This document shows, in pieces, positions 1 to 64,000 of a stretch of DNA of 64,000 bases. A program made the translations under genes and the position numbers. The first letter of the stretch is position 1. Each line of letters starts with the position of its first letter. Origin of the DNA: Hymenobacter duratus (lineage in GTDB: Bacteria; Bacteroidota; Bacteroidia; Cytophagales; Hymenobacteraceae); NCBI RefSeq assembly GCF_014698995.1, contig NZ_JACWZZ010000001.1, positions 434,001 through 498,000 on the forward strand, given 5' to 3'. Below the pieces are notes generated by a model. That model had not been told where the DNA came from. It did no database searches and saw only the letters and a list, made by a program, of their open reading frames with translations.

Positions 1-16
1 CGTTATTTACAATTCT

Positions 17-1477
17 ATGCTTGAAATCATTCTTGAATTCGCTGTTGTAGCCGTGGTAGTGGGCTTGCAGATTCGCACGTTTCTGCTGACTCGTGCAAAT
101 GCCCAGCGGCTGGCAACGCTCTATCCGCCCAAGGAAAGTCTGCGCGTGGAGCACCGGATTGTGCTGCCCGATGGCCGCGACCTGCCAGACTATGCCGCCG
201 ACGCCCCGCCAGAATCCTTTGCCTCCAACCTCATCAAGTCCGAAAACGCCTCACCCGAGTTCCAGGAAATTCTGCTCGATACCAACGACTACCTGCGCCA
301 CAACAAGGGGGCGGCGGCCGATTTTGGCATTTTGAAAGACATATCGGAACGCCAGAGCCAGGTGCTCGACAACTCGGTGCAGGCCAGCGTGGCCACGCCG
401 CTGTATCTGGGGCTGCTGGGCACGTTTCTGGGCGTGATTCTGGGCCTCGTGGGCATTGCCCGCAACGGCGTATCCGACGAAAATGCCCTGACGCCCTTCC
501 TCACTGGCGTGCTCATCGCCATGACCGGTTCCTTCGTGGGGCTCCTGCTCACGCTGCTCGGCAACGGCGTGCTGCGCCAGGCCCGCGAGCAACTCGATAG
601 GCTCCAGAACCAGTATTATACCTTCCTGCAGGCCCGGTTGCTGCCGGTGCTGCACGCCGATATGGCCAGCTCGCTCACCAACCTCAAGTCGGTGCTCGAT
701 GCCTTCAACCAGCAGTTTGTGGGCCAGGTGGAGCTGTTCAACCCGCTCATGGAGAAGGTGACGCAGAACATCCGGGTGCAGAGCGACTTCCTGGAGCGCC
801 TCGACACCATCGGCTACGACAAGATGGCGGCGGCCAACATCATGGTGTTTGAGAAGGTGCGCGAGTCGGCGGAGATGTTCAGCGCCTTCACCGGCTACCA
901 GCAGCGCCTAAACGAAATGCTGCAGAACGGCTACCACTCGGCCGAGGCCGTGAACGGTATTCTGGATCGTCTGCGGGGCTTCGAGAAAGGTATCAACGAC
1001 CTAGGCCAGTACATCGGGGGCAATAACAACTCGGTGCAGCTGATGCTGGATTTCTTCCAGAAGCATCAGGTGGAGCTGCGCAACCTCAAGGACCGCGCCG
1101 AGCAGCACATCGACCAGGCCGGCGTCGGCCTCGCCGACGTGATGGACAAGCGCCTGGCCTACAATGAGCGGCAGGCCCAGCTGGCCTACGAGAAGTGGCA
1201 GCAGTATTTCGAGAAACTCAACGCCGACAACGTCTTCGAGAAGCTGCTGAAACAGATGGAGCCTTTCCAGAACCTCAACGTGCAGCAAGCTGACCTCAGC
1301 CGCGACGTAACCGCCACCCAGCGCGAGCTGCTGCGCAAAGTGGAAGTCGATTCCCAGATTCAGGCCAAACTCTTGCTGGAGCTTTCCAACCTAAATACCG
1401 TGCTGGTAAAGGCCACGTCCAAGAACCGTTTTCAGCGGTTTATGGACAAGCTGTTTGGGGGCGTGAAGCCGCAGTAG
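17..1477 (+). CDS. MotA/TolQ/ExbB-like proton-channel protein (ZorA-like)
   Basis: Probable stator subunit of an ion-driven inner-membrane motor. One hydrophobic segment lies at residues 4-22, and a MotA/TolQ-type pair at about 128-149 (LGLLGTFLGVILGLVGIA) and 162-184 (GVLIAMTGSFVGLLLTLLGN). A long, mostly helical tail of about 300 residues follows. ExbB and TolQ lack such a tail, whereas ZorA of the Zorya anti-phage system has one. The likely partner is the OmpA-domain gene at 1815. The start at 17 gives the first membrane helix, and only 16 bases precede it, so its promoter and upstream neighbours are unseen. The MotA/TolQ fold is clear; the defence role is an inference. Confidence 0.75.
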   Translation: MLEIILEFAVVAVVVGLQIRTFLLTRANAQRLATLYPPKESLRVEHRIVLPDGRDLPDYAADAPPESFASNLIKSENASPEFQEILLDTNDYLRHNKGAAADFGILKDISERQSQVLDNSVQASVATPLYLGLLGTFLGVILGLVGIARNGVSDENALTPFLTGVLIAMTGSFVGLLLTLLGNGVLRQAREQLDRLQNQYYTFLQARLLPVLHADMASSLTNLKSVLDAFNQQFVGQVELFNPLMEKVTQNIRVQSDFLERLDTIGYDKMAAANIMVFEKVRESAEMFSAFTGYQQRLNEMLQNGYHSAEAVNGILDRLRGFEKGINDLGQYIGGNNNSVQLMLDFFQKHQVELRNLKDRAEQHIDQAGVGLADVMDKRLAYNERQAQLAYEKWQQYFEKLNADNVFEKLLKQMEPFQNLNVQQADLSRDVTATQRELLRKVEVDSQIQAKLLLELSNLNTVLVKATSKNRFQRFMDKLFGGVKPQ

Positions 1478-1780
1478 CTACAATAGCTTTTCGAACTTCT
1501 CTTCCACGTTAGCCAACACTTCACAGTCGCAATGACCACCATGCGTTGCTAGCCATGTAGAGGTTTCTGAAACTGGCAAGTTGCGAGACTTCAAGAAAAG
1601 CTGCGTAAGTCGGAGTGTATCATCGCACTCTTCTTCGCCTAATTGCTCGTCCAGATAATCGAATAGATCTTTAAGATAGACTAGCGAAATAGGCGTAGAA
1701 GCCAGCAGCTCCTGCTGTTGCTTTTGCTTGACACCTGCTAACAAGGCGTTACGCTTCTGCTTTTCGTCTTTGCTGCTCAT
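1478..1780 (-). CDS. DUF2695 family protein
   Basis: Small soluble protein of 100 residues. The C-terminal motif HGGHCDCEVLANVEEKF and the preceding acidic helix (FDYLDEQLGEEECDDTLRLT) are what I know as DUF2695, a family of unknown function. I chose the start MSSKDEKQKR; an in-frame extension to 1849 would overlap the next gene and adds nothing family-like. The gene sits antisense between the two motor genes. Its stop codon directly abuts the stop of the MotA-like gene, and its start lies 34 bases from the divergent OmpA-domain gene. Whether it belongs to the same system cannot be told from sequence. Confidence 0.8.
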   Translation of the reverse strand: MSSKDEKQKRNALLAGVKQKQQQELLASTPISLVYLKDLFDYLDEQLGEEECDDTLRLTQLFLKSRNLPVSETSTWLATHGGHCDCEVLANVEEKFEKLL

Positions 1781-1814
1781 TGCCAAATAATCAGCTGGCA
1801 AGATACATTCCCTC

Positions 1815-2489
1815 ATGAACAACGCCACCTCCAACAAACGCCAAAGCAACGACTTCTTCTGGCCCAGCTACGTGGACCTGATGACGTCCTTGTTCGTGGT
1901 GATGCTGGTGCTGTTCGTGTACAGTTTCAAGCTGTTCAAGGACCGGGAAGGGGAGCTGAAACAGGCCAACGGCGAGCTGAAAGCCAAGGCCGCCGAGCTG
2001 GAGCAGATTACCAAAATCCGCCGCTCTTTGCAGCAGCTGGAGGGCCGCTACTTCCGCTACGACCCCACCAACGAGCGGCACGAGCTGCTGGTGCCCGTGC
2101 AGTTCAAAGCCGGCCGCGACGAAATTCAGGACAGCTACAAGCCCGCGCTGTTGCAAGCCGGCCGCACCCTGCGCACGGTGCTCAAGAGTATCAAAACCGA
2201 CCAGCCCGTGCGCTACCTCGTGATTGTGGAGGGCATGGCCGCCCGCTACCCCCAGGGCGACCCGCGCAACGCCCGCGAGGAGCAAACCACCTACCAACTC
2301 AGCTACCGCCGCGCCCTCAACCTGCTCAACCTCTGGAAGCAAAACGGCCTCAATTTTGGCCAGGACCGCGGCATCGAGCTTATCATCGGGGGCAGCGGCT
2401 TCTACGGCACCGGCCGCTACCAAGGCCGCCGCGAAGGCGACAATAAACGCTTCCTGATTCAGGTGATTCCGAAAGTAGGGCGGATGTAG
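1815..2489 (+). CDS. MotB/OmpA-like stator protein (ZorB-like)
   Basis: Probable peptidoglycan-anchoring partner of the MotA-like protein. A single transmembrane helix at residues 17-38 carries an Asp near its cytoplasmic end (SYVDLMTSLF, Asp21), the place of the ion-binding Asp in MotB-type stators. A coiled stretch follows (40-65), then an OmpA-like domain from about 85 to the end. That domain shows the family pattern YQLSYRRALNLL near the middle and NKRFLIQVIPK at the C-terminus. At 224 residues it fits ZorB-like proteins. No gene follows on this strand, so accessory Zorya-type genes, if any, must lie left of the window. Confidence 0.75.
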   Translation: MNNATSNKRQSNDFFWPSYVDLMTSLFVVMLVLFVYSFKLFKDREGELKQANGELKAKAAELEQITKIRRSLQQLEGRYFRYDPTNERHELLVPVQFKAGRDEIQDSYKPALLQAGRTLRTVLKSIKTDQPVRYLVIVEGMAARYPQGDPRNAREEQTTYQLSYRRALNLLNLWKQNGLNFGQDRGIELIIGGSGFYGTGRYQGRREGDNKRFLIQVIPKVGRM

Positions 2490-2512
2490 TAGAACGGCGG
2501 CGGCTCGGATGC

Positions 2513-2603
2513 CCCAGGGCTGAAGCCCTGGGCTATGCAGCGGTTTTCATTCATAGTTCTCATTACGTATGCGCGCTACGTAGCCCAGGGCTTCAGCCCT
2601 GGG
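2513..2603. repeat. REP-like pair of inverted palindromic units
   Basis: Two copies of a 23-base unit lie in opposite orientation, at 2513-2535 and 2581-2603, and match perfectly. Each unit is itself a hairpin (cccagggct, gaa, then gccctggg). They fill the gap between the convergent OmpA-domain and PepSY-TM genes, the usual site of bacterial REP elements. They could act as a transcription barrier, but no T-run follows. Confidence 0.8.
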
Positions 2604-2618
2604 ACGCCCGAAACGAAA

Positions 2619-3758
2619 CTACACCGCCTGCAGCCGCAGCTGCTTCTTCCGGGTTTTATTACGCCGGCCCCACCACACGATGGTGCCGGTAACGGGCAGG
2701 CTGGCGCAGATCAAACTCACCAGAAACGCCACGACTTTGCCGCCGAAACCCAGAATCTGGCCCACGTGCAGGTCGTAGTTCATATCGGAGAACCTGGTGC
2801 CGGCGCTTTTGGTAGCGTGGAAACGCGTTTCCAGCAGCTGGCCCGATACGGGGTGAAAGGAGTATTCGTCGCGGTGGTAGTAGTGTAGGGCCTTCTTGTA
2901 AGTCCAGCAAAAGGCGGGGACTTTGCCCGCGCCGGTTGGGCCGATGAGCACCATTTCGTGAGTGGGGGAGAGGCGGCGCACCGTGCGGTATACGATATCA
3001 GGGAGGGGCTGGGCGGCGGCGGTGGAAGTTTGCAGGGTATCGAGCTTGGTTTTCATGATTTCCTGGGGCGCCGGCTGGCCACCATCCACCGCCAGCACCA
3101 GCGGCTCCAGCAGCCACGGATACAGCATAAACAGGCCCGACAGCGCCAGCACCAGCCCGATGCTGGCCGCGTAGAAGCCCAGCACGTTGTGCAGATCGTA
3201 GTTGACACGCCGCCAGCGGCTCCCCCACTTAATGGTGAAGCGCTGCTTGCGTTCCTGTTTGCGCTTGGGCCACCACAATACCAGCCCCGTGAGCATCATC
3301 ACCACAAAAATGGAAATGCTGATGCCCACCACCCATTTCGCCACCGCCTCGGGCAGCAGCAGGTGCATGTGAATTTCCTGCACGATGGTGAAAAAGTGCG
3401 TGCGTAAATCCTGCTCGCGCAGCACCTGGCCCGTGTAGGGGTTCAACGACACCATAATAGGCGCGCCGGCCTTATCGGTGAAAAACACGGTAGCCGCCCG
3501 CTCCGGCCCGAAATACGTAGTCCAGCAGTCCTCGGCCTTTGTGCCGGGGTGCGTGGCCAGCGCAGCGGCCTGCAACTGGGAGGGCAGCACGTAAGCTGAC
3601 TGTTGCACCTCCACCTTGCGCCACGGTTCCGTCAGGTCCCGGATGTCGTCCTGAAACACGAAAATAGCGCCCGTCAGGCTCACGATGAACACCACCAGCC
3701 CCGACGCCAGCCCCAGCCACAGGTGCAGTTTCCCGACGGTTTTTTTGAACGTGCTCAT
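2619..3758 (-). CDS. PepSY-associated TM protein (PiuB-like)
   Basis: Inner-membrane protein of the PepSY-TM family, often found next to siderophore receptors and thought to take part in reducing or releasing iron from siderophores. Four hydrophobic segments are visible: about 10-35, the segment ending in GLVLWWPKR, the segment around FYAASIGLVLALSGLFML, and the C-terminal one ending in TGTIVWWGRR. Conserved His residues occur in KLHLWLGL, YDLHNVLGF and YDLHVGQILGF. The length of 379 residues is normal. It lies downstream of the TonB receptor at 3869-6334 on the same strand, separated by a 32-base inverted repeat, so the two probably act together in iron uptake. Confidence 0.85.
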   Translation of the reverse strand: MSTFKKTVGKLHLWLGLASGLVVFIVSLTGAIFVFQDDIRDLTEPWRKVEVQQSAYVLPSQLQAAALATHPGTKAEDCWTTYFGPERAATVFFTDKAGAPIMVSLNPYTGQVLREQDLRTHFFTIVQEIHMHLLLPEAVAKWVVGISISIFVVMMLTGLVLWWPKRKQERKQRFTIKWGSRWRRVNYDLHNVLGFYAASIGLVLALSGLFMLYPWLLEPLVLAVDGGQPAPQEIMKTKLDTLQTSTAAAQPLPDIVYRTVRRLSPTHEMVLIGPTGAGKVPAFCWTYKKALHYYHRDEYSFHPVSGQLLETRFHATKSAGTRFSDMNYDLHVGQILGFGGKVVAFLVSLICASLPVTGTIVWWGRRNKTRKKQLRLQAV

Positions 3759-3773
3759 AGAGAGAAGCAGAGA

Positions 3774-3862
3774 ACAACTGTCATTCCGAGCGAAGCGAGG
3801 AATCTGAGGTGATTATCAGAAGACAAACCCAGATTCCTCGCTTCGCTCGGAATGACAGTTGT
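3774..3862. repeat. 32-base perfect inverted repeat (REP-like)
   Basis: The arms 3774-3805 and 3831-3862 are exact reverse complements, separated by 25 bases. The core reads tgtcattccgagcgaagcga. The element sits between the receptor and PepSY-TM genes. It looks like a dispersed intergenic repeat rather than an intrinsic terminator because no U-tract follows. A transcript through it would form a very strong hairpin and could reduce expression of the downstream gene. Confidence 0.85.
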
Positions 3863-3868
3863 AAGATT

Positions 3869-6334
3869 TTAAAACTTATACGCTACGCTGCCGATGATAC
3901 TGCGCAGTTTCTGCGGGTTCATGGTGGTGTAGCCGGTCCAGTACTGCTTATCCGTGAGGTTATCCACTTTGGCCGAAATGCGGTACTTGGGCTGGTCGTA
4001 GAACACCGAGGCGTTCAGCACCGTGTAGCTGGGTAGGATGAATACGTTATTTACGGCATTCTGCACCTTGTTGTCGCTCACGTAGTTGCCGCCGAAACCA
4101 GCGCCCATGCCTTTCAGCGCACCCTCGGGCTGACGGTAGCTCACCCAGGCATTGGCCAGATAAGGCGAGGAAGCGGTGTTGGGCCGGCGGCCATTGACCT
4201 CTCCCGGGGAGTCTTCAAACTTCGAGTCGTTGTAGGCGAAGCCCCCGATTACGTTCAGGCCGCGCACCGGATTGGCCACAACGTTGACCTCCACGCCCTT
4301 GCTGCGTTGGGTGGCGTCCTGGGCATTGATAGCCTCAAACGTGGTGGGCGCGTAGCCCAGCAGTCGCAGCCGGTCCTGCACCCGAATATCGTAGTAGCTC
4401 ACCGTGGCGCTGAGGCGGCCGGCGGCGGCGTCCAGTTTCACCCCGCCTTCCCACTGGTTGGCGCGCTCGGGCCGAGCCAACGAGCGGCTACCGTCGGCGG
4501 CCAGGTAGAGGCCCAGGTTATTGAAGCTGTTCTGGTAGTTGGCAAACACGCTCACCCGGTCCTTTATAGGCTGATACACCAACCCGAACTTCGGCGACCA
4601 AGTCGTTTGCTTGTAGGCCTGCACAGGCGAGTAAAACAGCCCGCCTTTGTTATCCACGTGGTCGACGCGCAAGGCGGCCAACACGCTCAATTGCTCCGTC
4701 AGGTTCAGCACGTCCGAAATGAAGGCGCTGTACGTGTTGGATTTGGTGGTTACCAAATAGCGGCCCCCGCCACCGGCCGCGTACACGGCATTCATGTTGG
4801 TGCCGTTGAACTGATCCAGCACAGGCCGGGGCGAGGCCAGCGCCACCGTGTCGAAGTTGCCACCCAGGAAGTTTACGTCGGAGCTGACGCGCAGGAAATC
4901 CAGGCCCAGCACTACGCGGTTGCGCATATTGCCAATCTGAAAGTCACCATTGATCAGCTGCTGCGCCTCCCACAGCTGCCGCTGGCTGTTGTCCGTCGAT
5001 TGGTCGGCCCGCACCAGGTAATTGGGGGCTTCGGGCAAATCGGGGCGGCGGCGGCGGAACTCCGGCGTGCTGGGTGTCAGGTAGAAGTACGCAGAGTTGC
5101 CATCCGAGTAGCTGTTACTGCTGGTCAGGTAGGTGGTGGCCGTGAAGGCGGGTGAAATCTTGTACTGCACCTGTCCAAACAGGTTGGTGCTGCGCGAATC
5201 CTGAATCAGGCCCGGCCCCTGGTACGACTGCTGGTAGTCGAATGGCGACTTATCGGGCCGGTCGAAGCCCAGCACATTCGGCGCGAAGTACAGGAACACG
5301 AACTGGTTGCCCGTGCCCCGGCCCTTGTAGATTTCGGCGTCCAGATTCACCGTCAGCCGGTCGGAGGCACGCCACTGCAGGCTGGGCGCTACGGCGAAGT
5401 TCTTGTTGAAACCCGTGTAGCCCTTGTTCTGGAAGTTGTCTTCGTAAGTGTAGGCCGTGTTCAGGCGGATGCCCAGAGTTTTGGGCTGGTCGGCGGGCGT
5501 GTTGCTGTCTACCAGGTTCACGTCGGCCGATACGCGGTGGAAGCCGTAGGAGCCGGCCGCCACGTTCACTTCGCCCCCGAAAGTCTCCAGCGGCTTTTTG
5601 GTGACGCGGTTGAGCAGGCCGCCGTACGAGGTCAGGGCTGAGCCAAACAGCGTGGCCGAAGGGCCTTTGATGACTTCCAGCTTCTCCAGGTTCACCGCGT
5701 CGATGTTGCCGGTGACATTGCCGGCCACGCCGTTGCGCAGTTGGCTCTGCGTCACGAAGCCCCGCGCGGCGTAGAAGGCACCTCCGTCGCCGCCCCGGCC
5801 GGTGGCCTCCCACATTTTCTGCAGGCCCGGCGCGTTGCGGGTGGCATCATCCACGCTGAACACCAGTTGTTCGGTCAGTAGCTCCTTGCCCACCGTGGCG
5901 TACACCTGCGGATTTTCAAGGTTGCTGAGCGGCATCTTATTCACGTCCGTGCTGGCGGAGCGGTTGAACTTGTTGGTGCGGTTGCCGCTGATAACCACTT
6001 CCTTGAGCTGCTGGGCGTTTTCGGTCAGCGTGAAGTCGGCGCTGACGGTCTGGCCGGCCGTCACCGTCACGGTTCGCTCGTCGCCTTTCAGCCCGATGGC
6101 CGAAATAACCAGCGTGTATTGCCCTGGGCGCACCCGCTCCAGCACATACTCGCCCTGGCTGTTGGTGATGGTGCCCTGGCCCCGGCCCTTCAACCCCACC
6201 GTCACGGCTTCGGCCGGACTACCGTCGGCAGTATTCACGCGGCCCCGGATGGCGGCGGTTTGCTGGGCTTGCGCCGTGAGCGAGACACCCAGTAGGGTGG
6301 TGGCAAAGCCCAGGGAATGGATGGAGGAACGCAT
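3869..6334 (-). CDS. TonB-dependent siderophore-type receptor
   Basis: Outer-membrane receptor of 821 residues. A signal peptide ends near SLTAQAQ. A CarboxypepD_reg-like domain follows (AAIRGRVNTADGSPAEAVTV to about residue 100), then a plug domain and a 22-strand barrel. The plug has ATLFGSALTSYGGLLNRVTK, the form seen in siderophore receptors of the FhuA/FoxA type. The C-terminus ends in IIGSVAYKF with the expected final Phe. I chose the start MRSSIHSLG because it begins the signal peptide; the upstream in-frame ATG would add 12 residues. The PepSY-TM neighbour supports ferric-siderophore uptake. The actual substrate is not readable from sequence. Confidence 0.88.
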   Translation of the reverse strand: MRSSIHSLGFATTLLGVSLTAQAQQTAAIRGRVNTADGSPAEAVTVGLKGRGQGTITNSQGEYVLERVRPGQYTLVISAIGLKGDERTVTVTAGQTVSADFTLTENAQQLKEVVISGNRTNKFNRSASTDVNKMPLSNLENPQVYATVGKELLTEQLVFSVDDATRNAPGLQKMWEATGRGGDGGAFYAARGFVTQSQLRNGVAGNVTGNIDAVNLEKLEVIKGPSATLFGSALTSYGGLLNRVTKKPLETFGGEVNVAAGSYGFHRVSADVNLVDSNTPADQPKTLGIRLNTAYTYEDNFQNKGYTGFNKNFAVAPSLQWRASDRLTVNLDAEIYKGRGTGNQFVFLYFAPNVLGFDRPDKSPFDYQQSYQGPGLIQDSRSTNLFGQVQYKISPAFTATTYLTSSNSYSDGNSAYFYLTPSTPEFRRRRPDLPEAPNYLVRADQSTDNSQRQLWEAQQLINGDFQIGNMRNRVVLGLDFLRVSSDVNFLGGNFDTVALASPRPVLDQFNGTNMNAVYAAGGGGRYLVTTKSNTYSAFISDVLNLTEQLSVLAALRVDHVDNKGGLFYSPVQAYKQTTWSPKFGLVYQPIKDRVSVFANYQNSFNNLGLYLAADGSRSLARPERANQWEGGVKLDAAAGRLSATVSYYDIRVQDRLRLLGYAPTTFEAINAQDATQRSKGVEVNVVANPVRGLNVIGGFAYNDSKFEDSPGEVNGRRPNTASSPYLANAWVSYRQPEGALKGMGAGFGGNYVSDNKVQNAVNNVFILPSYTVLNASVFYDQPKYRISAKVDNLTDKQYWTGYTTMNPQKLRSIIGSVAYKF

Positions 6335-6639
6335 GCTATGTTTGTTTAGAATCAGTCCAGATATCTGCAAAGGAACGCTGAAAATTCTATTTAGAAAAAT
6401 TCTTAATAAAAATATGTCGGTACATTTATATGTCCGGCGCCACCCGCTTCACGCAGTATAGAGGCTGCTGGGGCCATTCGATTTCGCATTGCGGCCACAT
6501 TTGTCGCCAAACGGTGGCGTATTGTGGGCTGCAGACGCCAGGCTTTGATTGCCCTGTCGGCGTGAAAGAATCCGGGCGTAGCGGTTCATCTGCCAAATTC
6601 GTAGGCTATCTTCGGCGCTTCTCCCGCTATTCCCATCTG
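6335..6639. other. Divergent intergenic region with AT-rich patch
   Basis: About 300 bases without a convincing gene, between the divergent TonB receptor and prolyl oligopeptidase genes. Bases 6378-6432 are much richer in A+T than their surroundings and hold a direct repeat aaaattct (6381-6388 and 6396-6403), a plausible control region for the receptor. A -7-like element TATCTTCG at 6607-6614 lies 25 bases before the oligopeptidase start. I could not recognise a Fur box. Confidence 0.45.
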
Positions 6640-8817
6640 ATGCAGAAATTCGTCCTTCCCGTAGTAGCCCTGGTGGCGCTGGCCTCGTGCCGTTCCAGCC
6701 AGCCGAAGGCCCCTGGGGCCGCTGCTGCTACCGTTTCTACCACTACTTCCGCTCCCGTGCAATACCCCGAAACCCGGAAAGTCGACCACAAGGACGACTA
6801 CTTCGGCACCTCCGTGGCCGACCCCTACCGCTGGCTCGAAGACCTCGACTCAAAAGAAACCGAAGCCTGGGTGACGGCCCAGAACAAGGTCACGTTCGGC
6901 TACCTGGAGCAGATTCCGTTCCGCGACAAAATCCGGGAGCGGCTTACCAAGCTCTGGAACTACGAGAAATTCGGGATTCCGCAGCAGGAAGGCAACCAGC
7001 TGTATTTCAGTAAGAACGACGGCCTGCAGAACCAAGCGGTGCTCTACACCCAGCAGGACGGCCAGGAAGGCCAGCCCGATTTGCTGCTCGACCCCAACAA
7101 GTTCTCGGCCGACGGCACCACGGCCCTGGCCGGCACCTTCTTCTCCGATGACCACCGCTACATGGCCTACGCCACCAGCGGCGGCGGCTCCGACTGGCAG
7201 AAGCTGAAAGTGCTCGACCTGAAAACCCGCCAGCCGCTCGCCGACGAGCTGCAGTGGGTGAAGGTATCGGGCGCGGCCTGGTACAAGGATGGCTTCTTCT
7301 ACAGCCGCTACGACGCGCCGAAGAAGGGCGAAAACCAGCTGTCCGGCAAAAACGAATACCATAAGGTGTACTACCACCAGCTTGGCAAGCCCCAGAGCGC
7401 CGATAAGCTGGTGTACGAGGACGCCAAAATGGCCCTGGGCTTCCGCACCGTGGGCACCACCGAGGACGAGCGGTTCTTGGTGCTCTACCTCACCGATGGC
7501 AAAGCCGACGGCAACCGCCTGCTGGTGCGCGACCTCACCGACCCCAAACAGGCCAACAGCTTCACGCCTATCATCAACAACTACGACGACAACAACTCGG
7601 TGGTCGGCAACGTGGGCGGCCTGCTGCTGGTGCAAACCAACTACAAAGCGCCCAACTACCGCGTGGTGCTCATCGACCCCAAGAAGCCCCAGGAGGCCAA
7701 CTGGAAAGAGGTGCTGCCCCAAACCGAGCAGAAGCTGGAAGGCGTCGACCACGTGGGCGGCTACCTGGTGGCCTCGTACCTGAAGGACGCCAGCAGCCTC
7801 ATCAAAGTGTACACCGAGAAAGGCGAGTTCAAGCACGATGTGGCCCTGCCGGCCATCGGCACGGCCAGCGGCTTCGGCGGCAAGCGCGACTCGAAGTCGG
7901 TGTACTACGCCTTCACCTCGTTCACGTACCCGACCACCATCTATAAATACGACCTCGCCTCGAACACCAGCACCGTGTTCCGCGCCCCCACCGTGGACGT
8001 GAAGCCCGGAGACTACGTAACCACGCAGGTGTTCTACGCCAGCAAGGACGGCACCAAAATTCCGATGTTCATCACCCATAAGAAAGGCGTGAAGCTCAAC
8101 GGTCAGAACCCGACCTATCTGTACGCCTACGGCGGCTTCAACATCTCGCTCACGCCGGGCTTCTCGGTGGCGCGGATGCTGTGGCTGGAAAACGGCGGCG
8201 TTCTGGCCATCCCGAACCTGCGGGGCGGCGGCGAGTATGGCGAAAAGTGGCACCAGGCCGGCATGACGCCCAACAAGCAGAACGTGTTCGACGACTTCAT
8301 TGCGGCCGCCGAGTACTTAAAGGTGCAGGGCTACACCAGCACCGAGAAGCTGGCTATGGCCGGCGGCTCCAACGGCGGCCTGCTGGTGGGCGCTACCATG
8401 ACCCAGCGCCCCGACCTGTGCGGTGTGGCCTTCCCGGCCGTGGGCGTGATGGACATGCTGCGCTACCATAAGTTCACCATCGGCTGGAACTGGGCCCCCG
8501 AATACGGCACCAGCGACAACTACGCGCAGTTCCAGAACCTCTACAAGTTCTCGCCGCTGCACACGCTGAAGGCCGGCACCACCTACCCCGCCACCATGAT
8601 AACGACGGCCGACCACGACGACCGGGTGGTGCCCGCGCACTCCTTCAAGTTTGCCGCCGCCCTGCAGGCCGCCAACGCCGGCCCCCGGCCCCAGCTCATC
8701 CGCGTGGATGTGAATGCTGGCCACGGCGCGGGCAAGAGCACCAAGCTACAAATTGAGGAGTGGGCCGATGTCTGGTCCTTCGCCTTCTACAACATGGGCG
8801 TGAATCCATACAAGTAG
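6640..8817 (+). CDS. Prolyl oligopeptidase family serine peptidase (S9A), lipoprotein
   Basis: Peptidase cleaving short peptides after proline, here envelope-anchored. The lipobox VALASC directs lipidation. An N-terminal beta-propeller region is followed by a C-terminal alpha/beta hydrolase domain. The triad is visible: Ser577 in GGSNGG, Asp660/661 in HDDRVVP and His695 in NAGHGAG. The 725-residue length fits the family. I chose MQKFVLP because it starts the lipoprotein signal; the open frame runs 70 codons further upstream but lacks a sensible N-terminus. The gene is monocistronic, with a -7-like TATCTTCG just upstream. Confidence 0.93.
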   Translation: MQKFVLPVVALVALASCRSSQPKAPGAAAATVSTTTSAPVQYPETRKVDHKDDYFGTSVADPYRWLEDLDSKETEAWVTAQNKVTFGYLEQIPFRDKIRERLTKLWNYEKFGIPQQEGNQLYFSKNDGLQNQAVLYTQQDGQEGQPDLLLDPNKFSADGTTALAGTFFSDDHRYMAYATSGGGSDWQKLKVLDLKTRQPLADELQWVKVSGAAWYKDGFFYSRYDAPKKGENQLSGKNEYHKVYYHQLGKPQSADKLVYEDAKMALGFRTVGTTEDERFLVLYLTDGKADGNRLLVRDLTDPKQANSFTPIINNYDDNNSVVGNVGGLLLVQTNYKAPNYRVVLIDPKKPQEANWKEVLPQTEQKLEGVDHVGGYLVASYLKDASSLIKVYTEKGEFKHDVALPAIGTASGFGGKRDSKSVYYAFTSFTYPTTIYKYDLASNTSTVFRAPTVDVKPGDYVTTQVFYASKDGTKIPMFITHKKGVKLNGQNPTYLYAYGGFNISLTPGFSVARMLWLENGGVLAIPNLRGGGEYGEKWHQAGMTPNKQNVFDDFIAAAEYLKVQGYTSTEKLAMAGGSNGGLLVGATMTQRPDLCGVAFPAVGVMDMLRYHKFTIGWNWAPEYGTSDNYAQFQNLYKFSPLHTLKAGTTYPATMITTADHDDRVVPAHSFKFAAALQAANAGPRPQLIRVDVNAGHGAGKSTKLQIEEWADVWSFAFYNMGVNPYK

Positions 8818-8883
8818 TAAAACCGGCTTCGTATCTTCGCGGCCGCAACCCCCGTAATTGCCTCTGGCTTTTTGCTTTCAGAT

Positions 8884-9111
8884 ATGAAAAAAACGTTCCT
8901 GTTCGGTCTGCTGGCCGTCTCGCTGCTGTCTGCTACGTCTTGCAGCAACCCCGATTACAAAACCGATGAAGATGTGACCGTGAAGCCGCTCGAATACCCG
9001 GCCCCGGTTGACACTACCGGTGGCAAAGCAGCCGCAGAAAACTCTGCCAACCGCGAAATCAACGCAGTAAACGCCACCGAGGACATCAAAAAGATGCAGC
9101 CGGTAATGTAA
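8884..9111 (+). CDS. Small lipoprotein, unknown function
   Basis: A 75-residue protein with a lipoprotein signal (MKKTFLFGLLAVSLLSATSC) followed by a short polar, disordered-looking tail. No family recognised. The start is the Met before Lys-Lys rather than the upstream in-frame Met four codons earlier. A -7-like TATCTTCG at 8832-8839 and a downstream hairpin with T-run at 9135-9170 suggest a separate transcript. Confidence 0.7.
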   Translation: MKKTFLFGLLAVSLLSATSCSNPDYKTDEDVTVKPLEYPAPVDTTGGKAAAENSANREINAVNATEDIKKMQPVM

Positions 9112-9134
9112 TTGCAACGCAATTCGCTAGTAGC

Positions 9135-9170
9135 AAATGAGCAATGTCTGCAAGGCATTGCTCATTTTTC
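9135..9170 (+). terminator. Intrinsic terminator after the small lipoprotein gene
   Basis: Perfect 12-base arms at 9135-9146 and 9156-9167 (aaatgagcaatg and its complement) with a 9-base loop, followed by a short T-rich run. Confidence 0.75.
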
Positions 9171-9248
9171 ATTTTGGAGGCTGCGTAGTGCAGATAGGAC
9201 ACTGTTGTACCTTCGCACTCACCACTTATTCCCCCCAACTGGTTGCTT

Positions 9249-9761
9249 ATGACCATTCGCCGTGGCCGCGAGGCCGACTTGCCGCAGGTGCTGGCCCTGA
9301 TTCAGGAGTTGGCCGAGTATGAAAAGGCCCCGCACGAAGTCACGAATACGCTGGCGGATATGCAGCGCGACGGGTTCGGGCCGGAGCCGATTTTTAGCTT
9401 TTTCGTGGCCGAGGATGCGGCTTGCGTCATCATCGGTATTGCGCTCTACTACACTGCCTACTCCACTTGGAAGGGCCGGATGCTGTTCTTGGAAGATCTG
9501 GTGGTGACCGAAGCCCAGCGTGGCACCGGTCTGGGCCGTAAGCTTTTTGATGCCGTGGTGGCCGAAGCCCGCCGCACGGGCGCGCACCGCCTGAAGTGGC
9601 AGGTGCTGGAGTGGAACGAGCCGGCCATCGGCTTCTACAGAAAGCTGGGCGCTAACCTCGACCCTGAGTGGCACAACGGCAACCTCAGCAGCGAGCAGCT
9701 GCAGGCTTATCCGTGCGACCCTGTGGTGGAAGCAGTAGTAAAGGCCGATAGCCATTCGTAA
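9249..9761 (+). CDS. GNAT family N-acetyltransferase (diamine acetyltransferase-like)
   Basis: Acetyl-CoA-dependent N-acetyltransferase of 170 residues. The GNAT acetyl-CoA motif reads TEAQRGTGLGRKLF, preceded by the strand LEDLVV and followed by WNEPAIGFYRKLGA, a typical motif B. The segment YYTAYSTWKGRMLFLEDL resembles spermidine/spermine acetyltransferases, so polyamines or similar small amines are possible substrates. ATG at 9249 is preferred over a TTG two codons upstream. A -7-like TACCTTCG lies at 9208-9215. Confidence 0.9.
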   Translation: MTIRRGREADLPQVLALIQELAEYEKAPHEVTNTLADMQRDGFGPEPIFSFFVAEDAACVIIGIALYYTAYSTWKGRMLFLEDLVVTEAQRGTGLGRKLFDAVVAEARRTGAHRLKWQVLEWNEPAIGFYRKLGANLDPEWHNGNLSSEQLQAYPCDPVVEAVVKADSHS

Positions 9762-9768
9762 CTCTCGA

Positions 9769-9825
9769 CCTGGATTAAACTGCAACGGCTGCCCTACCAG
9801 GGCAGCCGTTGCAGTTTAATCCAGG
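9769..9825. terminator. Bidirectional terminator with 27-base perfect stem
   Basis: Arms 9769-9795 and 9799-9825 are perfectly complementary around a 3-base loop. The hairpin lies between the convergent acetyltransferase and DUF4286 genes. No long T-run flanks it, but A/T-rich bases lie inside the stem. The unusually long stem suggests a strong barrier in both directions. Confidence 0.75.
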
Positions 9826-9834
9826 TAAGGCAAG

Positions 9835-10137
9835 CTAGCCTACCACTTCCAGCATAGTGCGGAAAGAGGCGTAACGGCCACCAAAATGCTTTTCGATTTC
9901 GTGGCGTAAGGCAGGCGCCGCCACCTGCTGATACTCTTCCAGCTGCTCCAGGCTCACGCAGTAGTACTGCGCGGCATAGGTTATCCCATCGTCTTCCTCA
10001 TTGAGCAGGCGGCAAAGCTGGCTTTTGAGGAAAAAGCCGGTCGCCATTACTTCCGGCATGTGGGTGTCGCGCATGTAGGCTACCCACTGGTCGGCAATTT
10101 CCGGGTCGAGGCTGGTCGTGACGTTGTACAAAATCAT
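9835..10137 (-). CDS. DUF4286 family protein
   Basis: A 100-residue soluble protein beginning MILYNVTTSLDPEIADQW and containing the segment MRDTHMPEVMATGFF, both characteristic of DUF4286, a Bacteroidota family of unknown function with a ferredoxin-like appearance. The start at 10137 gives the conserved N-terminus; a 9-codon extension upstream is not family-like. It is transcribed toward the 27-base hairpin that separates it from the acetyltransferase gene. Confidence 0.85.
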   Translation of the reverse strand: MILYNVTTSLDPEIADQWVAYMRDTHMPEVMATGFFLKSQLCRLLNEEDDGITYAAQYYCVSLEQLEEYQQVAAPALRHEIEKHFGGRYASFRTMLEVVG

Positions 10138-10283
10138 AGGGCAAAGGAAAAGGCGAGTCCGCACCGGGGTGGTCGGTGTTCACCGGAATAGAAGGCACAG
10201 AAGCCTGAAAAGCCATATTGGCTATGCAAAGTTCGAAAATACAGCCGGATTCGCCGGGCTGGCTGGTGCCCGCGTGCGGTTGC

Positions 10284-10733
10284 CTATACGCGCAAATGGT
10301 CGAACTGGAAATCCTGGATACGGGCCTGAATGTCCTTGGAAGACAGCTTTTCCCGGATGGCGGCCTGCGTGAGGTCGGCCAATTCGGCATCACCCGCGAA
10401 ACGGAGCGCCAGAATCTGACTGAGCTCAAGCTGCATTTCCAGTGGGCGCAGGCTCTGGCCCGTCAGCTCGAAGTAGCGCTGGCGTACTTCCAGCCGGATA
10501 AGCCGGTCCTGTAGTCTCAGGGCATAGTGCTGGCGCAGCATCACCAGCACGCCCAGGCCCACCACGGCCAGCAGCATCACCGTAAACCACAGGCGCGAGT
10601 CCTCCGTGTCGTCGCCGGATACCGACACGTAGCGCCGGATACTGTACAGGGCCAGCACAAAGGCCGCGGGCAGCAGCACGAAGTGGTGCCAGGGGTAAAA
10701 CATAGGTTTGTTTTTGGTTGGTTGGTTGGCCAT
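10284..10733 (-). CDS. DUF6526 family membrane protein
   Basis: A 149-residue protein with two membrane helices close to the N-terminus (around YPWHHFVLLPAAFVLALYSI and LWFTVMLLAVVGLGVLVM) and a cytoplasmic helical tail. The pattern of two helices, then RLQDRLIRLEVRQRYFELTG and LRFAGDAEL, matches what I know as DUF6526; function unknown. The start MANQPTKNKP was chosen over one 19 codons upstream because it directly precedes the first helix. Confidence 0.8.
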   Translation of the reverse strand: MANQPTKNKPMFYPWHHFVLLPAAFVLALYSIRRYVSVSGDDTEDSRLWFTVMLLAVVGLGVLVMLRQHYALRLQDRLIRLEVRQRYFELTGQSLRPLEMQLELSQILALRFAGDAELADLTQAAIREKLSSKDIQARIQDFQFDHLRV

Positions 10734-10775
10734 CGGAGAGGGGGCAAAGTGGGTGGATAAAAAGGACTGTATGAA

Positions 10776-10804
10776 AAAAACTCCAGCCATCGGCTGGAGT
10801 TTTT
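10776..10804 (-). terminator. Intrinsic terminator hairpin
   Basis: Arms 10776-10788 and 10792-10804 (aaaaactccagcc and its complement, 3-base loop), with A- and T-runs at the ends, so it can work in both directions. It ends the minus-strand gene at 10834-11214 only if transcription reads leftward past its stop codon at 10834. Confidence 0.8.
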
Positions 10805-10833
10805 GGCAGTTTCAGGGGCTCGGAATGTGGCCG

Positions 10834-11214
10834 TTACACTTTGCTGGCCTTTTTAGCGTCGCGGGCTTTGCGCTTTTCATCACGCATGACTTTTTTGGCG
10901 GCACTTTCCTGGCGGCTGGCTTCTTTGGCTGAAGCCTGCTGGCGCTTCAATTCCATTTTCTGCTCTTTCATCTGGCGCTGCTGCTCGCGCATAGCGTTCT
11001 GCTGGTCTTTGATCTGCTCTTTGCTGGCATTGACGCTGCTGCGGGATGCGGCGCTCTGTTGCTTCTGAGCCTCCAGGGTGGCTTTGGCGTCGGCGGCGCG
11101 CTGCTGCTGCATCTGCAGCCGCATCTGCGTCGAGTCGACGGGCGTTTGGGCTTGCGCGTGGCGGCCACTCAGGGCGAGGGCGGCGACGGCCAATAGGGCG
11201 AGCAACTTTTTCAT
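10834..11214 (-). CDS. Secreted charged coiled-coil protein, unknown
   Basis: A 126-residue protein with a clear signal peptide (MKKLLALLAVAALALSGRHA, cleavage near AQA-QT). The rest is a highly charged helix rich in Gln, Lys, Glu and Arg, with segments such as QQNAMREQQRQMKEQKMELK, predicted to form a coiled coil. No family recognised. Lys/Arg richness at the C-terminus (RDEKRKARDAKKASKV) might let it bind acidic surfaces, but that is a guess. It has its own terminator. Confidence 0.7.
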   Translation of the reverse strand: MKKLLALLAVAALALSGRHAQAQTPVDSTQMRLQMQQQRAADAKATLEAQKQQSAASRSSVNASKEQIKDQQNAMREQQRQMKEQKMELKRQQASAKEASRQESAAKKVMRDEKRKARDAKKASKV

Positions 11215-11284
11215 AGAACAAGGCGGTGGCTAAAAGGCCATCCGCGCTTAATACGCGCCCCCAGGAGCTAAGTTAAGCCGGAGG

Positions 11285-12532
11285 CTATTCTTCAACGTAG
11301 TCGAGGTCTTTGCCGAAGCTTTCCGGTAGTGTACTCACGGCCCAGAAGGCAATCAGCAGCGACACGGCGCCCAGCACGGCGGCACTCCCGATAAGGCCCA
11401 ATGGACCGCGCATTGCCTGGAACAGCGGCACAAGCAGTACCACAGAACCCCGGGCAAAGTTAGGAGCAGTAGTAGCTACCGTAGCCCGAAGGTTGGTGCC
11501 AAACTGCTCGGCCGCAACCGTCACGAACAACGCCCAGAAGCCTACGGAAATACCCAGTACAAAGCACGCCACATAAAAAGCCGTGGGTGATGCTCCCGGT
11601 ATGGCAAACAGGTACACGGCCACCATCGCGCCGCAAAACACCAGAAACATCTGCAGCGCCCGGTTGCGGCTGCGCAGCAGCTGGCTGAGCGTGCCGCTGG
11701 CAAAGTCGCCGAACACCAGCCCGAAGTAGCACCAGAACACGCCCAGGCCAGCCGTAACGGGGCCGGTAATGCCCAGAGCGGCTCCAAACTCCGGGGCCAG
11801 CGTAATCAGGATGCCTACCACAAACCACAGCGGCACCCCAATCAGCAGGCACTTGGCATAGCGGACGAGGCGCGCACGGTTCGTGAACAGGGCCAGAAAG
11901 TTGCCGCGCTCCACGTCCGTCTTCTTGGTCTGCTCGAACATCCCCGACTCATACACCCCCACGCGCAACGCCAGCAGCGCCAGGCCCAGTCCGCCGCCCA
12001 CGAAATAGGCATTGCGCCAGCCAAATTCGGCGCCTACCCAATAGGCCAGCATAGCGCCGCTTACGCCTACTGTGGCCACTATCATGGTGCCGTAGCCGCG
12101 CTTTTCCTTGGGCAGCGTTTCCGACACCAGCGTGATACCCGCGCCCAGCTCCCCGGCCAGCCCGATACCGGCAATCAGGCGTAGCCACGCGTATTGCTCA
12201 ATGGTCTGCACAAAGCCGTTGGCGAGGTTGGCGAGGGAATAAATCAGAATAGAGCCGAACAGCACCGACAGACGGCCTTTTTTGTCGCCCAGAATACCCC
12301 ACAGTATGCCGCCCAGCAGCATGCCGCCCATCTGCATATTAATCAGGTACAGGCCCTGGCTGGTCACGGCTTCTTTGGCCGTGATACCCAGTTCGTTGAG
12401 GCTGTCAACGCGCACAATACTGAACAGAATCAGGTCGTAGATATCGACGAAATAGCCGAGGGCCGCCACCACAACGATGGCGCTCAGCAGACCGGTGGTT
12501 TTGGGAGTATAAGCGGTGGGCGTGGCAGGCAT
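11285..12532 (-). CDS. MFS transporter (metabolite:H+ symporter type)
   Basis: Twelve-helix major facilitator of 415 residues. The loop 2-3 signature appears as GILGDKKGRLSVLFGS, and the first helix YFVDIYDLILFSIVR carries the acidic pair typical of the aromatic-acid and dicarboxylate symporter families. RLIAGIGLAGELGAGITLVSE in helix 4-5 supports this. The start MPATPTAYTP gives a short cytoplasmic N-terminus; 13 upstream codons are open but unlikely. The substrate cannot be named. The gene stands alone. Confidence 0.88.
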   Translation of the reverse strand: MPATPTAYTPKTTGLLSAIVVVAALGYFVDIYDLILFSIVRVDSLNELGITAKEAVTSQGLYLINMQMGGMLLGGILWGILGDKKGRLSVLFGSILIYSLANLANGFVQTIEQYAWLRLIAGIGLAGELGAGITLVSETLPKEKRGYGTMIVATVGVSGAMLAYWVGAEFGWRNAYFVGGGLGLALLALRVGVYESGMFEQTKKTDVERGNFLALFTNRARLVRYAKCLLIGVPLWFVVGILITLAPEFGAALGITGPVTAGLGVFWCYFGLVFGDFASGTLSQLLRSRNRALQMFLVFCGAMVAVYLFAIPGASPTAFYVACFVLGISVGFWALFVTVAAEQFGTNLRATVATTAPNFARGSVVLLVPLFQAMRGPLGLIGSAAVLGAVSLLIAFWAVSTLPESFGKDLDYVEE

Positions 12533-12658
12533 AAAGTGCGGGGCAAGAATTGACAGGCGCAGATTACGCAAATTTTCAACACGCCCCGCACCTGCTGCTC
12601 TGGTTAACTCTGCGCCAGAATACCCAGAGATACTAACGTGAACTACTGCGCTTATCGG

Positions 12659-15106
12659 CTACCTGAAGCTGAGCGGCACCACCAGCTTCACGCTCAGGCT
12701 GCGGCCCATATTGAACACGCCCACACGGCCGGTAGCATAGTTGACGGCCGTGTATTTCAGACGGCTCAAATGGTTTTGGTAGCCCACATCAAACAGATTA
12801 TTGGCCGCCAGATACAGGGAAAACAATGTTTTCTCCGAGCGGCTCACGATGTCGGTGCCGACTCCGGCGTTTACCAGCGTGTAGGCCGGCGTGCTGGTTT
12901 CGGTGTCAAACGCGGAGAAGATGCGGCTTTGCGCGAAGTTGTGTTCCAGCGTAGCCCGGGCGTAGAGGTTGTGTAGGCGCGAGCGGCCCACCTTCCGGAA
13001 GTTCACCCGCAGCTCCGACTGCAGCCGGTCGGCGGGAATGAAGGGCAGGTATTGCTGGCCTTCGGGCTGATCAAACTCGATGGCGCGCACCATGGAAAAC
13101 GAGTTTTCGAAATGCAGCCAATCGAGGGGGTGGGGGTGAAGGTCGAGGCTGATTTCGCCGCCAGCCAGCCGCGCGTCGCCCTGCCCGTAGCGGAACACCC
13201 GGTCCCCGTCGGTGCTGAGCGAGTCGGAGCCGTCGGCGGCGGCAATACGGCGCGGGAAGATGTAGTTGCTGATACGGTTGCGGAACACATCCACCGTGAG
13301 GCCCACGTGCTCCGACGTGAAAGCCACGCCGCCATCCAGCTGAAAGCTGGTTTCCGGGGTCAGGCCCGGCTCACCCAGCTCGTAGCGCGTGGTGCCTTCG
13401 TGCACGCCGTTCGAGCCCAGCTCGGCAATATTGGGTGCCCGGAAGCCGCGGGCCATGTTGGCCTTCACCAGCCACTTCTCGCTGATGTTGTAGGTGCCGC
13501 CTATGCTGCCGCTCACGCTCCGAAACGTGCTTCGGAACCCCGCAAACTTCTCTTCCCCGAAGCCAGCCGGCACGGGCTGATCGTCGGCATCCAGAAACAG
13601 GGCGTCGGCCTTGATGCGGCGGATGTCGTAGCGTAAGCCGCCGCTCAGATCCAGCTTGCCGAAGCTCTTTTTCGTGACGGCAAACACACCCCCATCCAAC
13701 AGTCGGTAAGCCGGAATCAGAAATTCGACACCCTTGTTCTGGTTTTGCTGCTGCATGCCGCTCACCCCGGCCGTGGTATGCCAGCCATTTAGTTCGGGCA
13801 GAAACCAGCGCAGCGCATAATCGACGGTGCGCAACTGGAAAAACAACGAATTTTCGTCGGAATCCAGCGGATTGCCGAACTCCCGGCGCAGGTTTTGCTG
13901 CCAGCCTACGTTCAGCGTAAGGCGGTGCTGGCCCAGCACAAAGTTGTTGTCGAGGCCGAGGCGCAGGTGGTTGATTTGCTGCCGTGGCACATCGAGGCCG
14001 TAGCCGGAAAAGCCGCGGCCGCGCACCAGTTCCTCGTTTCCTAAGCTGTTCGTTCTCACAAAGCCTCCTGACAGCGAGTCTCGCTCGCCCTCAATCAGCC
14101 CCAACTCCTGATTGAAGCTGTTGAAGGTGAGGTGCGTATAGCCCCAGTTTTTGTTCAGGCCCACGTAGCCGCTGCCGTTCAGCTCCCGGAAACCCGAGTT
14201 GTACACGCGCCCGTCGTAGCGGTTGCGGTAGTCGGCGGCTGCCTTGCCCGAGCCGCGCACCAGCCAGTTGAAGCCGTTGAGGTTGCCGGCATTCATCACC
14301 GAGTAGCCCTGCTGGTAGTTGTTGGTCTGGTAGTTGGCCGCCACCGAGCCGATAATGCGGCCATCTTCCACGGGCTCAGCAGGCAAAAAGTTGATGACGC
14401 CGGCCAGCCCGTCGGAGCCGTAGAGCAGGGAGCCTGGCCCCTTGATGATTTCGGCCCGGTCGATGCTGTACTCATCTATTTCGATGCCGTGCTCGTCGCC
14501 CCACTGCTGGCCCTCCTGCTTGGCGCCGTTGTTGAGCGTGATAACCCGGTTGGCGCCCAATCCGCGAATAATTGGCTTGCTGATGGCAGCACCCGTTGTA
14601 ATCTGGTTGAGGCCAGGCGTGTGGGCAATGGCATCTACGGCATTGGTAGCCGCTGCCTGGCGCAGCCGCGTCTGGTCTACCACGCTGGTCGGGATGGGCG
14701 AGCGGCGCATCTCCGTGCTGGCTGATACGCCCGTAACCACCACCTGCCCGATTTCGGTGGCGGCCGGTGCCAGCGCCACTTCCAGCGGCTGGCCCGCGCC
14801 AGTATCCACGGTGCGCACCACCGTGGTGTAGCCCAGAAAGCGCACCTGCATCAGAAAGCGCCCATTGGGGAGGTTGAGGAAGCGAAAATTACCGTCGGCA
14901 TCGGCCGTGCTGGCCTGCCGCAAATCGGGGAAAACGATGGTGGCACCTGCCAATGCCTCGCCGGTAGCGGCATCCGTGACGCGGCCCGTAACGGGTGCCG
15001 CGTTGGGGGCGGTGCGCGCCGGGCGGGCGGGTGTACCAGGGGAGGTTTGGGCCAGCGTGCTGCCGGTCATCAGGAGCAAACCGGCAGAAAGAAGAAATCG
15101 GGACAT
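12659..15106 (-). CDS. TonB-dependent receptor, last gene of a putative metal-uptake cluster
   Basis: Outer-membrane receptor of 815 residues. A signal peptide (MSRFLLSAGLLLMTGSTLAQ) is followed by a CarboxypepD_reg domain (APVTGRVTDAATGEALAGAT), a plug with KPIIRGLGANRVITLNNGAK and EGQQWGDEHGIEID, and a C-terminal barrel. These plug motifs occur in receptors I associate with metal (for example ZnuD-like) or haem uptake. The start at 15106 was chosen for its signal peptide; the frame is open 60 codons further. It shares strand and likely function with the lipoprotein at 15287 and the receptor at 15964. The C-terminus ends in LVVPLSFR rather than a final aromatic residue. Confidence 0.88.
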   Translation of the reverse strand: MSRFLLSAGLLLMTGSTLAQTSPGTPARPARTAPNAAPVTGRVTDAATGEALAGATIVFPDLRQASTADADGNFRFLNLPNGRFLMQVRFLGYTTVVRTVDTGAGQPLEVALAPAATEIGQVVVTGVSASTEMRRSPIPTSVVDQTRLRQAAATNAVDAIAHTPGLNQITTGAAISKPIIRGLGANRVITLNNGAKQEGQQWGDEHGIEIDEYSIDRAEIIKGPGSLLYGSDGLAGVINFLPAEPVEDGRIIGSVAANYQTNNYQQGYSVMNAGNLNGFNWLVRGSGKAAADYRNRYDGRVYNSGFRELNGSGYVGLNKNWGYTHLTFNSFNQELGLIEGERDSLSGGFVRTNSLGNEELVRGRGFSGYGLDVPRQQINHLRLGLDNNFVLGQHRLTLNVGWQQNLRREFGNPLDSDENSLFFQLRTVDYALRWFLPELNGWHTTAGVSGMQQQNQNKGVEFLIPAYRLLDGGVFAVTKKSFGKLDLSGGLRYDIRRIKADALFLDADDQPVPAGFGEEKFAGFRSTFRSVSGSIGGTYNISEKWLVKANMARGFRAPNIAELGSNGVHEGTTRYELGEPGLTPETSFQLDGGVAFTSEHVGLTVDVFRNRISNYIFPRRIAAADGSDSLSTDGDRVFRYGQGDARLAGGEISLDLHPHPLDWLHFENSFSMVRAIEFDQPEGQQYLPFIPADRLQSELRVNFRKVGRSRLHNLYARATLEHNFAQSRIFSAFDTETSTPAYTLVNAGVGTDIVSRSEKTLFSLYLAANNLFDVGYQNHLSRLKYTAVNYATGRVGVFNMGRSLSVKLVVPLSFR

Positions 15107-15286
15107 AGAGGCGAAGTGCGCGGAAGCCGATAAACGGCTGGTAGGGCGAAAAGGCTGCATAAAGGGCCGAAACGAAAGAAAACACCGGCCAGTGGCCGGT
15201 GCCTTCCCGAACATTCTCCACAACCAACCGGGAGAACAGGGGAAGAGCCGTTTGCAGACAGCCCTTCCCAACTCACTCAAACTCAA

Positions 15287-15856
15287 TTAGCGGACGGCGG
15301 TAGGGAACGTCACTTCCACATCAGTGTCGCCGGGCGTGGCAGTGCCGTTTTTGGTGCCGGGCTGGTGGCGCAGCATTATTTTCAGACTGCCGGTGGTGCT
15401 GGTGGCATTGGCGGTGCCTGTCACGGCCTGCGTGGCAAGACCAATCGGCAGATTGTTCTTGTCCTTGTCAGTAGCTGTGATAGTCAGGTTGACACCCGCC
15501 GGGGCGAAGACAAACAGATGCTCGTCGCCCTCCTCCTGAATCTCGGCCGTAATGTTTTCCGCCGGAGTTTTCGTTTCGTCCAACAGCGTGAGGGTGCCGG
15601 TATAGGTGGTGTTGGGAGCCAGCGTGAGTGTGGCGGGTGTAATCGTAGCGGGTGTGCTTCCGTCGCCGTCCGGGTCGCGGTACTGGATGGAAACGGGCGT
15701 GCCACCACCCTGCGGCGTTAGGGTGTAGGTGACGGTAGTAATCTGCTCGTTGTCAGCATCGGGCTTGGGGTCTTCGCTGTCGTCTTTGCAGGCCGAGAAC
15801 AAAGGCGCGGCCACCAGCAGGGCCAGCATAGACTTGGTAAGCAGGAGGTTTTTCAT
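15287..15856 (-). CDS. Lipoprotein of a TonB-associated family
   Basis: A 189-residue lipoprotein (lipobox PLFSAC). Segments such as TLTPQGGGTPVSIQYRDPDG, LAPNTTYTGTLTLLDE and IQEEGDEHLFVF recur in Bacteroidota lipoproteins that accompany TonB receptors; I recall some carrying the database name 'type 1 periplasmic binding fold superfamily protein'. It probably sits on the outer membrane or in the periplasm and hands a ligand to or from the receptors. It lies between the two receptors on the same strand. MKNLLLTK was chosen as start over one 17 codons upstream because it gives a clean lipoprotein signal. Confidence 0.75.
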   Translation of the reverse strand: MKNLLLTKSMLALLVAAPLFSACKDDSEDPKPDADNEQITTVTYTLTPQGGGTPVSIQYRDPDGDGSTPATITPATLTLAPNTTYTGTLTLLDETKTPAENITAEIQEEGDEHLFVFAPAGVNLTITATDKDKNNLPIGLATQAVTGTANATSTTGSLKIMLRHQPGTKNGTATPGDTDVEVTFPTAVR

Positions 15857-15963
15857 GGTACAGGAAAAGGGGGTAAACAGTAAGAAAATTGCTGTGTTCT
15901 TCTTCATACTTGTCGCAGGCCGTGACTACAGTGGCCATAGTCAGGCCGAGCAGCGCAAGGAGA

Positions 15964-18354
15964 TTAAAAGCTGACTCGTAGGCGCAGTGTCACGTTGCGG
16001 CCCATTTCGTCAGTGAAGTAGCGGTACCGATTCAGGTAGTCGCGGTACCGCTGATTGAGTAGGTTGGCACCTGCCACACTTATTTCCAGGGGCTGGCCGC
16101 CCCAGCGCAGTGTGCCGCCCAGCTCCATATTCAGGAGGCCGTAGCCGGGAGGCGGAAGTAGCAGGTCGCGGGCTTCGTAGTTGTTGGGCACGCGGGTCTG
16201 GCGCGCCACTGCCACTCCACCGAGCTGCGCATACCGGTTCTGGAAACGGCTGGTGGCGTTGGCATTGGGCCAGTCGTAGCGCACGGTAGCCTCAGCCCGG
16301 TCGGCGGGCATCAGAATTTGCCATTCATCAGCGCGCGTGTCGCGGGTGCGTACCACCGAGCCTTTCAGGCCCAATAGCCACTGCGGAGCCAGCTGGTAGG
16401 AGCTGCTCAGGTCCAGGCCGCGGAACGTGGCATCGGTCTGCAGGTATTGCCAGCTGATGTGGGCCCCCCGAATGGTTTGCACCAGCGGCAGTAGCGGCAC
16501 CTGATAGATAAAGCCGGCAATGCGGTTCTGGTACAAGGTCAGCTCGCCGTTGAAACGCGGGTTGTTGTGCCAGGTAGCCGTAATGCCGACGTTCAGAGCG
16601 GTTTCGGGCGTCAGAGGCGCGTTGCCGGGTACCAGGTCGTTTCCCAGCTCATACATGCCGTTGTGCACTCCGTCGCTGAACCGCTCATTGGCCGCCGGCG
16701 CGCGGCGGGTCAGGCCGGTAGTCAGGCTGAGAGTAAGGTGCGTCGAAGGATCGAAGGTGGCACCCAGCGAAGCAGCCGGCGTGGCGTACCGAAACCGGCT
16801 CCGTTCCACGAAAAACACGCCTGTCGAGTCCCGGTCGCCCCGCCGTACGGCCAGGTCGCGGTAGTCGAGGCGCAGGCCGCCTTCCAGCAACCATCGGCCC
16901 TGCTGCCATTTCTCTACCACAAAAGCGCCGGCTATCTGGTTGGTGTAGAACGGAATAAACTGCCGGCTGCCATCGGCGTAGCGGTTGGCCTGGTAGGTGC
17001 CTGCCAGCCCAATGCTGCCCGTAAACTGGTGCCAGGGTTTGTGCTCCCACAGCAGCTCACCGGTGGTGGTGCGGTTGGTGTAGCTCAGTTCGGGCTTGCC
17101 GGCGGCGGCCCGGCTGTCGTTGCGGGGCCGGGACTTGTCGTACTCGTCGCGGAAGTCGAGCTGCTGGCTGAGCGTGAGCTGCAGGCGGCCGGCATTTCCG
17201 GTGCGCACGAACCCTGTGAGCTTGCCTATATCGTGGCGCACCTGCTGATACGCCCGGTCGATGACGTAGCTGAAGCCGGTGGTTTCCAGTGGCCTGTCCC
17301 GACCCACGGCCAGCAGCAAATCGGACTGGTTGCCGGCGTGCGCGGCCGGCAGAATCCCAATCCGGGTGTTGAACTGGCTGTAGAATACCTCCACGCCGTA
17401 TGTGTCCTTACGCCAGCCCACGGCTCCCGCCATGTTGTGTTCCTCAAACCCGGAGTTTTTCAGGTAGTAGCCCGGCGCGCGCATGGTGCCGGCCTTCCGA
17501 AAGGTGCCCTGCGCCCGCCAACTCAGGGCCGGCAGCTTGCGCAGGTTTCCGTCCAGCGTGCCCGAAACGGCACCCAGACCGTTGTTGCTCATGCCCACCA
17601 GGTTCAGTTCGCCGCCTATTCCTGCCGAGTCGCGGAGCGGTTTGGGCTCTACCAGCACCACGCCCCCAATGGCATCGGAGCCGTAGCGCACACTGGCCGC
17701 GCCCTTCACCACTGTAAGCCGTGAGGCAATGAACGGGTCGATTTCCGGGCCGTGCTCTACGCCCCACTGCTGCCCTTCCTGCCGCACCCCGTTGTTGAGA
17801 ATAGTTACGCGGTTAGAATGCAGCCCATGAATCATGGGCTTGAAGATGCCGGGCCCGGTCTGAATAGCTGCAACGCCACTCACGCGTTGCAACGCTTCGC
17901 CTAGTGCCTGGCCGCGGGTTTGCTGCAACTCCTGGCCGGTTATAGTGGCAGTGGTTTGGGTGGTTGGCGCGGCCATTCGTTCGCCCCGCACTACCGCGCC
18001 ACGTAACATCACGGCATCCGGATGCAGCCGGAAGTCCCGCTCGGCTGAGCTGGTCAGGCGCAGGTCGGCGGTTTCGGGAGCATAGCCCACGAACCTGACC
18101 TGCAGATGGTAGGTGCCCGCGCACAGCTGCAGGTGGTAATGGCCATCAACATCGGACTGAGTGGCTTGCTGCGTTTCGAGCACCACGATGGTCGCGCCGG
18201 GCAAAGCAGCCTGCGACTCGTGGTCGGCCACACGTCCACTGATGGTCAGGGTGCAGGAAGGCTGCGCCCACGCCGGCAGGCCCACTCCCAGCAGGAGGAT
18301 AGCCATGAGCCAACGCCACGCCGCCTCCGGAGCACCCGGAACACGGAAAAGCAT
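15964..18354 (-). CDS. TonB-dependent receptor, putative metal-uptake cluster
   Basis: Outer-membrane receptor of 796 residues with CarboxypepD_reg domain (CTLTISGRVADHESQAALPG), plug (KPMIHGLHSNRVTILNNGVR, then EGQQWGVEHGPEIDPF and VRYGSDAIGGVVLVEP) and a barrel ending in the terminal Phe of VTLRLRVSF. Its plug closely resembles that of the receptor at 12659, so the two probably handle related ligands. Start codons at 18354 (MLFRVPG) and about 16 codons later (MAILLLGVGLPAWA) are both possible; the later one gives the neater signal peptide. It follows the His-rich small protein at 18500-18841 on the same strand, which suggests a divalent metal. Confidence 0.88.
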   Translation of the reverse strand: MLFRVPGAPEAAWRWLMAILLLGVGLPAWAQPSCTLTISGRVADHESQAALPGATIVVLETQQATQSDVDGHYHLQLCAGTYHLQVRFVGYAPETADLRLTSSAERDFRLHPDAVMLRGAVVRGERMAAPTTQTTATITGQELQQTRGQALGEALQRVSGVAAIQTGPGIFKPMIHGLHSNRVTILNNGVRQEGQQWGVEHGPEIDPFIASRLTVVKGAASVRYGSDAIGGVVLVEPKPLRDSAGIGGELNLVGMSNNGLGAVSGTLDGNLRKLPALSWRAQGTFRKAGTMRAPGYYLKNSGFEEHNMAGAVGWRKDTYGVEVFYSQFNTRIGILPAAHAGNQSDLLLAVGRDRPLETTGFSYVIDRAYQQVRHDIGKLTGFVRTGNAGRLQLTLSQQLDFRDEYDKSRPRNDSRAAAGKPELSYTNRTTTGELLWEHKPWHQFTGSIGLAGTYQANRYADGSRQFIPFYTNQIAGAFVVEKWQQGRWLLEGGLRLDYRDLAVRRGDRDSTGVFFVERSRFRYATPAASLGATFDPSTHLTLSLTTGLTRRAPAANERFSDGVHNGMYELGNDLVPGNAPLTPETALNVGITATWHNNPRFNGELTLYQNRIAGFIYQVPLLPLVQTIRGAHISWQYLQTDATFRGLDLSSSYQLAPQWLLGLKGSVVRTRDTRADEWQILMPADRAEATVRYDWPNANATSRFQNRYAQLGGVAVARQTRVPNNYEARDLLLPPPGYGLLNMELGGTLRWGGQPLEISVAGANLLNQRYRDYLNRYRYFTDEMGRNVTLRLRVSF

Positions 18355-18499
18355 AGAAAAAGAGGAAGAAGCCGTAGAAACTAAACCGGCCGCCAAGACT
18401 CCTGCAGTGCAAAGAGTTCCCGAAGAATCGTCCTGCTACACGCAGGAATCAGGCTTCGGCAGGCAACGCCGAAGCCGCCATAGGCAGCCACACGTGGGT

Positions 18500-18841
18500 T
18501 TAGCTCCGGCAGGGCGGGCCGCGCAGGTCGGCCGTAGACCGGGTGGCGGAGAACCACACAGAAGAGGCCGGCGTAGCAGACGCCGCCTGATAAGACGCTA
18601 CGAGTACCGGCAGCTCTACCGGCGGGGCCGGCTGGAAAGGCACATCGTAGAAATGGTCGACGTCGCAGTGCTGGTGCTTGACGCTCAGTACAGCCTTGCC
18701 CTTGAGGACGCCCGGAATCTGGGCGGGCTCTTCTGTTGTGTGTTCGTGCGAATGCAAGCTCAGAATCCATGCCTCCGGCAGCAGCACCCGCGTAAAGCAG
18801 AGCAGCAGCAACAGAGCCAGACGGGAGCGTAGCGTTTGCAT
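18500..18841 (-). CDS. Secreted His-rich small protein upstream of TonB receptor
   Basis: A 113-residue protein with a signal peptide (RLALLLLLCFTRVLLPEAWI), then two His-rich clusters, LHSHEHTTEE and KHQHCDVDHFYD, and a C-terminus near STADLRGPPCRS. The clusters look suited to binding a divalent metal. Small proteins with HxH...CDV and a terminal RGPP-type motif commonly precede TonB receptors in Bacteroidota, in my recollection without an assigned function. ATG at 18841 was chosen; a TTG 3 codons upstream is possible. It is the first gene of the minus-strand cluster ending at 12659, with a -7-type promoter element just upstream at 18865-18872. Confidence 0.72.
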   Translation of the reverse strand: MQTLRSRLALLLLLCFTRVLLPEAWILSLHSHEHTTEEPAQIPGVLKGKAVLSVKHQHCDVDHFYDVPFQPAPPVELPVLVASYQAASATPASSVWFSATRSTADLRGPPCRS

Positions 18842-18864
18842 TTGCAACAATGTGTCGAACGGGA

Positions 18865-18900
18865 CAAATGTACAGGTAAAAATGAAACGGCCTTTTTACC
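18865..18900 (-). promoter_or_regulatory. Promoter -7 element and possible operator of the metal cluster
   Basis: On the minus strand 18872-18865 reads TACATTTG, a perfect Bacteroidota -7 box, 24 bases before the His-rich gene. No TTG is seen at the usual distance. Just upstream an inverted repeat (ggtaaaaa at 18875-18882, tttttacc at 18893-18900, 10-base spacer) could bind a dimeric regulator such as a metal-sensing repressor. This is inferred from position and symmetry only. Confidence 0.4.
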
Positions 18901-19017
18901 GCCGCAAAATATTGCTTGAGAACAGGAAATTGGTAATGTCTTTATAATCGCCAGATAATGAGTAGGAAATAGCAGGCTAAGACCTTTGTGGCGCTTCTTA
19001 CCCTTGTTGTCTGTGCT

Positions 19018-19119
19018 ATGAAAACTCTGTCATCTTCCCTGTTGCGCCGGCTGGCGGCGGCCTTGCGTCCGGCTCCAAAACGACCTGCGCCTACCGCCTC
19101 TGAAGCCCTTTTCGTGTGA
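19018..19119 (+). CDS. Possible 33-residue Arg/Ala-rich microprotein
   Basis: An ATG-started frame encodes MKTLSSSLLRRLAAALRPAP and then a short Pro/Ala/Lys tail ending TASEALFV. The first half would form an amphipathic cationic helix. A gacctttg sequence about 30 bases upstream resembles a weak -7 box. Nothing else supports coding, so it may be chance. Confidence 0.25.
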   Translation: MKTLSSSLLRRLAAALRPAPKRPAPTASEALFV

Positions 19120-19433
19120 AAACGGGAGCGTTCTGCTACCGGCCGGTGCGGTTTGGCTACCGCCGGCCGGCTACCGTATTCCGCTCGACTACTTCCAGCG
19201 GCAGGAACCAGTGCGTATCAGCCTTGCCCCAGCCCGAACCAAGTCCGTATCCGGAAAGACGCTCGTTGCTGGCTTCGGCAGCCTGATAGTAATTCAGGAA
19301 TACCTTTGGCTGTCAAACTGACAGCGCCGGGAGGCTGGAATAGCTTTTGAACCACCCCGCCAGACGGTGTCGGCTTCTATGGAGGCTGGCAGATCGTCCG
19401 GTTTTTTGTGTTCACCCTCATTGCCAACATGCT

Positions 19434-21266
19434 ATGCAAGAGAAAGGCAGCATCTCGATTCATACCGAGAATATCTTTCCCATCATCAAGAAATTCCTGT
19501 ACTCCGACCACGAAATCTTTCTGCGCGAGTTGGTAAGTAACGCCGTGGACGCCACCCAGAAGCTGAAAAGCCTGGGCCAGCTTGGTGAGTTTAAGGGCGA
19601 GCTGGGCGAGCTGAAGGTGAAGGTGAGCGTGGACAAGGAAGCTCGCACCATCACTATTTCGGACCGCGGCCTGGGTATGACAGGCGAGGAAATCAAGAAG
19701 TACATCAACCAGATTGCCTTCTCTGGCGCCACCGAGTTTGTGGAGAAATATAAGGAGAAGGATGCCGCCGCCAAAGACCAGATTATCGGTCAGTTTGGCC
19801 TCGGCTTCTACTCCGCTTTCATGGTGGCCAAGGAGGTTGAAATCTTTTCCAAAAGCTACAAAGACGATACCGAGGGCGCCCATTGGGTGTGCGACGGCAG
19901 CACGGAATTCAGCCTCGAAACGACCGACAAGGCCGACCGTGGTACCGATGTGGTGTTGCATGTGGCCGAAGACTCCGACGAGTTTCTGGAGCCTCAGCGC
20001 CTGAAAGGCATCCTGACCAAATACTGCAAGTTCCTGCCCATCGAAATCGAGTTCGAAGGCGAGATTATCAACCAGACGGCGCCCATCTGGACCAAGCAGC
20101 CTTCCGAGCTGACCGACGAGGATTACGTGAAGTTCTATCAGGAGCTGTATCCTTTCTCAGAGGCCCCACTGTTCTGGATTCACCTGAATGTCGACTATCC
20201 GTTCAACCTGACGGGTATTCTGTACTTCCCGAAGGTGAAGGACGAGCTGCAGTTCCAGCGCAACAAAATCCAACTGTACTCGCGTCAGGTGTTCATCACG
20301 GATGAAGTGAAGGATGTGGTGCCCGAGTTCCTGATGCTGCTGCACGGCGTCATCGACTCGCCGGATATTCCGCTGAACGTGTCGCGCAGCTTCCTGCAGG
20401 CCGACGCCAGCGTGCGCAAAATCAACACCTACATCACCAAGAAGGTCGCCGATAAGCTGAGCAGCCTCTACAAGCAGGACCGGGCCGGCTTCGAGGAGAA
20501 ATGGTCGGACATCGGGCTGTTTGTAAAGTACGGGATGCTGTCGGATGAGAAGTTTTACGATAAAGCCAAGGACTTCGCGCTGGTGCAGAATGTGGCCGGC
20601 AAATACTTCACCCTGAGCGAGTATCAGGAGTTTGTGCAGGCCAGCCAGAAGGATAAGAATGAGCAGACCGTGGTGCTCTATACCACCGATGCCGAAGCGC
20701 AGCATGGCTTCGTGCAGGCGGCTACCGACCGTGGCTACGACGTGCTGAAGCTGGATGGTCCGCTCGATTCGCACTTCATTGGGCAGCTGGAGCAGAAGCT
20801 GGAGAAAACCACTTTCAAGCGCGTGGACGCCGATACCATCGGTAAGCTCATCGAGAAAGACGAAGCCGCGGAAAGCGTCCTCAGCGACGATGACAAAACC
20901 AAGCTACAGGATCTGTTTAAGCAGGCCATCAGCAACGAGCAGATGCACGTGCAGGTGGAGGCGCTGTCGCCGCAGGATGCGCCGGTTATCATCACGCTGC
21001 CTGAGTTTATGCGCCGCATGAAGGATATGCAGCGCGCCGGTGGCGGCGGTGGCATGGCTATGTTCGGCTCGCTACCCGACAGCTATACCGTAAGCATCAA
21101 TGCCAACCATCCGGTGGCGCAGCGCGTGCTCCATGCCGATGCGGAAGCTGGCCAGAAGCTGGCCCGCCAGGCTTACGACCTGGCCCTGCTGGCCCAGAAC
21201 ATGCTGAAAGGGGAGGCCCTGACCCAGTTTGTGAAGCGCAGCGCCGATTTGCTGGCAGCTGAATAG
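19434..21266 (+). CDS. htpG: Molecular chaperone HtpG (Hsp90)
   Basis: Cytosolic ATP-dependent chaperone. The N-terminal GHKL ATPase motifs are all present: ELVSNAVDATQKL (with the catalytic Glu and Mg-binding Asn), DRGLGMTGEEI, IAFSGATEFVEKY and GQFGLGFYSAFMV. The middle domain has PLNVSRSFLQAD with its conserved catalytic Arg, and a C-terminal dimerisation domain completes the 610 residues, normal for bacterial Hsp90. I chose MQEKGSISIHTENIF, the conserved N-terminus; an upstream open stretch of 29 codons is not homologous. A good terminator follows. No heat-shock promoter element was recognised. Confidence 0.97.
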   Translation: MQEKGSISIHTENIFPIIKKFLYSDHEIFLRELVSNAVDATQKLKSLGQLGEFKGELGELKVKVSVDKEARTITISDRGLGMTGEEIKKYINQIAFSGATEFVEKYKEKDAAAKDQIIGQFGLGFYSAFMVAKEVEIFSKSYKDDTEGAHWVCDGSTEFSLETTDKADRGTDVVLHVAEDSDEFLEPQRLKGILTKYCKFLPIEIEFEGEIINQTAPIWTKQPSELTDEDYVKFYQELYPFSEAPLFWIHLNVDYPFNLTGILYFPKVKDELQFQRNKIQLYSRQVFITDEVKDVVPEFLMLLHGVIDSPDIPLNVSRSFLQADASVRKINTYITKKVADKLSSLYKQDRAGFEEKWSDIGLFVKYGMLSDEKFYDKAKDFALVQNVAGKYFTLSEYQEFVQASQKDKNEQTVVLYTTDAEAQHGFVQAATDRGYDVLKLDGPLDSHFIGQLEQKLEKTTFKRVDADTIGKLIEKDEAAESVLSDDDKTKLQDLFKQAISNEQMHVQVEALSPQDAPVIITLPEFMRRMKDMQRAGGGGGMAMFGSLPDSYTVSINANHPVAQRVLHADAEAGQKLARQAYDLALLAQNMLKGEALTQFVKRSADLLAAE

Positions 21267-21298
21267 TTTTAAAAAGTCTGCATAGTTTAAGATGGTAT

Positions 21299-21337
21299 AT
21301 AACTCCGGTGGCTTGGGCTGCCGGAGTTATATTTTTT
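21299..21337 (+). terminator. htpG intrinsic terminator
   Basis: Arms ataactccgg (21299-21308) and ccggagttat (21321-21330) with a 12-base loop, followed by atttttt. Confidence 0.85.
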
Positions 21338-21454
21338 GCGGGGATAGGCTGAGCAGATGATTTTGCAGACTCGGGCAGCTGAGTTGTTGTATTCGGCCGG
21401 GCACCAAATCCCTTTATCTTTACGTTCCTGCGAAAACTGCCTGTATTCCTGCCA

Positions 21455-22426
21455 ATGCGCTTTCTACGTCCGCATATTCTATTGCTGGTGCTGCTAATCG
21501 GCAGCATTGGGGCCTGTTCCAAGAAGACGGTTTCCTTCAATAGCCGTTCTGAGCCGGCTCTGGCTACCCTGACCGCCGATACGCTCACTACGTCTCGGGA
21601 CACTACCAAAGCCCCGTCATTGCTGGCGAAAAAGGCAGTGCTGACCAAAGAGCAGGAAAAAGCGGCCAAGGACAAGGAGAAGCTGGCCCAGCGCCAGGCC
21701 AAGAAAAAGAAGAAGAACATCTTCCTGGGGGAGCGAATCAAGAAAGGCTTTACCAAGTCGGGGCCCAAGGGCAAGAACCAGGTGCTGGAAGTGTTCTACT
21801 ACCTGAAAACCTTTGAGCAGCCCGGCGCCTACTCTACCACCGTATATTATTTCAACCCGCGAAAGCGCAAGATTTTCCGGGCCAATACCGAGCTGAATCC
21901 TGCCACCGACAAGGTGCTGCACGGCCCCTACAAGAAGATGCAGGGCGGCAAAGTGGTAGAAACTGGTTATTTCGCCAAGGGCACTAAGCATCTGCGTTGG
22001 GAGAAATTCAACAAAGACAATGTGCTGCTCAGCAAGCTTCACTATGAAATGGGCTTCCCGCGCGACGCTAACGTGACCTACTACGATGCGGCTCAGAAGC
22101 TGGTGAAGGAAGTGGTGCCTTATGTGAACGGCAAGCTGGAGGGCGACTATGTGCGCTACCAAGAAAATGGCCAGCGTGACTGGGACGGCAGCTTTGAGAA
22201 TGGCAAGCGAGTAGGGGAGTGGACCAAATACTGGGGCTTCCGCAACCGCCGCCACTACGTGTACCAATATGGCGCCTCCGGCTACGACCCGGAAGTGACC
22301 GAGCCCATCTTGGTGAAAGAGTACAACCGCAACGGGGTGCTGGTCTTTGAGAAGGATAAGTTTGATAAGCGCGACGCCGTGACGGACCGCCCCGGCACTA
22401 CCCGCCCAGGCACACGCCGCAACTAA
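21455..22426 (+). CDS. Lipoprotein with MORN/YwqK-like repeats
   Basis: A 323-residue lipoprotein (lipobox SIGAC, Cys21). A low-complexity Lys-rich linker (about residues 60-95, with KKKKKNIFLGERIKKGF) precedes a C-terminal region of MORN-like strands: LHGPYKKMQGGKVVETGYF, GKLEGDYVRYQENGQ and GKRVGEWTKYWG. Such repeats occur in the 'YwqK family antitoxin' group and in membrane-associated proteins; function here is unknown. A -7-like TATCTTTA lies at 21415-21422. Its stop overlaps the convergent yraN-type gene by 4 bases. Confidence 0.8.
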   Translation: MRFLRPHILLLVLLIGSIGACSKKTVSFNSRSEPALATLTADTLTTSRDTTKAPSLLAKKAVLTKEQEKAAKDKEKLAQRQAKKKKKNIFLGERIKKGFTKSGPKGKNQVLEVFYYLKTFEQPGAYSTTVYYFNPRKRKIFRANTELNPATDKVLHGPYKKMQGGKVVETGYFAKGTKHLRWEKFNKDNVLLSKLHYEMGFPRDANVTYYDAAQKLVKEVVPYVNGKLEGDYVRYQENGQRDWDGSFENGKRVGEWTKYWGFRNRRHYVYQYGASGYDPEVTEPILVKEYNRNGVLVFEKDKFDKRDAVTDRPGTTRPGTRRN

Positions 22427-22782
22427 TAGAAGGCATCCTCAAAATGTTCGATCCGGAAGTCATTCGCTACGGGCGTAACAGCCAGAATGTCGAAGCGAAT
22501 GTCGCCGGTCCAGTCTAGGTCCAGTTGTAACTGTTCAGCGGCAAGCCGAAACAGCTGCTTCTTGCGTTCCGAAACGAAGGTTTCTGGATAACCGAACTGG
22601 CTGGAAGAGCGGGCCTTAACCTCTGCGAATACCAATAGCGCACGGCCCTGGCAAACCACCAGATCTACTTCGGCACGGCCGTGGCGGTAGCTGCGAAACA
22701 GCACCTCAAACCCCTGTTGTATCAGGAAGGCTGCGGCAGCTGCTTCGCCGGCCCGGCCCAGTTCGTGTGCGGCGTTGTGCAT
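22423..22782 (-). CDS. YraN family (UPF0102) putative endonuclease
   Basis: A 119-residue protein of the YraN/UPF0102 family, a small restriction-endonuclease-like fold. The conserved N-terminal helix HELGRAGEAAAAAFLIQQGF, the core RHGRAEVDLVV with acidic residue and the strand FAEVKARSS (E-x-K) are all seen, giving the D...ExK active-site pattern. MHNAAHELG is preferred as start; MAPCIF seven codons upstream is possible. Function is unproven, with roles in DNA repair suggested for relatives. It overlaps the end of the preceding gene by 4 bases and is divergent from lipB. Confidence 0.9.
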   Translation of the reverse strand: MHNAAHELGRAGEAAAAAFLIQQGFEVLFRSYRHGRAEVDLVVCQGRALLVFAEVKARSSSQFGYPETFVSERKKQLFRLAAEQLQLDLDWTGDIRFDILAVTPVANDFRIEHFEDAFY

Positions 22783-22828
22783 GCAGAAAATACAAGGAGC
22801 CATTAGCTGCCCGCCGAAGAAGGGCAAA

Positions 22829-22858
22829 TTGAGTTTGGTGCTGAATCTAGTAACTTTG
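22829..22858 (+). promoter_or_regulatory. Bacteroidota-type promoter of lipB
   Basis: TTG at 22829-22831, a 19-base spacer and TAACTTTG at 22851-22858 match the TTG/TAnnTTTG consensus closely. The predicted leader to the lipB ATG is about 90 bases. Confidence 0.65.
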
Positions 22859-22957
22859 CGCGTTTTCCGCGTAGGCCTACCGTCTCTATTCACCCTTTGT
22901 AAGGGCACAATAAGCAGATTGGCAGGGGTGCGTGTTGCTAAGTGCTCAGCTACCGCT

Positions 22958-23779
22958 ATGTCTTTGTATTCCTCCTGTACTGCGCCTTCTGATTCGCCTG
23001 ACCTGGCTGCCGCCGGCCTAGCATCCCCTGCGCAAAATCGGGTGGTTCAGGTGCAGCTACTTGGCCTCGCCGAGTATGAAACAACCTGGGCCTATCAGGA
23101 AAAGCTACTGGCCGATACGCTGGCAATCAAGACCCAGAACCGTCAGGCTGCCGAAGCAGGAACTACCCCTCAGAACACGCCCAACCATCTGCTGCTGTGC
23201 GAGCATCCACCGGTCTATACACTCGGCAAAAGTGGTAAACCCGAGCACTTGCTGCTCGATGAAGCTGGCTTGGCTGCCCACGGAGCCACCTTCCACCGCA
23301 TCAACCGGGGCGGCGACATTACGTACCACGGCCCCGGCCAGTTGGTAGGCTATCCAATTTTTGACCTCGACAACTTCTTCACCGATATTCACCGCTACCT
23401 GCGGCTGCTGGAGGAGGCTATCATCCTGACCCTGGCTGACTATGGACTGCGTGCCGGCCGCATTGCTGGCCTTACCGGCGTCTGGTTTGATTATGAGGAA
23501 GGTGCGCCCAACCCGCGTAAGATCTGCGCTATGGGCGTGAAATGCAGCCGCTGGGTAACCATGCACGGCTTTGCGCTCAATGTAAATACCGACCTGTCCT
23601 ACTTTGGCCACATCATCCCCTGCGGCATCACCGATAAAGCCGTGACCTCGCTACAGCAGGAACTGGGGCGTGCTGTACCGCTGGCCGAAGTGCAGGTGCG
23701 TCTGCTGCCGCATCTGGCTCGCCTGTTCGAGGCTGAGCTAGTCGTTTCTACCGCTACAACCGCATTGCCTGCGTCTTAA
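22958..23779 (+). CDS. lipB: Lipoyl(octanoyl) transferase LipB
   Basis: Transfers octanoyl groups from acyl carrier protein to lipoyl domains, the first step of lipoate biosynthesis. Family motifs: NRGGDITYHGPGQLVGYP, RKICAMGVKCSRWVTMHG and FGHIIPCGI. The catalytic pair is Lys188 and Cys222, 34 residues apart as in E. coli LipB (K135/C169). At 273 residues it has an N-terminal extension of about 35 residues over typical LipB, plus an insert near TQNRQAAEAGTT. I chose the start MSLYSSC, preceded at suitable distance by the promoter at 22829-22858. The next gene follows after 18 bases. Confidence 0.95.
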   Translation: MSLYSSCTAPSDSPDLAAAGLASPAQNRVVQVQLLGLAEYETTWAYQEKLLADTLAIKTQNRQAAEAGTTPQNTPNHLLLCEHPPVYTLGKSGKPEHLLLDEAGLAAHGATFHRINRGGDITYHGPGQLVGYPIFDLDNFFTDIHRYLRLLEEAIILTLADYGLRAGRIAGLTGVWFDYEEGAPNPRKICAMGVKCSRWVTMHGFALNVNTDLSYFGHIIPCGITDKAVTSLQQELGRAVPLAEVQVRLLPHLARLFEAELVVSTATTALPAS

Positions 23780-23797
23780 CACCCGCAGTTTTTCCTT

Positions 23798-24214
23798 ATG
23801 AAAGAGCATATCAAATTTGACCCGGTAGAAGGCGTAACAATAGCCGTAGTCCCTGAAGAAGCAGCTGCTACGGAAGAAGGCAAGGAAGGCTGGTTAGTGT
23901 ACCTGATTAACCACAACGACCATGCCCTACAGAACGTCATCGTAAATTCGCACGGCTACGGCACTCAGCCCGATGGCGAAAACGTAAAAACGTCTACTCT
24001 ACGGCACGTGTTTGCGGAAGTAGAGCCCCGCTCGGCGGTGCCGGTTGAGCCAATAGATCCGGCTTTATTTCACCTCAACAATCAGTACTGGGTGAGTTAC
24101 TACCTCGATGCACAGATTTTTGACAAGAAGTTCATCTTCGTGCCCGATTCCATCGTTTCTGCCAACCTGACACATATTTCTCTGCTTGGCCGTGAAGGCG
24201 TCATGCATAGCTAA
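23798..24214 (+). CDS. Conserved Bacteroidota protein of unknown function
   Basis: A 138-residue soluble protein, probably all-beta. Segments such as LINHNDHALQNVIVNSHGYG and LNNQYWVSYYLDAQIFDKKF recall a family widespread in Bacteroidota. Some members carry the database name 'phenylalanyl-tRNA synthetase subunit alpha', which is surely wrong at this length and without any class II synthetase motif. The gene lies 18 bases after lipB and is probably cotranscribed with it. Confidence 0.8.
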   Translation: MKEHIKFDPVEGVTIAVVPEEAAATEEGKEGWLVYLINHNDHALQNVIVNSHGYGTQPDGENVKTSTLRHVFAEVEPRSAVPVEPIDPALFHLNNQYWVSYYLDAQIFDKKFIFVPDSIVSANLTHISLLGREGVMHS

Positions 24215-24276
24215 TACCTTTTCATAATCCACTGGATAAAGGTCCAGCGGATTATCTACTCTCAAGCTGCCGCCTA

Positions 24277-25344
24277 ATGACCCCTCTCGGAATTCAGTTG
24301 AGCTTGTCCTTTCTCTGGGCGTTTCTGGTCGCACTGTTTGCAGTGCCGTCCATCATCTACATTGCTCACCTGAAGAACATGCTCGATACGCCCAACGTGC
24401 GTACCGTGCACGAATCCCTCACGCCCCGGCTGGGCGGCGTGGCAGTTTTTGCGGGCTTCATGTCAGCCCTTACCATCTTCGCTGACCTCGGCAATGGCAT
24501 TCAGCAACTGCTGGCAGGATGCATTGTCTTGTTTTTCGTGGGCCTGAAGGACGACCTGGTATCTATTTCGGTATCCAAGAAGTTCGTCGGCCAGCTTCTG
24601 GCTACCGGCATCGTCATGATCATGGCCGATGTGCGCCTCACCAGTTTCCAGGGCATTCTGGGTATACATGAGTTGCCGGTGGGCATCAGCTACGCCTTTA
24701 CCTTCCTCGTGATTGTGGGCATCACCAATGCTATCAACCTCATCGACGGCCTCGACGGGCTGGCGGGCAGCATCGTGCTCATCATTGTCAGCACCTTCGG
24801 CTACTATTTCATGCGTTACGGCGGGCCCAGCTACGGCAACTACGTGTTCGTATCGGTCTGCCTGATTGGGGGTATGCTGGGCTTTCTGCGCTACAATTTC
24901 CACCGGGCCACCATCTTTATGGGCGACACAGGTTCCTTGGTCTGTGGGTTTATCGTTTCGGTACTCACCATCCAGTTCATTGAAATGGGCCTGAAAGTAG
25001 GCCAGCCATTTGCATCCTCTGCACCCGCAGTAGCCGCCGGAATTCTGTTTGTGCCGCTGTTCGATACACTGCGGGTGTTCATCGTGCGCATGATGGCCGG
25101 ACGCTCGCCGTTTGCTCCCGACAAAAACCACGTGCATCACCGCATTCTGGCCATGGGATTTCAGCAGATCAGCACCGTTATGCTGCTGGGGCTGCTCAAT
25201 CTGGTAGTGATTCTGTTCGTCATCAACTTCGCTGACTTAGGCAATACCGTGCTTATCGGTGCGCTGGTTGGTTTCTCCCTGCTGCTGAGCGTATTTCTGG
25301 GAGTGTACCGAAGCCGCAGCGCTGAGCAGCGCGTAGCATCCTGA
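24277..25344 (+). CDS. Polyprenyl-phosphate GlcNAc-1-phosphate transferase (WecA/TagO-type)
   Basis: Multi-pass membrane enzyme moving a GlcNAc-1-phosphate-type sugar from UDP-sugar to undecaprenyl phosphate, starting glycan or O-antigen synthesis. Of 355 residues, with about ten membrane helices. Signature motifs are GLKDDLVSIS (the DD pair), NAINLIDGLDGLAGS, FMGDTGSL and KNHVHHRIL, the His motif typical of WecA/TagO rather than MraY. It lies 62 bases after the hypothetical gene at 23798 and 11 bases before the DUF4271 gene, consistent with an operon. Confidence 0.92.
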   Translation: MTPLGIQLSLSFLWAFLVALFAVPSIIYIAHLKNMLDTPNVRTVHESLTPRLGGVAVFAGFMSALTIFADLGNGIQQLLAGCIVLFFVGLKDDLVSISVSKKFVGQLLATGIVMIMADVRLTSFQGILGIHELPVGISYAFTFLVIVGITNAINLIDGLDGLAGSIVLIIVSTFGYYFMRYGGPSYGNYVFVSVCLIGGMLGFLRYNFHRATIFMGDTGSLVCGFIVSVLTIQFIEMGLKVGQPFASSAPAVAAGILFVPLFDTLRVFIVRMMAGRSPFAPDKNHVHHRILAMGFQQISTVMLLGLLNLVVILFVINFADLGNTVLIGALVGFSLLLSVFLGVYRSRSAEQRVAS

Positions 25345-25355
25345 GAAAAGCTGTC

Positions 25356-26564
25356 ATGGAGGCAACGGTGCTAAACAGAGCCGGACTTGCGGAGTGGCGC
25401 CAGTGGCTTCTCATCCTGCTGCTGGCCCTGCTGCCTCTATCGGCCGCTCTGGCGGCCGAGTACCGTCCGCTGCCCCCGGCACCCCGTAGCGGCCTCTCCA
25501 GCGACTGGCTGATTCATGACGAAGCCCGTAATCGGCTCATTCTGTATCTGCCTGACTACCACGCGCCCACACACGCCTATTACCAATGGCTGACGCTGCA
25601 GCCCGCGCATCCATTCGAAATATCATTCGCCGCCAGGGCCGGCCAGAGTCTGTTCCTGGACAATAGGCTGGTATTCACGGCGGCCGCCACAGCCTCTTAC
25701 ACGCTTGATCTGGCGAAGCTCCTGCCTGCGGGCTCTGTTCCAGGCCCGCATCTGCTTTGCGTATGGCATCCTCAGGCTTCCCCCAACCTCAGCTCGTTCA
25801 CTGATGTGCAGCGTGCGCGGCAGCTGCCATCCAGTAAGGCAGCCGTCGGCAACAGCCCCGTGCTGGCCCAGCCACTGGCCCGCAGCCACCCCGGCGAGAA
25901 CGTGTTTTTGTTGTTTCTACTGCTCATCGGATTGCTTTATGGCAGCATTCGGGCCGCCTATCAGTCAGGCTTTTCTCGTGTGTACCAGTTCGAGGGCTTG
26001 TGGAGCAAGTCTTCGAGTGAGCAGGACTTTCTGGTGAAGCCAACCGTCACCTGGCTTAATATCCTGCTGGTATTGGTTTTCTCCCTGTCCTTCGCGCTGT
26101 TGCTGGTTGCCATTCATACCAACGTGCAGCATATTGTTATTCTCCGGCGCCTGTTCGATGTGCCGGAATCCGCCCTGGTTTCCCGCATCTTGCTCTATAC
26201 CGGCCTCATCGCAGGGTTTCTGCTGGGCAAATACCTGTTTCTGGAGTTGATGGGCTACATCTTCGATGTAGGAGAACTGGTGATGGTACAGTATCGGGAA
26301 TTTGTGCGAACTATCCTTTTTCTGGGGTTGTGCCTGCCACTGGTGATGCTGCTGTATCTTGGCCTGAACCAGACGCTGCCGGAAGCGGTACTTTGGGTTT
26401 CCAACGGAGTGGTTTCCTTATTGTTGGTGGGTACAGTTGTGCGAGTTGCCAGAACCATCCACCGTCGGGCCTCGCTACTAAATCTGCATTTGTTTTCGTA
26501 CCTTTGCGCCACAGAAGTGATTCCTCTGGTCATTCTGCTAAAGCTGATTGTTTTTACCTACTAA
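25356..26564 (+). CDS. DUF4271 domain membrane protein
   Basis: A 402-residue envelope protein: an N-terminal hydrophobic signal or anchor (LLILLLALLPLSAALA), a soluble region of about 150 residues and then seven or so membrane helices. The C-terminal segment HLFSYLCATEVIPLVILLK is typical of DUF4271, a Bacteroidota family usually next to hemD. Function unknown. The start lies 11 bases after the transferase gene, and hemD follows after 75 bases. Confidence 0.85.
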   Translation: MEATVLNRAGLAEWRQWLLILLLALLPLSAALAAEYRPLPPAPRSGLSSDWLIHDEARNRLILYLPDYHAPTHAYYQWLTLQPAHPFEISFAARAGQSLFLDNRLVFTAAATASYTLDLAKLLPAGSVPGPHLLCVWHPQASPNLSSFTDVQRARQLPSSKAAVGNSPVLAQPLARSHPGENVFLLFLLLIGLLYGSIRAAYQSGFSRVYQFEGLWSKSSSEQDFLVKPTVTWLNILLVLVFSLSFALLLVAIHTNVQHIVILRRLFDVPESALVSRILLYTGLIAGFLLGKYLFLELMGYIFDVGELVMVQYREFVRTILFLGLCLPLVMLLYLGLNQTLPEAVLWVSNGVVSLLLVGTVVRVARTIHRRASLLNLHLFSYLCATEVIPLVILLKLIVFTY

Positions 26565-26639
26565 CCGCTGCTTCTCAGCTTAGCACGGGCTACCGACATC
26601 GTTTTCTTATTGCCCTAGACTTACCCTTTTCTTTACCAT

Positions 26640-27470
26640 ATGGCCGAGAGCAAAGACAAACCGGGGACGGGTCGTCATGCTAAGCGAATCTCCAGCATTC
26701 TTGTCACCCAGCCTAAGCCGACCAACGACGTTTCGCCCTACTTTACCATTGCCGAACGATACGGTATTAAAGTAGACTTTCGTGAGTTTATCGACGTTCA
26801 GCCGGTTGCCTACAAGGATTTTCGCAAGGAGAAAGTCAACATTCTCGAGCATACGGCGGTTATCTTCACCAGCCGCAATGCGGTAGACCACTTCTTCCGC
26901 ATTTGCCAGGAGGCCAAGCTGGAAATGCCTGCCGAGATGAAGTATTTCTGCATCTCGGAGCAGACTGCTAACTACCTGCAGAAGTACATCGTGTTGCGCA
27001 AACGCAAGCTTTTCGTAGGCCAGCGCACGGCCGTCGATCTGTTTGAGGTCATCAAGAAACACAAGAGCGAGAAGTTTCTGTACCCGTGCTCCGATATCCG
27101 CAAGGATGATATTCCGGAGTTCATGCGGGCCAACGGCTTTAAGTTCACAGAAGCCGTCATATACCGCACCGTTGCCAGCGACCTGTCGGACCTTTCGGAC
27201 GTGAAGTACGACTGTATTGCGTTTTTCAGTCCGTCCGGTATCAGCTCGCTCTTCATCAACTTCCCTGATTTCGAGCAAAACGGAACCCGCATAGCTGCCT
27301 TTGGCCCCACTACCGCCAAAGCAGTGCTGGATGCCGGCCTCGAGCTAGACATCGAGGCGCCGCATCCTAATGCGCCTTCCATGACCGGCGCCATAGAAGC
27401 GTATATACGTCTCCATCATGGCCCTGACGTAGGAAAAGAGAAGAATAAGAGCGGCAAACAAAGCGCCTAA
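26640..27470 (+). CDS. hemD: Uroporphyrinogen-III synthase HemD
   Basis: Cyclises hydroxymethylbilane to uroporphyrinogen III in haem biosynthesis. Motifs of the two-domain HemD fold: SSILVTQPKPTNDVSPYF at the N-terminus, VIFTSRNAVDHFF, FLYPCSDIRKDDIPEFMRAN, CIAFFSPSGISSLF and IAAFGPTTAKAVLDAGL, ending with a basic tail. The 276 residues fit the Bacteroidota form. A TACCTTTG at 26499-26506 inside the end of the DUF4271 gene might provide an extra promoter. A strong terminator follows. Confidence 0.92.
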   Translation: MAESKDKPGTGRHAKRISSILVTQPKPTNDVSPYFTIAERYGIKVDFREFIDVQPVAYKDFRKEKVNILEHTAVIFTSRNAVDHFFRICQEAKLEMPAEMKYFCISEQTANYLQKYIVLRKRKLFVGQRTAVDLFEVIKKHKSEKFLYPCSDIRKDDIPEFMRANGFKFTEAVIYRTVASDLSDLSDVKYDCIAFFSPSGISSLFINFPDFEQNGTRIAAFGPTTAKAVLDAGLELDIEAPHPNAPSMTGAIEAYIRLHHGPDVGKEKNKSGKQSA

Positions 27471-27475
27471 AGTCC

Positions 27476-27516
27476 CAAACGGGGAAGCAGTAGTACTGCT
27501 TCCCCGTTTGTTTTTT
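27476..27516 (+). terminator. hemD intrinsic terminator
   Basis: Arms caaacggggaagcag (27476-27490) and the complement at 27496-27510, 5-base loop, then ttttttg. It separates the hemD operon from the T9SS region. Confidence 0.9.
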
Positions 27517-27525
27517 GGGCAGGAT

Positions 27526-27555
27526 TTGTTGCACAGGGTTTTTTGCATACATTTG
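27526..27555 (+). promoter_or_regulatory. Promoter of the PorP/SprF-like gene
   Basis: TTG at 27526-27528, 19-base spacer, TACATTTG at 27548-27555: a full match to the Bacteroidota consensus, directly after the hemD terminator and 57 bases before the ATG. Confidence 0.7.
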
Positions 27556-27611
27556 GAAACCACTTACGTTGTCCCACCCCACTCGTAACGCACCCAAAAT
27601 CAGTTGTTTCT

Positions 27612-28607
27612 ATGAAGGGAACTTTACTTTCCACCCTCTTGCTGACCACCGTTGCGGGCACTGCTCTCGCACAGCAACAGCCGCAGTTCACCCACTACGG
27701 CTTCAACGGCATGTATCTCAACCCCGCTTATGCTGGCATTAAAGGCCAGGGCGAGATAACGGCCATCGGTCGTTACCAGTACTTCAACTACAAGGCTAGC
27801 TTCGACGACGGAGGTGAACCCAAAACCTACATGATTACTGGCTCGTTGCCGGTGCGCGTGCTGGGTGGCGGTATCGGCTTCCACGTCTACCGCGACGAAA
27901 TTGCGCAGTTCGAGATGACGAACGCCCAGCTTTCGTACTCCAAGCACTTCGAAGTAGGAGAAGGCAAACTGGGCGTAGGCGTCCAGGGTATCTACAACTA
28001 CCTGTCGAAGGGAGTGTACCGTGCCATTGACCCGGACGATGCCAGCGTACCCCGTGACGGCTCCGACAGCAAAATTGATGCTGGCGTAGGCGTTTGGTAC
28101 GAATCGCCCACCTTCTACGCTGGCTTGAGCGTAAATAACCTGCTGCGCTCTGAGTACAACTTCACGAGCGAAAGCACGAGCAGCAGCAACACCGCTAAAT
28201 ACATCGGTGAGAACCACTCTTACTTTACCGCCGGCTACAATATCGAGGCTTCTTCCTCCGTTGTGGTAACACCTTCGGTACTCGTGAAGATGGTGATGCC
28301 CGGTAAGTTTGGCGACGACGGCAAGTTTACGTTTAAAAATAACTCGTACGAAGCTAACGTGCGAGCTACTTTCAACGACAAATTCTGGGGCGGACTTGGC
28401 TACCGCTATCAGGAATCTTTCACCGGCATGGCGGGCCTAGCCCTGGCCAAGGATAACGCGCTACGTTTAGGCTATGCCTTCGACTTTGTTGCATTTAACC
28501 AAGATGCACGTGCACTGAGCTCGCACGAGATTATGCTATCCTACCGCCTGCCTAAACCGGGTATGGCTACAAAACCTGCTATTCGCACGCCACGATATAG
28601 CTTCTAG
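27612..28607 (+). CDS. PorP/SprF family T9SS outer-membrane protein
   Basis: Outer-membrane barrel of the PorP/SprF family (331 residues), which in T9SS systems helps secrete or anchor specific adhesins. A signal peptide (MKGTLLSTLLLTTVAGTALA) is followed by the family opening QPQFTHYGFNGMYLNPAYAG, a beta-rich body and the C-terminal SSHEIMLSYRL with a short Pro/Arg tail. Its place directly before gldK mirrors porP-porK loci. Start chosen for the signal peptide; the frame is open 23 codons upstream. It has its own promoter. Confidence 0.92.
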   Translation: MKGTLLSTLLLTTVAGTALAQQQPQFTHYGFNGMYLNPAYAGIKGQGEITAIGRYQYFNYKASFDDGGEPKTYMITGSLPVRVLGGGIGFHVYRDEIAQFEMTNAQLSYSKHFEVGEGKLGVGVQGIYNYLSKGVYRAIDPDDASVPRDGSDSKIDAGVGVWYESPTFYAGLSVNNLLRSEYNFTSESTSSSNTAKYIGENHSYFTAGYNIEASSSVVVTPSVLVKMVMPGKFGDDGKFTFKNNSYEANVRATFNDKFWGGLGYRYQESFTGMAGLALAKDNALRLGYAFDFVAFNQDARALSSHEIMLSYRLPKPGMATKPAIRTPRYSF

Positions 28608-28684
28608 ACTATTTGGCTGAGGTGGATCACCCCGGTGCCCTGATTACGTGGAGGAAGGATTTCTAGCTGACGCACACTAACTCT

Positions 28685-28739
28685 TTGCCTTTCATCGTTT
28701 AACTGGCGATACCGCTAGTTCGTAGACAAACGAAAGGCA
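28685..28739. other. Imperfect hairpin in the porP-gldK gap
   Basis: tgcctttcatcgttt and aaacgaaaggca can pair with a 3-base bulge, enclosing a smaller stem aactggcg/cgctagtt with one mismatch. It may be a weak terminator or an RNA structure of the PorP transcript, since it lies before the gldK promoter. No T-run follows. Confidence 0.4.
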
Positions 28740-28752
28740 TTGAGCGATAGGC

Positions 28753-28783
28753 TTGCGCACGAACGTAAGATTCGCTAGATTTG
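28753..28783 (+). promoter_or_regulatory. gldKLMN promoter
   Basis: TTG at 28753-28755, 20-base spacer, TAGATTTG at 28776-28783, a near-perfect Bacteroidota promoter 60 bases before the gldK ATG. It makes gldK-N transcription independent of the PorP-like gene. Confidence 0.7.
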
Positions 28784-28843
28784 CCAGCTCACAAAATTGT
28801 AATCTTCGGATATCGCCGCCTTAACAGTCTTTTTCTTCCTCAC

Positions 28844-29863
28844 ATGAACAAGTTTCTCGTATTGCCTCTCGTTGCCATTTCGGCTCTGATTTTGGGAGGC
28901 TGTGGTTTTGGCAAAGGACCGCAAGGCGACCTAGTCGGAGCAGAGGACCGTCCCGAGTTCAATCCTCAGGAAGTTCCTTACGGTATGGTTCCTTGCCCTG
29001 GTGGAACGTTCCACATGGGCCAGACTGACCAGGATATATCCGCGTCTATGGTAAACATGAACAAGCAGGTGACTATCGCCGGCTTCTACATGGACGAGAC
29101 AGAAATTACCAACAACGAGTACCGTCAATTTATGAATGCCATCCGGCAGGACTCAATTGATGTCTTGGGGGAAGAATATGTGATGACGGAGCTGTACCCT
29201 GACACTACAGTGTGGGTTCGTGACTTCACGTACCATATGGGTGACCCGCTGATGGAGTACTACTACACTCACCCGGCCTTTGATGACTATCCGGTAGTAG
29301 GGGTAGACTGGTTTGCCGCAAAGTATTTCTGCAACTGGCGCACCAAAAACAAGAATGCCGCCAATGAGGAAGCTGGTCTGGCTCCGACCCCGAATTTCCG
29401 CTTGCCCTCCGAGGCTGAGTGGGAATACGCGGCTCGTGGTGGCCGTGACCTCGCTACCTATCCTTGGGGCGGTCCTTACCTGCGTAACTCGAAAGGCTGC
29501 ATGTTGGCTAACTTCAAGCCAGGCCGCGGTGACTATGCTTCGGATGGTTACGCCTACACGTCACCGGTAGGAGCTTTCTTTCCCAACGACTTCGGCCTGT
29601 ATGATATGTCGGGCAACGTAGCCGAGTGGTGCGACGATGCTTACATGGAGGCGTCGGTTCCGGTAGTTTGGGATATGAACCCAACAAACCCCGATGACAA
29701 CGAGCCCCGCAAGGTGGTTCGTGGCGGTTCTTGGAAGGACATTGCTTACTTCCTCGAAACCGGAACGCGCAACTTCGAATACCAGGATTCTTCGCGCTCC
29801 TTCATTGGTTTCCGCACCGCCATGATTCAGATTGGCATGGGTACCAACAGCAGCCTGAACTAA
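28844..29863 (+). CDS. gldK: T9SS lipoprotein GldK/PorK
   Basis: Outer-membrane lipoprotein that forms the periplasmic ring of the type IX secretion system with GldN. Lipobox ILGGC (Cys20). The body has the formylglycine-generating-enzyme (SUMF1) fold: PGGTFHMGQT, DETEITNNEYRQFM, FRLPSEAEWEYAARGG, DMSGNVAEWCDDA and VVRGGSWKD. It is a structural protein in this family, not an enzyme. At 339 residues it is shorter than the roughly 460-residue F. johnsoniae form. The start was chosen at the lipoprotein signal. First gene of gldKLMN. Confidence 0.95.
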   Translation: MNKFLVLPLVAISALILGGCGFGKGPQGDLVGAEDRPEFNPQEVPYGMVPCPGGTFHMGQTDQDISASMVNMNKQVTIAGFYMDETEITNNEYRQFMNAIRQDSIDVLGEEYVMTELYPDTTVWVRDFTYHMGDPLMEYYYTHPAFDDYPVVGVDWFAAKYFCNWRTKNKNAANEEAGLAPTPNFRLPSEAEWEYAARGGRDLATYPWGGPYLRNSKGCMLANFKPGRGDYASDGYAYTSPVGAFFPNDFGLYDMSGNVAEWCDDAYMEASVPVVWDMNPTNPDDNEPRKVVRGGSWKDIAYFLETGTRNFEYQDSSRSFIGFRTAMIQIGMGTNSSLN

Positions 29864-29961
29864 TAGCTTAACCGATTACCGCAAAATACTTCCCTCTTCA
29901 CCCGCGTTTCTTTTTTCGCTTTTCACCCAATCACCAAACTCTTCTTTCACAATCAACTCAC

Positions 29962-30768
29962 ATGGCAGCTAAAGGCGGTAATTTTTTCTTCGATAAGGTG
30001 ATGCCGATGATTTACGGCATTGGCGCTGCAGTCGTAATTGTCGGGGCTCTATTCAAAATTCAGCACTGGAAAGGTGCTGACGTTATGCTGATTGTTGGTC
30101 TTGGTACCGAGGCTCTCATCTTCCTGTTTAGCGCTTTCCAACCTCAACATAAAGACCCCGATTGGTCGCTGGTATATCCCGAGCTGTCCGAAGGATATGA
30201 CCCTTCAGTAAACAGCAACAAGTTTGTGGAAGAGAACAACAGCAAAGGTCTGACGCGCAAGCTGGACGATATGCTGAAAGATGCCAACGTAACGCCGGAG
30301 GCTATTTCTTCGCTGGGCCAGGGCCTGAACCGTTTGAGCACCACCACGCAGCAGCTTTCTTCGCTGGGCGACGCTACCAATGCTACTGAAGAGTATACGG
30401 CCAAAGTTCGTACTGCTGCTACTTCCCTGGAACGCATCAACGAGGCTTATGCCAACACCGCTCAGGCGATGAGCGCTATGTCGGATGCCACGCAGGACGC
30501 CAAAGAGTACCACGTACAGGTACAGAATGTTACCAAAAACCTGGGCGCTCTGAATGCCGTGTATGAAATGGAACTGCAGGATGCCAACACGCACCTGAAG
30601 TCCATGAACCAGTTCTACGGTACGCTGAGCCAGGCCATGCAGAACATGACCGACGCCAGCAAAGACACCGAGAAGTTCAAAGAAGAGGTAGCTGCTCTGA
30701 CGGGCAACCTGAACTCGCTGAACCGGGTGTACGGCAACATGCTGAATGCTATGCGTGCTACCAGCTAA
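29962..30768 (+). CDS. gldL: T9SS motor protein GldL/PorL
   Basis: Inner-membrane stator of the T9SS motor; with GldM it converts proton flow into movement. Two membrane helices span roughly residues 17-31 and 41-57. Conserved charged residues lie in FKIQHWKGAD (Lys32, His35) and the second helix LGTEALIF (Glu50, matching the essential helix Glu of GldL). The cytoplasmic tail of about 200 residues has repeated helical units with the pattern L..LN.VY. At 268 residues it is longer than some GldL (about 215). Gap of 98 bases from gldK. Confidence 0.95.
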   Translation: MAAKGGNFFFDKVMPMIYGIGAAVVIVGALFKIQHWKGADVMLIVGLGTEALIFLFSAFQPQHKDPDWSLVYPELSEGYDPSVNSNKFVEENNSKGLTRKLDDMLKDANVTPEAISSLGQGLNRLSTTTQQLSSLGDATNATEEYTAKVRTAATSLERINEAYANTAQAMSAMSDATQDAKEYHVQVQNVTKNLGALNAVYEMELQDANTHLKSMNQFYGTLSQAMQNMTDASKDTEKFKEEVAALTGNLNSLNRVYGNMLNAMRATS

Positions 30769-30828
30769 GGCTGAGTAGTAACGTATCGAAATTTCGGTCC
30801 CACCTTTTATATAAGATAGGTAGACACA

Positions 30829-32415
30829 ATGGCGGGAGGCAAAGAAACTCCGCGGCAGAAGATGATTGGCATGATGTACTTGGTACTGACTGCGCTTCTA
30901 GCCCTACAAGTAAACTCAGCAATTCTGCTCAAATTCAAGTTCCTTGATGACAGCCTCTTCGGTATCAACGAAAAGGTGTCTAAATCGAACGATGGCACGG
31001 TAAAAGGCATTGCAGCCCAGGTTGAGAAAAACCGCAATACTCCTGCTGACCTTGCCGTTTTGAAGCAGAGCGAAGAAATTCGTGAGCGTACCAAGCAGAT
31101 GATTGATTATCTGCGCGGTGTACGCGACAAACTCGTGACAGCCACGGAAAACACCAAAGGCAAGAACGAGTACAAAAACATGAGTGCCGAAGACAAAGTG
31201 GCCATCACAATGCTCGGCGGCAAAAAAGACGGTGCTGCGTATGAAATGAAGAACAAACTCAATGAGTATTCTTCTTACATCAAAACATTCGTTCCCAGCG
31301 CTAATCCTTTGGCACTTGATGCCAAAGAGGATCCAATGGTGACAGACCCGGAGCAGCGTTCGAAGAACTTTGCGGAGCTCAACTTCGAGAACACGCCGCT
31401 GGTAGCTGCACTGGCTACTCTGTCGCAGAAAGAGACCGAAGTACTGAAGTACGAGTCAGATGCTCTGGCTGCTCAGTCGGCCAAAGTAGGTGGCAACATC
31501 ATCGTATTCGACAAAGTAGGTGCTTTCGCTAGCGCCGAGTCGAACACGGTAGCTGCTGGCACCAAGTATAAAGCAGAACTGTTCCTGACGGCCTCGGCCA
31601 CAGGCCTGCGCCCCACCATGACGCTGAACGGTTCGCCGCTGGCAGTAGACGCTTCTACTGGCAAAGGCAAGGTGGAGTTCACGGCTCGCCCAGGCTCTTT
31701 TGATGCCGCTGGCAATGCCAAGGCGCAGTGGACTGGTACTATCCGCTTCAAGCAGAACGGCCGCGACACCACCTTCAAAGTGACGGTTCCCTACACGGTT
31801 ACCAAGCCTGTAATGCAGATTCAGTCGGCTTCGGTGCAGGCGCTGTACTTCAAGTGCGGCAACAAGCTGAGCGTACAGGTACCTGCTCTGGGTGCTCAGT
31901 ATGATCCTAGCTTCTCTGCTTCCGGTGCCTCTACCATCAAAGGTTCGGCTAAAGGCGAAGTGACGCTGGTTCCAAATGCGAAAGAAGTGACCCTGAGCGT
32001 TAGCAGCGGTGGCAACCCTATCGGCTCGCAGACCTTCCAGGTTCGTCCTATTCCGAAGCCTGAAATTAAGTGCATCGTAGGTGGCCGTGAGGCTAACGAG
32101 AAGCAAGGAACTCCGATTACGGCTGTGCGCAATCTAAGCCTGAAAGCTATTCCGGATGCTGGTTTCGCTACTTTCCTGCCGGAGGATGCTCGCTACCGCG
32201 TAAGCCGCTACGAAGTAACGCTGGTGCGCGGTAAGCGCCCGGCTATGCCTACCCGCACCGTGAACGGCCCGGATGTTAGCCTAAACGACGTTGTAAACTC
32301 GGCCCGCGAAGGCGACCGTCTTTACATCGAAGTAAAAGAAGTTCAGCGTATGAACTTCCAGGGCAACACGGAGCAGGTAAACGTGTCTAAGCAGTTCAAC
32401 GTGCCGTTGTTGTAA
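30829..32415 (+). CDS. gldM: T9SS motor protein GldM/PorM
   Basis: Partner of GldL: a single N-terminal membrane helix, then four periplasmic domains reaching the GldKN ring. The N-terminus MAGGKETPRQKMIGMMYLVL contains the family's conserved Arg9 before the helix; the helix runs about 13-32. The long periplasmic part (to 528) ends in PYTVTKPVMQIQSASVQALY and a C-terminal domain containing YRVSRYEVTLVRGKRP. Length normal. It follows gldL after 60 bases and precedes gldN by 45. Confidence 0.96.
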   Translation: MAGGKETPRQKMIGMMYLVLTALLALQVNSAILLKFKFLDDSLFGINEKVSKSNDGTVKGIAAQVEKNRNTPADLAVLKQSEEIRERTKQMIDYLRGVRDKLVTATENTKGKNEYKNMSAEDKVAITMLGGKKDGAAYEMKNKLNEYSSYIKTFVPSANPLALDAKEDPMVTDPEQRSKNFAELNFENTPLVAALATLSQKETEVLKYESDALAAQSAKVGGNIIVFDKVGAFASAESNTVAAGTKYKAELFLTASATGLRPTMTLNGSPLAVDASTGKGKVEFTARPGSFDAAGNAKAQWTGTIRFKQNGRDTTFKVTVPYTVTKPVMQIQSASVQALYFKCGNKLSVQVPALGAQYDPSFSASGASTIKGSAKGEVTLVPNAKEVTLSVSSGGNPIGSQTFQVRPIPKPEIKCIVGGREANEKQGTPITAVRNLSLKAIPDAGFATFLPEDARYRVSRYEVTLVRGKRPAMPTRTVNGPDVSLNDVVNSAREGDRLYIEVKEVQRMNFQGNTEQVNVSKQFNVPLL

Positions 32416-32460
32416 GTTTCAGTTGATGAACTAAAAGCGTCTGATTCGCTTTCCTGCATT

Positions 32461-33333
32461 ATGAATAAGGTTCTTTCTCTCGCTGCTCTGGCAGCTGGTC
32501 TTACGCTGTCACTGTCGGCTTCGGCTCAGGAACAAGCGACTACTGCGAGCAGCAACGGCTCGTACCGTCCGATTCCGAACTCGGATATCATGTTCCGCAA
32601 AACGATTTGGCGGGCCGTGGATCTGCGTGAAAAGCAGAACAAGCCGATGTTTTCGGAAGGCAAAGAAATCAGCCGCGTTATCATTGATGCTGTGAAGCGG
32701 GGTGAGCTGGTCGCTTACCGCAATGATTCGCTGACGACAACTTTCACTGGTGCCGAGGTAACGTCTAACATGTCGTACGCGGAGTCTTCCGCCGGCTTGA
32801 GTGACGAAGAAAAAGCTGCTGGTTTCTCAGAAGATACCGGTGATGACTGGGGTGCTCCTAAGAAAAAAGGTGCTAAGCCAGTTGCCAAAACTCCAGCCGC
32901 GCCACCGAGCTACGAGTACCGCTACAAGGACCTGTATCAGATGGAACTGAAGGAGGATATGATCTTCGACAAGAAACGGTCGCGGATGTATCACGATATC
33001 AAAACCATCACGCTGCTGGTTCCTTCGACGCTGAGCTCTAATGCTTCCGGTATTGAAAAACCTATCGGCACGTTCAAGTACAGCGACTTGGTGAAGGTAT
33101 TCCGTAACAATCCGGACAAAGCCATCTGGTTCAACTCCCAGAACGATGCGCAGCACAAGAACCTTGCTGATGCCTTTGAGCTGTGGCTGTTCAACTCGTA
33201 TATCGTAAAGGTTTCTAACCCGAACGATGCGCGTCTGGATGAAATTTACGGTGGCCAGCAGCAAGGCATTCTGGCCTCGCAGCAAGCAGCTTCCGACCTC
33301 ATCGAATACGAATACAACCTCTGGAGCTTCTAA
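32461..33333 (+). CDS. gldN: T9SS ring protein GldN/PorN
   Basis: Periplasmic protein that forms the ring with GldK. A signal peptide (to about residue 23, LSASAQEQ) is followed by SDIMFRKTIWRAVDLREKQN, the conserved GldN opening, and DLYQMELKEDMIFDKKRSRM, IWFNSQNDAQHKNLADAFE and YIVKVSNPNDARLDEI. A Lys/Pro/Ala linker (around KKKGAKPVAKTPAAPP) is variable in the family. 290 residues. Last gene of gldKLMN. Confidence 0.96.
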   Translation: MNKVLSLAALAAGLTLSLSASAQEQATTASSNGSYRPIPNSDIMFRKTIWRAVDLREKQNKPMFSEGKEISRVIIDAVKRGELVAYRNDSLTTTFTGAEVTSNMSYAESSAGLSDEEKAAGFSEDTGDDWGAPKKKGAKPVAKTPAAPPSYEYRYKDLYQMELKEDMIFDKKRSRMYHDIKTITLLVPSTLSSNASGIEKPIGTFKYSDLVKVFRNNPDKAIWFNSQNDAQHKNLADAFELWLFNSYIVKVSNPNDARLDEIYGGQQQGILASQQAASDLIEYEYNLWSF

Positions 33334-33358
33334 AGCCCCGGCGTGTAGCTAAAATGTT

Positions 33359-33394
33359 AAAAAGCCCCGGCCATTTGTGTGGTCGGGGCTTTTT
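33359..33394 (+). terminator. gldKLMN terminator (bidirectional)
   Basis: Arms 33359-33372 and 33381-33394 (aaaaagccccggcc and complement with one G-U pair), 8-base loop, A- and T-runs on the two sides. It also serves as an end point for the convergent uvrC gene. Confidence 0.9.
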
Positions 33395-33421
33395 GTATGT
33401 ATCAGCTAGTGGAGAACTGCT

Positions 33422-35230
33422 CTACTCAGGCGTAGCTTCCTGGCTGAAATAGTCGAGTAAAACACGGGCCTTGGCCTTGCCAATTTCAGCTGTAAGGTCA
33501 GCTTCAGAAAGCTCTTTTATTTTCTTAACCGACTTGTACTTAGTCAATAGCTTATCAGCAGTAATAGGGCCTAGGCCTTTCACATCCGTCAGCTCAGTTT
33601 TGAGCGTCGCGGCGTCGCGGCGGCTACGGTGGAAGGTAATACCGAAGCGGTGGGCCTCGTCGCGCATGCGCTGGATGAGGCGTAGTGTTTCGCTTTTCTT
33701 ATCGATGTAGAGCGGCAGCGGGTCGTTGGGAACGTAGATTTCCTCCAGCCGCTTAGCAATACCGATGATGGGAATTTGCCCCCAGATGCCCAAGTCCTTC
33801 AGGGCCTTTACGCCCATACCCAACTGGCCTTTGCCGCCATCCACGATGATGAGTTGAGGGAGCGAAGCTCCCTCATCCAAGAGGCGGCGGTACCGGCGCG
33901 TCACGATTTCATACATCGAGTCGAAGTCGTTGGGGCCGACGACGGTTTTGATATGGAAGTGGCGGTAGTCTTTTTTGCTGGGCTTGGCGTTGCGGAAACA
34001 CACCATGGCTGCCACCGGATTGTCGCCCTGGAAATTGGAGTTGTCGAAGCACTCGATGTGCTTAGGCAGCTCTTTCAGGCGTAAATCCTTTTTGGCGGTT
34101 TCCATGATCCGGACCTCATTGAGGTCTTTGCTGCGGTCGGTCATGCTTTCCTTTTCCTTGCGCAGGTAGAGCACGTTCTTGATGCTAAGCTCCAGCAGCT
34201 TCCGCTTGTCGCCGATCTGGGGCTGCGCAATAGCTACGCCGGGCAGCGGCAGGTCGGGCACGGGCACGTTGGTCAGGATTTCCTTCGACTGACTCTCAAA
34301 CTCCTCCCGCATCTGCATAATCATGGGCGCCAGAATCTCATCGTCGGGCTCATCCAGCTTCTTTTGCACCTCCACCGACTGCGTGAGGATAATGGAGCCG
34401 TTCATCACCTTGAGGTAGTTGATGAAGGCTAGCTTCTCATTAGAGGCAATGCTGAATACGTCGATGTTGGACAACGACGCATTGACGATGGTGCTTTTGG
34501 CCTGGAAATCATCGAGCCGGTCCAACTTGAGCTTGAACTGGTGGGCCTGCTCATATTGCATTTCCTGAGCCGCTTGCGTCATTTTCTCACGGAAGTACTG
34601 CTTAGGCAGGCGCAGGTCGCCGTTGAGAATCTGCCGGATCTGGTGGATGTACTGCTGATAGGTTTCCTCATCTTCCTTGGCCTCGCACGGGCCTTTGCAG
34701 TTGCCGAGGTGATACTCCAGACACACTTTGAACTTGCCGGCCGCTACATTCTCAGGCGACAGATTGTAGGTGCAGGTGCGCAGCGGATACAGCATCCGGA
34801 TCATCTCCAGCAGCACGTTCATGGCCGTTAGGTTAGCGTAGGGGCCGTAGTAGCGGCCGTCGCCAGGGCGTTTGTTGCGAGTTGGAATCAGGCGCGGAAA
34901 ACGCTCGTTAGTGAGCAGTAGATACGGGTAGGTTTTGCCATCCTTCAGCAGGATGTTGTACTTCGGCTGGTGCTGCTTGATGAGGTTGTTTTCCAGCAGA
35001 AACGCATCCGACTCGCTGTCCACAATCGTGAATTCGATGCGCTTGATGTTTTTGACCAGCTGCTGCGTCTTCTTGTTGTGGTCTTGCTTGGTGAAATAGC
35101 TGCTCACCCGCTTCCGCAGGTCGATGGCCTTGCCCACATAGATGATGCCCTCATCGTCGAAGTACTTATACACACCCGGGCGGTGGGGGAGCTGGCGAAT
35201 TTGCTCTTGCAGATGCTCTTTAGCAGCCAT
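33422..35230 (-). CDS. uvrC: Excinuclease ABC subunit C (UvrC)
   Basis: Dual-incision nuclease of nucleotide excision repair. The GIY-YIG domain at residues 15-90 (PGVYKYFDDEGIIYVGKAID) makes the 3' cut; a UVR helical hairpin lies near YEQAHQFKLKLDRLDD; an RNase H-like domain has ECFDNSNFQGDNPVAAMVCF and LIIVDGGKGQLGMG; two C-terminal HhH motifs end in GLGPITADKLLTKY. The length of 602 is normal. Start MAAKEHLQEQ. Monocistronic, convergent with gldN. Confidence 0.97.
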   Translation of the reverse strand: MAAKEHLQEQIRQLPHRPGVYKYFDDEGIIYVGKAIDLRKRVSSYFTKQDHNKKTQQLVKNIKRIEFTIVDSESDAFLLENNLIKQHQPKYNILLKDGKTYPYLLLTNERFPRLIPTRNKRPGDGRYYGPYANLTAMNVLLEMIRMLYPLRTCTYNLSPENVAAGKFKVCLEYHLGNCKGPCEAKEDEETYQQYIHQIRQILNGDLRLPKQYFREKMTQAAQEMQYEQAHQFKLKLDRLDDFQAKSTIVNASLSNIDVFSIASNEKLAFINYLKVMNGSIILTQSVEVQKKLDEPDDEILAPMIMQMREEFESQSKEILTNVPVPDLPLPGVAIAQPQIGDKRKLLELSIKNVLYLRKEKESMTDRSKDLNEVRIMETAKKDLRLKELPKHIECFDNSNFQGDNPVAAMVCFRNAKPSKKDYRHFHIKTVVGPNDFDSMYEIVTRRYRRLLDEGASLPQLIIVDGGKGQLGMGVKALKDLGIWGQIPIIGIAKRLEEIYVPNDPLPLYIDKKSETLRLIQRMRDEAHRFGITFHRSRRDAATLKTELTDVKGLGPITADKLLTKYKSVKKIKELSEADLTAEIGKAKARVLLDYFSQEATPE

Positions 35231-35345
35231 ATAGTGCTGATTGGGACAGATGGAGTAGGTACGAGCAATAGGGCAGAGCTATCCGCATTAAGCGGCAGAA
35301 CTGCCGGAGGAAATACGTAGAAACCGTGTGCTGGTGCGAGTGTAA

Positions 35346-35380
35346 ACAAAAAACGTGGCCGGTAAGTCCCGACCACGTTT
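35346..35380 (-). terminator. Terminator of the PBP gene
   Basis: Read on the minus strand, a 12-base stem (35380-35369 pairing 35362-35351, one mismatch) with a 6-base loop is followed by TTTTTT (from 35353). It lies between the PBP stop and the divergent uvrC promoter area. Confidence 0.8.
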
Positions 35381-35402
35381 CTGAATTCTAAAATAACCCC
35401 GC

Positions 35403-37742
35403 TTAAATATCCTGTTCGTTCAAGTCGTCCAGTTCTACTTGGTTGAGTTTCTGGTCGTACGGAATGGTATCACGCTGGCCCGCGCCGTTGTAGTAGCGTG
35501 AACAGTTTATTTCTACGCTCAGCGTATCGGGTTTGGGGAAAGCACCTTTGCTAATGCCGATGTTTTTGTCGGCGTAGACTTTCTTCATGAAGATACCATA
35601 GAGCGGCAGTGCCAAGCGTGAGCCCTGTCCGTAGGCACCTGTGCGGAAGTGAATGCTGCGGTCTTCACCGCCCACCCACATGCCGCACACCAGATCAGGC
35701 GTAAGGCCCATAAACCATCCGTCGGAATAGTTGTTGGTGGTACCGGTTTTGGCGCCCATTTCATACGGAAATTTGAAACCGCCTTTGAGGATAATGGAAG
35801 TGCCGCCCTGTTCTTCGGTAGCGCCGCGCAGCATATACGTCATCAGGTAGGCTGTTTCTTCACTGAGGGCCTCTCGGGTCTGCGGCACAAATTCGCGCAG
35901 TACGTTACCATTTTTGTCCTCGATACGTGTCACCATCATGGGGGAAGTCCAGATGCCTTTGTTGACGAACGTGCTGTAGGCTCCGGTCATCTCGAAAATG
36001 CTGACATCAGAAGAGCCGAAGCCGATAGCCGGCACCGCATCAATAGGGGAGGTGATGCCGAGGCGTTTGGCATAGCTGACCACTACATCGGGGCCGAGTT
36101 TCTGCACGAGCCACGCCGTAATTGAGTTCATGGAGCGGGCCAGTGCCTGCCGTAGCGTGAAGGTGCGGCCCGAGAATGAGCCCTCGAAGTTGCGGGGTGT
36201 ATAAGCGGCCCGGCCACGTTCAGCCGGGAACGTCGTTGCTACGTCGGGTCGCTGATAGCAGGGTGAGTACCCTTGGTCGATGGCGGCTACGTAGACGAAC
36301 GGCTTGAACGTGGAGCCAGGCTGGCGCTTGCCCTGCTTCACGTGGTCGTATTTGATATACTTGTAGTTGATGCCGCCTACCCACGCCTTAATCTGGCCGT
36401 TGAGTGGGTTCATGGCCATAAATCCGGAGTGCAGCAGCCGCTTGTAATAGGCCAGCGAGTCCATTGGCGACATCGTCACCTCCTTTTCGCCACCGTTCCA
36501 AGTAAACACCTTCATCTTATACTTCTTATTCAGATGGTATTTGATGGAGTCCTTGTTACCGTCGAAGCGGGCGTTGAGCGACTGGTAGCGGGCCGTCCGC
36601 TGCATGGAAGTGCTGAGGAAATTCGCAATCAGGCGGCCATTTTCATCGCGCCAAGGCTGCTGACCTTTCCAATGCGCATCAAACCACTTCTGCTGTAGCT
36701 TCATATGTTCAGCCACAGCCGCCTCGGCATATTTCTGCATCCGCGAATCAATCGTGGTGTAGATTTTCAGTCCGTCGGCATATAGGTCGTGTTCGGTTTC
36801 CTTGGCCCAATCGCGCAGTGTTTTGCTGAGTTCGGTGCGGAAATACGGAGCAATACCCTCGTTCTGATTTTCTACCTTATAGTCGAGCTTTATGGGCTTC
36901 TCGATGGCGGCAGTGTAGGTAGGCGCATCGATGTAGTTAGCTTTCTGCATCTGGCCCAATACCCAGTTACGGCGCTTTTTGGAGCGTTCTGGGTTACGTA
37001 CCGGGTTAAACCACGACGGACCGTTTACCAAGCCTACGAGCAGAGCCGACTCTTCAAGCGTAAGTGCCTTGGGCTTCTTATTAAAAAACGTTTTGGCCGC
37101 TACATTGATGCCAAAGGCATTGGACCCGAAATCGGCCGTGTTGAGATACATGCGCAGGATTTCGCGCTTGGTATAATTGCGCTCCAGGCGTACTGCCAGA
37201 ATCCACTCCTTGGTTTTGGTGATAACCATACCCAGGCCCCGCACATCGTTCAGACGGCCGTCGTTCAGGTCTTCGCGGGTGCGGAACAGCATTTTGGCTA
37301 GCTGCTGGCTGAGCGTAGAGCCGCCACCACTCTTGCCGCCTACAATTAGGCCGGAGGCTACCCGGGCCATAGCCTTGGGGTCGATGCCGGAATGCACCTC
37401 AAAGCGCGCATCCTCTGTGGCAATAAGAGCATCGATGGTCGTAGGAGCCAGTTCCTCATAGCTGACTGGTGTACGGTTCTCACGGAAGTACTTGCCCATG
37501 AGCACTCCATCGGCAGAGTATACTTCTGATGCTAGCTCGCTACGGGGACTTTCGAGAGTCTTCAGGTTGGGCATCTGCCCAAACAGGTCGGCGAAGTTGA
37601 TGCTAACTGCGAATACAAACAGTACAAAAGCAAGTACACCGCCGCCGAACAGTAACCACATCGTGCGGGTGAGTGCCGTAAAACGGCCCGGGCGTTGCGG
37701 TTTGCGGGAGTTAGTCTTGGTTTTGGTGGCGGGGTAAGCCAT
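35403..37742 (-). CDS. Class A penicillin-binding protein (PBP1A type)
   Basis: Bifunctional peptidoglycan glycosyltransferase and transpeptidase. An N-terminal membrane helix (LLFGGGVLAFVLFVFAVSI) precedes the GT51 domain with catalytic Glu110 in ATEDARFEVHSG and GGSTLSQQLAKML. The transpeptidase domain has the SxxK box STFK (Ser477), an SMNS box and KTGTT (Lys665). 779 residues, typical. It lies between uvrC and sprE on the same strand as both and probably has its own promoter. Positioned next to T9SS genes, but wall synthesis is its job. Confidence 0.95.
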   Translation of the reverse strand: MAYPATKTKTNSRKPQRPGRFTALTRTMWLLFGGGVLAFVLFVFAVSINFADLFGQMPNLKTLESPRSELASEVYSADGVLMGKYFRENRTPVSYEELAPTTIDALIATEDARFEVHSGIDPKAMARVASGLIVGGKSGGGSTLSQQLAKMLFRTREDLNDGRLNDVRGLGMVITKTKEWILAVRLERNYTKREILRMYLNTADFGSNAFGINVAAKTFFNKKPKALTLEESALLVGLVNGPSWFNPVRNPERSKKRRNWVLGQMQKANYIDAPTYTAAIEKPIKLDYKVENQNEGIAPYFRTELSKTLRDWAKETEHDLYADGLKIYTTIDSRMQKYAEAAVAEHMKLQQKWFDAHWKGQQPWRDENGRLIANFLSTSMQRTARYQSLNARFDGNKDSIKYHLNKKYKMKVFTWNGGEKEVTMSPMDSLAYYKRLLHSGFMAMNPLNGQIKAWVGGINYKYIKYDHVKQGKRQPGSTFKPFVYVAAIDQGYSPCYQRPDVATTFPAERGRAAYTPRNFEGSFSGRTFTLRQALARSMNSITAWLVQKLGPDVVVSYAKRLGITSPIDAVPAIGFGSSDVSIFEMTGAYSTFVNKGIWTSPMMVTRIEDKNGNVLREFVPQTREALSEETAYLMTYMLRGATEEQGGTSIILKGGFKFPYEMGAKTGTTNNYSDGWFMGLTPDLVCGMWVGGEDRSIHFRTGAYGQGSRLALPLYGIFMKKVYADKNIGISKGAFPKPDTLSVEINCSRYYNGAGQRDTIPYDQKLNQVELDDLNEQDI

Positions 37743-37836
37743 TCGGAACTTCTAAATGAAGAATCTGCCTTCCGATTGACAGTCTGAACTGCACCGAGGA
37801 GCAGGCAACTGTCTGATAAGAAGGCGCAATTCAGAA

Positions 37837-40800
37837 TTATTTGGAGTAAGTCTGTTGGTAGAAGCGCTGATACTCTTCCACGTTGCGGCGCTGCAACAGC
37901 ACTGGCAGATTATCAATACCGATGATGAGCGTTTGGTAACCCGCGCCGCGTAGCTTGCTGAGCGGCGACTGAGGGCTCCGCAGCTTAAGAGCATAGCTCT
38001 GCGCTACTTTGGCATTGGGTAGGCTCTGTACCACTATCAGCTCCAGAGAGTCGCCGAGAGCCTGCGGCTGCACCTGCAGCTTGCTGGCCTGATAGTAGCG
38101 GCTGTTGTAGGTGCCAAGCTGGGCGGGCAGGCTCTGGGCCGGCTCGGCGCCCTTCGCAAACACCAGCACAACGGCATGGCCCGCAGCCGGAGCCGCAGCA
38201 TAAGGCGAAGCGGGCGCTGGTGGAGTAGCGGCTACTGTTGGGGCCGGTGCTGTGGCGGCAGGGGCAGGAATGGAAAGCGTGGCGGTGCCTGTTGGCGCGG
38301 CACCAGCCCCAACAGCAGCCGAGTCGGTTGCCGGAACTGCGGATTTGGATGGGGTTGGTGCCTTAGGCGTTTTCTTGCCGCGCGCCCTGGCCTGTGCTGC
38401 CGCCATGCGGGCTGCTTTCACCGGGTCAACTGCAGGCTCCGCTTTCGTGGGTTCTACTTTCGTAGGAGACAATGCTGCCGTGCTGTCTTTAGAAGTCTCT
38501 GTTTTATTAGCCGGAATGGTAGGCTCCTTCGGTTTGGATGTTTCCGGCTGCTTGGCAGGAACTACTGAAGGGGCTACGCTGGCAGGCGTTTCATTCTCTG
38601 CGTAATAAATGCGCATCCGGTTGTTCACCTCGCCGGGGCGAAAAATGGATACTACCGGCTTCTGAGTAGATGCTAAAGCGCCTACGATTTCACCTGCCTC
38701 GTACTTCTTGTAAGAGTTCAGGAAGTTGCGGGCATCATTGCCCAGCGGGGTTGCAGGGTAATCTTTGGTGAACTTCTCCAGCGTGGCTTTGGCTACCAGC
38801 GGCGGCTGAGTCCGCATAGCAATCAGAGCGTTGAGGTAGGCTATCCGGTCGTTCAGGTCGTTTTCGGGGTAGCGTTTCTTGGTGCGAGCCAATACGGCAG
38901 AGGCTTTTTTGAACTCCTGTGCCTTGTAGAACACAAATGCCGAATCGACATGCACTGCTACTTCTTGATTCACCAGCGACGTACGACGCAGGTACTCGGG
39001 GTCGGCGGCCAGGCGGGCGTAGGCAGTGTTGGGGAATTCCTGCCGCAGGCGCTGCGCATAAAGCTCTGCTTTGGCCAGCTCGTTCTGCTCTTTATAAATC
39101 AGATAGAGGCTATAGTACGTTTCCGGCAGATGCTTGCTGGCCGTGAAGCGCGTGGTGAGCTTTTCGTACGTCTGCGCGGCAGGCACCGGCTCCCGGAGCT
39201 GCTGGTTGTAGATACCCCCCAACGCAAACAACGCCTCCTCTACCTGCTGCTCCGAAGCCTTCATCAGGTCGGGAGTGAGCGGCAATGCCTGACGGTATTT
39301 GGCCACCAAATCGCGCTGCTGCACGGCCGGATCTTCTGCGGCCTGCCCCAGTCCGGTGGTAGCGCCGGCCGTTACGTTGGTTTTGTTGGCCCCCGCAATG
39401 CTCACCGGCACGCTGCCACCCCGTTCTGTCACGGGCGAAGAACTGGCCACGCTCACCGTACGCCAGTTGTCCTGCAAGGGCCGGTCGCCCCATTTCCGGA
39501 TAAAGTCAGCCCGGGCGGTACTCAACGACGTCGGATTGTCGAAATACCATTTTACGCCGGTACTGCCGTTGATAAAATCTTCGGGGTCGATACCAGTTTG
39601 CAGGTCACGGGACGAGCTGGGCCCGGTGGCCGTCTGGCGGCGGCTTGCCAGTTCCTGCCTGGCCGCTAAAGCCTCGGCCTCTTTGCGGCGGGCAGTCAGT
39701 TCCGCATCCGCAAACGCCAGCAAACGAGTACGCAGGGCTGCCGTATCCAGCCGAGCCAGTGCCTGCAGGCTATCCTGGGTTTCGATGATGGAGTACTGCT
39801 GGGCAAAGTCTTTCAGAATGGAGGCCCGCTCAACTGTAGCAGCATATCCCGGTGCTTCCTTCGGGAGATTTTGCACCGTGCTGTCATAGTACGCGGCAGC
39901 CAGGCGGTACTTCTGCAGGTTTTCGTAGTAGATACGGCCCGCCAGCAGGTAGGTATAAGACTTCTGGGCCCGGTTGGTGGAAGTGGCCCGTGCCGACTGC
40001 TCCAGCAGCTTCAGCGCCTCCGTATAGCGCTGCTGCCGGTAGTCGAGGCGCGCCATTTCATAGTAGATCTTGTCGCGGTACTCCTTGTTCTTGGAGTCTT
40101 TCAGCAGCTTGGCGAAATACTTGTCCAGCCGGGCTTTGTCGGTGGTGTTGAGGTCCGATACCTGGCCCAGCATGAGCTTGGCGAAAAAGTCCAGCTCGTA
40201 GGGCGGATTCTTCTTCAGAATGCGGTTCAGTTCGGCGTACGCCTTCTTGTCCTCGCCCTGGTTCTGGTAGAGCTGCGCCAAAATGTAGCGTGTGCGCGAC
40301 TGTTCGTTTTTCTGCTCAATCAGCGGAATGGCCTTCTCCAGATTCTCAATGGCTTTGGCGGGCTCCTCTACTTTAATGTAGTAGTCAGCACGGGTCAGAA
40401 ACAGCTCCTTGGCATTTGCCTCGCGGCCTTCCTCCTTATCCAGCAAATCCGATACGGCCTTGGCGTTTTCAAACTCTTTGGTGGTCACAAACGTGCGCAT
40501 CAGCCAGATGAGCGCCTCGTGCTTGGCGTTGGGGTCTTTGCTGGTGCTGTTGATGTACTTGAAGGTTTTGGCCGCATCCTCATACTCCATCGTATAGAAG
40601 CGGCTCTTGCCGATGAGGATATAGGCATCATCCGTCCAGTCGGAGGCAGCGCGGTACTGAATCGGCAGCGAGGCCTTTTTCACCACATCCTCCATATCCG
40701 TGGCCACCGTTTTGGCGCTGGCCTCATCCATCGTCGGGAAAAGGGGCAGTACCCGGTTGTAGTCGTTCTGGCGGGCGGTGTACAGCTTCTGCTCAGTCTC

Positions 40801-40986
40801 CCGCATTTTCTCACGGGCTAGGAAATAGGCATTGTCGCGGGCCACTACGTTGTCGTAGGCATGGCCTATCACGCTGCGGCGCTCAGAAGCGCAGCCGCCT
40901 ACTCCGGCCAGCAGCAGCAGGGTCGCCAGGGGCCGGGTGAGCAAATGGGAAAAGGAAGATACAGTCAAAACAGAAGTCGGGAGCAT
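37837..40986 (-). CDS. sprE: T9SS periplasmic lipoprotein SprE/PorW
   Basis: Tetratricopeptide-repeat lipoprotein required for T9SS assembly, thought to link the SprA translocon to the GldKN ring. Lipobox AGVGGC. The opening YDNVVARDNAYFLAREKMRE and DDAYILIGKSRFYTMEYEDA match SprE; TPR-like helices fill most of the next 700 residues. A Pro/Ala/Thr-rich low-complexity linker (about residues 800-930) leads to a C-terminal ferredoxin-like domain ending NVEEYQRFYQQTY. At 1049 residues it is longer than the roughly 870 of F. johnsoniae, mainly through the linker. Confidence 0.92.
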   Translation of the reverse strand: MLPTSVLTVSSFSHLLTRPLATLLLLAGVGGCASERRSVIGHAYDNVVARDNAYFLAREKMRETEQKLYTARQNDYNRVLPLFPTMDEASAKTVATDMEDVVKKASLPIQYRAASDWTDDAYILIGKSRFYTMEYEDAAKTFKYINSTSKDPNAKHEALIWLMRTFVTTKEFENAKAVSDLLDKEEGREANAKELFLTRADYYIKVEEPAKAIENLEKAIPLIEQKNEQSRTRYILAQLYQNQGEDKKAYAELNRILKKNPPYELDFFAKLMLGQVSDLNTTDKARLDKYFAKLLKDSKNKEYRDKIYYEMARLDYRQQRYTEALKLLEQSARATSTNRAQKSYTYLLAGRIYYENLQKYRLAAAYYDSTVQNLPKEAPGYAATVERASILKDFAQQYSIIETQDSLQALARLDTAALRTRLLAFADAELTARRKEAEALAARQELASRRQTATGPSSSRDLQTGIDPEDFINGSTGVKWYFDNPTSLSTARADFIRKWGDRPLQDNWRTVSVASSSPVTERGGSVPVSIAGANKTNVTAGATTGLGQAAEDPAVQQRDLVAKYRQALPLTPDLMKASEQQVEEALFALGGIYNQQLREPVPAAQTYEKLTTRFTASKHLPETYYSLYLIYKEQNELAKAELYAQRLRQEFPNTAYARLAADPEYLRRTSLVNQEVAVHVDSAFVFYKAQEFKKASAVLARTKKRYPENDLNDRIAYLNALIAMRTQPPLVAKATLEKFTKDYPATPLGNDARNFLNSYKKYEAGEIVGALASTQKPVVSIFRPGEVNNRMRIYYAENETPASVAPSVVPAKQPETSKPKEPTIPANKTETSKDSTAALSPTKVEPTKAEPAVDPVKAARMAAAQARARGKKTPKAPTPSKSAVPATDSAAVGAGAAPTGTATLSIPAPAATAPAPTVAATPPAPASPYAAAPAAGHAVVLVFAKGAEPAQSLPAQLGTYNSRYYQASKLQVQPQALGDSLELIVVQSLPNAKVAQSYALKLRSPQSPLSKLRGAGYQTLIIGIDNLPVLLQRRNVEEYQRFYQQTYSK

Positions 40987-41175
40987 AGCTTACGAATACG
41001 CCAACGCTGAAAACCAATCGGTTTGTTCAGCTCATACGCGGCGTAGCAGTCATAACGACGCACGTTGGGTAAAATTACGCCTTTTTCCCAGCCGTGGGCG
41101 TTAGCTGCCCAACGAGACGTTTACGTACAGCAATTTCCCGCCGCGTATAACCTCCACCTTTCCAACTGCTGCACT

Positions 41176-41400
41176 ATGTCTGATGCCCCGACTCCCGCCC
41201 CCCAAACGCCCCGCGGCGGCAACTTCGGCCGATTCATGGGCGTCGGCTTTCAGATGCTGGCCACCATTGGCCTGAGCACCTGGCTCGGTATCTGGCTGGA
41301 TGGGCGCTTCAGCAGCGGGCCCTGGGGAACGGTTGTACTCACGTTGGCCGGCGTGTTCGTCGCCATGTACTTGGTCATCCGGGAAGTGTCGGATAAATAG
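41176..41400 (+). CDS. AtpZ/AtpI-like F0 accessory protein
   Basis: A 74-residue protein with two membrane helices (FQMLATIGLSTWLGIWLD and TVVLTLAGVFVAMYLVI) of the AtpZ/AtpI accessory family that aids F0 assembly or ion supply. The glycine-rich turn between them (GRFSSGPWG) is typical. Start at ATG 41176; the frame is open further upstream without likeness. First gene of the ATP synthase operon, divergent from sprE. Confidence 0.82.
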   Translation: MSDAPTPAPQTPRGGNFGRFMGVGFQMLATIGLSTWLGIWLDGRFSSGPWGTVVLTLAGVFVAMYLVIREVSDK

Positions 41401-41472
41401 GGCTAGTAGACAAAGCGCGATAAGTAAGCTGTGAAAATGAGACAAATGCGTGGTTGGTAGCATCGGCTGGCG

Positions 41473-41480
41473 TACCTTTG
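41473..41480 (+). promoter_or_regulatory. Possible internal ATP synthase promoter (-7 box)
   Basis: TACCTTTG with a TTG 16 bases upstream (41454-41456), slightly short spacing, 29 bases before the AtpI-like gene. It would allow expression separate from the AtpZ-like gene. Confidence 0.5.
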
Positions 41481-41508
41481 CGGCCCCATCACCCACTACG
41501 TACTCGCA

Positions 41509-41916
41509 TTGCTCCGGTTTTTTCGCAATCTGCTGCTACTGGTTTTGCTGCTTTACGGCACGCTTTACCTGCTGAATGCCCGCTATGGGACGGCCGTGGT
41601 GCATCCGTTGGCCTCGTACATCCTGGCCTACTTTGCGGTGCTTACGGCGGTCATTTACTGGTTTACGGCCCGGCTGGTGCGCTCCAATTCCGACAACTTC
41701 ATGGGCGCCTACTTTGGCTCCATGGTGGTACGCATGCTGTTGAGCATGGGGCTCGTGCTGGTATACTTATATAAAGGCGGCGCCCACGAAGGCAACGGCA
41801 CCTACACCGCACTGGGAGCCTTCTTTATCGGGTATTTTCTCTTCACCGGGTTTGAAATCTGGAGCGTTCTGACTAACTTGCGCCCGTTTTCAAAACCGGG
41901 TGAAAGCTCTTTGTGA
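41509..41916 (+). CDS. AtpI-like small membrane protein, TTG start
   Basis: A 135-residue protein with four membrane helices (NLLLLVLLLYGTLYLL, SYILAYFAVLTAVIYWFTA, MVVRMLLSMGLVLVYLY, ALGAFFIGYFLFTGFEIW). Its place between the AtpZ-like gene and atpB is that of ATP synthase subunit I, but sequence likeness is weak. The first in-frame ATG falls at 41701, inside the third helix, so TTG at 41509 is the only start giving a whole protein. A -7 box lies at 41473-41480. Confidence 0.72.
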   Translation: MLRFFRNLLLLVLLLYGTLYLLNARYGTAVVHPLASYILAYFAVLTAVIYWFTARLVRSNSDNFMGAYFGSMVVRMLLSMGLVLVYLYKGGAHEGNGTYTALGAFFIGYFLFTGFEIWSVLTNLRPFSKPGESSL

Positions 41917-41949
41917 GTTTCTGGTGAACATTGACTTAAGTCATTCTGG

Positions 41950-43026
41950 ATGAAGCGTTTATTTGTAGCCCTTTTCTGCTTACTCTCGTTCTCGGTTTCT
42001 GCCCAGGACCAGACCGTCTCCAAGCACGAGGCAAATGAGAAGGAAGGCTTCAATGCCGGGGAGTTGATTCTCCACCACATCGGCGACGCGCACGAGTGGC
42101 ACTTTTTCGGGGAAGCCGGCGAAGGCGCCCACTTCACGCTGCCGCTGCCCATCATTGCCTACCAGCCCGCTAAAGGTCTGTCGGTATTCTCTTCGCACCA
42201 CCTCTATCCGGAGGGTACCGTGCACGAAGGCCTCAAGCTGGAGCACGAAACGCTGGAAGCTACGGATGGCAGCAAAGTATACGACCTGTCCATCACCAAG
42301 AACGTAGCGTCGATGCTGATTAGCGTTGCGCTGCTGCTGATTGTGTTCTTCTCCGTATCGGCCGGATATCGCAAAAACCACGGCCGTGCTCCCAAGGGAG
42401 TACAGTCCTTCTTCGAGCCGATCATCATTTTTGTGCGCGACGAAGTAGCCAAGAAGGCAATTGGCCCCAAGTACGAGCGGTATCTGCCGTACCTGCTGAC
42501 CATCTTCTTCTTTATCTGGTTCAACAACCTGCTGGGCCTGCTGCCGGGTGCTGCCAACCTTACCGGCAACCTGGCCGTAACTTTCCTGTTTGCCTTCATT
42601 ACGCTGTGCATCACCACGTTCAGTTCCAATAAGTATTACTGGTCGCACATTTTCTGGACGCCCGGTGTTCCGCTCTGGCTGCGCCCGATTATGATTCCGG
42701 TGGAATTGATTGGCGTCATCTCGAAGCCCTTCTCGCTGATGGTTCGACTGTTTGCCAACATCACGGCCGGTCACATCATTATCCTGAGCTTTATTGCCCT
42801 GATCTTCATCTTCAATACAGTTGGTATTGCGCCGCTGTCTATTGCTTTTGGCCTGTTTATCAATGTGCTGGAACTGCTGGTTGCTATCCTGCAGGCCTAC
42901 ATCTTCACGCTGCTCACCGCTATGTACATTGGCGGGGCGGTAGAAGAGCACCACGACCATGACTACGGTATCGGTGGCGACGACGCCGATGCTCCGTTGC
43001 ACGTGACGGGCCACAACGCTCACTAA
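41950..43026 (+). CDS. atpB: ATP synthase F0 subunit a
   Basis: Proton-channel subunit of F1F0 ATP synthase. The helix MIPVELIGVISKPFSLMVRLF carries the essential Arg near its end, followed by ANITAGHIIILSFI. The C-terminal helices end in AYIFTLLTAMYIGGAVEEHH. Like other Bacteroidota, it has an N-terminal signal peptide (MKRLFVALFCLLSFSVSA) and an about 90-residue periplasmic extension, giving 358 residues. A His-rich tail ends the protein. Confidence 0.96.
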   Translation: MKRLFVALFCLLSFSVSAQDQTVSKHEANEKEGFNAGELILHHIGDAHEWHFFGEAGEGAHFTLPLPIIAYQPAKGLSVFSSHHLYPEGTVHEGLKLEHETLEATDGSKVYDLSITKNVASMLISVALLLIVFFSVSAGYRKNHGRAPKGVQSFFEPIIIFVRDEVAKKAIGPKYERYLPYLLTIFFFIWFNNLLGLLPGAANLTGNLAVTFLFAFITLCITTFSSNKYYWSHIFWTPGVPLWLRPIMIPVELIGVISKPFSLMVRLFANITAGHIIILSFIALIFIFNTVGIAPLSIAFGLFINVLELLVAILQAYIFTLLTAMYIGGAVEEHHDHDYGIGGDDADAPLHVTGHNAH

Positions 43027-43083
43027 TTCCCGCTTTTTTTCCTGCGTTTTTTCATTTCACATTCCCCTCAAACTCTTTGTCTT

Positions 43084-43344
43084 ATGCTGCTCTCTCTGTT
43101 GCTGCAGGTTGTTAATGCTGTTGGTCTGGCTGTAATGGGTGCCGGTATCGGTGCCGGTCTGGCTATTCTGGGTGCTGGTCTGGGTATCGGCCGCATCGGT
43201 GGCTCGGCCATGGAAGCTATTGGCCGTCAGCCGGAAGCCTCCGGCAAAATCCAGACCGCCATGCTGATTGTGGCTGCTCTGGTTGAAGGTGCTGCTCTGT
43301 TCGCAGTAGTAGTCTGCCTGCTGATTGCTCTGAAGCTTCAGTAG
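43084..43344 (+). CDS. atpE: ATP synthase F0 subunit c
   Basis: Ring-forming proteolipid of 86 residues with two membrane helices. Helix 1 has the glycine pattern GAGIGAGLAILGAGLGIGRI, the loop has GRQPEASGKIQ, and helix 2 has the ion-binding Glu in LVEGAALFAVVV. The residue after Glu is Gly and no Na+-type Gln/Ser/Thr ligand set is visible, so protons are the likely coupling ion. Confidence 0.97.
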   Translation: MLLSLLLQVVNAVGLAVMGAGIGAGLAILGAGLGIGRIGGSAMEAIGRQPEASGKIQTAMLIVAALVEGAALFAVVVCLLIALKLQ

Positions 43345-43356
43345 AGAAGCCGCCCG

Positions 43357-43410
43357 GCCCGACTCACCGGCCCCTGGCATTGCTAGGCGGCAGGTGCGTC
43401 GGGCTTGCGT
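43357..43410 (+). promoter_or_regulatory. Hairpin in the atpE-atpF gap, possible attenuator
   Basis: gcccgactcacc (43357-43368) pairs with ggtgcgtcgggc (43393-43404) except for one internal mismatch, followed by ttgcgttttc. It could partly stop transcription after atpE, in line with the c subunit being needed in more copies than b. Inferred from sequence only. Confidence 0.45.
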
Positions 43411-43494
43411 TTTCTTTGGGTTGTAGCGGGCTTTGTGAAGCGCTAAAACGCGACGAGCCGAAGCCCGATTATTCACCAATTTCGCTGAGCGCTA

Positions 43495-43986
43495 ATGCTT
43501 ACCAACCCTAGTTTCGGCCTGCTGTTCTGGCAGCTGGTCATTTTTCTGATTCTCCTTTTCCTGCTGACCAAGTTCGCCTGGAAACCTATCCTTAGCTCGT
43601 TGCGCGAGCGGGAAGATTCCATCGAAGGGGCGTTGCGTATGGCCGATCAGGCCAAGATCGAAATGCAGCAGTTGAAAGCCGGCAACGAAAAGTTGCTAGC
43701 CGAAGCCCGTCTGGAGCGTGACCGTATTCTGAAGGAAGCCACGGAAATTTCTAACCAGCTCATCGAGACGGCGAAAACCAAGGCAACGGAAGAAGGCGGC
43801 CGCATGATTGTGCAGGCCCGCGAAGCCATTCAGAACGAAAAGAACGCGGCTCTGGCTGAGGTGAAAAACACCGCTGCCAAGCTGTCCATCGATATTGCGG
43901 AGCGTATTCTGCGCCGCGAGCTGACGGATCAACCGGCTCAGCAGCAACTCGTGGACTCGTACCTGAAGGAAGTAAATCTGAATTAG
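43495..43986 (+). CDS. atpF: ATP synthase F0 subunit b
   Basis: Peripheral stalk subunit of 163 residues. One N-terminal membrane helix (FGLLFWQLVIFLILLFLLTK) with FAWKPILSSLREREDSI, the family hallmark after the helix, then a long charged coiled coil to ERILRRELTDQPAQQQLV. Gap of 150 bases from atpE, 93 bases to atpH, both holding hairpins. Confidence 0.96.
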   Translation: MLTNPSFGLLFWQLVIFLILLFLLTKFAWKPILSSLREREDSIEGALRMADQAKIEMQQLKAGNEKLLAEARLERDRILKEATEISNQLIETAKTKATEEGGRMIVQAREAIQNEKNAALAEVKNTAAKLSIDIAERILRRELTDQPAQQQLVDSYLKEVNLN

Positions 43987-43990
43987 GTTG

Positions 43991-44067
43991 TTGGGGTCTT
44001 GGGGGCTTAGGGTCTTGGTTTTCCGGGCCCTGTTCCTATCCAAGACCCTAAGTCCCCAAGACCCTAA
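43991..44067. repeat. 28-base inverted repeat between atpF and atpH
   Basis: Arms 43991-44018 and 44040-44067 pair at 26 of 28 positions, with a 21-base loop. The unit ccaagaccctaagtccccaa looks like an intergenic repeat rather than a terminator, since it lies inside an operon. Confidence 0.8.
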
Positions 44068-44079
44068 GACCCTACATTA

Positions 44080-44640
44080 ATGTCTGAACTACGAGTTGCC
44101 TCCCGCTATGCCAAGTCGTTGCTCGATTTGGCCGAGGAGCAGGGTACGCTGGAGCAGGTAAAGCAGGACATGGACCTGTTCAACAAAACGTTGAACGAAA
44201 ACCGTGACCTGCGCCTGTTGCTGCGCAACCCCATCGTCAAGCACGACAAGAAGCTGGCTATCCTGCGCGCCGTTTTCGGGGGCAAAGTGTCGATTCTCAC
44301 CGAGAAGTTCTTCACTATTGTTACCCAGAAAAACCGCGAAAGCGCGCTCGAATTCATCGGCTCCGAGTTTCTGACCCAATACAACACCCTGCGCGGCATA
44401 CAGACTGCCGAAGTGACAACGGCTATGCCGCTGACGCCGGCACTGCGCGCGGAGGTAGAGTCGCTGGTTCGCCAGCAGACCGGCCTTCAGCAGGTTATTC
44501 TCACCGAGAAAGTAGATGCTTCGCTCATCGGCGGCTTTGTGCTGCGCGTGGGCGACCGGCAGATAGATGACTCCGTGAGCTTCCGGCTGCGCAAGCTGCG
44601 CACCGAATTCTCGAAGAACCCCTACCAATCTCAACTATAA
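44080..44640 (+). CDS. atpH: ATP synthase F1 subunit delta
   Basis: Links the F1 head to the b stalk. The N-terminus [20 protein letters not shown] and the C-terminal [20 protein letters not shown] are diagnostic. 186 residues. atpA starts 5 bases after its stop, so the two are translationally close. Confidence 0.96.
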
Positions 44641-44645
44641 TCCAC

Positions 44646-46229
44646 ATGGCAGAAGTACGTCCGGATGAAGTATCCGCCATTCTGCGGGAGCAGTTGTCCA
44701 ACTTCAAAACCGAAGCCGAACTCGAAGAGGTTGGTACGGTATTGCAGGTTGGCGACGGTGTAGCCCGCATCTACGGCCTGGGCAAAGCCCAGTCGGGGGA
44801 ATTGCTCGAATTTGAAAACGGCCTGCAGGCCCTGGTTCTTAACCTGGAAGAAGACAACGTAGGTGCCGTAATGCTCGGCGACTACAGCGAAATCCGCGAG
44901 GGAGCCACGGTGCGCCGCACCAATAAAATTGCCTCCATTCAGGTGGGCGAAGGCATCGTGGGCCGCGTGGTAAACACGCTGGGCCAGCCTATCGACGGCC
45001 GTGGCCCCATCCAGGGCCAGACCTACGATATGCCCCTGGAGCGCAAGGCACCCGGTGTAATCTTCCGTCAGCCCGTAACGGAGCCGATGCAGACCGGTAT
45101 CAAGGCTATTGACGCCATGATTCCGATTGGCCGTGGCCAGCGCGAACTGATCATCGGTGACCGTCAGACGGGTAAGTCGACGGTAGCTATTGACACCATC
45201 CTGAACCAGCGCGAGTTCTTTGAGCGCGGCGAGCCGGTTTTCTGCATCTACGTAGCCGTAGGCCAGAAAGCTTCGACCGTAGCCCAGGTAGTAAACGCCC
45301 TGACCAAGGGTGGTGCTATGGACTACACGGTGGTGGTTTCGGCTTCGGCTTCTGACCCGGCTCCCATGCAGTTCTTCGCGCCCTTCACGGGTGCCGCCAT
45401 CGGCGAGTTCTTCCGCGACACGGGCCGTCCGGCTCTGGTAGTGTATGATGACTTGTCGAAGCAGGCGGTGGCGTACCGCGAGGTGTCGCTGCTGTTGCGT
45501 CGTCCTCCCGGACGTGAGGCCTACCCCGGTGACGTATTCTACCTGCACAGCCGTCTCTTGGAGCGTGCCGCGAAGATCAACGCTTCCGACACCATTGCAA
45601 AGGACATGAACGACCTGCCGGACAGCATCAAGCACCTGGTGAAAGGTGGTGGCTCGCTGACCGCTCTGCCGCTCATCGAAACCCAGGCAGGTGACGTTTC
45701 AGCCTACATCCCGACCAACGTAATTTCGATTACGGACGGCCAGATCTTCCTCGAAACCAATTTGTTCAACTCCGGTATCCGCCCTGCTATCAACGTAGGT
45801 ATCTCGGTATCGCGCGTGGGTGGTAACGCCCAGATCAAGTCGATGAAGAAAGTGGCTGGTACGCTGAAGCTCGACCAAGCCCAGTTCCGCGAACTGGAAG
45901 CCTTCGCCAAGTTCGGCTCCGACCTCGATGCCTCGACCAAGCTCACCATCGAGCGCGGCCGTCGTAACCTCGAAATCCTGAAGCAGCCCCAGTTCTCGCC
46001 CCAGCGCGTGGAAGATCAGGTGGCCGTTATCTACGCCGCTACCAACGGTCTGCTCGACCAGGTGCCCGTAAACAAGGTGCGCGAGTTCGAGAAGGAGTTC
46101 GTGCAGGTGCTCAACAACCGCCACCCCGAAGTGCTGCAAGGCCTGAAGGCGGGTAAGCTGGACGACACCATCACCGGTGCCATCCGTCAGGTTGCCAAAG
46201 ACCTGTCGGCGGTATACGCCACTAAATAA
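44646..46229 (+). CDS. atpA: ATP synthase F1 subunit alpha
   Basis: Regulatory nucleotide-binding subunit of the F1 hexamer. Walker [10 protein letters not shown] at residues 171-179, Walker B region [11 protein letters not shown], the alpha signature [20 protein letters not shown] and a helical C-terminal domain. 527 residues, normal. Start ATG 44646, preceded by atpH at 5 bases. A long repeat lies after its stop. Confidence 0.98.
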
Positions 46230-46358
46230 GCTGTTAGCTGTTGGCTGTTGGTTGTTGGCTTTTTCGGAAGCGCCGCCAGCAGCCAACAGCTACTGGTTTT
46301 CTTCCGCGCTGATATAATGCCGGGAAAGCCAACAGCTAATAGCTAACAGCTAACAGCT
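46229..46358. repeat. 34-base inverted repeat between atpA and atpG
   Basis: Arms 46229-46262 and 46325-46358 match at 30 of 34 positions. Each arm is built from repeats of agctgttagctgttggct, so the arms are internally repetitive, and a third copy of agccaacagct occurs at 46281. This differs in sequence from the atpF-atpH repeat. Confidence 0.8.
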
Positions 46359-46367
46359 CAACAAAAA

Positions 46368-47258
46368 ATGGCTAGCTTAAAAGAAGTCCGTAACCGCATC
46401 GTATCGGTGCAAAGCACGCAGCAGATCACCAAAGCCATGAAAATGGTGGCGGCGGCCAAGCTGCGGCGGGCGCAGGACAACATCCTGCGTATGCGCCCCT
46501 ACGCGCAGCGGCTCAACAGCATCCTGACGAATCTGACGGCCCAGGTCGGCGACGACGTGGTGAGCGAATATGCCGTGCAGCGCCAGGTGCGCCGGGTGCT
46601 GGTAATTGCCATCACGTCGGACCGTGGCCTGGCCGGTGCCTTCAACAGCAACGTGTTCAAGGGCGTGAATGCCCTGGTGCAGGAGCGCTACGCTGCGCAG
46701 GCCGCGGCCGGTAATGTGGCCTACATGGCCATCGGCAAGAAGTCGCACGACTACTTCGGGCGCCGCGGTCCGCTGGTGGGCAACTACACGCACGTGTTCG
46801 GCAAACTGTCGTTCGACACGGTGCGGGAGGCGGCTGAGCAGGCCATGGACGGCTTCCGGGCCGGCCAGTACGACGAAGTGGTGATGGTGTACAACGAGTT
46901 CAAGAACGTGGCCACGCAGGTGGTACGGGCTGAGCAGCTGTTGCCGCTGGTACCCGCCGAGCCAAACCCGGCTGCCGTGCAGACCTCGAACGTGGACTAC
47001 ATCTTCGAGCCCTCGAAAGAGGAAATCGTGCAGACCCTGATTCCGCAGTCGTTGAAGGTGCAGCTCTACAAGGCCGTGCTGGAAAGCAACGCCTCGGAGC
47101 ACGGCGCCCGCATGACGGCCATGGAGAAAGCCACCGAAAACGCCGGTGAGCTACTCAAGTCGCTCAAGCTGACTTATAACCGGACGCGTCAGGCGGCCAT
47201 TACCACCGAGATTCTCGAAATCGTGGGTGGTGCTGAGGCGCTGGCTGCCAGCCGGTAA
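46368..47258 (+). CDS. atpG: ATP synthase F1 subunit gamma
   Basis: Central rotor shaft, 296 residues. Motifs: IVSVQSTQQITKAMKMVAAA at the N-terminus, ITSDRGLAGAFNSN, and the C-terminal MEKATENAGELLKSLKLTYN followed by RQAAITTEILEIVGGAEAL. It follows the intergenic repeat after atpA by 10 bases. No atpD or atpC follows; the operon ends with a strong terminator. Confidence 0.97.
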   Translation: MASLKEVRNRIVSVQSTQQITKAMKMVAAAKLRRAQDNILRMRPYAQRLNSILTNLTAQVGDDVVSEYAVQRQVRRVLVIAITSDRGLAGAFNSNVFKGVNALVQERYAAQAAAGNVAYMAIGKKSHDYFGRRGPLVGNYTHVFGKLSFDTVREAAEQAMDGFRAGQYDEVVMVYNEFKNVATQVVRAEQLLPLVPAEPNPAAVQTSNVDYIFEPSKEEIVQTLIPQSLKVQLYKAVLESNASEHGARMTAMEKATENAGELLKSLKLTYNRTRQAAITTEILEIVGGAEALAASR

Positions 47259-47271
47259 GATGGCTCTATTT

Positions 47272-47320
47272 ACACACACGAGGCCCGCTTCCGTAAGGAG
47301 GCGGGCCTCGTGTGTGTTTG
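47272..47320 (+). terminator. ATP synthase operon terminator
   Basis: 21-base arms 47272-47292 and 47297-47317 (one G-U pair, 4-base loop gtaa) end in a short T-run (gtgtttg). It lies 14 bases after atpG. Confidence 0.88.
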
Positions 47321-47408
47321 GGGGCCATGCTGGGGGCTAGAGAACCTGCCGGGAAGCCCGCGCGGCCGGCGGCCGGGTTGGGTAGAGGCGGGGAAGGCAG
47401 GCGGCCGC

Positions 47409-47439
47409 TTGGGCGGATGCAGCACCGGGGCTACCTTTA
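47409..47439 (+). promoter_or_regulatory. Promoter of the 977-residue T9SS protein
   Basis: TTG at 47409-47411, 20-base spacer, TACCTTTA at 47432-47439, 27 bases before the ATG. Close to the Bacteroidota consensus. Confidence 0.6.
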
Positions 47440-47465
47440 GCGGCAAACGTCTCTTGGTGCCCACT

Positions 47466-50399
47466 ATGGTTGCAACTCTACTTCTGCCGCACAGCGCTCG
47501 GCCACTACTTAATCTGAAGTCAGGGCGCTACCGGGTGCTGGCCGGGCTGCTGCTGTGCGCTGTCCTGGGGCTAGTGGGCCGGCCGGCGCCGGCCGCAAGC
47601 CTGCCGGCTGCCGAGCAAAGCCCGCCCGGGCAAAGCGCGCTGGCCGAAGCACTAAACCCCGACGGGACGCTGCGCGCCGGTGTGCACGGCGCTTTCGATG
47701 CGCGGGCGCACCGCCTGTACATGGCGCCCGACGGGCAGCCGGTGTTTCGGGCGGCGGGGCCCGGCCAGGCTGCCGGTGCCGGCGACGAGCACTGGCAGGC
47801 GGGGTTCCAGGCGCCGGGCGCCAACTCCCGCATCAACGCGGTGCTGCAGGTAGGGGCCGATACCTACGTGGGAGGCGACTTCACCTCCGTGGGCGGCATA
47901 CCGGCCAACAGCGTGGCCCGCTGGAACGGCACCGAGTGGAACAGCCTGGGTACCGGCGCCGCCAACGGAGTAAACAATGCCGTCAATGCGCTGGCCATGG
48001 TGGGCACGACGCTGTACGTGGGCGGGCGCTTCAACCGGGCCGGCGGAACCACGGCCCGCAACGTGGCGCAGTGGAACGGCAGCAGCTGGAGCGCCGTGGG
48101 CGCCGGCCCCGACGCCGGTATGAACGCGGAGGTGCACGCCCTGGCCGTGTCGGGCGCCACGCTGTACGCCGGCGGCAACTTCACGACGGCCGGTGGGGCG
48201 CTGACGCCGCACGTGGCCCGGTGGGACGGCAGCAACTGGAGCGCCGTGGGCGGCGGCGTCAACAACAGCGTGCACGCGCTGGCCGTGCAGGGCAGCACGC
48301 TGTACGTGGGCGGCTACTTCACGCAGGCCGGCCCCACCCCGGCCGCGTACGTGGCGCAGTGGGACGGCACCGCCTGGCGCAGCCTGGGCACGGGCACCAC
48401 CGGCGCCGTGCTGGCGTTGGCACTCCGTGGCTCCAACCTGTTTGTGGGCGGGCTGTTCTGGCAGGCCGGGGGCATAGCGGCCCGCTACCTGGCACAGTGG
48501 ACCGGCAGCGGCTGGCGCAGCCTGGGCGCCGGGCCCGACAACGCCGTGTACGCCCTGGCCGCCACGCCTACTGCCTTGTACGTGGGCGGTGCCTTCGGGC
48601 AGGCGGGCACCACGGCCGCGCGCCACGTGGCGCAGTGGGACGGCGCCGCCTGGCTGCCGCTAAGCACCAGCCTCGGCCAAGGTACCAACGCCCCGGTGCG
48701 GGCCCTGGCCGCAGTGGGCGGAACACTGGTGACCGGCGGCGACTTCACGGCGGCCGCCGACGTGGCGGCTTCGTACGTGGCCCGCTGGCAAAACGCCGCC
48801 TGGCATTCGCTGGGCGGCGGCCTTGGCATCAACAGCGCGGCCGTGGTGGCCGTGGTGGCGGTGGCCGGCCCCGACGTGTACGTGGGGGGCCGGTTCAGCA
48901 CGGCAGGGGGCGTGGCGGCCAACAACGTGGCCCGCTGGAACGGCACCGCCTGGAGCAGCCTGGGCACTGGTTCCGCCAACGGCGTAGATGCCACGGTGCT
49001 GGCCCTGGCCGTGGCCGGCAACGACGTGTATGTGGGCGGCGACTTTATGCAGGCCGGCGGGCAGCCCGCCAGCCGCGTGGCCCGCTGGGACGGCACGGCG
49101 TGGCGCGCGCTGGGCACCGGCACCAACGGCGTGGTGAATGCGCTGTGCCTGCAGGGCACCACGCTGTACGCGGGCGGCTCGTTCAGCACCGCCGACGGGC
49201 AGCCGGCCTACTCCATTGCGCAATGGACCGGCCAAACCTGGCAGCCGCTGCTCATGAACGGCGACAACGGCGTGGCCGGGGAAGTCAGGTCGTTGGTGGT
49301 GCAGGGGAGCGTGGTGTATGCCGGCGGCAGCTTCTCGGTGCGGCCGCCCAACGTGGCGCTGGTGCAGTACGTGGCCCAGTGGGACGGCACCACCTGGGCC
49401 CCCGTGGGCAGCGGCCCCACCCCCGGCCTCAACAGCCGCGTGACGACCCTGACCGCAGCGGGCAACAAGCTCTACGCCGGCGGCCAGTTCACCACCGCCG
49501 ACGGCCGCCCGGCCAGGAACGTGGCCGTGTGTGACGGCGCCGCTTGGCAGGGCCTCGGCCCGGGCTTGCCCCTGGCCCCCAACAGCGGCGTCACGAGCAT
49601 TGCCGTGTCGGGCTCAAGCGTGTACGTGGGCGGTGACTTCTACGCTGCCAGCAGCCCGCCGCCCCAGGCCGCCAACTTCCTGGCCCGCTGGAACGGCCAG
49701 GCTTGGAGCGCGCTCGGCAACGGCCTCAACCAGAACGTGCTGGCCCTGGCCCTCAGCCCCGACGGCCTGCTCTACGCCGGCGGCAACTTCGAGGCGGTGT
49801 TCGACAGCAGCGTGCCACTTTCGCACTTCGGCATCTACCGCGACCCGCAGCTGGCCACGCTGCGCAGCTGGGCCTTTGTGCCGGGCAGCGGCAACACGCG
49901 CATTACGATCAGCGGCACCGGCCTGGCCGGGGCCACGGCCGTGAACTTCCCCACCGCCAACGGGCCGGTGGCCGTGCCCAACCTGACCGTGAATGCGGCC
50001 GGCACCGACGTGACCGGGGTGCCGGTGCCCGCGGGAGCTGTGGCTGGCCCGCTCACGCTGAGCGTGCCCGGCGGCGGCACCAACGCGCTGGCCTTCGCGC
50101 CGGGCACGCTCAGCGTGTCGCGCCCGGCCGCGCCCGGCGCGCTGCAGCTCTACCCCAACCCCGCGCACAGCTGGGTAGCCGTGCAGGTACCGGCGGGGGT
50201 GGTGGCGCTTCGTCCGGTGGCGACGGTGCTGGACGCGCAGGGGCGTGTGGTGGCGCGGCTGCCGCTGGCGCGGACGGCTACCGGCCGGGTAGTTCGGGTG
50301 TCGGTGGCGGGGCTGGCGCCGGGGCGCTACTGGCTGCAGGTGCAGGCAGAAGGGCAGCAGCCGGGGCAGCAGTTCGGGCAGGCGTTGGTGGTGGAGTAG
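47466..50399 (+). CDS. Large secreted repeat protein with T9SS sorting domain
   Basis: Cell-surface or secreted protein of 977 residues. After an N-terminal hydrophobic signal (LAGLLLCAVLGLVGRPAPAA), the core holds 14 copies of a unit of about 50 residues with the motif [YF][VA]GGxF and a paired RWNGxxW strand, for example YVGGDFTSVGGIPANSVARW. Such units are beta-propeller-like blades. Then comes an IPT/TIG-like stretch (ITISGTGLAGATAVNFPTAN) and a C-terminal type A T9SS sorting domain (LQLYPNPAHSWVAVQV ... GRYWLQVQ). Start ATG 47466; the frame is open 52 codons upstream into the ATP synthase terminator. Function unknown. Confidence 0.88.
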   Translation: MVATLLLPHSARPLLNLKSGRYRVLAGLLLCAVLGLVGRPAPAASLPAAEQSPPGQSALAEALNPDGTLRAGVHGAFDARAHRLYMAPDGQPVFRAAGPGQAAGAGDEHWQAGFQAPGANSRINAVLQVGADTYVGGDFTSVGGIPANSVARWNGTEWNSLGTGAANGVNNAVNALAMVGTTLYVGGRFNRAGGTTARNVAQWNGSSWSAVGAGPDAGMNAEVHALAVSGATLYAGGNFTTAGGALTPHVARWDGSNWSAVGGGVNNSVHALAVQGSTLYVGGYFTQAGPTPAAYVAQWDGTAWRSLGTGTTGAVLALALRGSNLFVGGLFWQAGGIAARYLAQWTGSGWRSLGAGPDNAVYALAATPTALYVGGAFGQAGTTAARHVAQWDGAAWLPLSTSLGQGTNAPVRALAAVGGTLVTGGDFTAAADVAASYVARWQNAAWHSLGGGLGINSAAVVAVVAVAGPDVYVGGRFSTAGGVAANNVARWNGTAWSSLGTGSANGVDATVLALAVAGNDVYVGGDFMQAGGQPASRVARWDGTAWRALGTGTNGVVNALCLQGTTLYAGGSFSTADGQPAYSIAQWTGQTWQPLLMNGDNGVAGEVRSLVVQGSVVYAGGSFSVRPPNVALVQYVAQWDGTTWAPVGSGPTPGLNSRVTTLTAAGNKLYAGGQFTTADGRPARNVAVCDGAAWQGLGPGLPLAPNSGVTSIAVSGSSVYVGGDFYAASSPPPQAANFLARWNGQAWSALGNGLNQNVLALALSPDGLLYAGGNFEAVFDSSVPLSHFGIYRDPQLATLRSWAFVPGSGNTRITISGTGLAGATAVNFPTANGPVAVPNLTVNAAGTDVTGVPVPAGAVAGPLTLSVPGGGTNALAFAPGTLSVSRPAAPGALQLYPNPAHSWVAVQVPAGVVALRPVATVLDAQGRVVARLPLARTATGRVVRVSVAGLAPGRYWLQVQAEGQQPGQQFGQALVVE

Positions 50400-50474
50400 G
50401 GGCCTGTGGCGGCAGCCTGCCATTTTGGTTGGGGGGCGCGGAGTGTGTGCGGTGGCCCGTAGCTTACGGCCGCT

Positions 50475-51026
50475 ATGCTACAGCCCCGATACCTCTCGCC
50501 CGATACTGCTACGGCCGCGTTGCGCCGCCTCAAGCCCAGCCCCGACGAGCTGGCCGCCTTCCGAGGGCACCTAGCCGAGATGCTCAAGCACCTCGACCCC
50601 CACAAGATTGAGCGCCACGGCGAAACCCATATCCTCGACTTCCTGCGCCACGTGAGCAAGCCGGCGGAGGGCGGCACGCGCTACGGCAACGTGAAGGACA
50701 AGCGCGACCTGGTGCTGCACCTCGGCGACACCGCCGACTCGCCTGTGGGCGTGGTGCTGGAAGTGAAGGGACCCAAGAACCCCAAGGAGATGCTGGCCCC
50801 CGCCGCCCAGCGCGAGGGCGTGGCCCTGGCTTTGTGCCTGATGTAGGTCAACCGCCTGCTGTTTCTGAAGCTGCTGGATGGCCAGCTGGTGTGCTACCAC
50901 GACGCCGCCAAAGCCGCCGATGCCGCCGCCGACACCCAGGCCCTGGAAGCGCAGATTGATGCGCTGGTAGCCGCCCTCTACGGGGTGGCGCTGCCGGCCG
51001 CCCCGGCCCCCGCGCCGGTGGCCTGA
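50475..51026 (+). pseudogene. Deleted remnant of a DUF7149/Eco57I-type restriction-modification gene
   Basis: The first 123 codons (from LSPDTATAALRRLKPSPDE, then GNVKDKRDLVLHLGDTADS and VGVVLEVKGPKNPKEML) match the N-terminal domain (DUF7149-like) of large type IIG/Eco57I restriction-methyltransferases. An in-frame TAG at 50844-50846 follows. Beyond it, in the same frame, comes VNRLLFLKLLDGQLVCYHD, another piece of such proteins, and then LEAQIDALVAALYGVALP, typical of their extreme C-terminus. The whole catalytic and methylase middle is missing. It is best read as a decayed gene after large internal deletions and one nonsense change. Confidence 0.68.
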
Positions 51027-51251
51027 GGCCGGGCCTCCCGTTATGCGGTCAACGGGTCTGGCAGGCCCGGCCGGCCGGGCCGGTAGTAGGGTAGAGGAGG
51101 TGCCCCGGCGGCCCCGGCCGGCCAGGCGTGCCGACCGCAGTCGGGCGGGGCGGGGCACTCCGGCCCGCCCGGCCGCCTGCCCTTCCGGGACCCGGCGCGG
51201 CCCCTGCCACCGCGCCCCGCCGCCGCCCCCGAAACTATTTCGCGCCCCCTC
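51027..51251. other. G+C-rich stretch with GGCCGG-type palindromes
   Basis: About 225 bases of nearly pure G and C with many ccggcc/ggccgg blocks. No convincing gene or promoter; open frames here are compositional artefacts. Confidence 0.5.
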
Positions 51252-51283
51252 TTGACACCGAATAAGTCAAACACCTATATTTA
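51252..51283 (+). promoter_or_regulatory. Promoter-like element upstream of the heptad array
   Basis: TTGACA at 51252-51257 and TATATTTA at 51276-51283, 21 bases between TTG and TA. The A+T-rich sequence stands out from its G+C-rich flanks. A second -7-like TACCTTTA at 51346-51353 lies further down. Confidence 0.5.
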
Positions 51284-51466
51284 GTGCAGCCTCCTGGCAG
51301 GCAGGGCGGTAGCCGCGGGCTGCCCACCGCCGCCCGGCCCCCGATTACCTTTATTTCTATTGCCTGCGTGTCTGTATTCTGTTATGCCGGTCGGGCCCGT
51401 GGGGTACCGGCTGCCGCCGGGGCTGTGCCCCGCCCTCACCTGGTGCTGTCTGCGGCTTCGGCCGTT

Positions 51467-51757
51467 ATGCCACGCGTCCAATGCGTTGAACAGCGTCTTC
51501 AATGCATTGAACACGGCTTCCAACGCATTGAAGACGCTGTTCAACGCATTGAACGCTCCTTCCAACGCATTGAACGTGGCTTCCAACGCATTGAAGACGC
51601 TGTTCAATGCATTGAACGCTCCTTCCAACGCATTGAACACGGCTTCCAACGCATTGAACACGTTTTCCTAAACAGTGAAAACGCTGTCCAATGCCTGGAA
51701 ACACGCTGTACCCAACAGGGGCGGGCCGTACCGGAGCGCCGGGGGGCCGTCTGGTGA
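51467..51757 (+). CDS. Possible coiled-coil protein encoded by the 21-base array
   Basis: From ATG 51467 a 96-residue frame reads through the tandem array as heptads: VEQRLQCIEHGFQRIEDAVQ, then further copies of FQRIERx. Ile (d) and Phe/Val (a) recur with 4-3 spacing, a classic coiled coil. This frame also stays open across the decayed last two units (to 51757), whereas the neighbouring plus-strand frame stops at 51671. Promoter-like elements lie upstream on this strand. The minus strand also reads as heptads (FNALEAVFNALEG), so coding cannot be settled. No homologue recognised. Confidence 0.35.
   Translation: MPRVQCVEQRLQCIEHGFQRIEDAVQRIERSFQRIERGFQRIEDAVQCIERSFQRIEHGFQRIEHVFLNSENAVQCLETRCTQQGRAVPERRGAVW
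51483..51703. repeat. 21-base tandem array with 63-base higher-order repeat
   Basis: Nine clear units spaced exactly 21 bases apart carry ttgaa at 51486, 51507, 51528, 51549, 51570, 51591, 51612, 51633 and 51654; two decayed units follow at 51675 and 51696. Most share ccaacgcattgaa. Three unit types recur in order, giving a 63-base super-repeat: 51525-51547 and 51588-51610 match at 22 of 23 bases. The first unit (51483-51505) is the exact reverse complement of 51525-51547, so it can form a hairpin with it. No unique spacers, so this is not a CRISPR. Confidence 0.93.
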
Positions 51758-51827
51758 CGAAGAACGCAGGTGCGCCGGGGCCGAAGGGCCGTTTCTCTCT
51801 TATTCTACTCGTTACCGCATTTCAATT

Positions 51828-52448
51828 ATGGCAACCCGCCGACTGATTACCAATTTCGACAACATGTCCAAGATGGACATTGGCCCGCTGGCGCAGAACT
51901 GCCTGACCAACATGGCGGCCAACCCCCGCTACCCCGACGCCAAAGACCAGCTCAAGGCCTTACAGGACGCTCTGACGCCCTACCTGGCCGCCGCCAGCAT
52001 TCTGCACCCCACGCCCACCCAGACCGCCGAGCTGGCCCAGCTGCGCGCCACGCTCAACCAGAGCCTGAGCGCCGTGGCCCAGATGGCCAACACGCTCTAC
52101 CCCCAGGACGAGGCGGCGCTGCTCTCCACGGGCCTGGCCCTGAGCAAGGAGCGCGAGCGGCACACCACCCTGGACGCGCCCACCCGGTTTCAGCTCGTGG
52201 ATGGCCCGCAGCCGGGCACGCTCTGCGCCAAGGCCAAGCGCCCGGCCCACGCCGTGGCCCTGAAGTATGTGTACACCACCGACCAGAAGCTGCCCGACAA
52301 CCAGTGGCTGACGGTGGTGGTGCGCGACGGCGACGCGCTGCTCACGGCCTGCAAAACCGCCGACCGGGTGTACTGCAAAGTAGCCGCCGTGGGCGGTGAC
52401 ACCGACCAGCAGCCCTTCACCGAGGTGCTGAGCCGCCTGGTGCAGTAG
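51828..52448 (+). CDS. Conserved-looking hypothetical protein, Fn3-like C-terminus
   Basis: A 206-residue protein with no signal peptide. The N-terminal half is helical, with LTNMAANPRYPDAKDQLKAL recalling Bacteroidota proteins that share a 'aNPnfpdP' segment before a helical bundle. The C-terminal half looks like beta strands (GTLCAKAKRPAHAVALKYVY, NQWLTVVVRDG, VYCKVAAVGG), possibly an Fn3-type fold. Function unknown. The start ATG 51828 is preceded by an A+T-rich leader; an open extension to 51675 runs into the decayed array and is unlikely. A good terminator follows. Confidence 0.75.
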   Translation: MATRRLITNFDNMSKMDIGPLAQNCLTNMAANPRYPDAKDQLKALQDALTPYLAAASILHPTPTQTAELAQLRATLNQSLSAVAQMANTLYPQDEAALLSTGLALSKERERHTTLDAPTRFQLVDGPQPGTLCAKAKRPAHAVALKYVYTTDQKLPDNQWLTVVVRDGDALLTACKTADRVYCKVAAVGGDTDQQPFTEVLSRLVQ

Positions 52449-52472
52449 CGGCCGGCCACGGTCCCGCGTTCG

Positions 52473-52501
52473 GCCCCGCCCCGGTTGGGGCGGGGCTTTT
52501 T
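52473..52501 (+). terminator. Intrinsic terminator
   Basis: Arms gccccgcccc (52473-52482) and ggggcggggc (52487-52496), 4-base loop, then tttttg. It ends the gene at 51828-52448. Confidence 0.9.
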
Positions 52502-52955
52502 GCTGCCGGCCGGGCCAAGTGCGGCGCTCAAGAGAGCCGGGGCCGCCTACCGGGCAGCGGGTGCCGCTGGCCGGCCGGCCAGGGAGGGGGCCAGTGGCGG
52601 CCGGCGCAAGGGCCCCGCTGCCGGCCGGCTGTCGGCTATCGGGTTGGCCCCGGACCCTGGCAGGAGCGTGACCGGGCACGGCGGGGCCGGCGCGTTGGGG
52701 GGCGGGGCGGGGGCAGCGGCGGGCGGCGCCCCGCCGGGCACTGCCGCCGGGCTGCCAGCCGCGCCTGCGCATAGGCCGGACAGGGGGCCGGCTACGTAAA
52801 AATAAACCGCCGGGTTATTGAATTAATCCTAGGATAAAGTTTTCCTCATCCGGTATCTTTGCCAGGATATCTTCTTTTCATCCTTTGTTGCGGCCGGGCA
52901 AGTTGTCTGCTCGGGCCGTTGCCTTATCTACGGGAGGTGGCGCTCCATCTTCTGC
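52502..52955. other. Intergenic region, G+C-rich then A+T-rich promoter zone
   Basis: Bases 52502-52795 are extremely G+C-rich with ccggccgg-type blocks and no credible gene. Bases 52797-52870 switch to A+T-rich sequence containing a -7-like TATCTTTG at 52854-52861, the likely promoter of the gene at 52956. No matching TTG lies at the usual distance. Confidence 0.5.
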
Positions 52956-55900
52956 ATGCAAACACGCTACTCTTGTGCCCGGCGCGGCTTACGCGCGTTG
53001 GGTGAACTCTGTGCGCCCTGGAGCCTGGTGCTGGCCCTGTGGCTTGGGCTGGCGGCCACGGCTCCGGCCCAGGCGCAACTGAGCACGCTCAGTGAATCCT
53101 TTGACGTAGCGCCGCCCGCCGGCTGGGTTATCCGGAACCAGTCGCAGCCGGTAGGCACCACTTCCTGGTTTCAGGGCAACACCATTGATTTTCCCCCTCA
53201 AAGCAGCTCGGGCTACATTGCGGCCAACTATGAGAACGTCAGCTCCCAGGGTACCATCAGCTCCTGGCTGCTGACGCCGGAGCTGAGTCTGGTCAACGGC
53301 TCGACGTTTCGCTTCTGGACTCGCGCGGTGGCAGGAAGTTCTTACCCTGACCGCTTGCAGGTGCGCCTGAGCACGGCCGGCGCCAGCACCAACGTAGGTG
53401 CCAGCGCCACCGACGTGGGCGACTTCACGACGCTGGCGCTGGAGATTAACCCCGGCCTCACGATAGGCGGGTACCCTAGTAGCTGGACCCAGTACACCGT
53501 TACGGTTACCGGCGTGCCCTCGCTGATGACGGGCCGGTTTGCCTTCCGCTACTTCGTAACCAACGGCGGGGTTTTGGGTAACAATTCCGATTACATCGGC
53601 ATCGATGAGGTGGTGTATCAGCAGGCGGCCGTGGCCCCCACCGTCACGACGGCGGCGGCTACCACCATCGGCTCCACCAGTGCCGTGCTGGGCGGCAACG
53701 TAACGGCCATCGGCAGCGCGGCCGTTACGCAGCGCGGCGTGCTGTACAGCGCCACCAACACCACGCCCGCTATCGGCGGCACCGGCGTAACGCAGGATGC
53801 CAATGGTACGGGCGCGGGTACGTTCTCGGAAACCGTGGCGGGCCTCGCGGCCGGCACCACCTACTACGTGCGGGCCTACGCCATCAACAGCGCGGGCACC
53901 AGCTACGGCACGGTGCAGCCGTTTACGACTGCCACCACCGTCACGTCCATCGTGCGGGCCAGTACCACCAATCCCACCAACGCCGGCTCGGTCAGCTTCA
54001 CCGTGACGTTTGCCAGCCCCGTGACGGGGATATCCATCAGCAATTTCAGTGTCACGACGACCGGCGGCCTCAGCGGCGCTTCCATCAGCAGCCTGGTCGG
54101 CTCGGGCACTACCTACACGGTCAACGTGAACACGGGCACGGGCAACGGCACGCTGCGGCTGGATCTGACCAGCAGCAGCGGCATTTCGCCCACGGTAAGC
54201 GAGCTGCCCTTCACGGGTGGCCAGCCCTATGACATCGACAAGACCCGCCCCGCCGTGGCCATCAGCAGCACAGCGGGTGCCAGCGGCAGCAGCACCGGCA
54301 CCGCCCCGATTCCGTTCACGGTGACCTTCTCGGAAAACGTGAGCGGCTTTGTGGGCGGCGACGTGACCGTGACCAACGGCGCCATCACGGGTAACGTGGT
54401 AAACGGCACCAGCCCCGGCACCGTCTACACCTTCACCGTGACGCCCACCGCCGGCGGGCCCGTGACGGTGAACGTGCCGGCCAACGTGGCCCAGGACGCC
54501 GCCAGCAACTTCAATACGGCCGCCGCAGGAGCCTACAGCCTTACCTACGTGCTGCCCGCTACGCCCGCGCCCGTCGTGACGGTTCCGGCCAACGGCAGCC
54601 AGTTGAGCACCGGCACCCCCACCTACAGCGGCACGGCTTCGGCCAGCGCGGTTATCACCGTCTACGTGGACGGGACGACGGTGGGCACCACCACGGCCAG
54701 CACCGCCGGCAGCTGGACCCTGGTGCAGCCCACGGCATTGGCCCAGGGCAGCCATACGGTGTACGCCACGGCCCAGCTCAGCGGCCGGACGGTAAGTGTT
54801 AACTCCAATACCAACACCTTCACGGTATGCCCGGCCCCGGTAGCTACGGCCCGGCCCGTGGCCCTGGTGCTGGATGCCAACGGCAGCGCTACGCTGGCCG
54901 CCACGGCAGTAAACAATGGCAGCACCGCCAACTGCGGCCCGGCCACCGCCGGCAGCCTGACGCTGCAAAAATGGACGACGGGTGTGGCCTTTGGTGAAGT
55001 GCCCGAAGGCCAAACCCTGACCCTGACGGCCCCGGCCGGCGCCCGGTTTGTGTCGGTGGAGTTTGCCAGCTACGGCACGCCCACTGGCTCGGCAGGCAAC
55101 TACGCCCTCAGCGGCTGCCACGCCACCACCAGCTTGTCGGTGGTGGAAGCCGCGCTGCTGGGTCAGAACACGGGCAGCATCGTCGCCAGCAACACCACCT
55201 TCGGCGACCCCTGCGTGGGAACGTTCAAGAAGCTGGCCGTGCGGGCCACGTATGCCTACCCGGTTGGTACTCCGGCCGCGCAGCTCACCTACGGCTGCGC
55301 CGAAGCAGGGCTCAACTACGCGGCCCTGCTGGTGACCGATGCCGGTGGCAACACCGCCCTGGCCCTGACGACCGTGACCGTCACCGACAACCGGGCGCCG
55401 GCCCAGGGCACGCTGCCCGCCGCCCCGGCCCTGGCCCTGACCAACGTGCCCGAAGCCACTGGCTACGGCGTACTCTACCAGCTCGATATGCCGGCCAACG
55501 CCAACTTCGGGGCCCTGGCGGCGGTGCCGTACACCATCAACAACAGCAGCAACACCCAGCTGGGCACTCCGGCCCGCGTGGCCTACTTCATGGAGCTGAC
55601 CAACGGCAGCGGCACGCAGTGGGTGTGGGCGTCGATGGACAATTTCGCCAGCACCCTCACGCAGCTGGGCCTGCCGCACCGGTTGGCCAACCCCGTGAAC
55701 TGGCACCAAAGCGTAAGTAACCTGAACGTGTTCAGCAATGCCGGCGGCACGCTGGCTACGGGCACCAACCTGGGCACCGGCCGCGTGGAAATGTGGCCTG
55801 GCGACTATGCCCAGGCCAACACCGACAACGTGCCCGGCGCCAGCGGCTCGGTGTACGACTTCGGCGACCAGGCCACCAATACCAACGGCTACGGCTCGTT

Positions 55901-57767
55901 CCAGGTACACAACCTGGCCGCCCGGCAAACGGTGCTGGCCTACAATGCCTGGCACAAGACCGATGGCGACGACGTGGGCATCGGCAACCAGGTGGGTGGC
56001 TCCGGCAACCCCGACTGGACGTTTGCCCGCAACGTTGGCAACTACACGGTTAAGAGCCTCTACGTGCTGGTGCCCAACACCAACGCCTTCACGCAGCCGG
56101 CCACAGTAGCGCTGGGAGCCGATGGCACGGCCACCGTAGCGGGCAGCCAGCTCACCACGGCCGCCGCCACCGACAACTGCGGCGTGGCTTCCATTACGGT
56201 GAGCCCGAACACCTTCACCTGCGCCCAGGTCGGCACGCCCCAGACCGTGCGTGTCACCCTGACCGACGCCAGCGGCAATACGGCCACACAGTCGGCGGTT
56301 GTGACCGTAACGGTGCCGCCCACGGCCACGACCACCTGGAACGGCAGCGCCAGCACCACCTGGACCGACTGCGCCAACTGGAGCTACGGCAAAGTGCCTG
56401 ATGCCGCCACCAACGCCATTATCCCGACCGGCCTGAGCCGCTACCCCAGCCTGAGTGCCGGCACCGTAGCCGTGAAGGACCTGACCATTGAGGCTCCTAT
56501 CACGCTGGGCAGCGCGGCCACGGTGCAGGTCAACGGCAATTTTGCCTACAGCGGTACCGACCCGCTGGGCGGCACCATCGCCTTCGTGGGCACGGCCGCT
56601 ACCCACACGCTGGGCGGTACCGGCACGGCCGCCCTCACCAACGTGAGCGTGAACAAAACGGCCGGCACCGTGGAGCTGCAGCGCAACCTGACGCTGGATG
56701 GCACCCTGACCTTCGCGCCGGGCGCCGCCAACGTCGGTATCCTGAACACGGGCTCTGCGTACCGTCTCACGCTGGGCGCAGCGGCCAGTCTCAGCGAAAC
56801 CGAAACCAGCTACGTGCTGGGCCAGGTGGCCGTATCCCGGACCCTCGCGGCCGGCGCGACGCAGCCCTTCGGCGGCATCGGGCTGACCCTGACGCCGGCT
56901 GCCGGCTCCACGGCACCCGGCCTGACGCCAGTGGTGCGCACCACTGGCACCGCCCTGACCGGCGTAGACAACAGCGTGAGCATCCTGCGTAACTTCGATA
57001 TTCAGCCTGCCACGCGCACGGGCCTAGACGTAACGATGGTGTTCAGCTACTTTGAGCACGAGCTGAACGCTATTCCCGAAGCCAACCTCGTGTTGTTTAA
57101 ATCGGAAACCGGCGCCCCCGACACCTGGGCCAACCAGCGCTTCACCAGCCGCAGCGCGGCGGCCAACACCGTTACCAAGGCCGGCATCCGCAGCTTCTCA
57201 ATCTGGACGCTGGGCAACTCGGCGGCTCCGCTGCCAGTAGAGCTGACCGCCTTCACGGCCACGGCCGAAGGCCCGCACACCGTACGCCTGGCCTGGGCCA
57301 CAGCTTCGGAGAAAAACAGCGCCCGGTTTGAGGTAGAGCGCAGCCTGGACGGCGCCACCTTCGGGGACGTCGCTACGGTGCAGGCCGCGGGGAGCAGCAG
57401 CACCTCCCGCACCTATACCACGGTTGACCGGCAGCTGCCTACCGGCGCCTCCATGCTCTACTACCGCCTGCGCCAGGTAGACCAAGACGGCACGTTCTCG
57501 CACTCTCCGGTACGGGCCGTGGCGCTGAGCGCCGCCACGCCGGCCGTTCGCCTGATGATGGTACCCAACCCCACGACGGGGGCCACCACGCTGGCTGGCG
57601 CGAAAGCCGGCGCCACGGTGCAGGTGTTTGACGCCGTCGGCCGCCTCGTGCTGACCGCCACGGCCGATGCCACGGGCATGGCCCGCCTGGTGCTGCCGGC
57701 CGGGCAGCCTGCGGGCGTGTACGTGGTGCGCTCCGGCACGCAGGCTACGCGCCTCGTGCTGGAGTAA
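52956..57767 (+). CDS. Giant multidomain adhesin-like protein with T9SS sorting domain
   Basis: A 1603-residue surface or secreted protein. Signal region ([18 protein letters not shown]), cleaved-adhesin-like domain to about 222 ([16 protein letters not shown], then [13 protein letters not shown]), and Fn3/Ig-like repeats of the type [25 protein letters not shown]-type galactose-binding lectin-like module spans about 680-770 ([20 protein letters not shown], then [20 protein letters not shown]). An HYR-like domain ([19 protein letters not shown]), a typical pre-sorting Fn3 ([20 protein letters not shown]) and the type A T9SS sorting domain ([15 protein letters not shown] ... GVYVVRSG) follow. 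Start ATG 52956. Ligand unknown. Confidence 0.88.
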
Positions 57768-57799
57768 CTGGAGTAATCTGGCGGCGCACCCGCCTCCCG

Positions 57800-57840
57800 C
57801 AAGAAAGCCCCGGCGCGTAGCGCCGGGGCTTTCTTGTTTT
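57800..57840. terminator. Bidirectional terminator
   Basis: 17-base arms at 57800-57816 and 57820-57836 with 3-base loop gta, followed by tttt. It lies between the convergent adhesin and HAD hydrolase genes. Confidence 0.9.
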
Positions 57841-57859
57841 AGTGCTTTCGGTACCGGGC

Positions 57860-58582
57860 TTACAACTGCATGTACTGCCGCTTTGCCAGCGCGCGGCTGG
57901 GTTTGGGCGTTTCGGGGTGCCGGGCCAGCAGCGCCAGTACCTGCTCGGGCGTGATGCCGGTGAAGTCCCGGATGACGGTGAGCGGGGCCTGGAACTGCTC
58001 GGGCTTGAGGGTCGTGCTGACCCCGATGACGCGTATTCCGGCCTTGTAAGCCGACTGCTCGCCCAGAAGGGCGTCCTCGAAGACCACGCAGCGCTCCGGC
58101 GGCACACCCAGCTGCCGGGCTGTTTCACGGAAGGTGTCTCTGTGGGGCTTGCCGCGCGGCACGTCGTCCTTGCCCACCACCACATCAAAGTAGCGGCGCA
58201 GGCCCATGTGGTCGATGATGTAGGCAATGGTATCGGCGCCGGAGCCGGTGCCCAGCCCGATGCGGAAGCCGGCGGCGCGGGCGGCCTGCAAAAACGGCGT
58301 GAGGCCGGCTAACTCGCGGCGCTTGTCCCAGTAGAGCGTGCGGTAAAGGAACTCGCGCTGGGCGGCATATTCCTCCAGCTTCTTTTTAGGAACAGGATTG
58401 GTGAAGACGGTTTTGAGGATGTTGGTGGCGGGCATGCCGTTGAGGCGCTCCAGCAGCTTGCGGGCGTTGGTGCTCAGGCCCAGGTCGCGGAACAGCAGCT
58501 GAAAGGCGCGGGCCTGCTCGGGCGTGTTGTCGATGAGCACGCCGTCCATGTCGAACAAAAGGGCGTAGGGCTGGTCGGGCAT
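57860..58582 (-). CDS. HAD family hydrolase (beta-phosphoglucomutase-like)
   Basis: Cytosolic phosphatase or phosphomutase of 240 residues. HAD motif I is FDMDGVLIDNT (two Asp), motif II GLGTGS, the motif III Lys lies near GKPHRDTF and motif IV is VVFEDALLG. The helical cap after motif I, with NGMPATNI, fits the beta-phosphoglucomutase subfamily. The natural substrate is open. Start MPDQPYALLF. Confidence 0.88.
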   Translation of the reverse strand: MPDQPYALLFDMDGVLIDNTPEQARAFQLLFRDLGLSTNARKLLERLNGMPATNILKTVFTNPVPKKKLEEYAAQREFLYRTLYWDKRRELAGLTPFLQAARAAGFRIGLGTGSGADTIAYIIDHMGLRRYFDVVVGKDDVPRGKPHRDTFRETARQLGVPPERCVVFEDALLGEQSAYKAGIRVIGVSTTLKPEQFQAPLTVIRDFTGITPEQVLALLARHPETPKPSRALAKRQYMQL

Positions 58583-58775
58583 AGCAAAAGGGTGCGCCGA
58601 AGCAGCGGCTTCAGCTGTAAGAAATGCGGGTAAAGCGAAGCCGGGCTTCTGCCTGCTGCTGTACGCAGCGGGTACGATTTAGCTGCCAGCGAAGTAATTC
58701 CGGTCGTTGGCCTCTATCTTTGGGGCCGCTTACGCGGGTTGCTGCGTTGGCGGCGGCGCCTAATTGCCTTCTGAT

Positions 58776-60485
58776 TTGAAAAAGAGCCTCTTATTGTTGC
58801 TGGCCGCCACGCTGGCGGGGTCTGCCGTGGGGCAGAAAAAAGGGAAAGCCCTGGCGCGTCCGAAGCTGGTGGTGGGCATCGTGGTAGACCAGATGCGCTA
58901 CGACTACCTCTACCGCTACTGGAGCAAGTACGGCAGCGGCGGCTTCCGGCGGCTGTTGGGCGAAGGCTTCAGCTACGAAAACGCCCACTACAACTACGTG
59001 CCCACCTACACCGGGCCGGGCCACGCCAGCATCTATACCGGCACCACGCCCTCGTTCCACGGCATCATCGGCAACAACTGGTTTGAGCGCGAAACCGGCC
59101 GCGGCACCTACGTCACGGAAGACCGGAGCGTGAAGTCGGTGGGCAGCACCAGCGAGCAGGGCCAGATGTCGCCGCGCCACATGCTGACTTCTACCATCAC
59201 CGACGAGCTGCGGCTGGCGACCAATTTCCAGAGCAAGGTGATTGGGGTGTGCATCAAAGACCGGGGTTCCATTCTGCCGGCCGGGCACGCGGCTAACGCA
59301 GCCTATTGGTACGATGGCAGCAACGGCGCTTTCATCAGCAGCACCTACTACCAGAACACGCTGCCCGAGTGGGTGACGAAGTTCAACGGTGAAAACCGCG
59401 CCGCCCGCTACCTCGACCAGCCCTGGAATACCCTGCTGCCTATCGGGCAGTACACCGAAAGCTCGCCCGACGACGTGGCCTGGGAATCGGCGTTCCGGGG
59501 CGAAGCCAAGCCCGTTTTCCCGCATGATCTGCCCACGCTGAGCGCCACGCTGCCGGCCGCCGTAAAGGGAGCCTTGCAGGCTACCGGCGAGAAAACGACC
59601 CCGGCCCGCAACCTCGACCTGATTCGTTCCACGCCTTTCGGCAACTCGCTCACGCTGGATTTCGCGCTGGAAGCTGTGCGGGCCGAGCAGCTGGGCCAGC
59701 GCGGCCAGACCGATTTTCTGGCCCTCAGCTTCAGCAGTACCGACTACGTAGGGCACCAGTTTGGGGTGAATGCCATTGAAACCCAGGACACCTACCTGCG
59801 CCTCGACCAGGACATTGCGCGCCTGCTCACCTACCTCGACAAGACCGTGGGCAAAGGCCAGGCGCTGGTGTTTCTGTCCGCTGACCATGCTGCGGCCCAC
59901 GCGCCCGGCTTCCTCGCCGACCACCACCTGCCCGGCGGCTCGGTGGGCCCGCGCCTCATGCAGGACTCCATTCAGCAGGCACTGGTGCGCCGCCACGGCC
60001 CCGGCAAGTGGGTGCTCAGCTACGAAAACCAGCAGGTGTACCTCAACCGCCCGCTTATCGCCGAAAAGAAGCTGAACCTGCGCCTGGTGCAGGACGAAGT
60101 AGTGGACATTGCCGGGCAGCTGGCCGGCGTCAACCGCGCCATCACGGCCGACGACGTGCAGAAGTCGCACTGGGAAAGCGGCATGCTGATGTATCTGGAA
60201 AACGGCTACTACCCCAAGCGCAGCGGCGACGTGCTGGTGGTGCTACAGCCGGGCTGGCTGGAATCGTACTCGTACCCCGTCAATAAAGGCACTACCCACG
60301 GCTCCCTCAACAACTACGATACGCACGTGCCTCTGCTGTTCTGGGGCTGGCGCGTGAAGCAGGGCGAGTCGAGCCACCCGGCTAAAATCACCGATATTGC
60401 AGCTACCGTAGCCCGCTGGCTCCACATTCAGGAACCCAACGGCTGCACCGGCGAGCCCCTGCTGGAAGTTCTTTCGGCCAAATAA
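58776..60485 (+). CDS. pafA: PafA-type alkaline phosphatase, TTG start
   Basis: Periplasmic phosphate-releasing enzyme of the alkaline phosphatase superfamily. The nucleophile motif VPTYTGPGHASIYTG places Thr79, and IKDRGSILPAGH supplies Lys161 and Arg163, which match in spacing the K162/R164 of Elizabethkingia PafA as I recall it. Metal ligands appear in SSTDYVGHQFG and LSADHAAAHAPG. No ATG precedes the signal peptide: TTG at 58776 (MKKSLLLLLAATLAG) is best, with TTG at 58764 as an alternative. -7-like TATCTTTG at 58715-58722. Located upstream of ppa on the same strand. Confidence 0.88.
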   Translation: MKKSLLLLLAATLAGSAVGQKKGKALARPKLVVGIVVDQMRYDYLYRYWSKYGSGGFRRLLGEGFSYENAHYNYVPTYTGPGHASIYTGTTPSFHGIIGNNWFERETGRGTYVTEDRSVKSVGSTSEQGQMSPRHMLTSTITDELRLATNFQSKVIGVCIKDRGSILPAGHAANAAYWYDGSNGAFISSTYYQNTLPEWVTKFNGENRAARYLDQPWNTLLPIGQYTESSPDDVAWESAFRGEAKPVFPHDLPTLSATLPAAVKGALQATGEKTTPARNLDLIRSTPFGNSLTLDFALEAVRAEQLGQRGQTDFLALSFSSTDYVGHQFGVNAIETQDTYLRLDQDIARLLTYLDKTVGKGQALVFLSADHAAAHAPGFLADHHLPGGSVGPRLMQDSIQQALVRRHGPGKWVLSYENQQVYLNRPLIAEKKLNLRLVQDEVVDIAGQLAGVNRAITADDVQKSHWESGMLMYLENGYYPKRSGDVLVVLQPGWLESYSYPVNKGTTHGSLNNYDTHVPLLFWGWRVKQGESSHPAKITDIAATVARWLHIQEPNGCTGEPLLEVLSAK

Positions 60486-60575
60486 CCCGCCGGTCCGTAT
60501 CCCGGGCAGGCACCTCCGCGTCATACACTTACTTACTCATACCATTAGGTGCAACGGGCACCTGCTTTTTTTCTC

Positions 60576-61160
60576 ATGGCTCATTTCAATCCCTGGCATG
60601 ATGTGGCGCGCGGCGACGACGCTCCCAAAGTTGTAAACGGTATCATCGAAATTCCGAAAGGCTCGAAGGCCAAGTACGAGCTGGACAAAGACAGCGGCCT
60701 GCTGAAACTGGACCGCGTACTGTTTTCGGCCGTGCATTATCCGGCCGCCTACGGCTTCATTCCGCAGACCTACTGCGACGACAAGGACCCGCTCGATATT
60801 CTGGTGCTTTGCTCGGTAGATATCGTGCCCATGTGCCTCGTGGAAGCCAAGGTTATTGGCGTAATGCAGATGATTGACGGCGACGAAGAGGACGACAAAA
60901 TCATTGCGGTAGCGGCCCACGACATCTCCGTGAACCACTTCAACGACATTGCCGACCTGCCCCCGCACACGCTCAACGAAATGCAGCGCTTTTTCGAGGA
61001 CTACAAAGCTCTGGAGCACAAGCACGTGACCGTGGAGCGTTTCATGGGCCGCGAAGAGGCTTACCGCATCATCGAGGACAGCATCACGCTCTATCACGAG
61101 ACGTTCCCGAACGGCGCATCTGCGGCTTCTGCCAAGCAGACCTCTGGCGTCGAGCTGTAG
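60576..61160 (+). CDS. ppa: Inorganic pyrophosphatase, family I
   Basis: Cytosolic enzyme hydrolysing pyrophosphate to phosphate. Family I motifs: [38 protein letters not shown] with the Mg-binding acidic cluster DDKDPLDIL, and [12 protein letters not shown]. Its 194 residues fit the bacterial form. Start ATG 60576; a further 9 codons upstream are open. It follows the phosphatase gene after 90 bases, consistent with phosphate economy, but may be transcribed separately. Confidence 0.95.
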
Positions 61161-61186
61161 GCTCGCGGTACTACTAGGCTACCCGC

Positions 61187-61222
61187 AGCGCCTCTCCTGA
61201 CCACTTGGTTGGGAGAGGCGCT
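61187..61222 (+). terminator. Hairpin after ppa, terminator-like
   Basis: Arms agcgcctctcc (61187-61197) and ggagaggcgct (61212-61222) with a 14-base loop that can itself pair. No proper T-run, so efficiency is uncertain. Confidence 0.5.
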
Positions 61223-61399
61223 TCGCGTTGTAGGCTGCTGAGCATTGTGTCTGTTATGGGCCTTCCCATCTTTCTGCGGCAGAAAGGTTCGCCAGAGTCG
61301 AAGCCTGTGGACGCGAGCCACGATGAAACGGGCGAGTAAAGCCGGGGCTGTCGTACTTTTGGGCCCACGGGTTTTTCGTCTGTTGCTTGCCCTGGCCCT

Positions 61400-62305
61400 A
61401 TGCGTCCTTCCTCCGATAAGCCTTCCGGTGCTGCCTCTTCCGGCGCTTTGCCCTGGACCGCCATTCTGCGGCAGTGGACCGACGCCGTGCTCTACAGCAG
61501 CACGTGGCTGGCGCTGGCCGCGCTGGCTCTCACCTGGGCCACGTTTCTGTTTTGGCGGGTAGACATTCCGTGGCGGCTGGCGGTGCTTATTTTTGCGGCC
61601 ACTCTTTTCCTGTATAACATCGACAGCGTGCTGCCTTACAAGTTTCAGCAGCAGCTGGTGCTGAGCGGGCGCAAGCGCTGGATGCTGGCACACCGCCGCG
61701 AGTTGTTTGCGCTAGCTATAGCGGCACTGGTGGTAGCGGCGGTCCTGTTTTTTCTGGATGGCTGGCAGCACCTGACCCTGTTTCTGGGACACTTGGCCGC
61801 TATTTCGCTGCTTTACTCACTACCGCTGGTGAAGTGGCGCAGCCGCTGGCGTGCCCTCCGCGACCTGCCGCTGCTCAAGGTATTCCTCATTGCCTATGTC
61901 TGGGCCGCCGTGACGGTCTGGATTCCGGCGCTGTACCTGGGAAAACCCCTGGCCGCTCCGCTGGTGCTGGTACTGTTCGCGCGGCGGTTCTGCTTCATCC
62001 TGGCCCTGGCCTTCGTCTTCGATATCCGCGACTATACCAAAGACCGCCTGACCGGTACGCTCACGTTTCCGGGCGTATTCGGGGTGCGGGCTACCAAGCT
62101 GTTTGCGCTGGCCGTGCTGGCTGTCGCCAACGTACTGCTGCCCTGGGGAGTGAGTAGTGCCCACTTGCTGGCCCTGCTGCTGCCTTCGGTGCTGGCGGCG
62201 GCCGTCATCTGGTACGCCGACGAAACCCGGCCGGACTACTACTTCGCCCTTCTCACCGATGGCGTGATGATCGTACAGTTTCTGGCCGTGTACTGGGCTA
62301 CCTGA
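61400..62305 (+). CDS. UbiA-like membrane protein
   Basis: A 301-residue protein with about eight membrane helices. The segment FDIRDYTKDRLTGTLTFPGV resembles the second Asp-rich motif (DxxxD) of UbiA prenyltransferases, and the preceding helices fit the fold, but the first NDxxDxxxD motif is only loosely visible (YNIDSVLPYK). It could be a divergent prenyltransferase or a relative that has lost activity. Start ATG 61400. It sits between ppa and the NAD(P)HX repair gene; the pyrophosphate released by prenyl transfer makes the ppa link suggestive only. Confidence 0.65.
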   Translation: MRPSSDKPSGAASSGALPWTAILRQWTDAVLYSSTWLALAALALTWATFLFWRVDIPWRLAVLIFAATLFLYNIDSVLPYKFQQQLVLSGRKRWMLAHRRELFALAIAALVVAAVLFFLDGWQHLTLFLGHLAAISLLYSLPLVKWRSRWRALRDLPLLKVFLIAYVWAAVTVWIPALYLGKPLAAPLVLVLFARRFCFILALAFVFDIRDYTKDRLTGTLTFPGVFGVRATKLFALAVLAVANVLLPWGVSSAHLLALLLPSVLAAAVIWYADETRPDYYFALLTDGVMIVQFLAVYWAT

Positions 62306-62364
62306 ACTACCGGCATGCCGCTCAGGAATTCCGCCTGCCATCCGTAGGCAAGACGACGCCGCTG

Positions 62365-63879
62365 CTAGCTATCCGTTAGCTCCTGCAAAGCGGGACCAAT
62401 GTAACGGATCAGGTCACTGGCGGTGAGGCCGGCCTGACCGGTTTCGGCGGCGGCCAGGTCGCCGGCGCGGCCATGAGCATATATACCCAGCAGCGCCGCG
62501 TCGAGAGGGGAGAGGCGTTTGTCGGCGCGTAGCGCCAGCAGCAGGCCGGTTAGTACGTCGCCGCTACCGCCACTGGCCATGCCGGGGTTGCCGGTACTGT
62601 TGAAATAAACCGGCCCCTCGGGCGTGCCTAAAGCCGTGTAGGCTCCTTTGAGCACGCAGTAGCAGCGGTGTCGGGCGCAGAAGTCGCGCAGCTGCTCCAG
62701 CCGGTGGTAGTCGTCGCGGGCGGGCTCCCCGATGAGGCGCTCAAATTCCTTGGGGTGCGGTGTGAGCAGGCTGTTGGGGGGCAGGAGCTCCAGCAGCGCA
62801 CGGTGGGCAGCCAGCAGGTTCAGGGCGTCGGCATCAAGCACCAGCGGGAGTTTGGAACCGCTTTGCAGCAAGTTCCGGAGCACTTCAGCGGTAGCAGCCT
62901 CCTGCCCCAGGCCCGGTCCCATGCCCACAGCGGCGTACGGCTGCAGCGCGGGCAGCTCCGTCACGAATTCCCGGCCGGGGTCAGCAAGTACCATGGCCTC
63001 CGGAGCTGAAATCTGCAGAATATCGTAGCCAACTGCGGGGCCCCGCACCGTGAGCAGCCCCACGCCACCGTGCAGGCAGGCCCGCGCCGCCAGTACCGCC
63101 GCGCCCATTTTGCCGTAGCTGCCCGCCAGCAGCAGTGCGTGCCCGAATGTGCCTTTGTGGGAAAACTTTCCGCGCTGCGGTAGTCTTCCGCGCAGAAAAC
63201 CTGCATCCACAAAGTGGTTATCCACAGCCTCCTTGTGGATAAAGTCGGCGTCGAGCCCAATGGGCAGCACAGTCCATTTACCTACAAACCCAGCATTCTG
63301 GGGGAGCAGAAACGCCAGCTTGGGCAGCTCAAAACTGAGGGTGTAGCGGGCTTGTACCACTGGGCTATCAGCGGGCTGGGAACTATCAGCCAATAGACCG
63401 GAAGGCACATCAACAGCAAGTAGAGTCGCGCCTGACTGGTTGAGGTGCGCCACAACGTCGGCCGCCAGGCCCGCCAGCGGCCGGCTGAGGCCGGTACCGA
63501 ACAGCGCATCCAGCACTACGGCTTCGGGGGGCAGCGCTGGCATCGTGCGGCTGCTAAGCTTCGTGCAGGGAATCTGCGGCGGCAGCCGTTGGCGGTTCAG
63601 CAGAAAATCGGGAGAGTGCTTCGTGGCAGGTAGCAACCATACCTGGGGCGTGTAGCCGGCCGCATGCAGCTGACGGGCTATGGCCAGGCCGTCGCCGCCG
63701 TTGTTGCCGGGGCCGCAGAAGATGTGGATAGGCGTGGCGAAAGCCGGTTGGAGCTGGTCGAGAAGCCAGGTGGTGCAGGCGGTAGCGGCGCGTTCCATCA
63801 GCGCCTCGGAGCTGATGCCCTGGGCCTGCAGTGTCGCCTGGTCGAGGGCGCGGGTCTGGCGGGCGGTAAGAATTTTCAT
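62365..63879 (-). CDS. nnr: Bifunctional NAD(P)H-hydrate epimerase/dehydratase
   Basis: Repairs damaged NAD(P)H hydrates. The N-terminal YjeF domain (residues 1-215) holds CGPGNNGGDGLAIARQL; the C-terminal kinase-like dehydratase domain has KMGAAVLAARACLHGGVGLL, LLTPHPKEFERLIG and NPGMASGGSGDVLTGLL. 504 residues, the usual length. Start MKILTARQTR. Convergent with the UbiA-like gene. Confidence 0.95.
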   Translation of the reverse strand: MKILTARQTRALDQATLQAQGISSEALMERAATACTTWLLDQLQPAFATPIHIFCGPGNNGGDGLAIARQLHAAGYTPQVWLLPATKHSPDFLLNRQRLPPQIPCTKLSSRTMPALPPEAVVLDALFGTGLSRPLAGLAADVVAHLNQSGATLLAVDVPSGLLADSSQPADSPVVQARYTLSFELPKLAFLLPQNAGFVGKWTVLPIGLDADFIHKEAVDNHFVDAGFLRGRLPQRGKFSHKGTFGHALLLAGSYGKMGAAVLAARACLHGGVGLLTVRGPAVGYDILQISAPEAMVLADPGREFVTELPALQPYAAVGMGPGLGQEAATAEVLRNLLQSGSKLPLVLDADALNLLAAHRALLELLPPNSLLTPHPKEFERLIGEPARDDYHRLEQLRDFCARHRCYCVLKGAYTALGTPEGPVYFNSTGNPGMASGGSGDVLTGLLLALRADKRLSPLDAALLGIYAHGRAGDLAAAETGQAGLTASDLIRYIGPALQELTDS

Positions 63880-63937
63880 GGTACTCTATCATACGGTATC
63901 TTGCCGGCTATTGATAGTCGCACATTGCATAGCTGCT

Positions 63938-64000
63938 ATGCCCAAATACGTACTGTTGCTGCTGGCTTTGCTGGCCGTCGCCTGTTCCGATAAGAAAGCA
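63938..64000 (+). CDS. Lipoprotein, N-terminal fragment cut by the window edge
   Basis: ATG at 63938 begins MPKYVLLLLALLAVACSDKK, a lipoprotein signal with lipobox LLAVAC. Only 21 codons fall inside the window, so nothing can be said of its function. Divergent from the NAD(P)HX gene. Confidence 0.75.
   Translation, partial: MPKYVLLLLALLAVACSDKKA

Follow-up and report, generated by a model that had tools for sequence, protein, structure and literature searches.

Tandem arrays with a period of two helical turns precede the genes of two families of uncharacterised proteins in Hymenobacter, and for one of these families also in other Bacteroidia. In Hymenobacter duratus, such an array starts at position 51477 of the window (the whole stretch of 64,000 nucleotides that was analysed) and lies upstream of a gene for a 206-aa protein with a fibronectin-III (Fn3) fold. 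Between relatives, the sequence of the arrays changes beyond recognition while the 21-base spacing stays, which makes rows of docking sites likelier than a coiled-coil gene. With a probability of roughly 0.4, the array is a cis element acting at the DNA level, namely a row of putative protein-binding sites served by a locus-specific factor.

Structure of the array in the window

The following features were located in the window:

51252..51284, plus strand: weak promoter-like pair TTGAC-N19-TATATTTAG, about 190 bp 5' of the array and deviating from the strict TAnnTTTG
51477..51700, no strand assigned: 21-bp array of eleven units, nine with an intact YCAAYGCRTTGRA core and two degenerate, with an internal 63-bp super-repeat
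51479..51551, no strand assigned: inverted pair of 27 bp; either strand can form a long hairpin
51740..51791, plus strand: conserved leader element (GGTGRCGAAGAA...GGTGC...) between array and gene, from a 14-sequence alignment of Fn3-gene orthologues
51779..51790, plus strand: small hairpin GGCC-GAAG-GGCC, read by eye from 14 aligned loci
51828..52448, plus strand: gene of the 206-aa protein (starting MATRRLITNF) with a helical N-terminal part and an Fn3 fold, accompanied by the array

A preliminary description of this region had reported a 21-base array with a 63-base super-repeat and a unit exactly inverse to a later one, and all three are confirmed. Unit-by-unit reading yields eleven units of 21 bp between 51477 and about 51700, the last two being degenerate. 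TRF reports periods of 21 (51477-51668; 9.1 copies, 78% matches) and 63 (51500-51662; 2.6 copies, 93% matches), and the 27 bp of 51479-51505 recur as an exact reverse complement at 51525-51551. The ends of the interval, 51467-51476 and about 51708-51757, are non-repeat sequence. The palindromic core YCAAYGCRTTGRA, likewise pointed out at that time, occurs 18 times over both strands, i.e., at nine places, all within the array, which is far above the expectation from 100 dinucleotide shuffles (mean 0.87, maximum 4). In line with the presumed ability of the transcript to fold, the array folds better than its shuffles on both strands (z -9.75 plus, -13.6 minus). A comparison of 2 kb with Rfam gave 16 matches, all under the gathering scores, with miRNA models falling on the hairpin. 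The promoter-like pair was judged against the Bacteroidota consensus.

At the level of DNA similarity, the array was matched in one of 58 relatives, weakly. A single palindrome of the YCAAYGCRTTGRA type was found in 14 of the 120 genomes searched; the 13 besides H. duratus have one palindrome site each, identity at lag 21 in these loci is at most 0.58 in any 84-bp stretch, and the two with the highest values (L013 and L014) contain no chain of cores. The genome carrying the window (4.67 Mb) holds a second array with the same core at about G000:C3:436.1-436.35 kb.

Elsewhere in the window, a 138-bp tandem repeat (48211-48654, 3.2 copies) lies within an ORF of 1029 aa that repeats the motif YVGG and may encode a secreted repeat protein. 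An ORF matching DUF7149 (50475-50846, plus strand) stops well before the full length of the profile, and a longer copy of this type is located 5' of the array in another genome (G002, L042:3846-4478).

The Fn3 gene and its leader

The 206-aa protein has no family match in Pfam, NCBIfam, PADLOC or PHROGs. Its structure was modelled with a pLDDT of 89 as a helical N-terminal part and an Fn3 fold, and no known DNA-binding fold was recognised in the model. The protein is near neutral (family median pI 6.9), the helical family described below having a median of 9.4. The gene was found in 21 of 120 Hymenobacter genomes by protein search, and the class search gave matches in 44 of 395 genomes, which belong to 20 of the 196 genera covered; one homologue (L058) is truncated by an in-frame stop. 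Carriage of the gene by phages or plasmids was rejected, tblastn giving zero matches in either of the collections searched.

In the leader, the stem of the GGCC hairpin (51779..51790) is conserved and its loop varies in most of the 14 aligned loci. At 51751-51830, a frame NTG-GTG-RCG-AAG-AA..., off the register of the gene, overlaps the start codon and reads like KKPGASRPAG in several orthologues. From its sequence, this frame may possibly be a short leader peptide, a reading that is confounded by the GGCC hairpin.

Arrays accompany two gene families

The loci of the Fn3 gene were all rated alike, by a score for periods close to 21 or 42 over the 900 bp upstream. A near-21-bp array precedes the Fn3 gene at 21 of 24 Hymenobacter loci (the misses being L058, L099 and L108) and at 18 of 27 loci of other Bacteroidia, where the remaining nine fall under the threshold, several only just. 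The same score applied downstream identified arrays at 0 of 26 and 1 of 30 loci, respectively; random windows of the H. duratus genome reached it in 20 of 1991 cases (about 1%) and shuffled upstream regions in 0 of 510. Within Hymenobacter, these arrays share the 21-bp period and their unit sequences are unrelated, and the upstream G+C content of the loci outside the genus ranges from 0.30 to 0.70. The outside loci comprise those of the class search, obtained for 28 of the 42 extra-genus genomes with a match, as well as L101 and L102 from an order search, L102 being a weak homologue scored as having an array. Loci with less than 400 bp upstream (L060, L069, L062, L122, L125, L135), partial matches (L063-L066, L072, L073) and a match without a locus (G061:C19) were left out.

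For a second view, 1.264 Mb of the H. duratus genome were scanned for tandem arrays with a period of 9-60 and a score above a set limit. After removal of two period-9 rows representing runs of N, 18 arrays were counted, of which 12 have a period of 21 or 42, one of 41 and five others; some are non-intergenic, and several unrelated unit sequences coexist within this genome. Four arrays of 21 or 41 bp are located directly 5' of genes for uncharacterised, apparently helical proteins. Others are found before glyA (a 21-bp array, L141:1857-1995), before a gene of glycosidase type, within open frames or, as in the case of a 42-bp array with large inverted repeats (L160:5439-5632), between two convergent genes and thus upstream of neither. 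About 5 kb of N (L168:17500 to L169:2499, about G000:C1:697.5-702.5 kb) are either masked sequence or a gap in the assembly.

Two of the helical proteins, picked from beside other arrays of H. duratus, were searched across 120 Hymenobacter genomes, and 51 of 54 distinct loci feature a near-21-bp array within 800 bp upstream (54 of 57 before three duplicate loci were removed), the downstream control giving 0 of 51. All 30 loci of the first query were scored, and for the second query L240, L245 and L258, whose matches begin inside the protein, were left out together with locus-less matches. As both queries match some common loci, the helical genes constitute one superfamily. Helical proteins have no known-family match above the cut-off, and a structure search with a model (pLDDT 75) returned nothing at E<=0.001. 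Homology between the Fn3 and helical families is unsupported (hhalign 1.6%).

Over 70 array loci, the median start is at -352 and the median end at -129 relative to the start codon. The best period is 21 in 39 loci, 42 in 28, 41 in two and 20 in one, so that 67 of 70 show near-integral helical spacing with periods of 21 or 42. Off-register periods are 22/44 bp (L127, L136, which belong to the more distant homologues), 41 bp (L120, L202, L205) and 20 bp (L238). Dyad symmetry reaches p<=0.05 in just 20 of 78 arrays and is strongest in Fn3-linked ones, including that of the window; palindromes were accordingly rejected as a general feature of the arrays. The protein-binding array initially proposed around the palindrome is the best-supported of the early readings, but it is the two-turn spacing, rather than the palindrome, that is general.

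Conservation rhythm and the coding question

In the arrays, lags of 1-2 between conserved columns are over-represented and lags of 5-7 are avoided. Spectral analysis of the conserved columns of 77 arrays gives clear positive mean z values at two periods only, 21 bp (+0.63) and 10.5 bp (+0.82), with comparable values in the 61 arrays without shared 15-mers (+0.66 and +0.78). B-DNA has 10.5 bp per turn, and such a rhythm is the trace expected from contact on one face of the helix, which supports binding. It is no proof of it, because most single arrays are non-significant (10.5-bp peak with p<=0.05 in 19 of 77) and the units are related by copying. An AT rhythm is absent from the base composition at 21 and 10.5 bp, and bending by AT tracts was rejected on this basis.

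The heptads that the preliminary description had seen on both strands exist mechanically, with long ORFs on either strand of the window array; its plus frames contain 10 stops, a single TAA in a degenerate unit, and none, respectively. Their meaning as an evolving coiled-coil gene finds no support in the homologous arrays. The open plus frame varies between gene-linked arrays and none is open in all, the L101 array has stops in all six frames, and periods of 20, 22, 41 and 44 bp occur. The substitution pattern by frame had been proposed as a check; column variation in 77 arrays lacks a codon-length periodicity (mean z at 3 bp -0.35), one array reaching p<=0.05. Coding heptads were rejected for these stops, periods and the missing codon rhythm, and a protein-coding repeat is a most improbable explanation of the gene-linked arrays, even though genuine in-frame linker arrays are found elsewhere. 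This exception concerns urea-transporter/Peptidase M23 genes, 6 of 23 of which carry a coding 21/42-bp array as a linker (23 of 24 genes were read, G060 being left out). The linker arrays differ between species, and four of the six show no likeness to other arrays at a score of at least 45 among the best 25 pairs. At L279:2121-4622 and L280:3141-5594, Pfam domains identify a Urea transporter fused to Peptidase M23 through the heptad linker.

Turnover and second sites

Between pairs of the same family, arrays are similar at score 45 in 55 of 119 cases above 70% protein identity, in 2 of 115 at 50-70% and in 0 of 459 below 50%, where period and place are nonetheless kept. As these two persist, old arrays carry young sequences. 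The turnover proceeds by units: a single complete 21-bp unit separates L051 from L053 and L056, and in the pair L199/L200 the array has diverged more than the start of the gene, the last three units of L200 being alike where L199 has three different ones.

Eight segments of Fn3 arrays searched in 11 genomes revealed off-locus arrays in four of them, two as in-frame linkers of a urea-transporter/Peptidase M23 gene, the other two lying upstream of an RND-pump-like and a GH28-like gene, respectively (the latter two names being read from sequence, not from a family search). In a post hoc observation, each is closest to the Fn3 array of its own genome (local alignment 116, 100, 69, 71); by BLAST, the second site of G073 matched segments of other genomes, not its own. 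A general likeness of arrays within a genome is unsupported, same-genome pairs being no more alike than cross-genome pairs (Mann-Whitney p 0.89; score of at least 45 in 4 of 131 vs 30 of 2410 pairs, p 0.09). The unit of the array beside glyA in H. duratus resembles helical-gene arrays of other Hymenobacter (L230, L231, L234), not those of its own genome.

A proposed row of binding sites and its rivals

A row of protein sites fits the two-turn period, the regular place, the free sequence, the homogenisation, the helix-face rhythm and the absent codon rhythm. Acting in cis upstream of the gene of a small uncharacterised protein, the array would offer about ten binding sites, one per two helical turns, so that bound proteins would be aligned on one face of the DNA and might touch one another. 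Protein binding, the nature of the binder and a regulatory effect are what we infer from this pattern. The coexistence of several arrays with unrelated units in one genome requires a factor that is locus-specific. The simplest candidate, as a guess, is the protein encoded by the gene that follows the array, which would imply autoregulation with occasional second target arrays; alternatively, a separate co-evolving regulator may bind. Since whole copies are gained, lost and spread, which homogenises the units, a site can drift fast while the spacing is kept. In a more specific and doubtful version, many small-protein genes of Bacteroidota would each own a private operator array, a two-turn row of sites read by the gene's own product; protein and array would co-evolve fast, leaving sites unrelated between paralogues and the geometry fixed, and a site would sometimes be planted at second loci. 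Several points weigh against binding sites in general, namely the modest rhythm signal, the near-neutral window protein without a recognised DNA-binding fold, 21-bp arrays found apart from such genes or within coding linkers, a promoter-like motif lying before the array in some loci and after it in one subfamily, the 9 of 27 loci of other Bacteroidia without an array by threshold, and same-genome pairs that are not generally more alike.

The strongest rival is copying on the scale of the helix with locus-dependent tolerance. Here, replication or repair in Bacteroidota would make two-turn tandem copies as a mutational by-product, which are kept where insertions are tolerated, i.e., upstream of fast-evolving genes and in protein linkers. 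The predominance of helical periods among the tandem arrays of the genome (12 of 18 with 21 or 42, one with 41), some of them in open frames and one before glyA, speaks for it, as do the in-frame linkers in 6 of 23 urea-transporter/M23 genes and the gain and homogenisation of whole units. It suits the linkers, but not a near-universal linkage to genes: alone, it leaves the 51 of 54 and 21 of 24 loci with arrays, against about 1% of random windows, unexplained, and it accounts neither for the regular position nor for the conserved columns at 10.5 bp. It is a possible, though doubtful, explanation. Unlikely, in comparison, is a structured leader RNA, in which the 5' leader of the gene's transcript, or else an antisense RNA, would fold into repeated hairpins. 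The folding excess behind this early suggestion is real on average (36 arrays, mean z -5.1 plus and -4.9 minus, hence about -5) and strong in the window array, but the two strands share it equally (the minus strand does relatively better in 17 of 36), and several arrays have almost none, e.g., L090, L106 and L059. Covariation exceeds expectation slightly (3613 paired cells vs 3530, of 7260). The -7 consensus of Bacteroidota promoters is TAnnTTTG. This motif precedes the array in nine loci, as a leader RNA would have it, but in ten other loci, all of one helical subfamily, it lies downstream of the array at -34 to -39, ahead of the start codon. The order of array and promoter is therefore not constant, and as most loci have the motif in neither place, these promoter positions are suggestive only.

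About as unlikely is an element sensitive to supercoiling, whose phased palindromes would form cruciforms that tune a promoter nearby, with no need for a sequence-specific binder. The 27-bp inverse copy and nine palindromic cores of the window array, together with the 20 arrays with dyad symmetry, would suit such an element; dyad symmetry is, however, non-significant in 58 of 78 arrays, and the 10.5-bp conservation rhythm is not predicted by it. The resemblance of off-locus arrays to Fn3-gene arrays could also reflect a mobile element, a MITE-like minisatellite carrying the array to new sites. This is decidedly improbable, as inverted ends are absent (best flank match 7.5 vs 6.9 in shuffles) and repeats are unrelated between copies in one genome.

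Relation to known systems and significance

Plasmid iterons and parC-type centromere arrays consist of tandem sites of about 10-22 bp with near helical phasing, adjoin the gene of their binding protein and vary in sequence between systems. The present arrays resemble them as tandem sites (binding being putative) with near-integral helical spacing beside a gene. Unlike in those systems, many chromosomal copies occur per genome and the linked proteins are helical or consist of helices plus Fn3; no replication-initiator, partition or ParR-type gene was found beside the arrays, and neither the window protein nor the helical proteins match a known family.

BrickBuilt of Porphyromonas gingivalis is an intergenic minisatellite/MITE with a 23-nt unit and possible transcriptional roles (PMC4596501). 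It has in common with the present arrays its occurrence in Bacteroidota, the tandem arrangement near genes and a similar unit length; in contrast to its one shared sequence with inverted-repeat ends, units here are unrelated and arrays follow gene families (PMC4596501). Terminal inverted repeats of this type were not detected, 0 of 72 array loci having a flank match score of at least 15, nor do copies within the H. duratus genome share a sequence in the manner of a MITE, units being unrelated at several loci, with the exception of the C3 array carrying the window core. Likewise, TAACTGA direct repeats were described in Beggiatoaceae, Cyanobacteria and some Bacteroidetes, are intergenic and upstream of ORFs as the present arrays are, and were proposed as binding sites of a regulator (PMC4679880). 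They are one fixed heptamer and show no pattern in the genes that follow, whereas spacing is fixed and sequence free in the present arrays, which are tied to gene families (PMC4679880).

In the open-access literature, no description of arrays with fixed period, free sequence and linkage to gene families was found. Repeats are usually classed by sequence, and a class that keeps period and place alone is missed by sequence searches. Should the arrays be private binding sites, they would represent a natural series of co-evolving protein-DNA pairs and provide a first role for gene families so far without one. A mutational origin of the 21-bp period, on the other hand, would point to an unrecognised mechanism of helix-scaled copying which also builds protein linkers.
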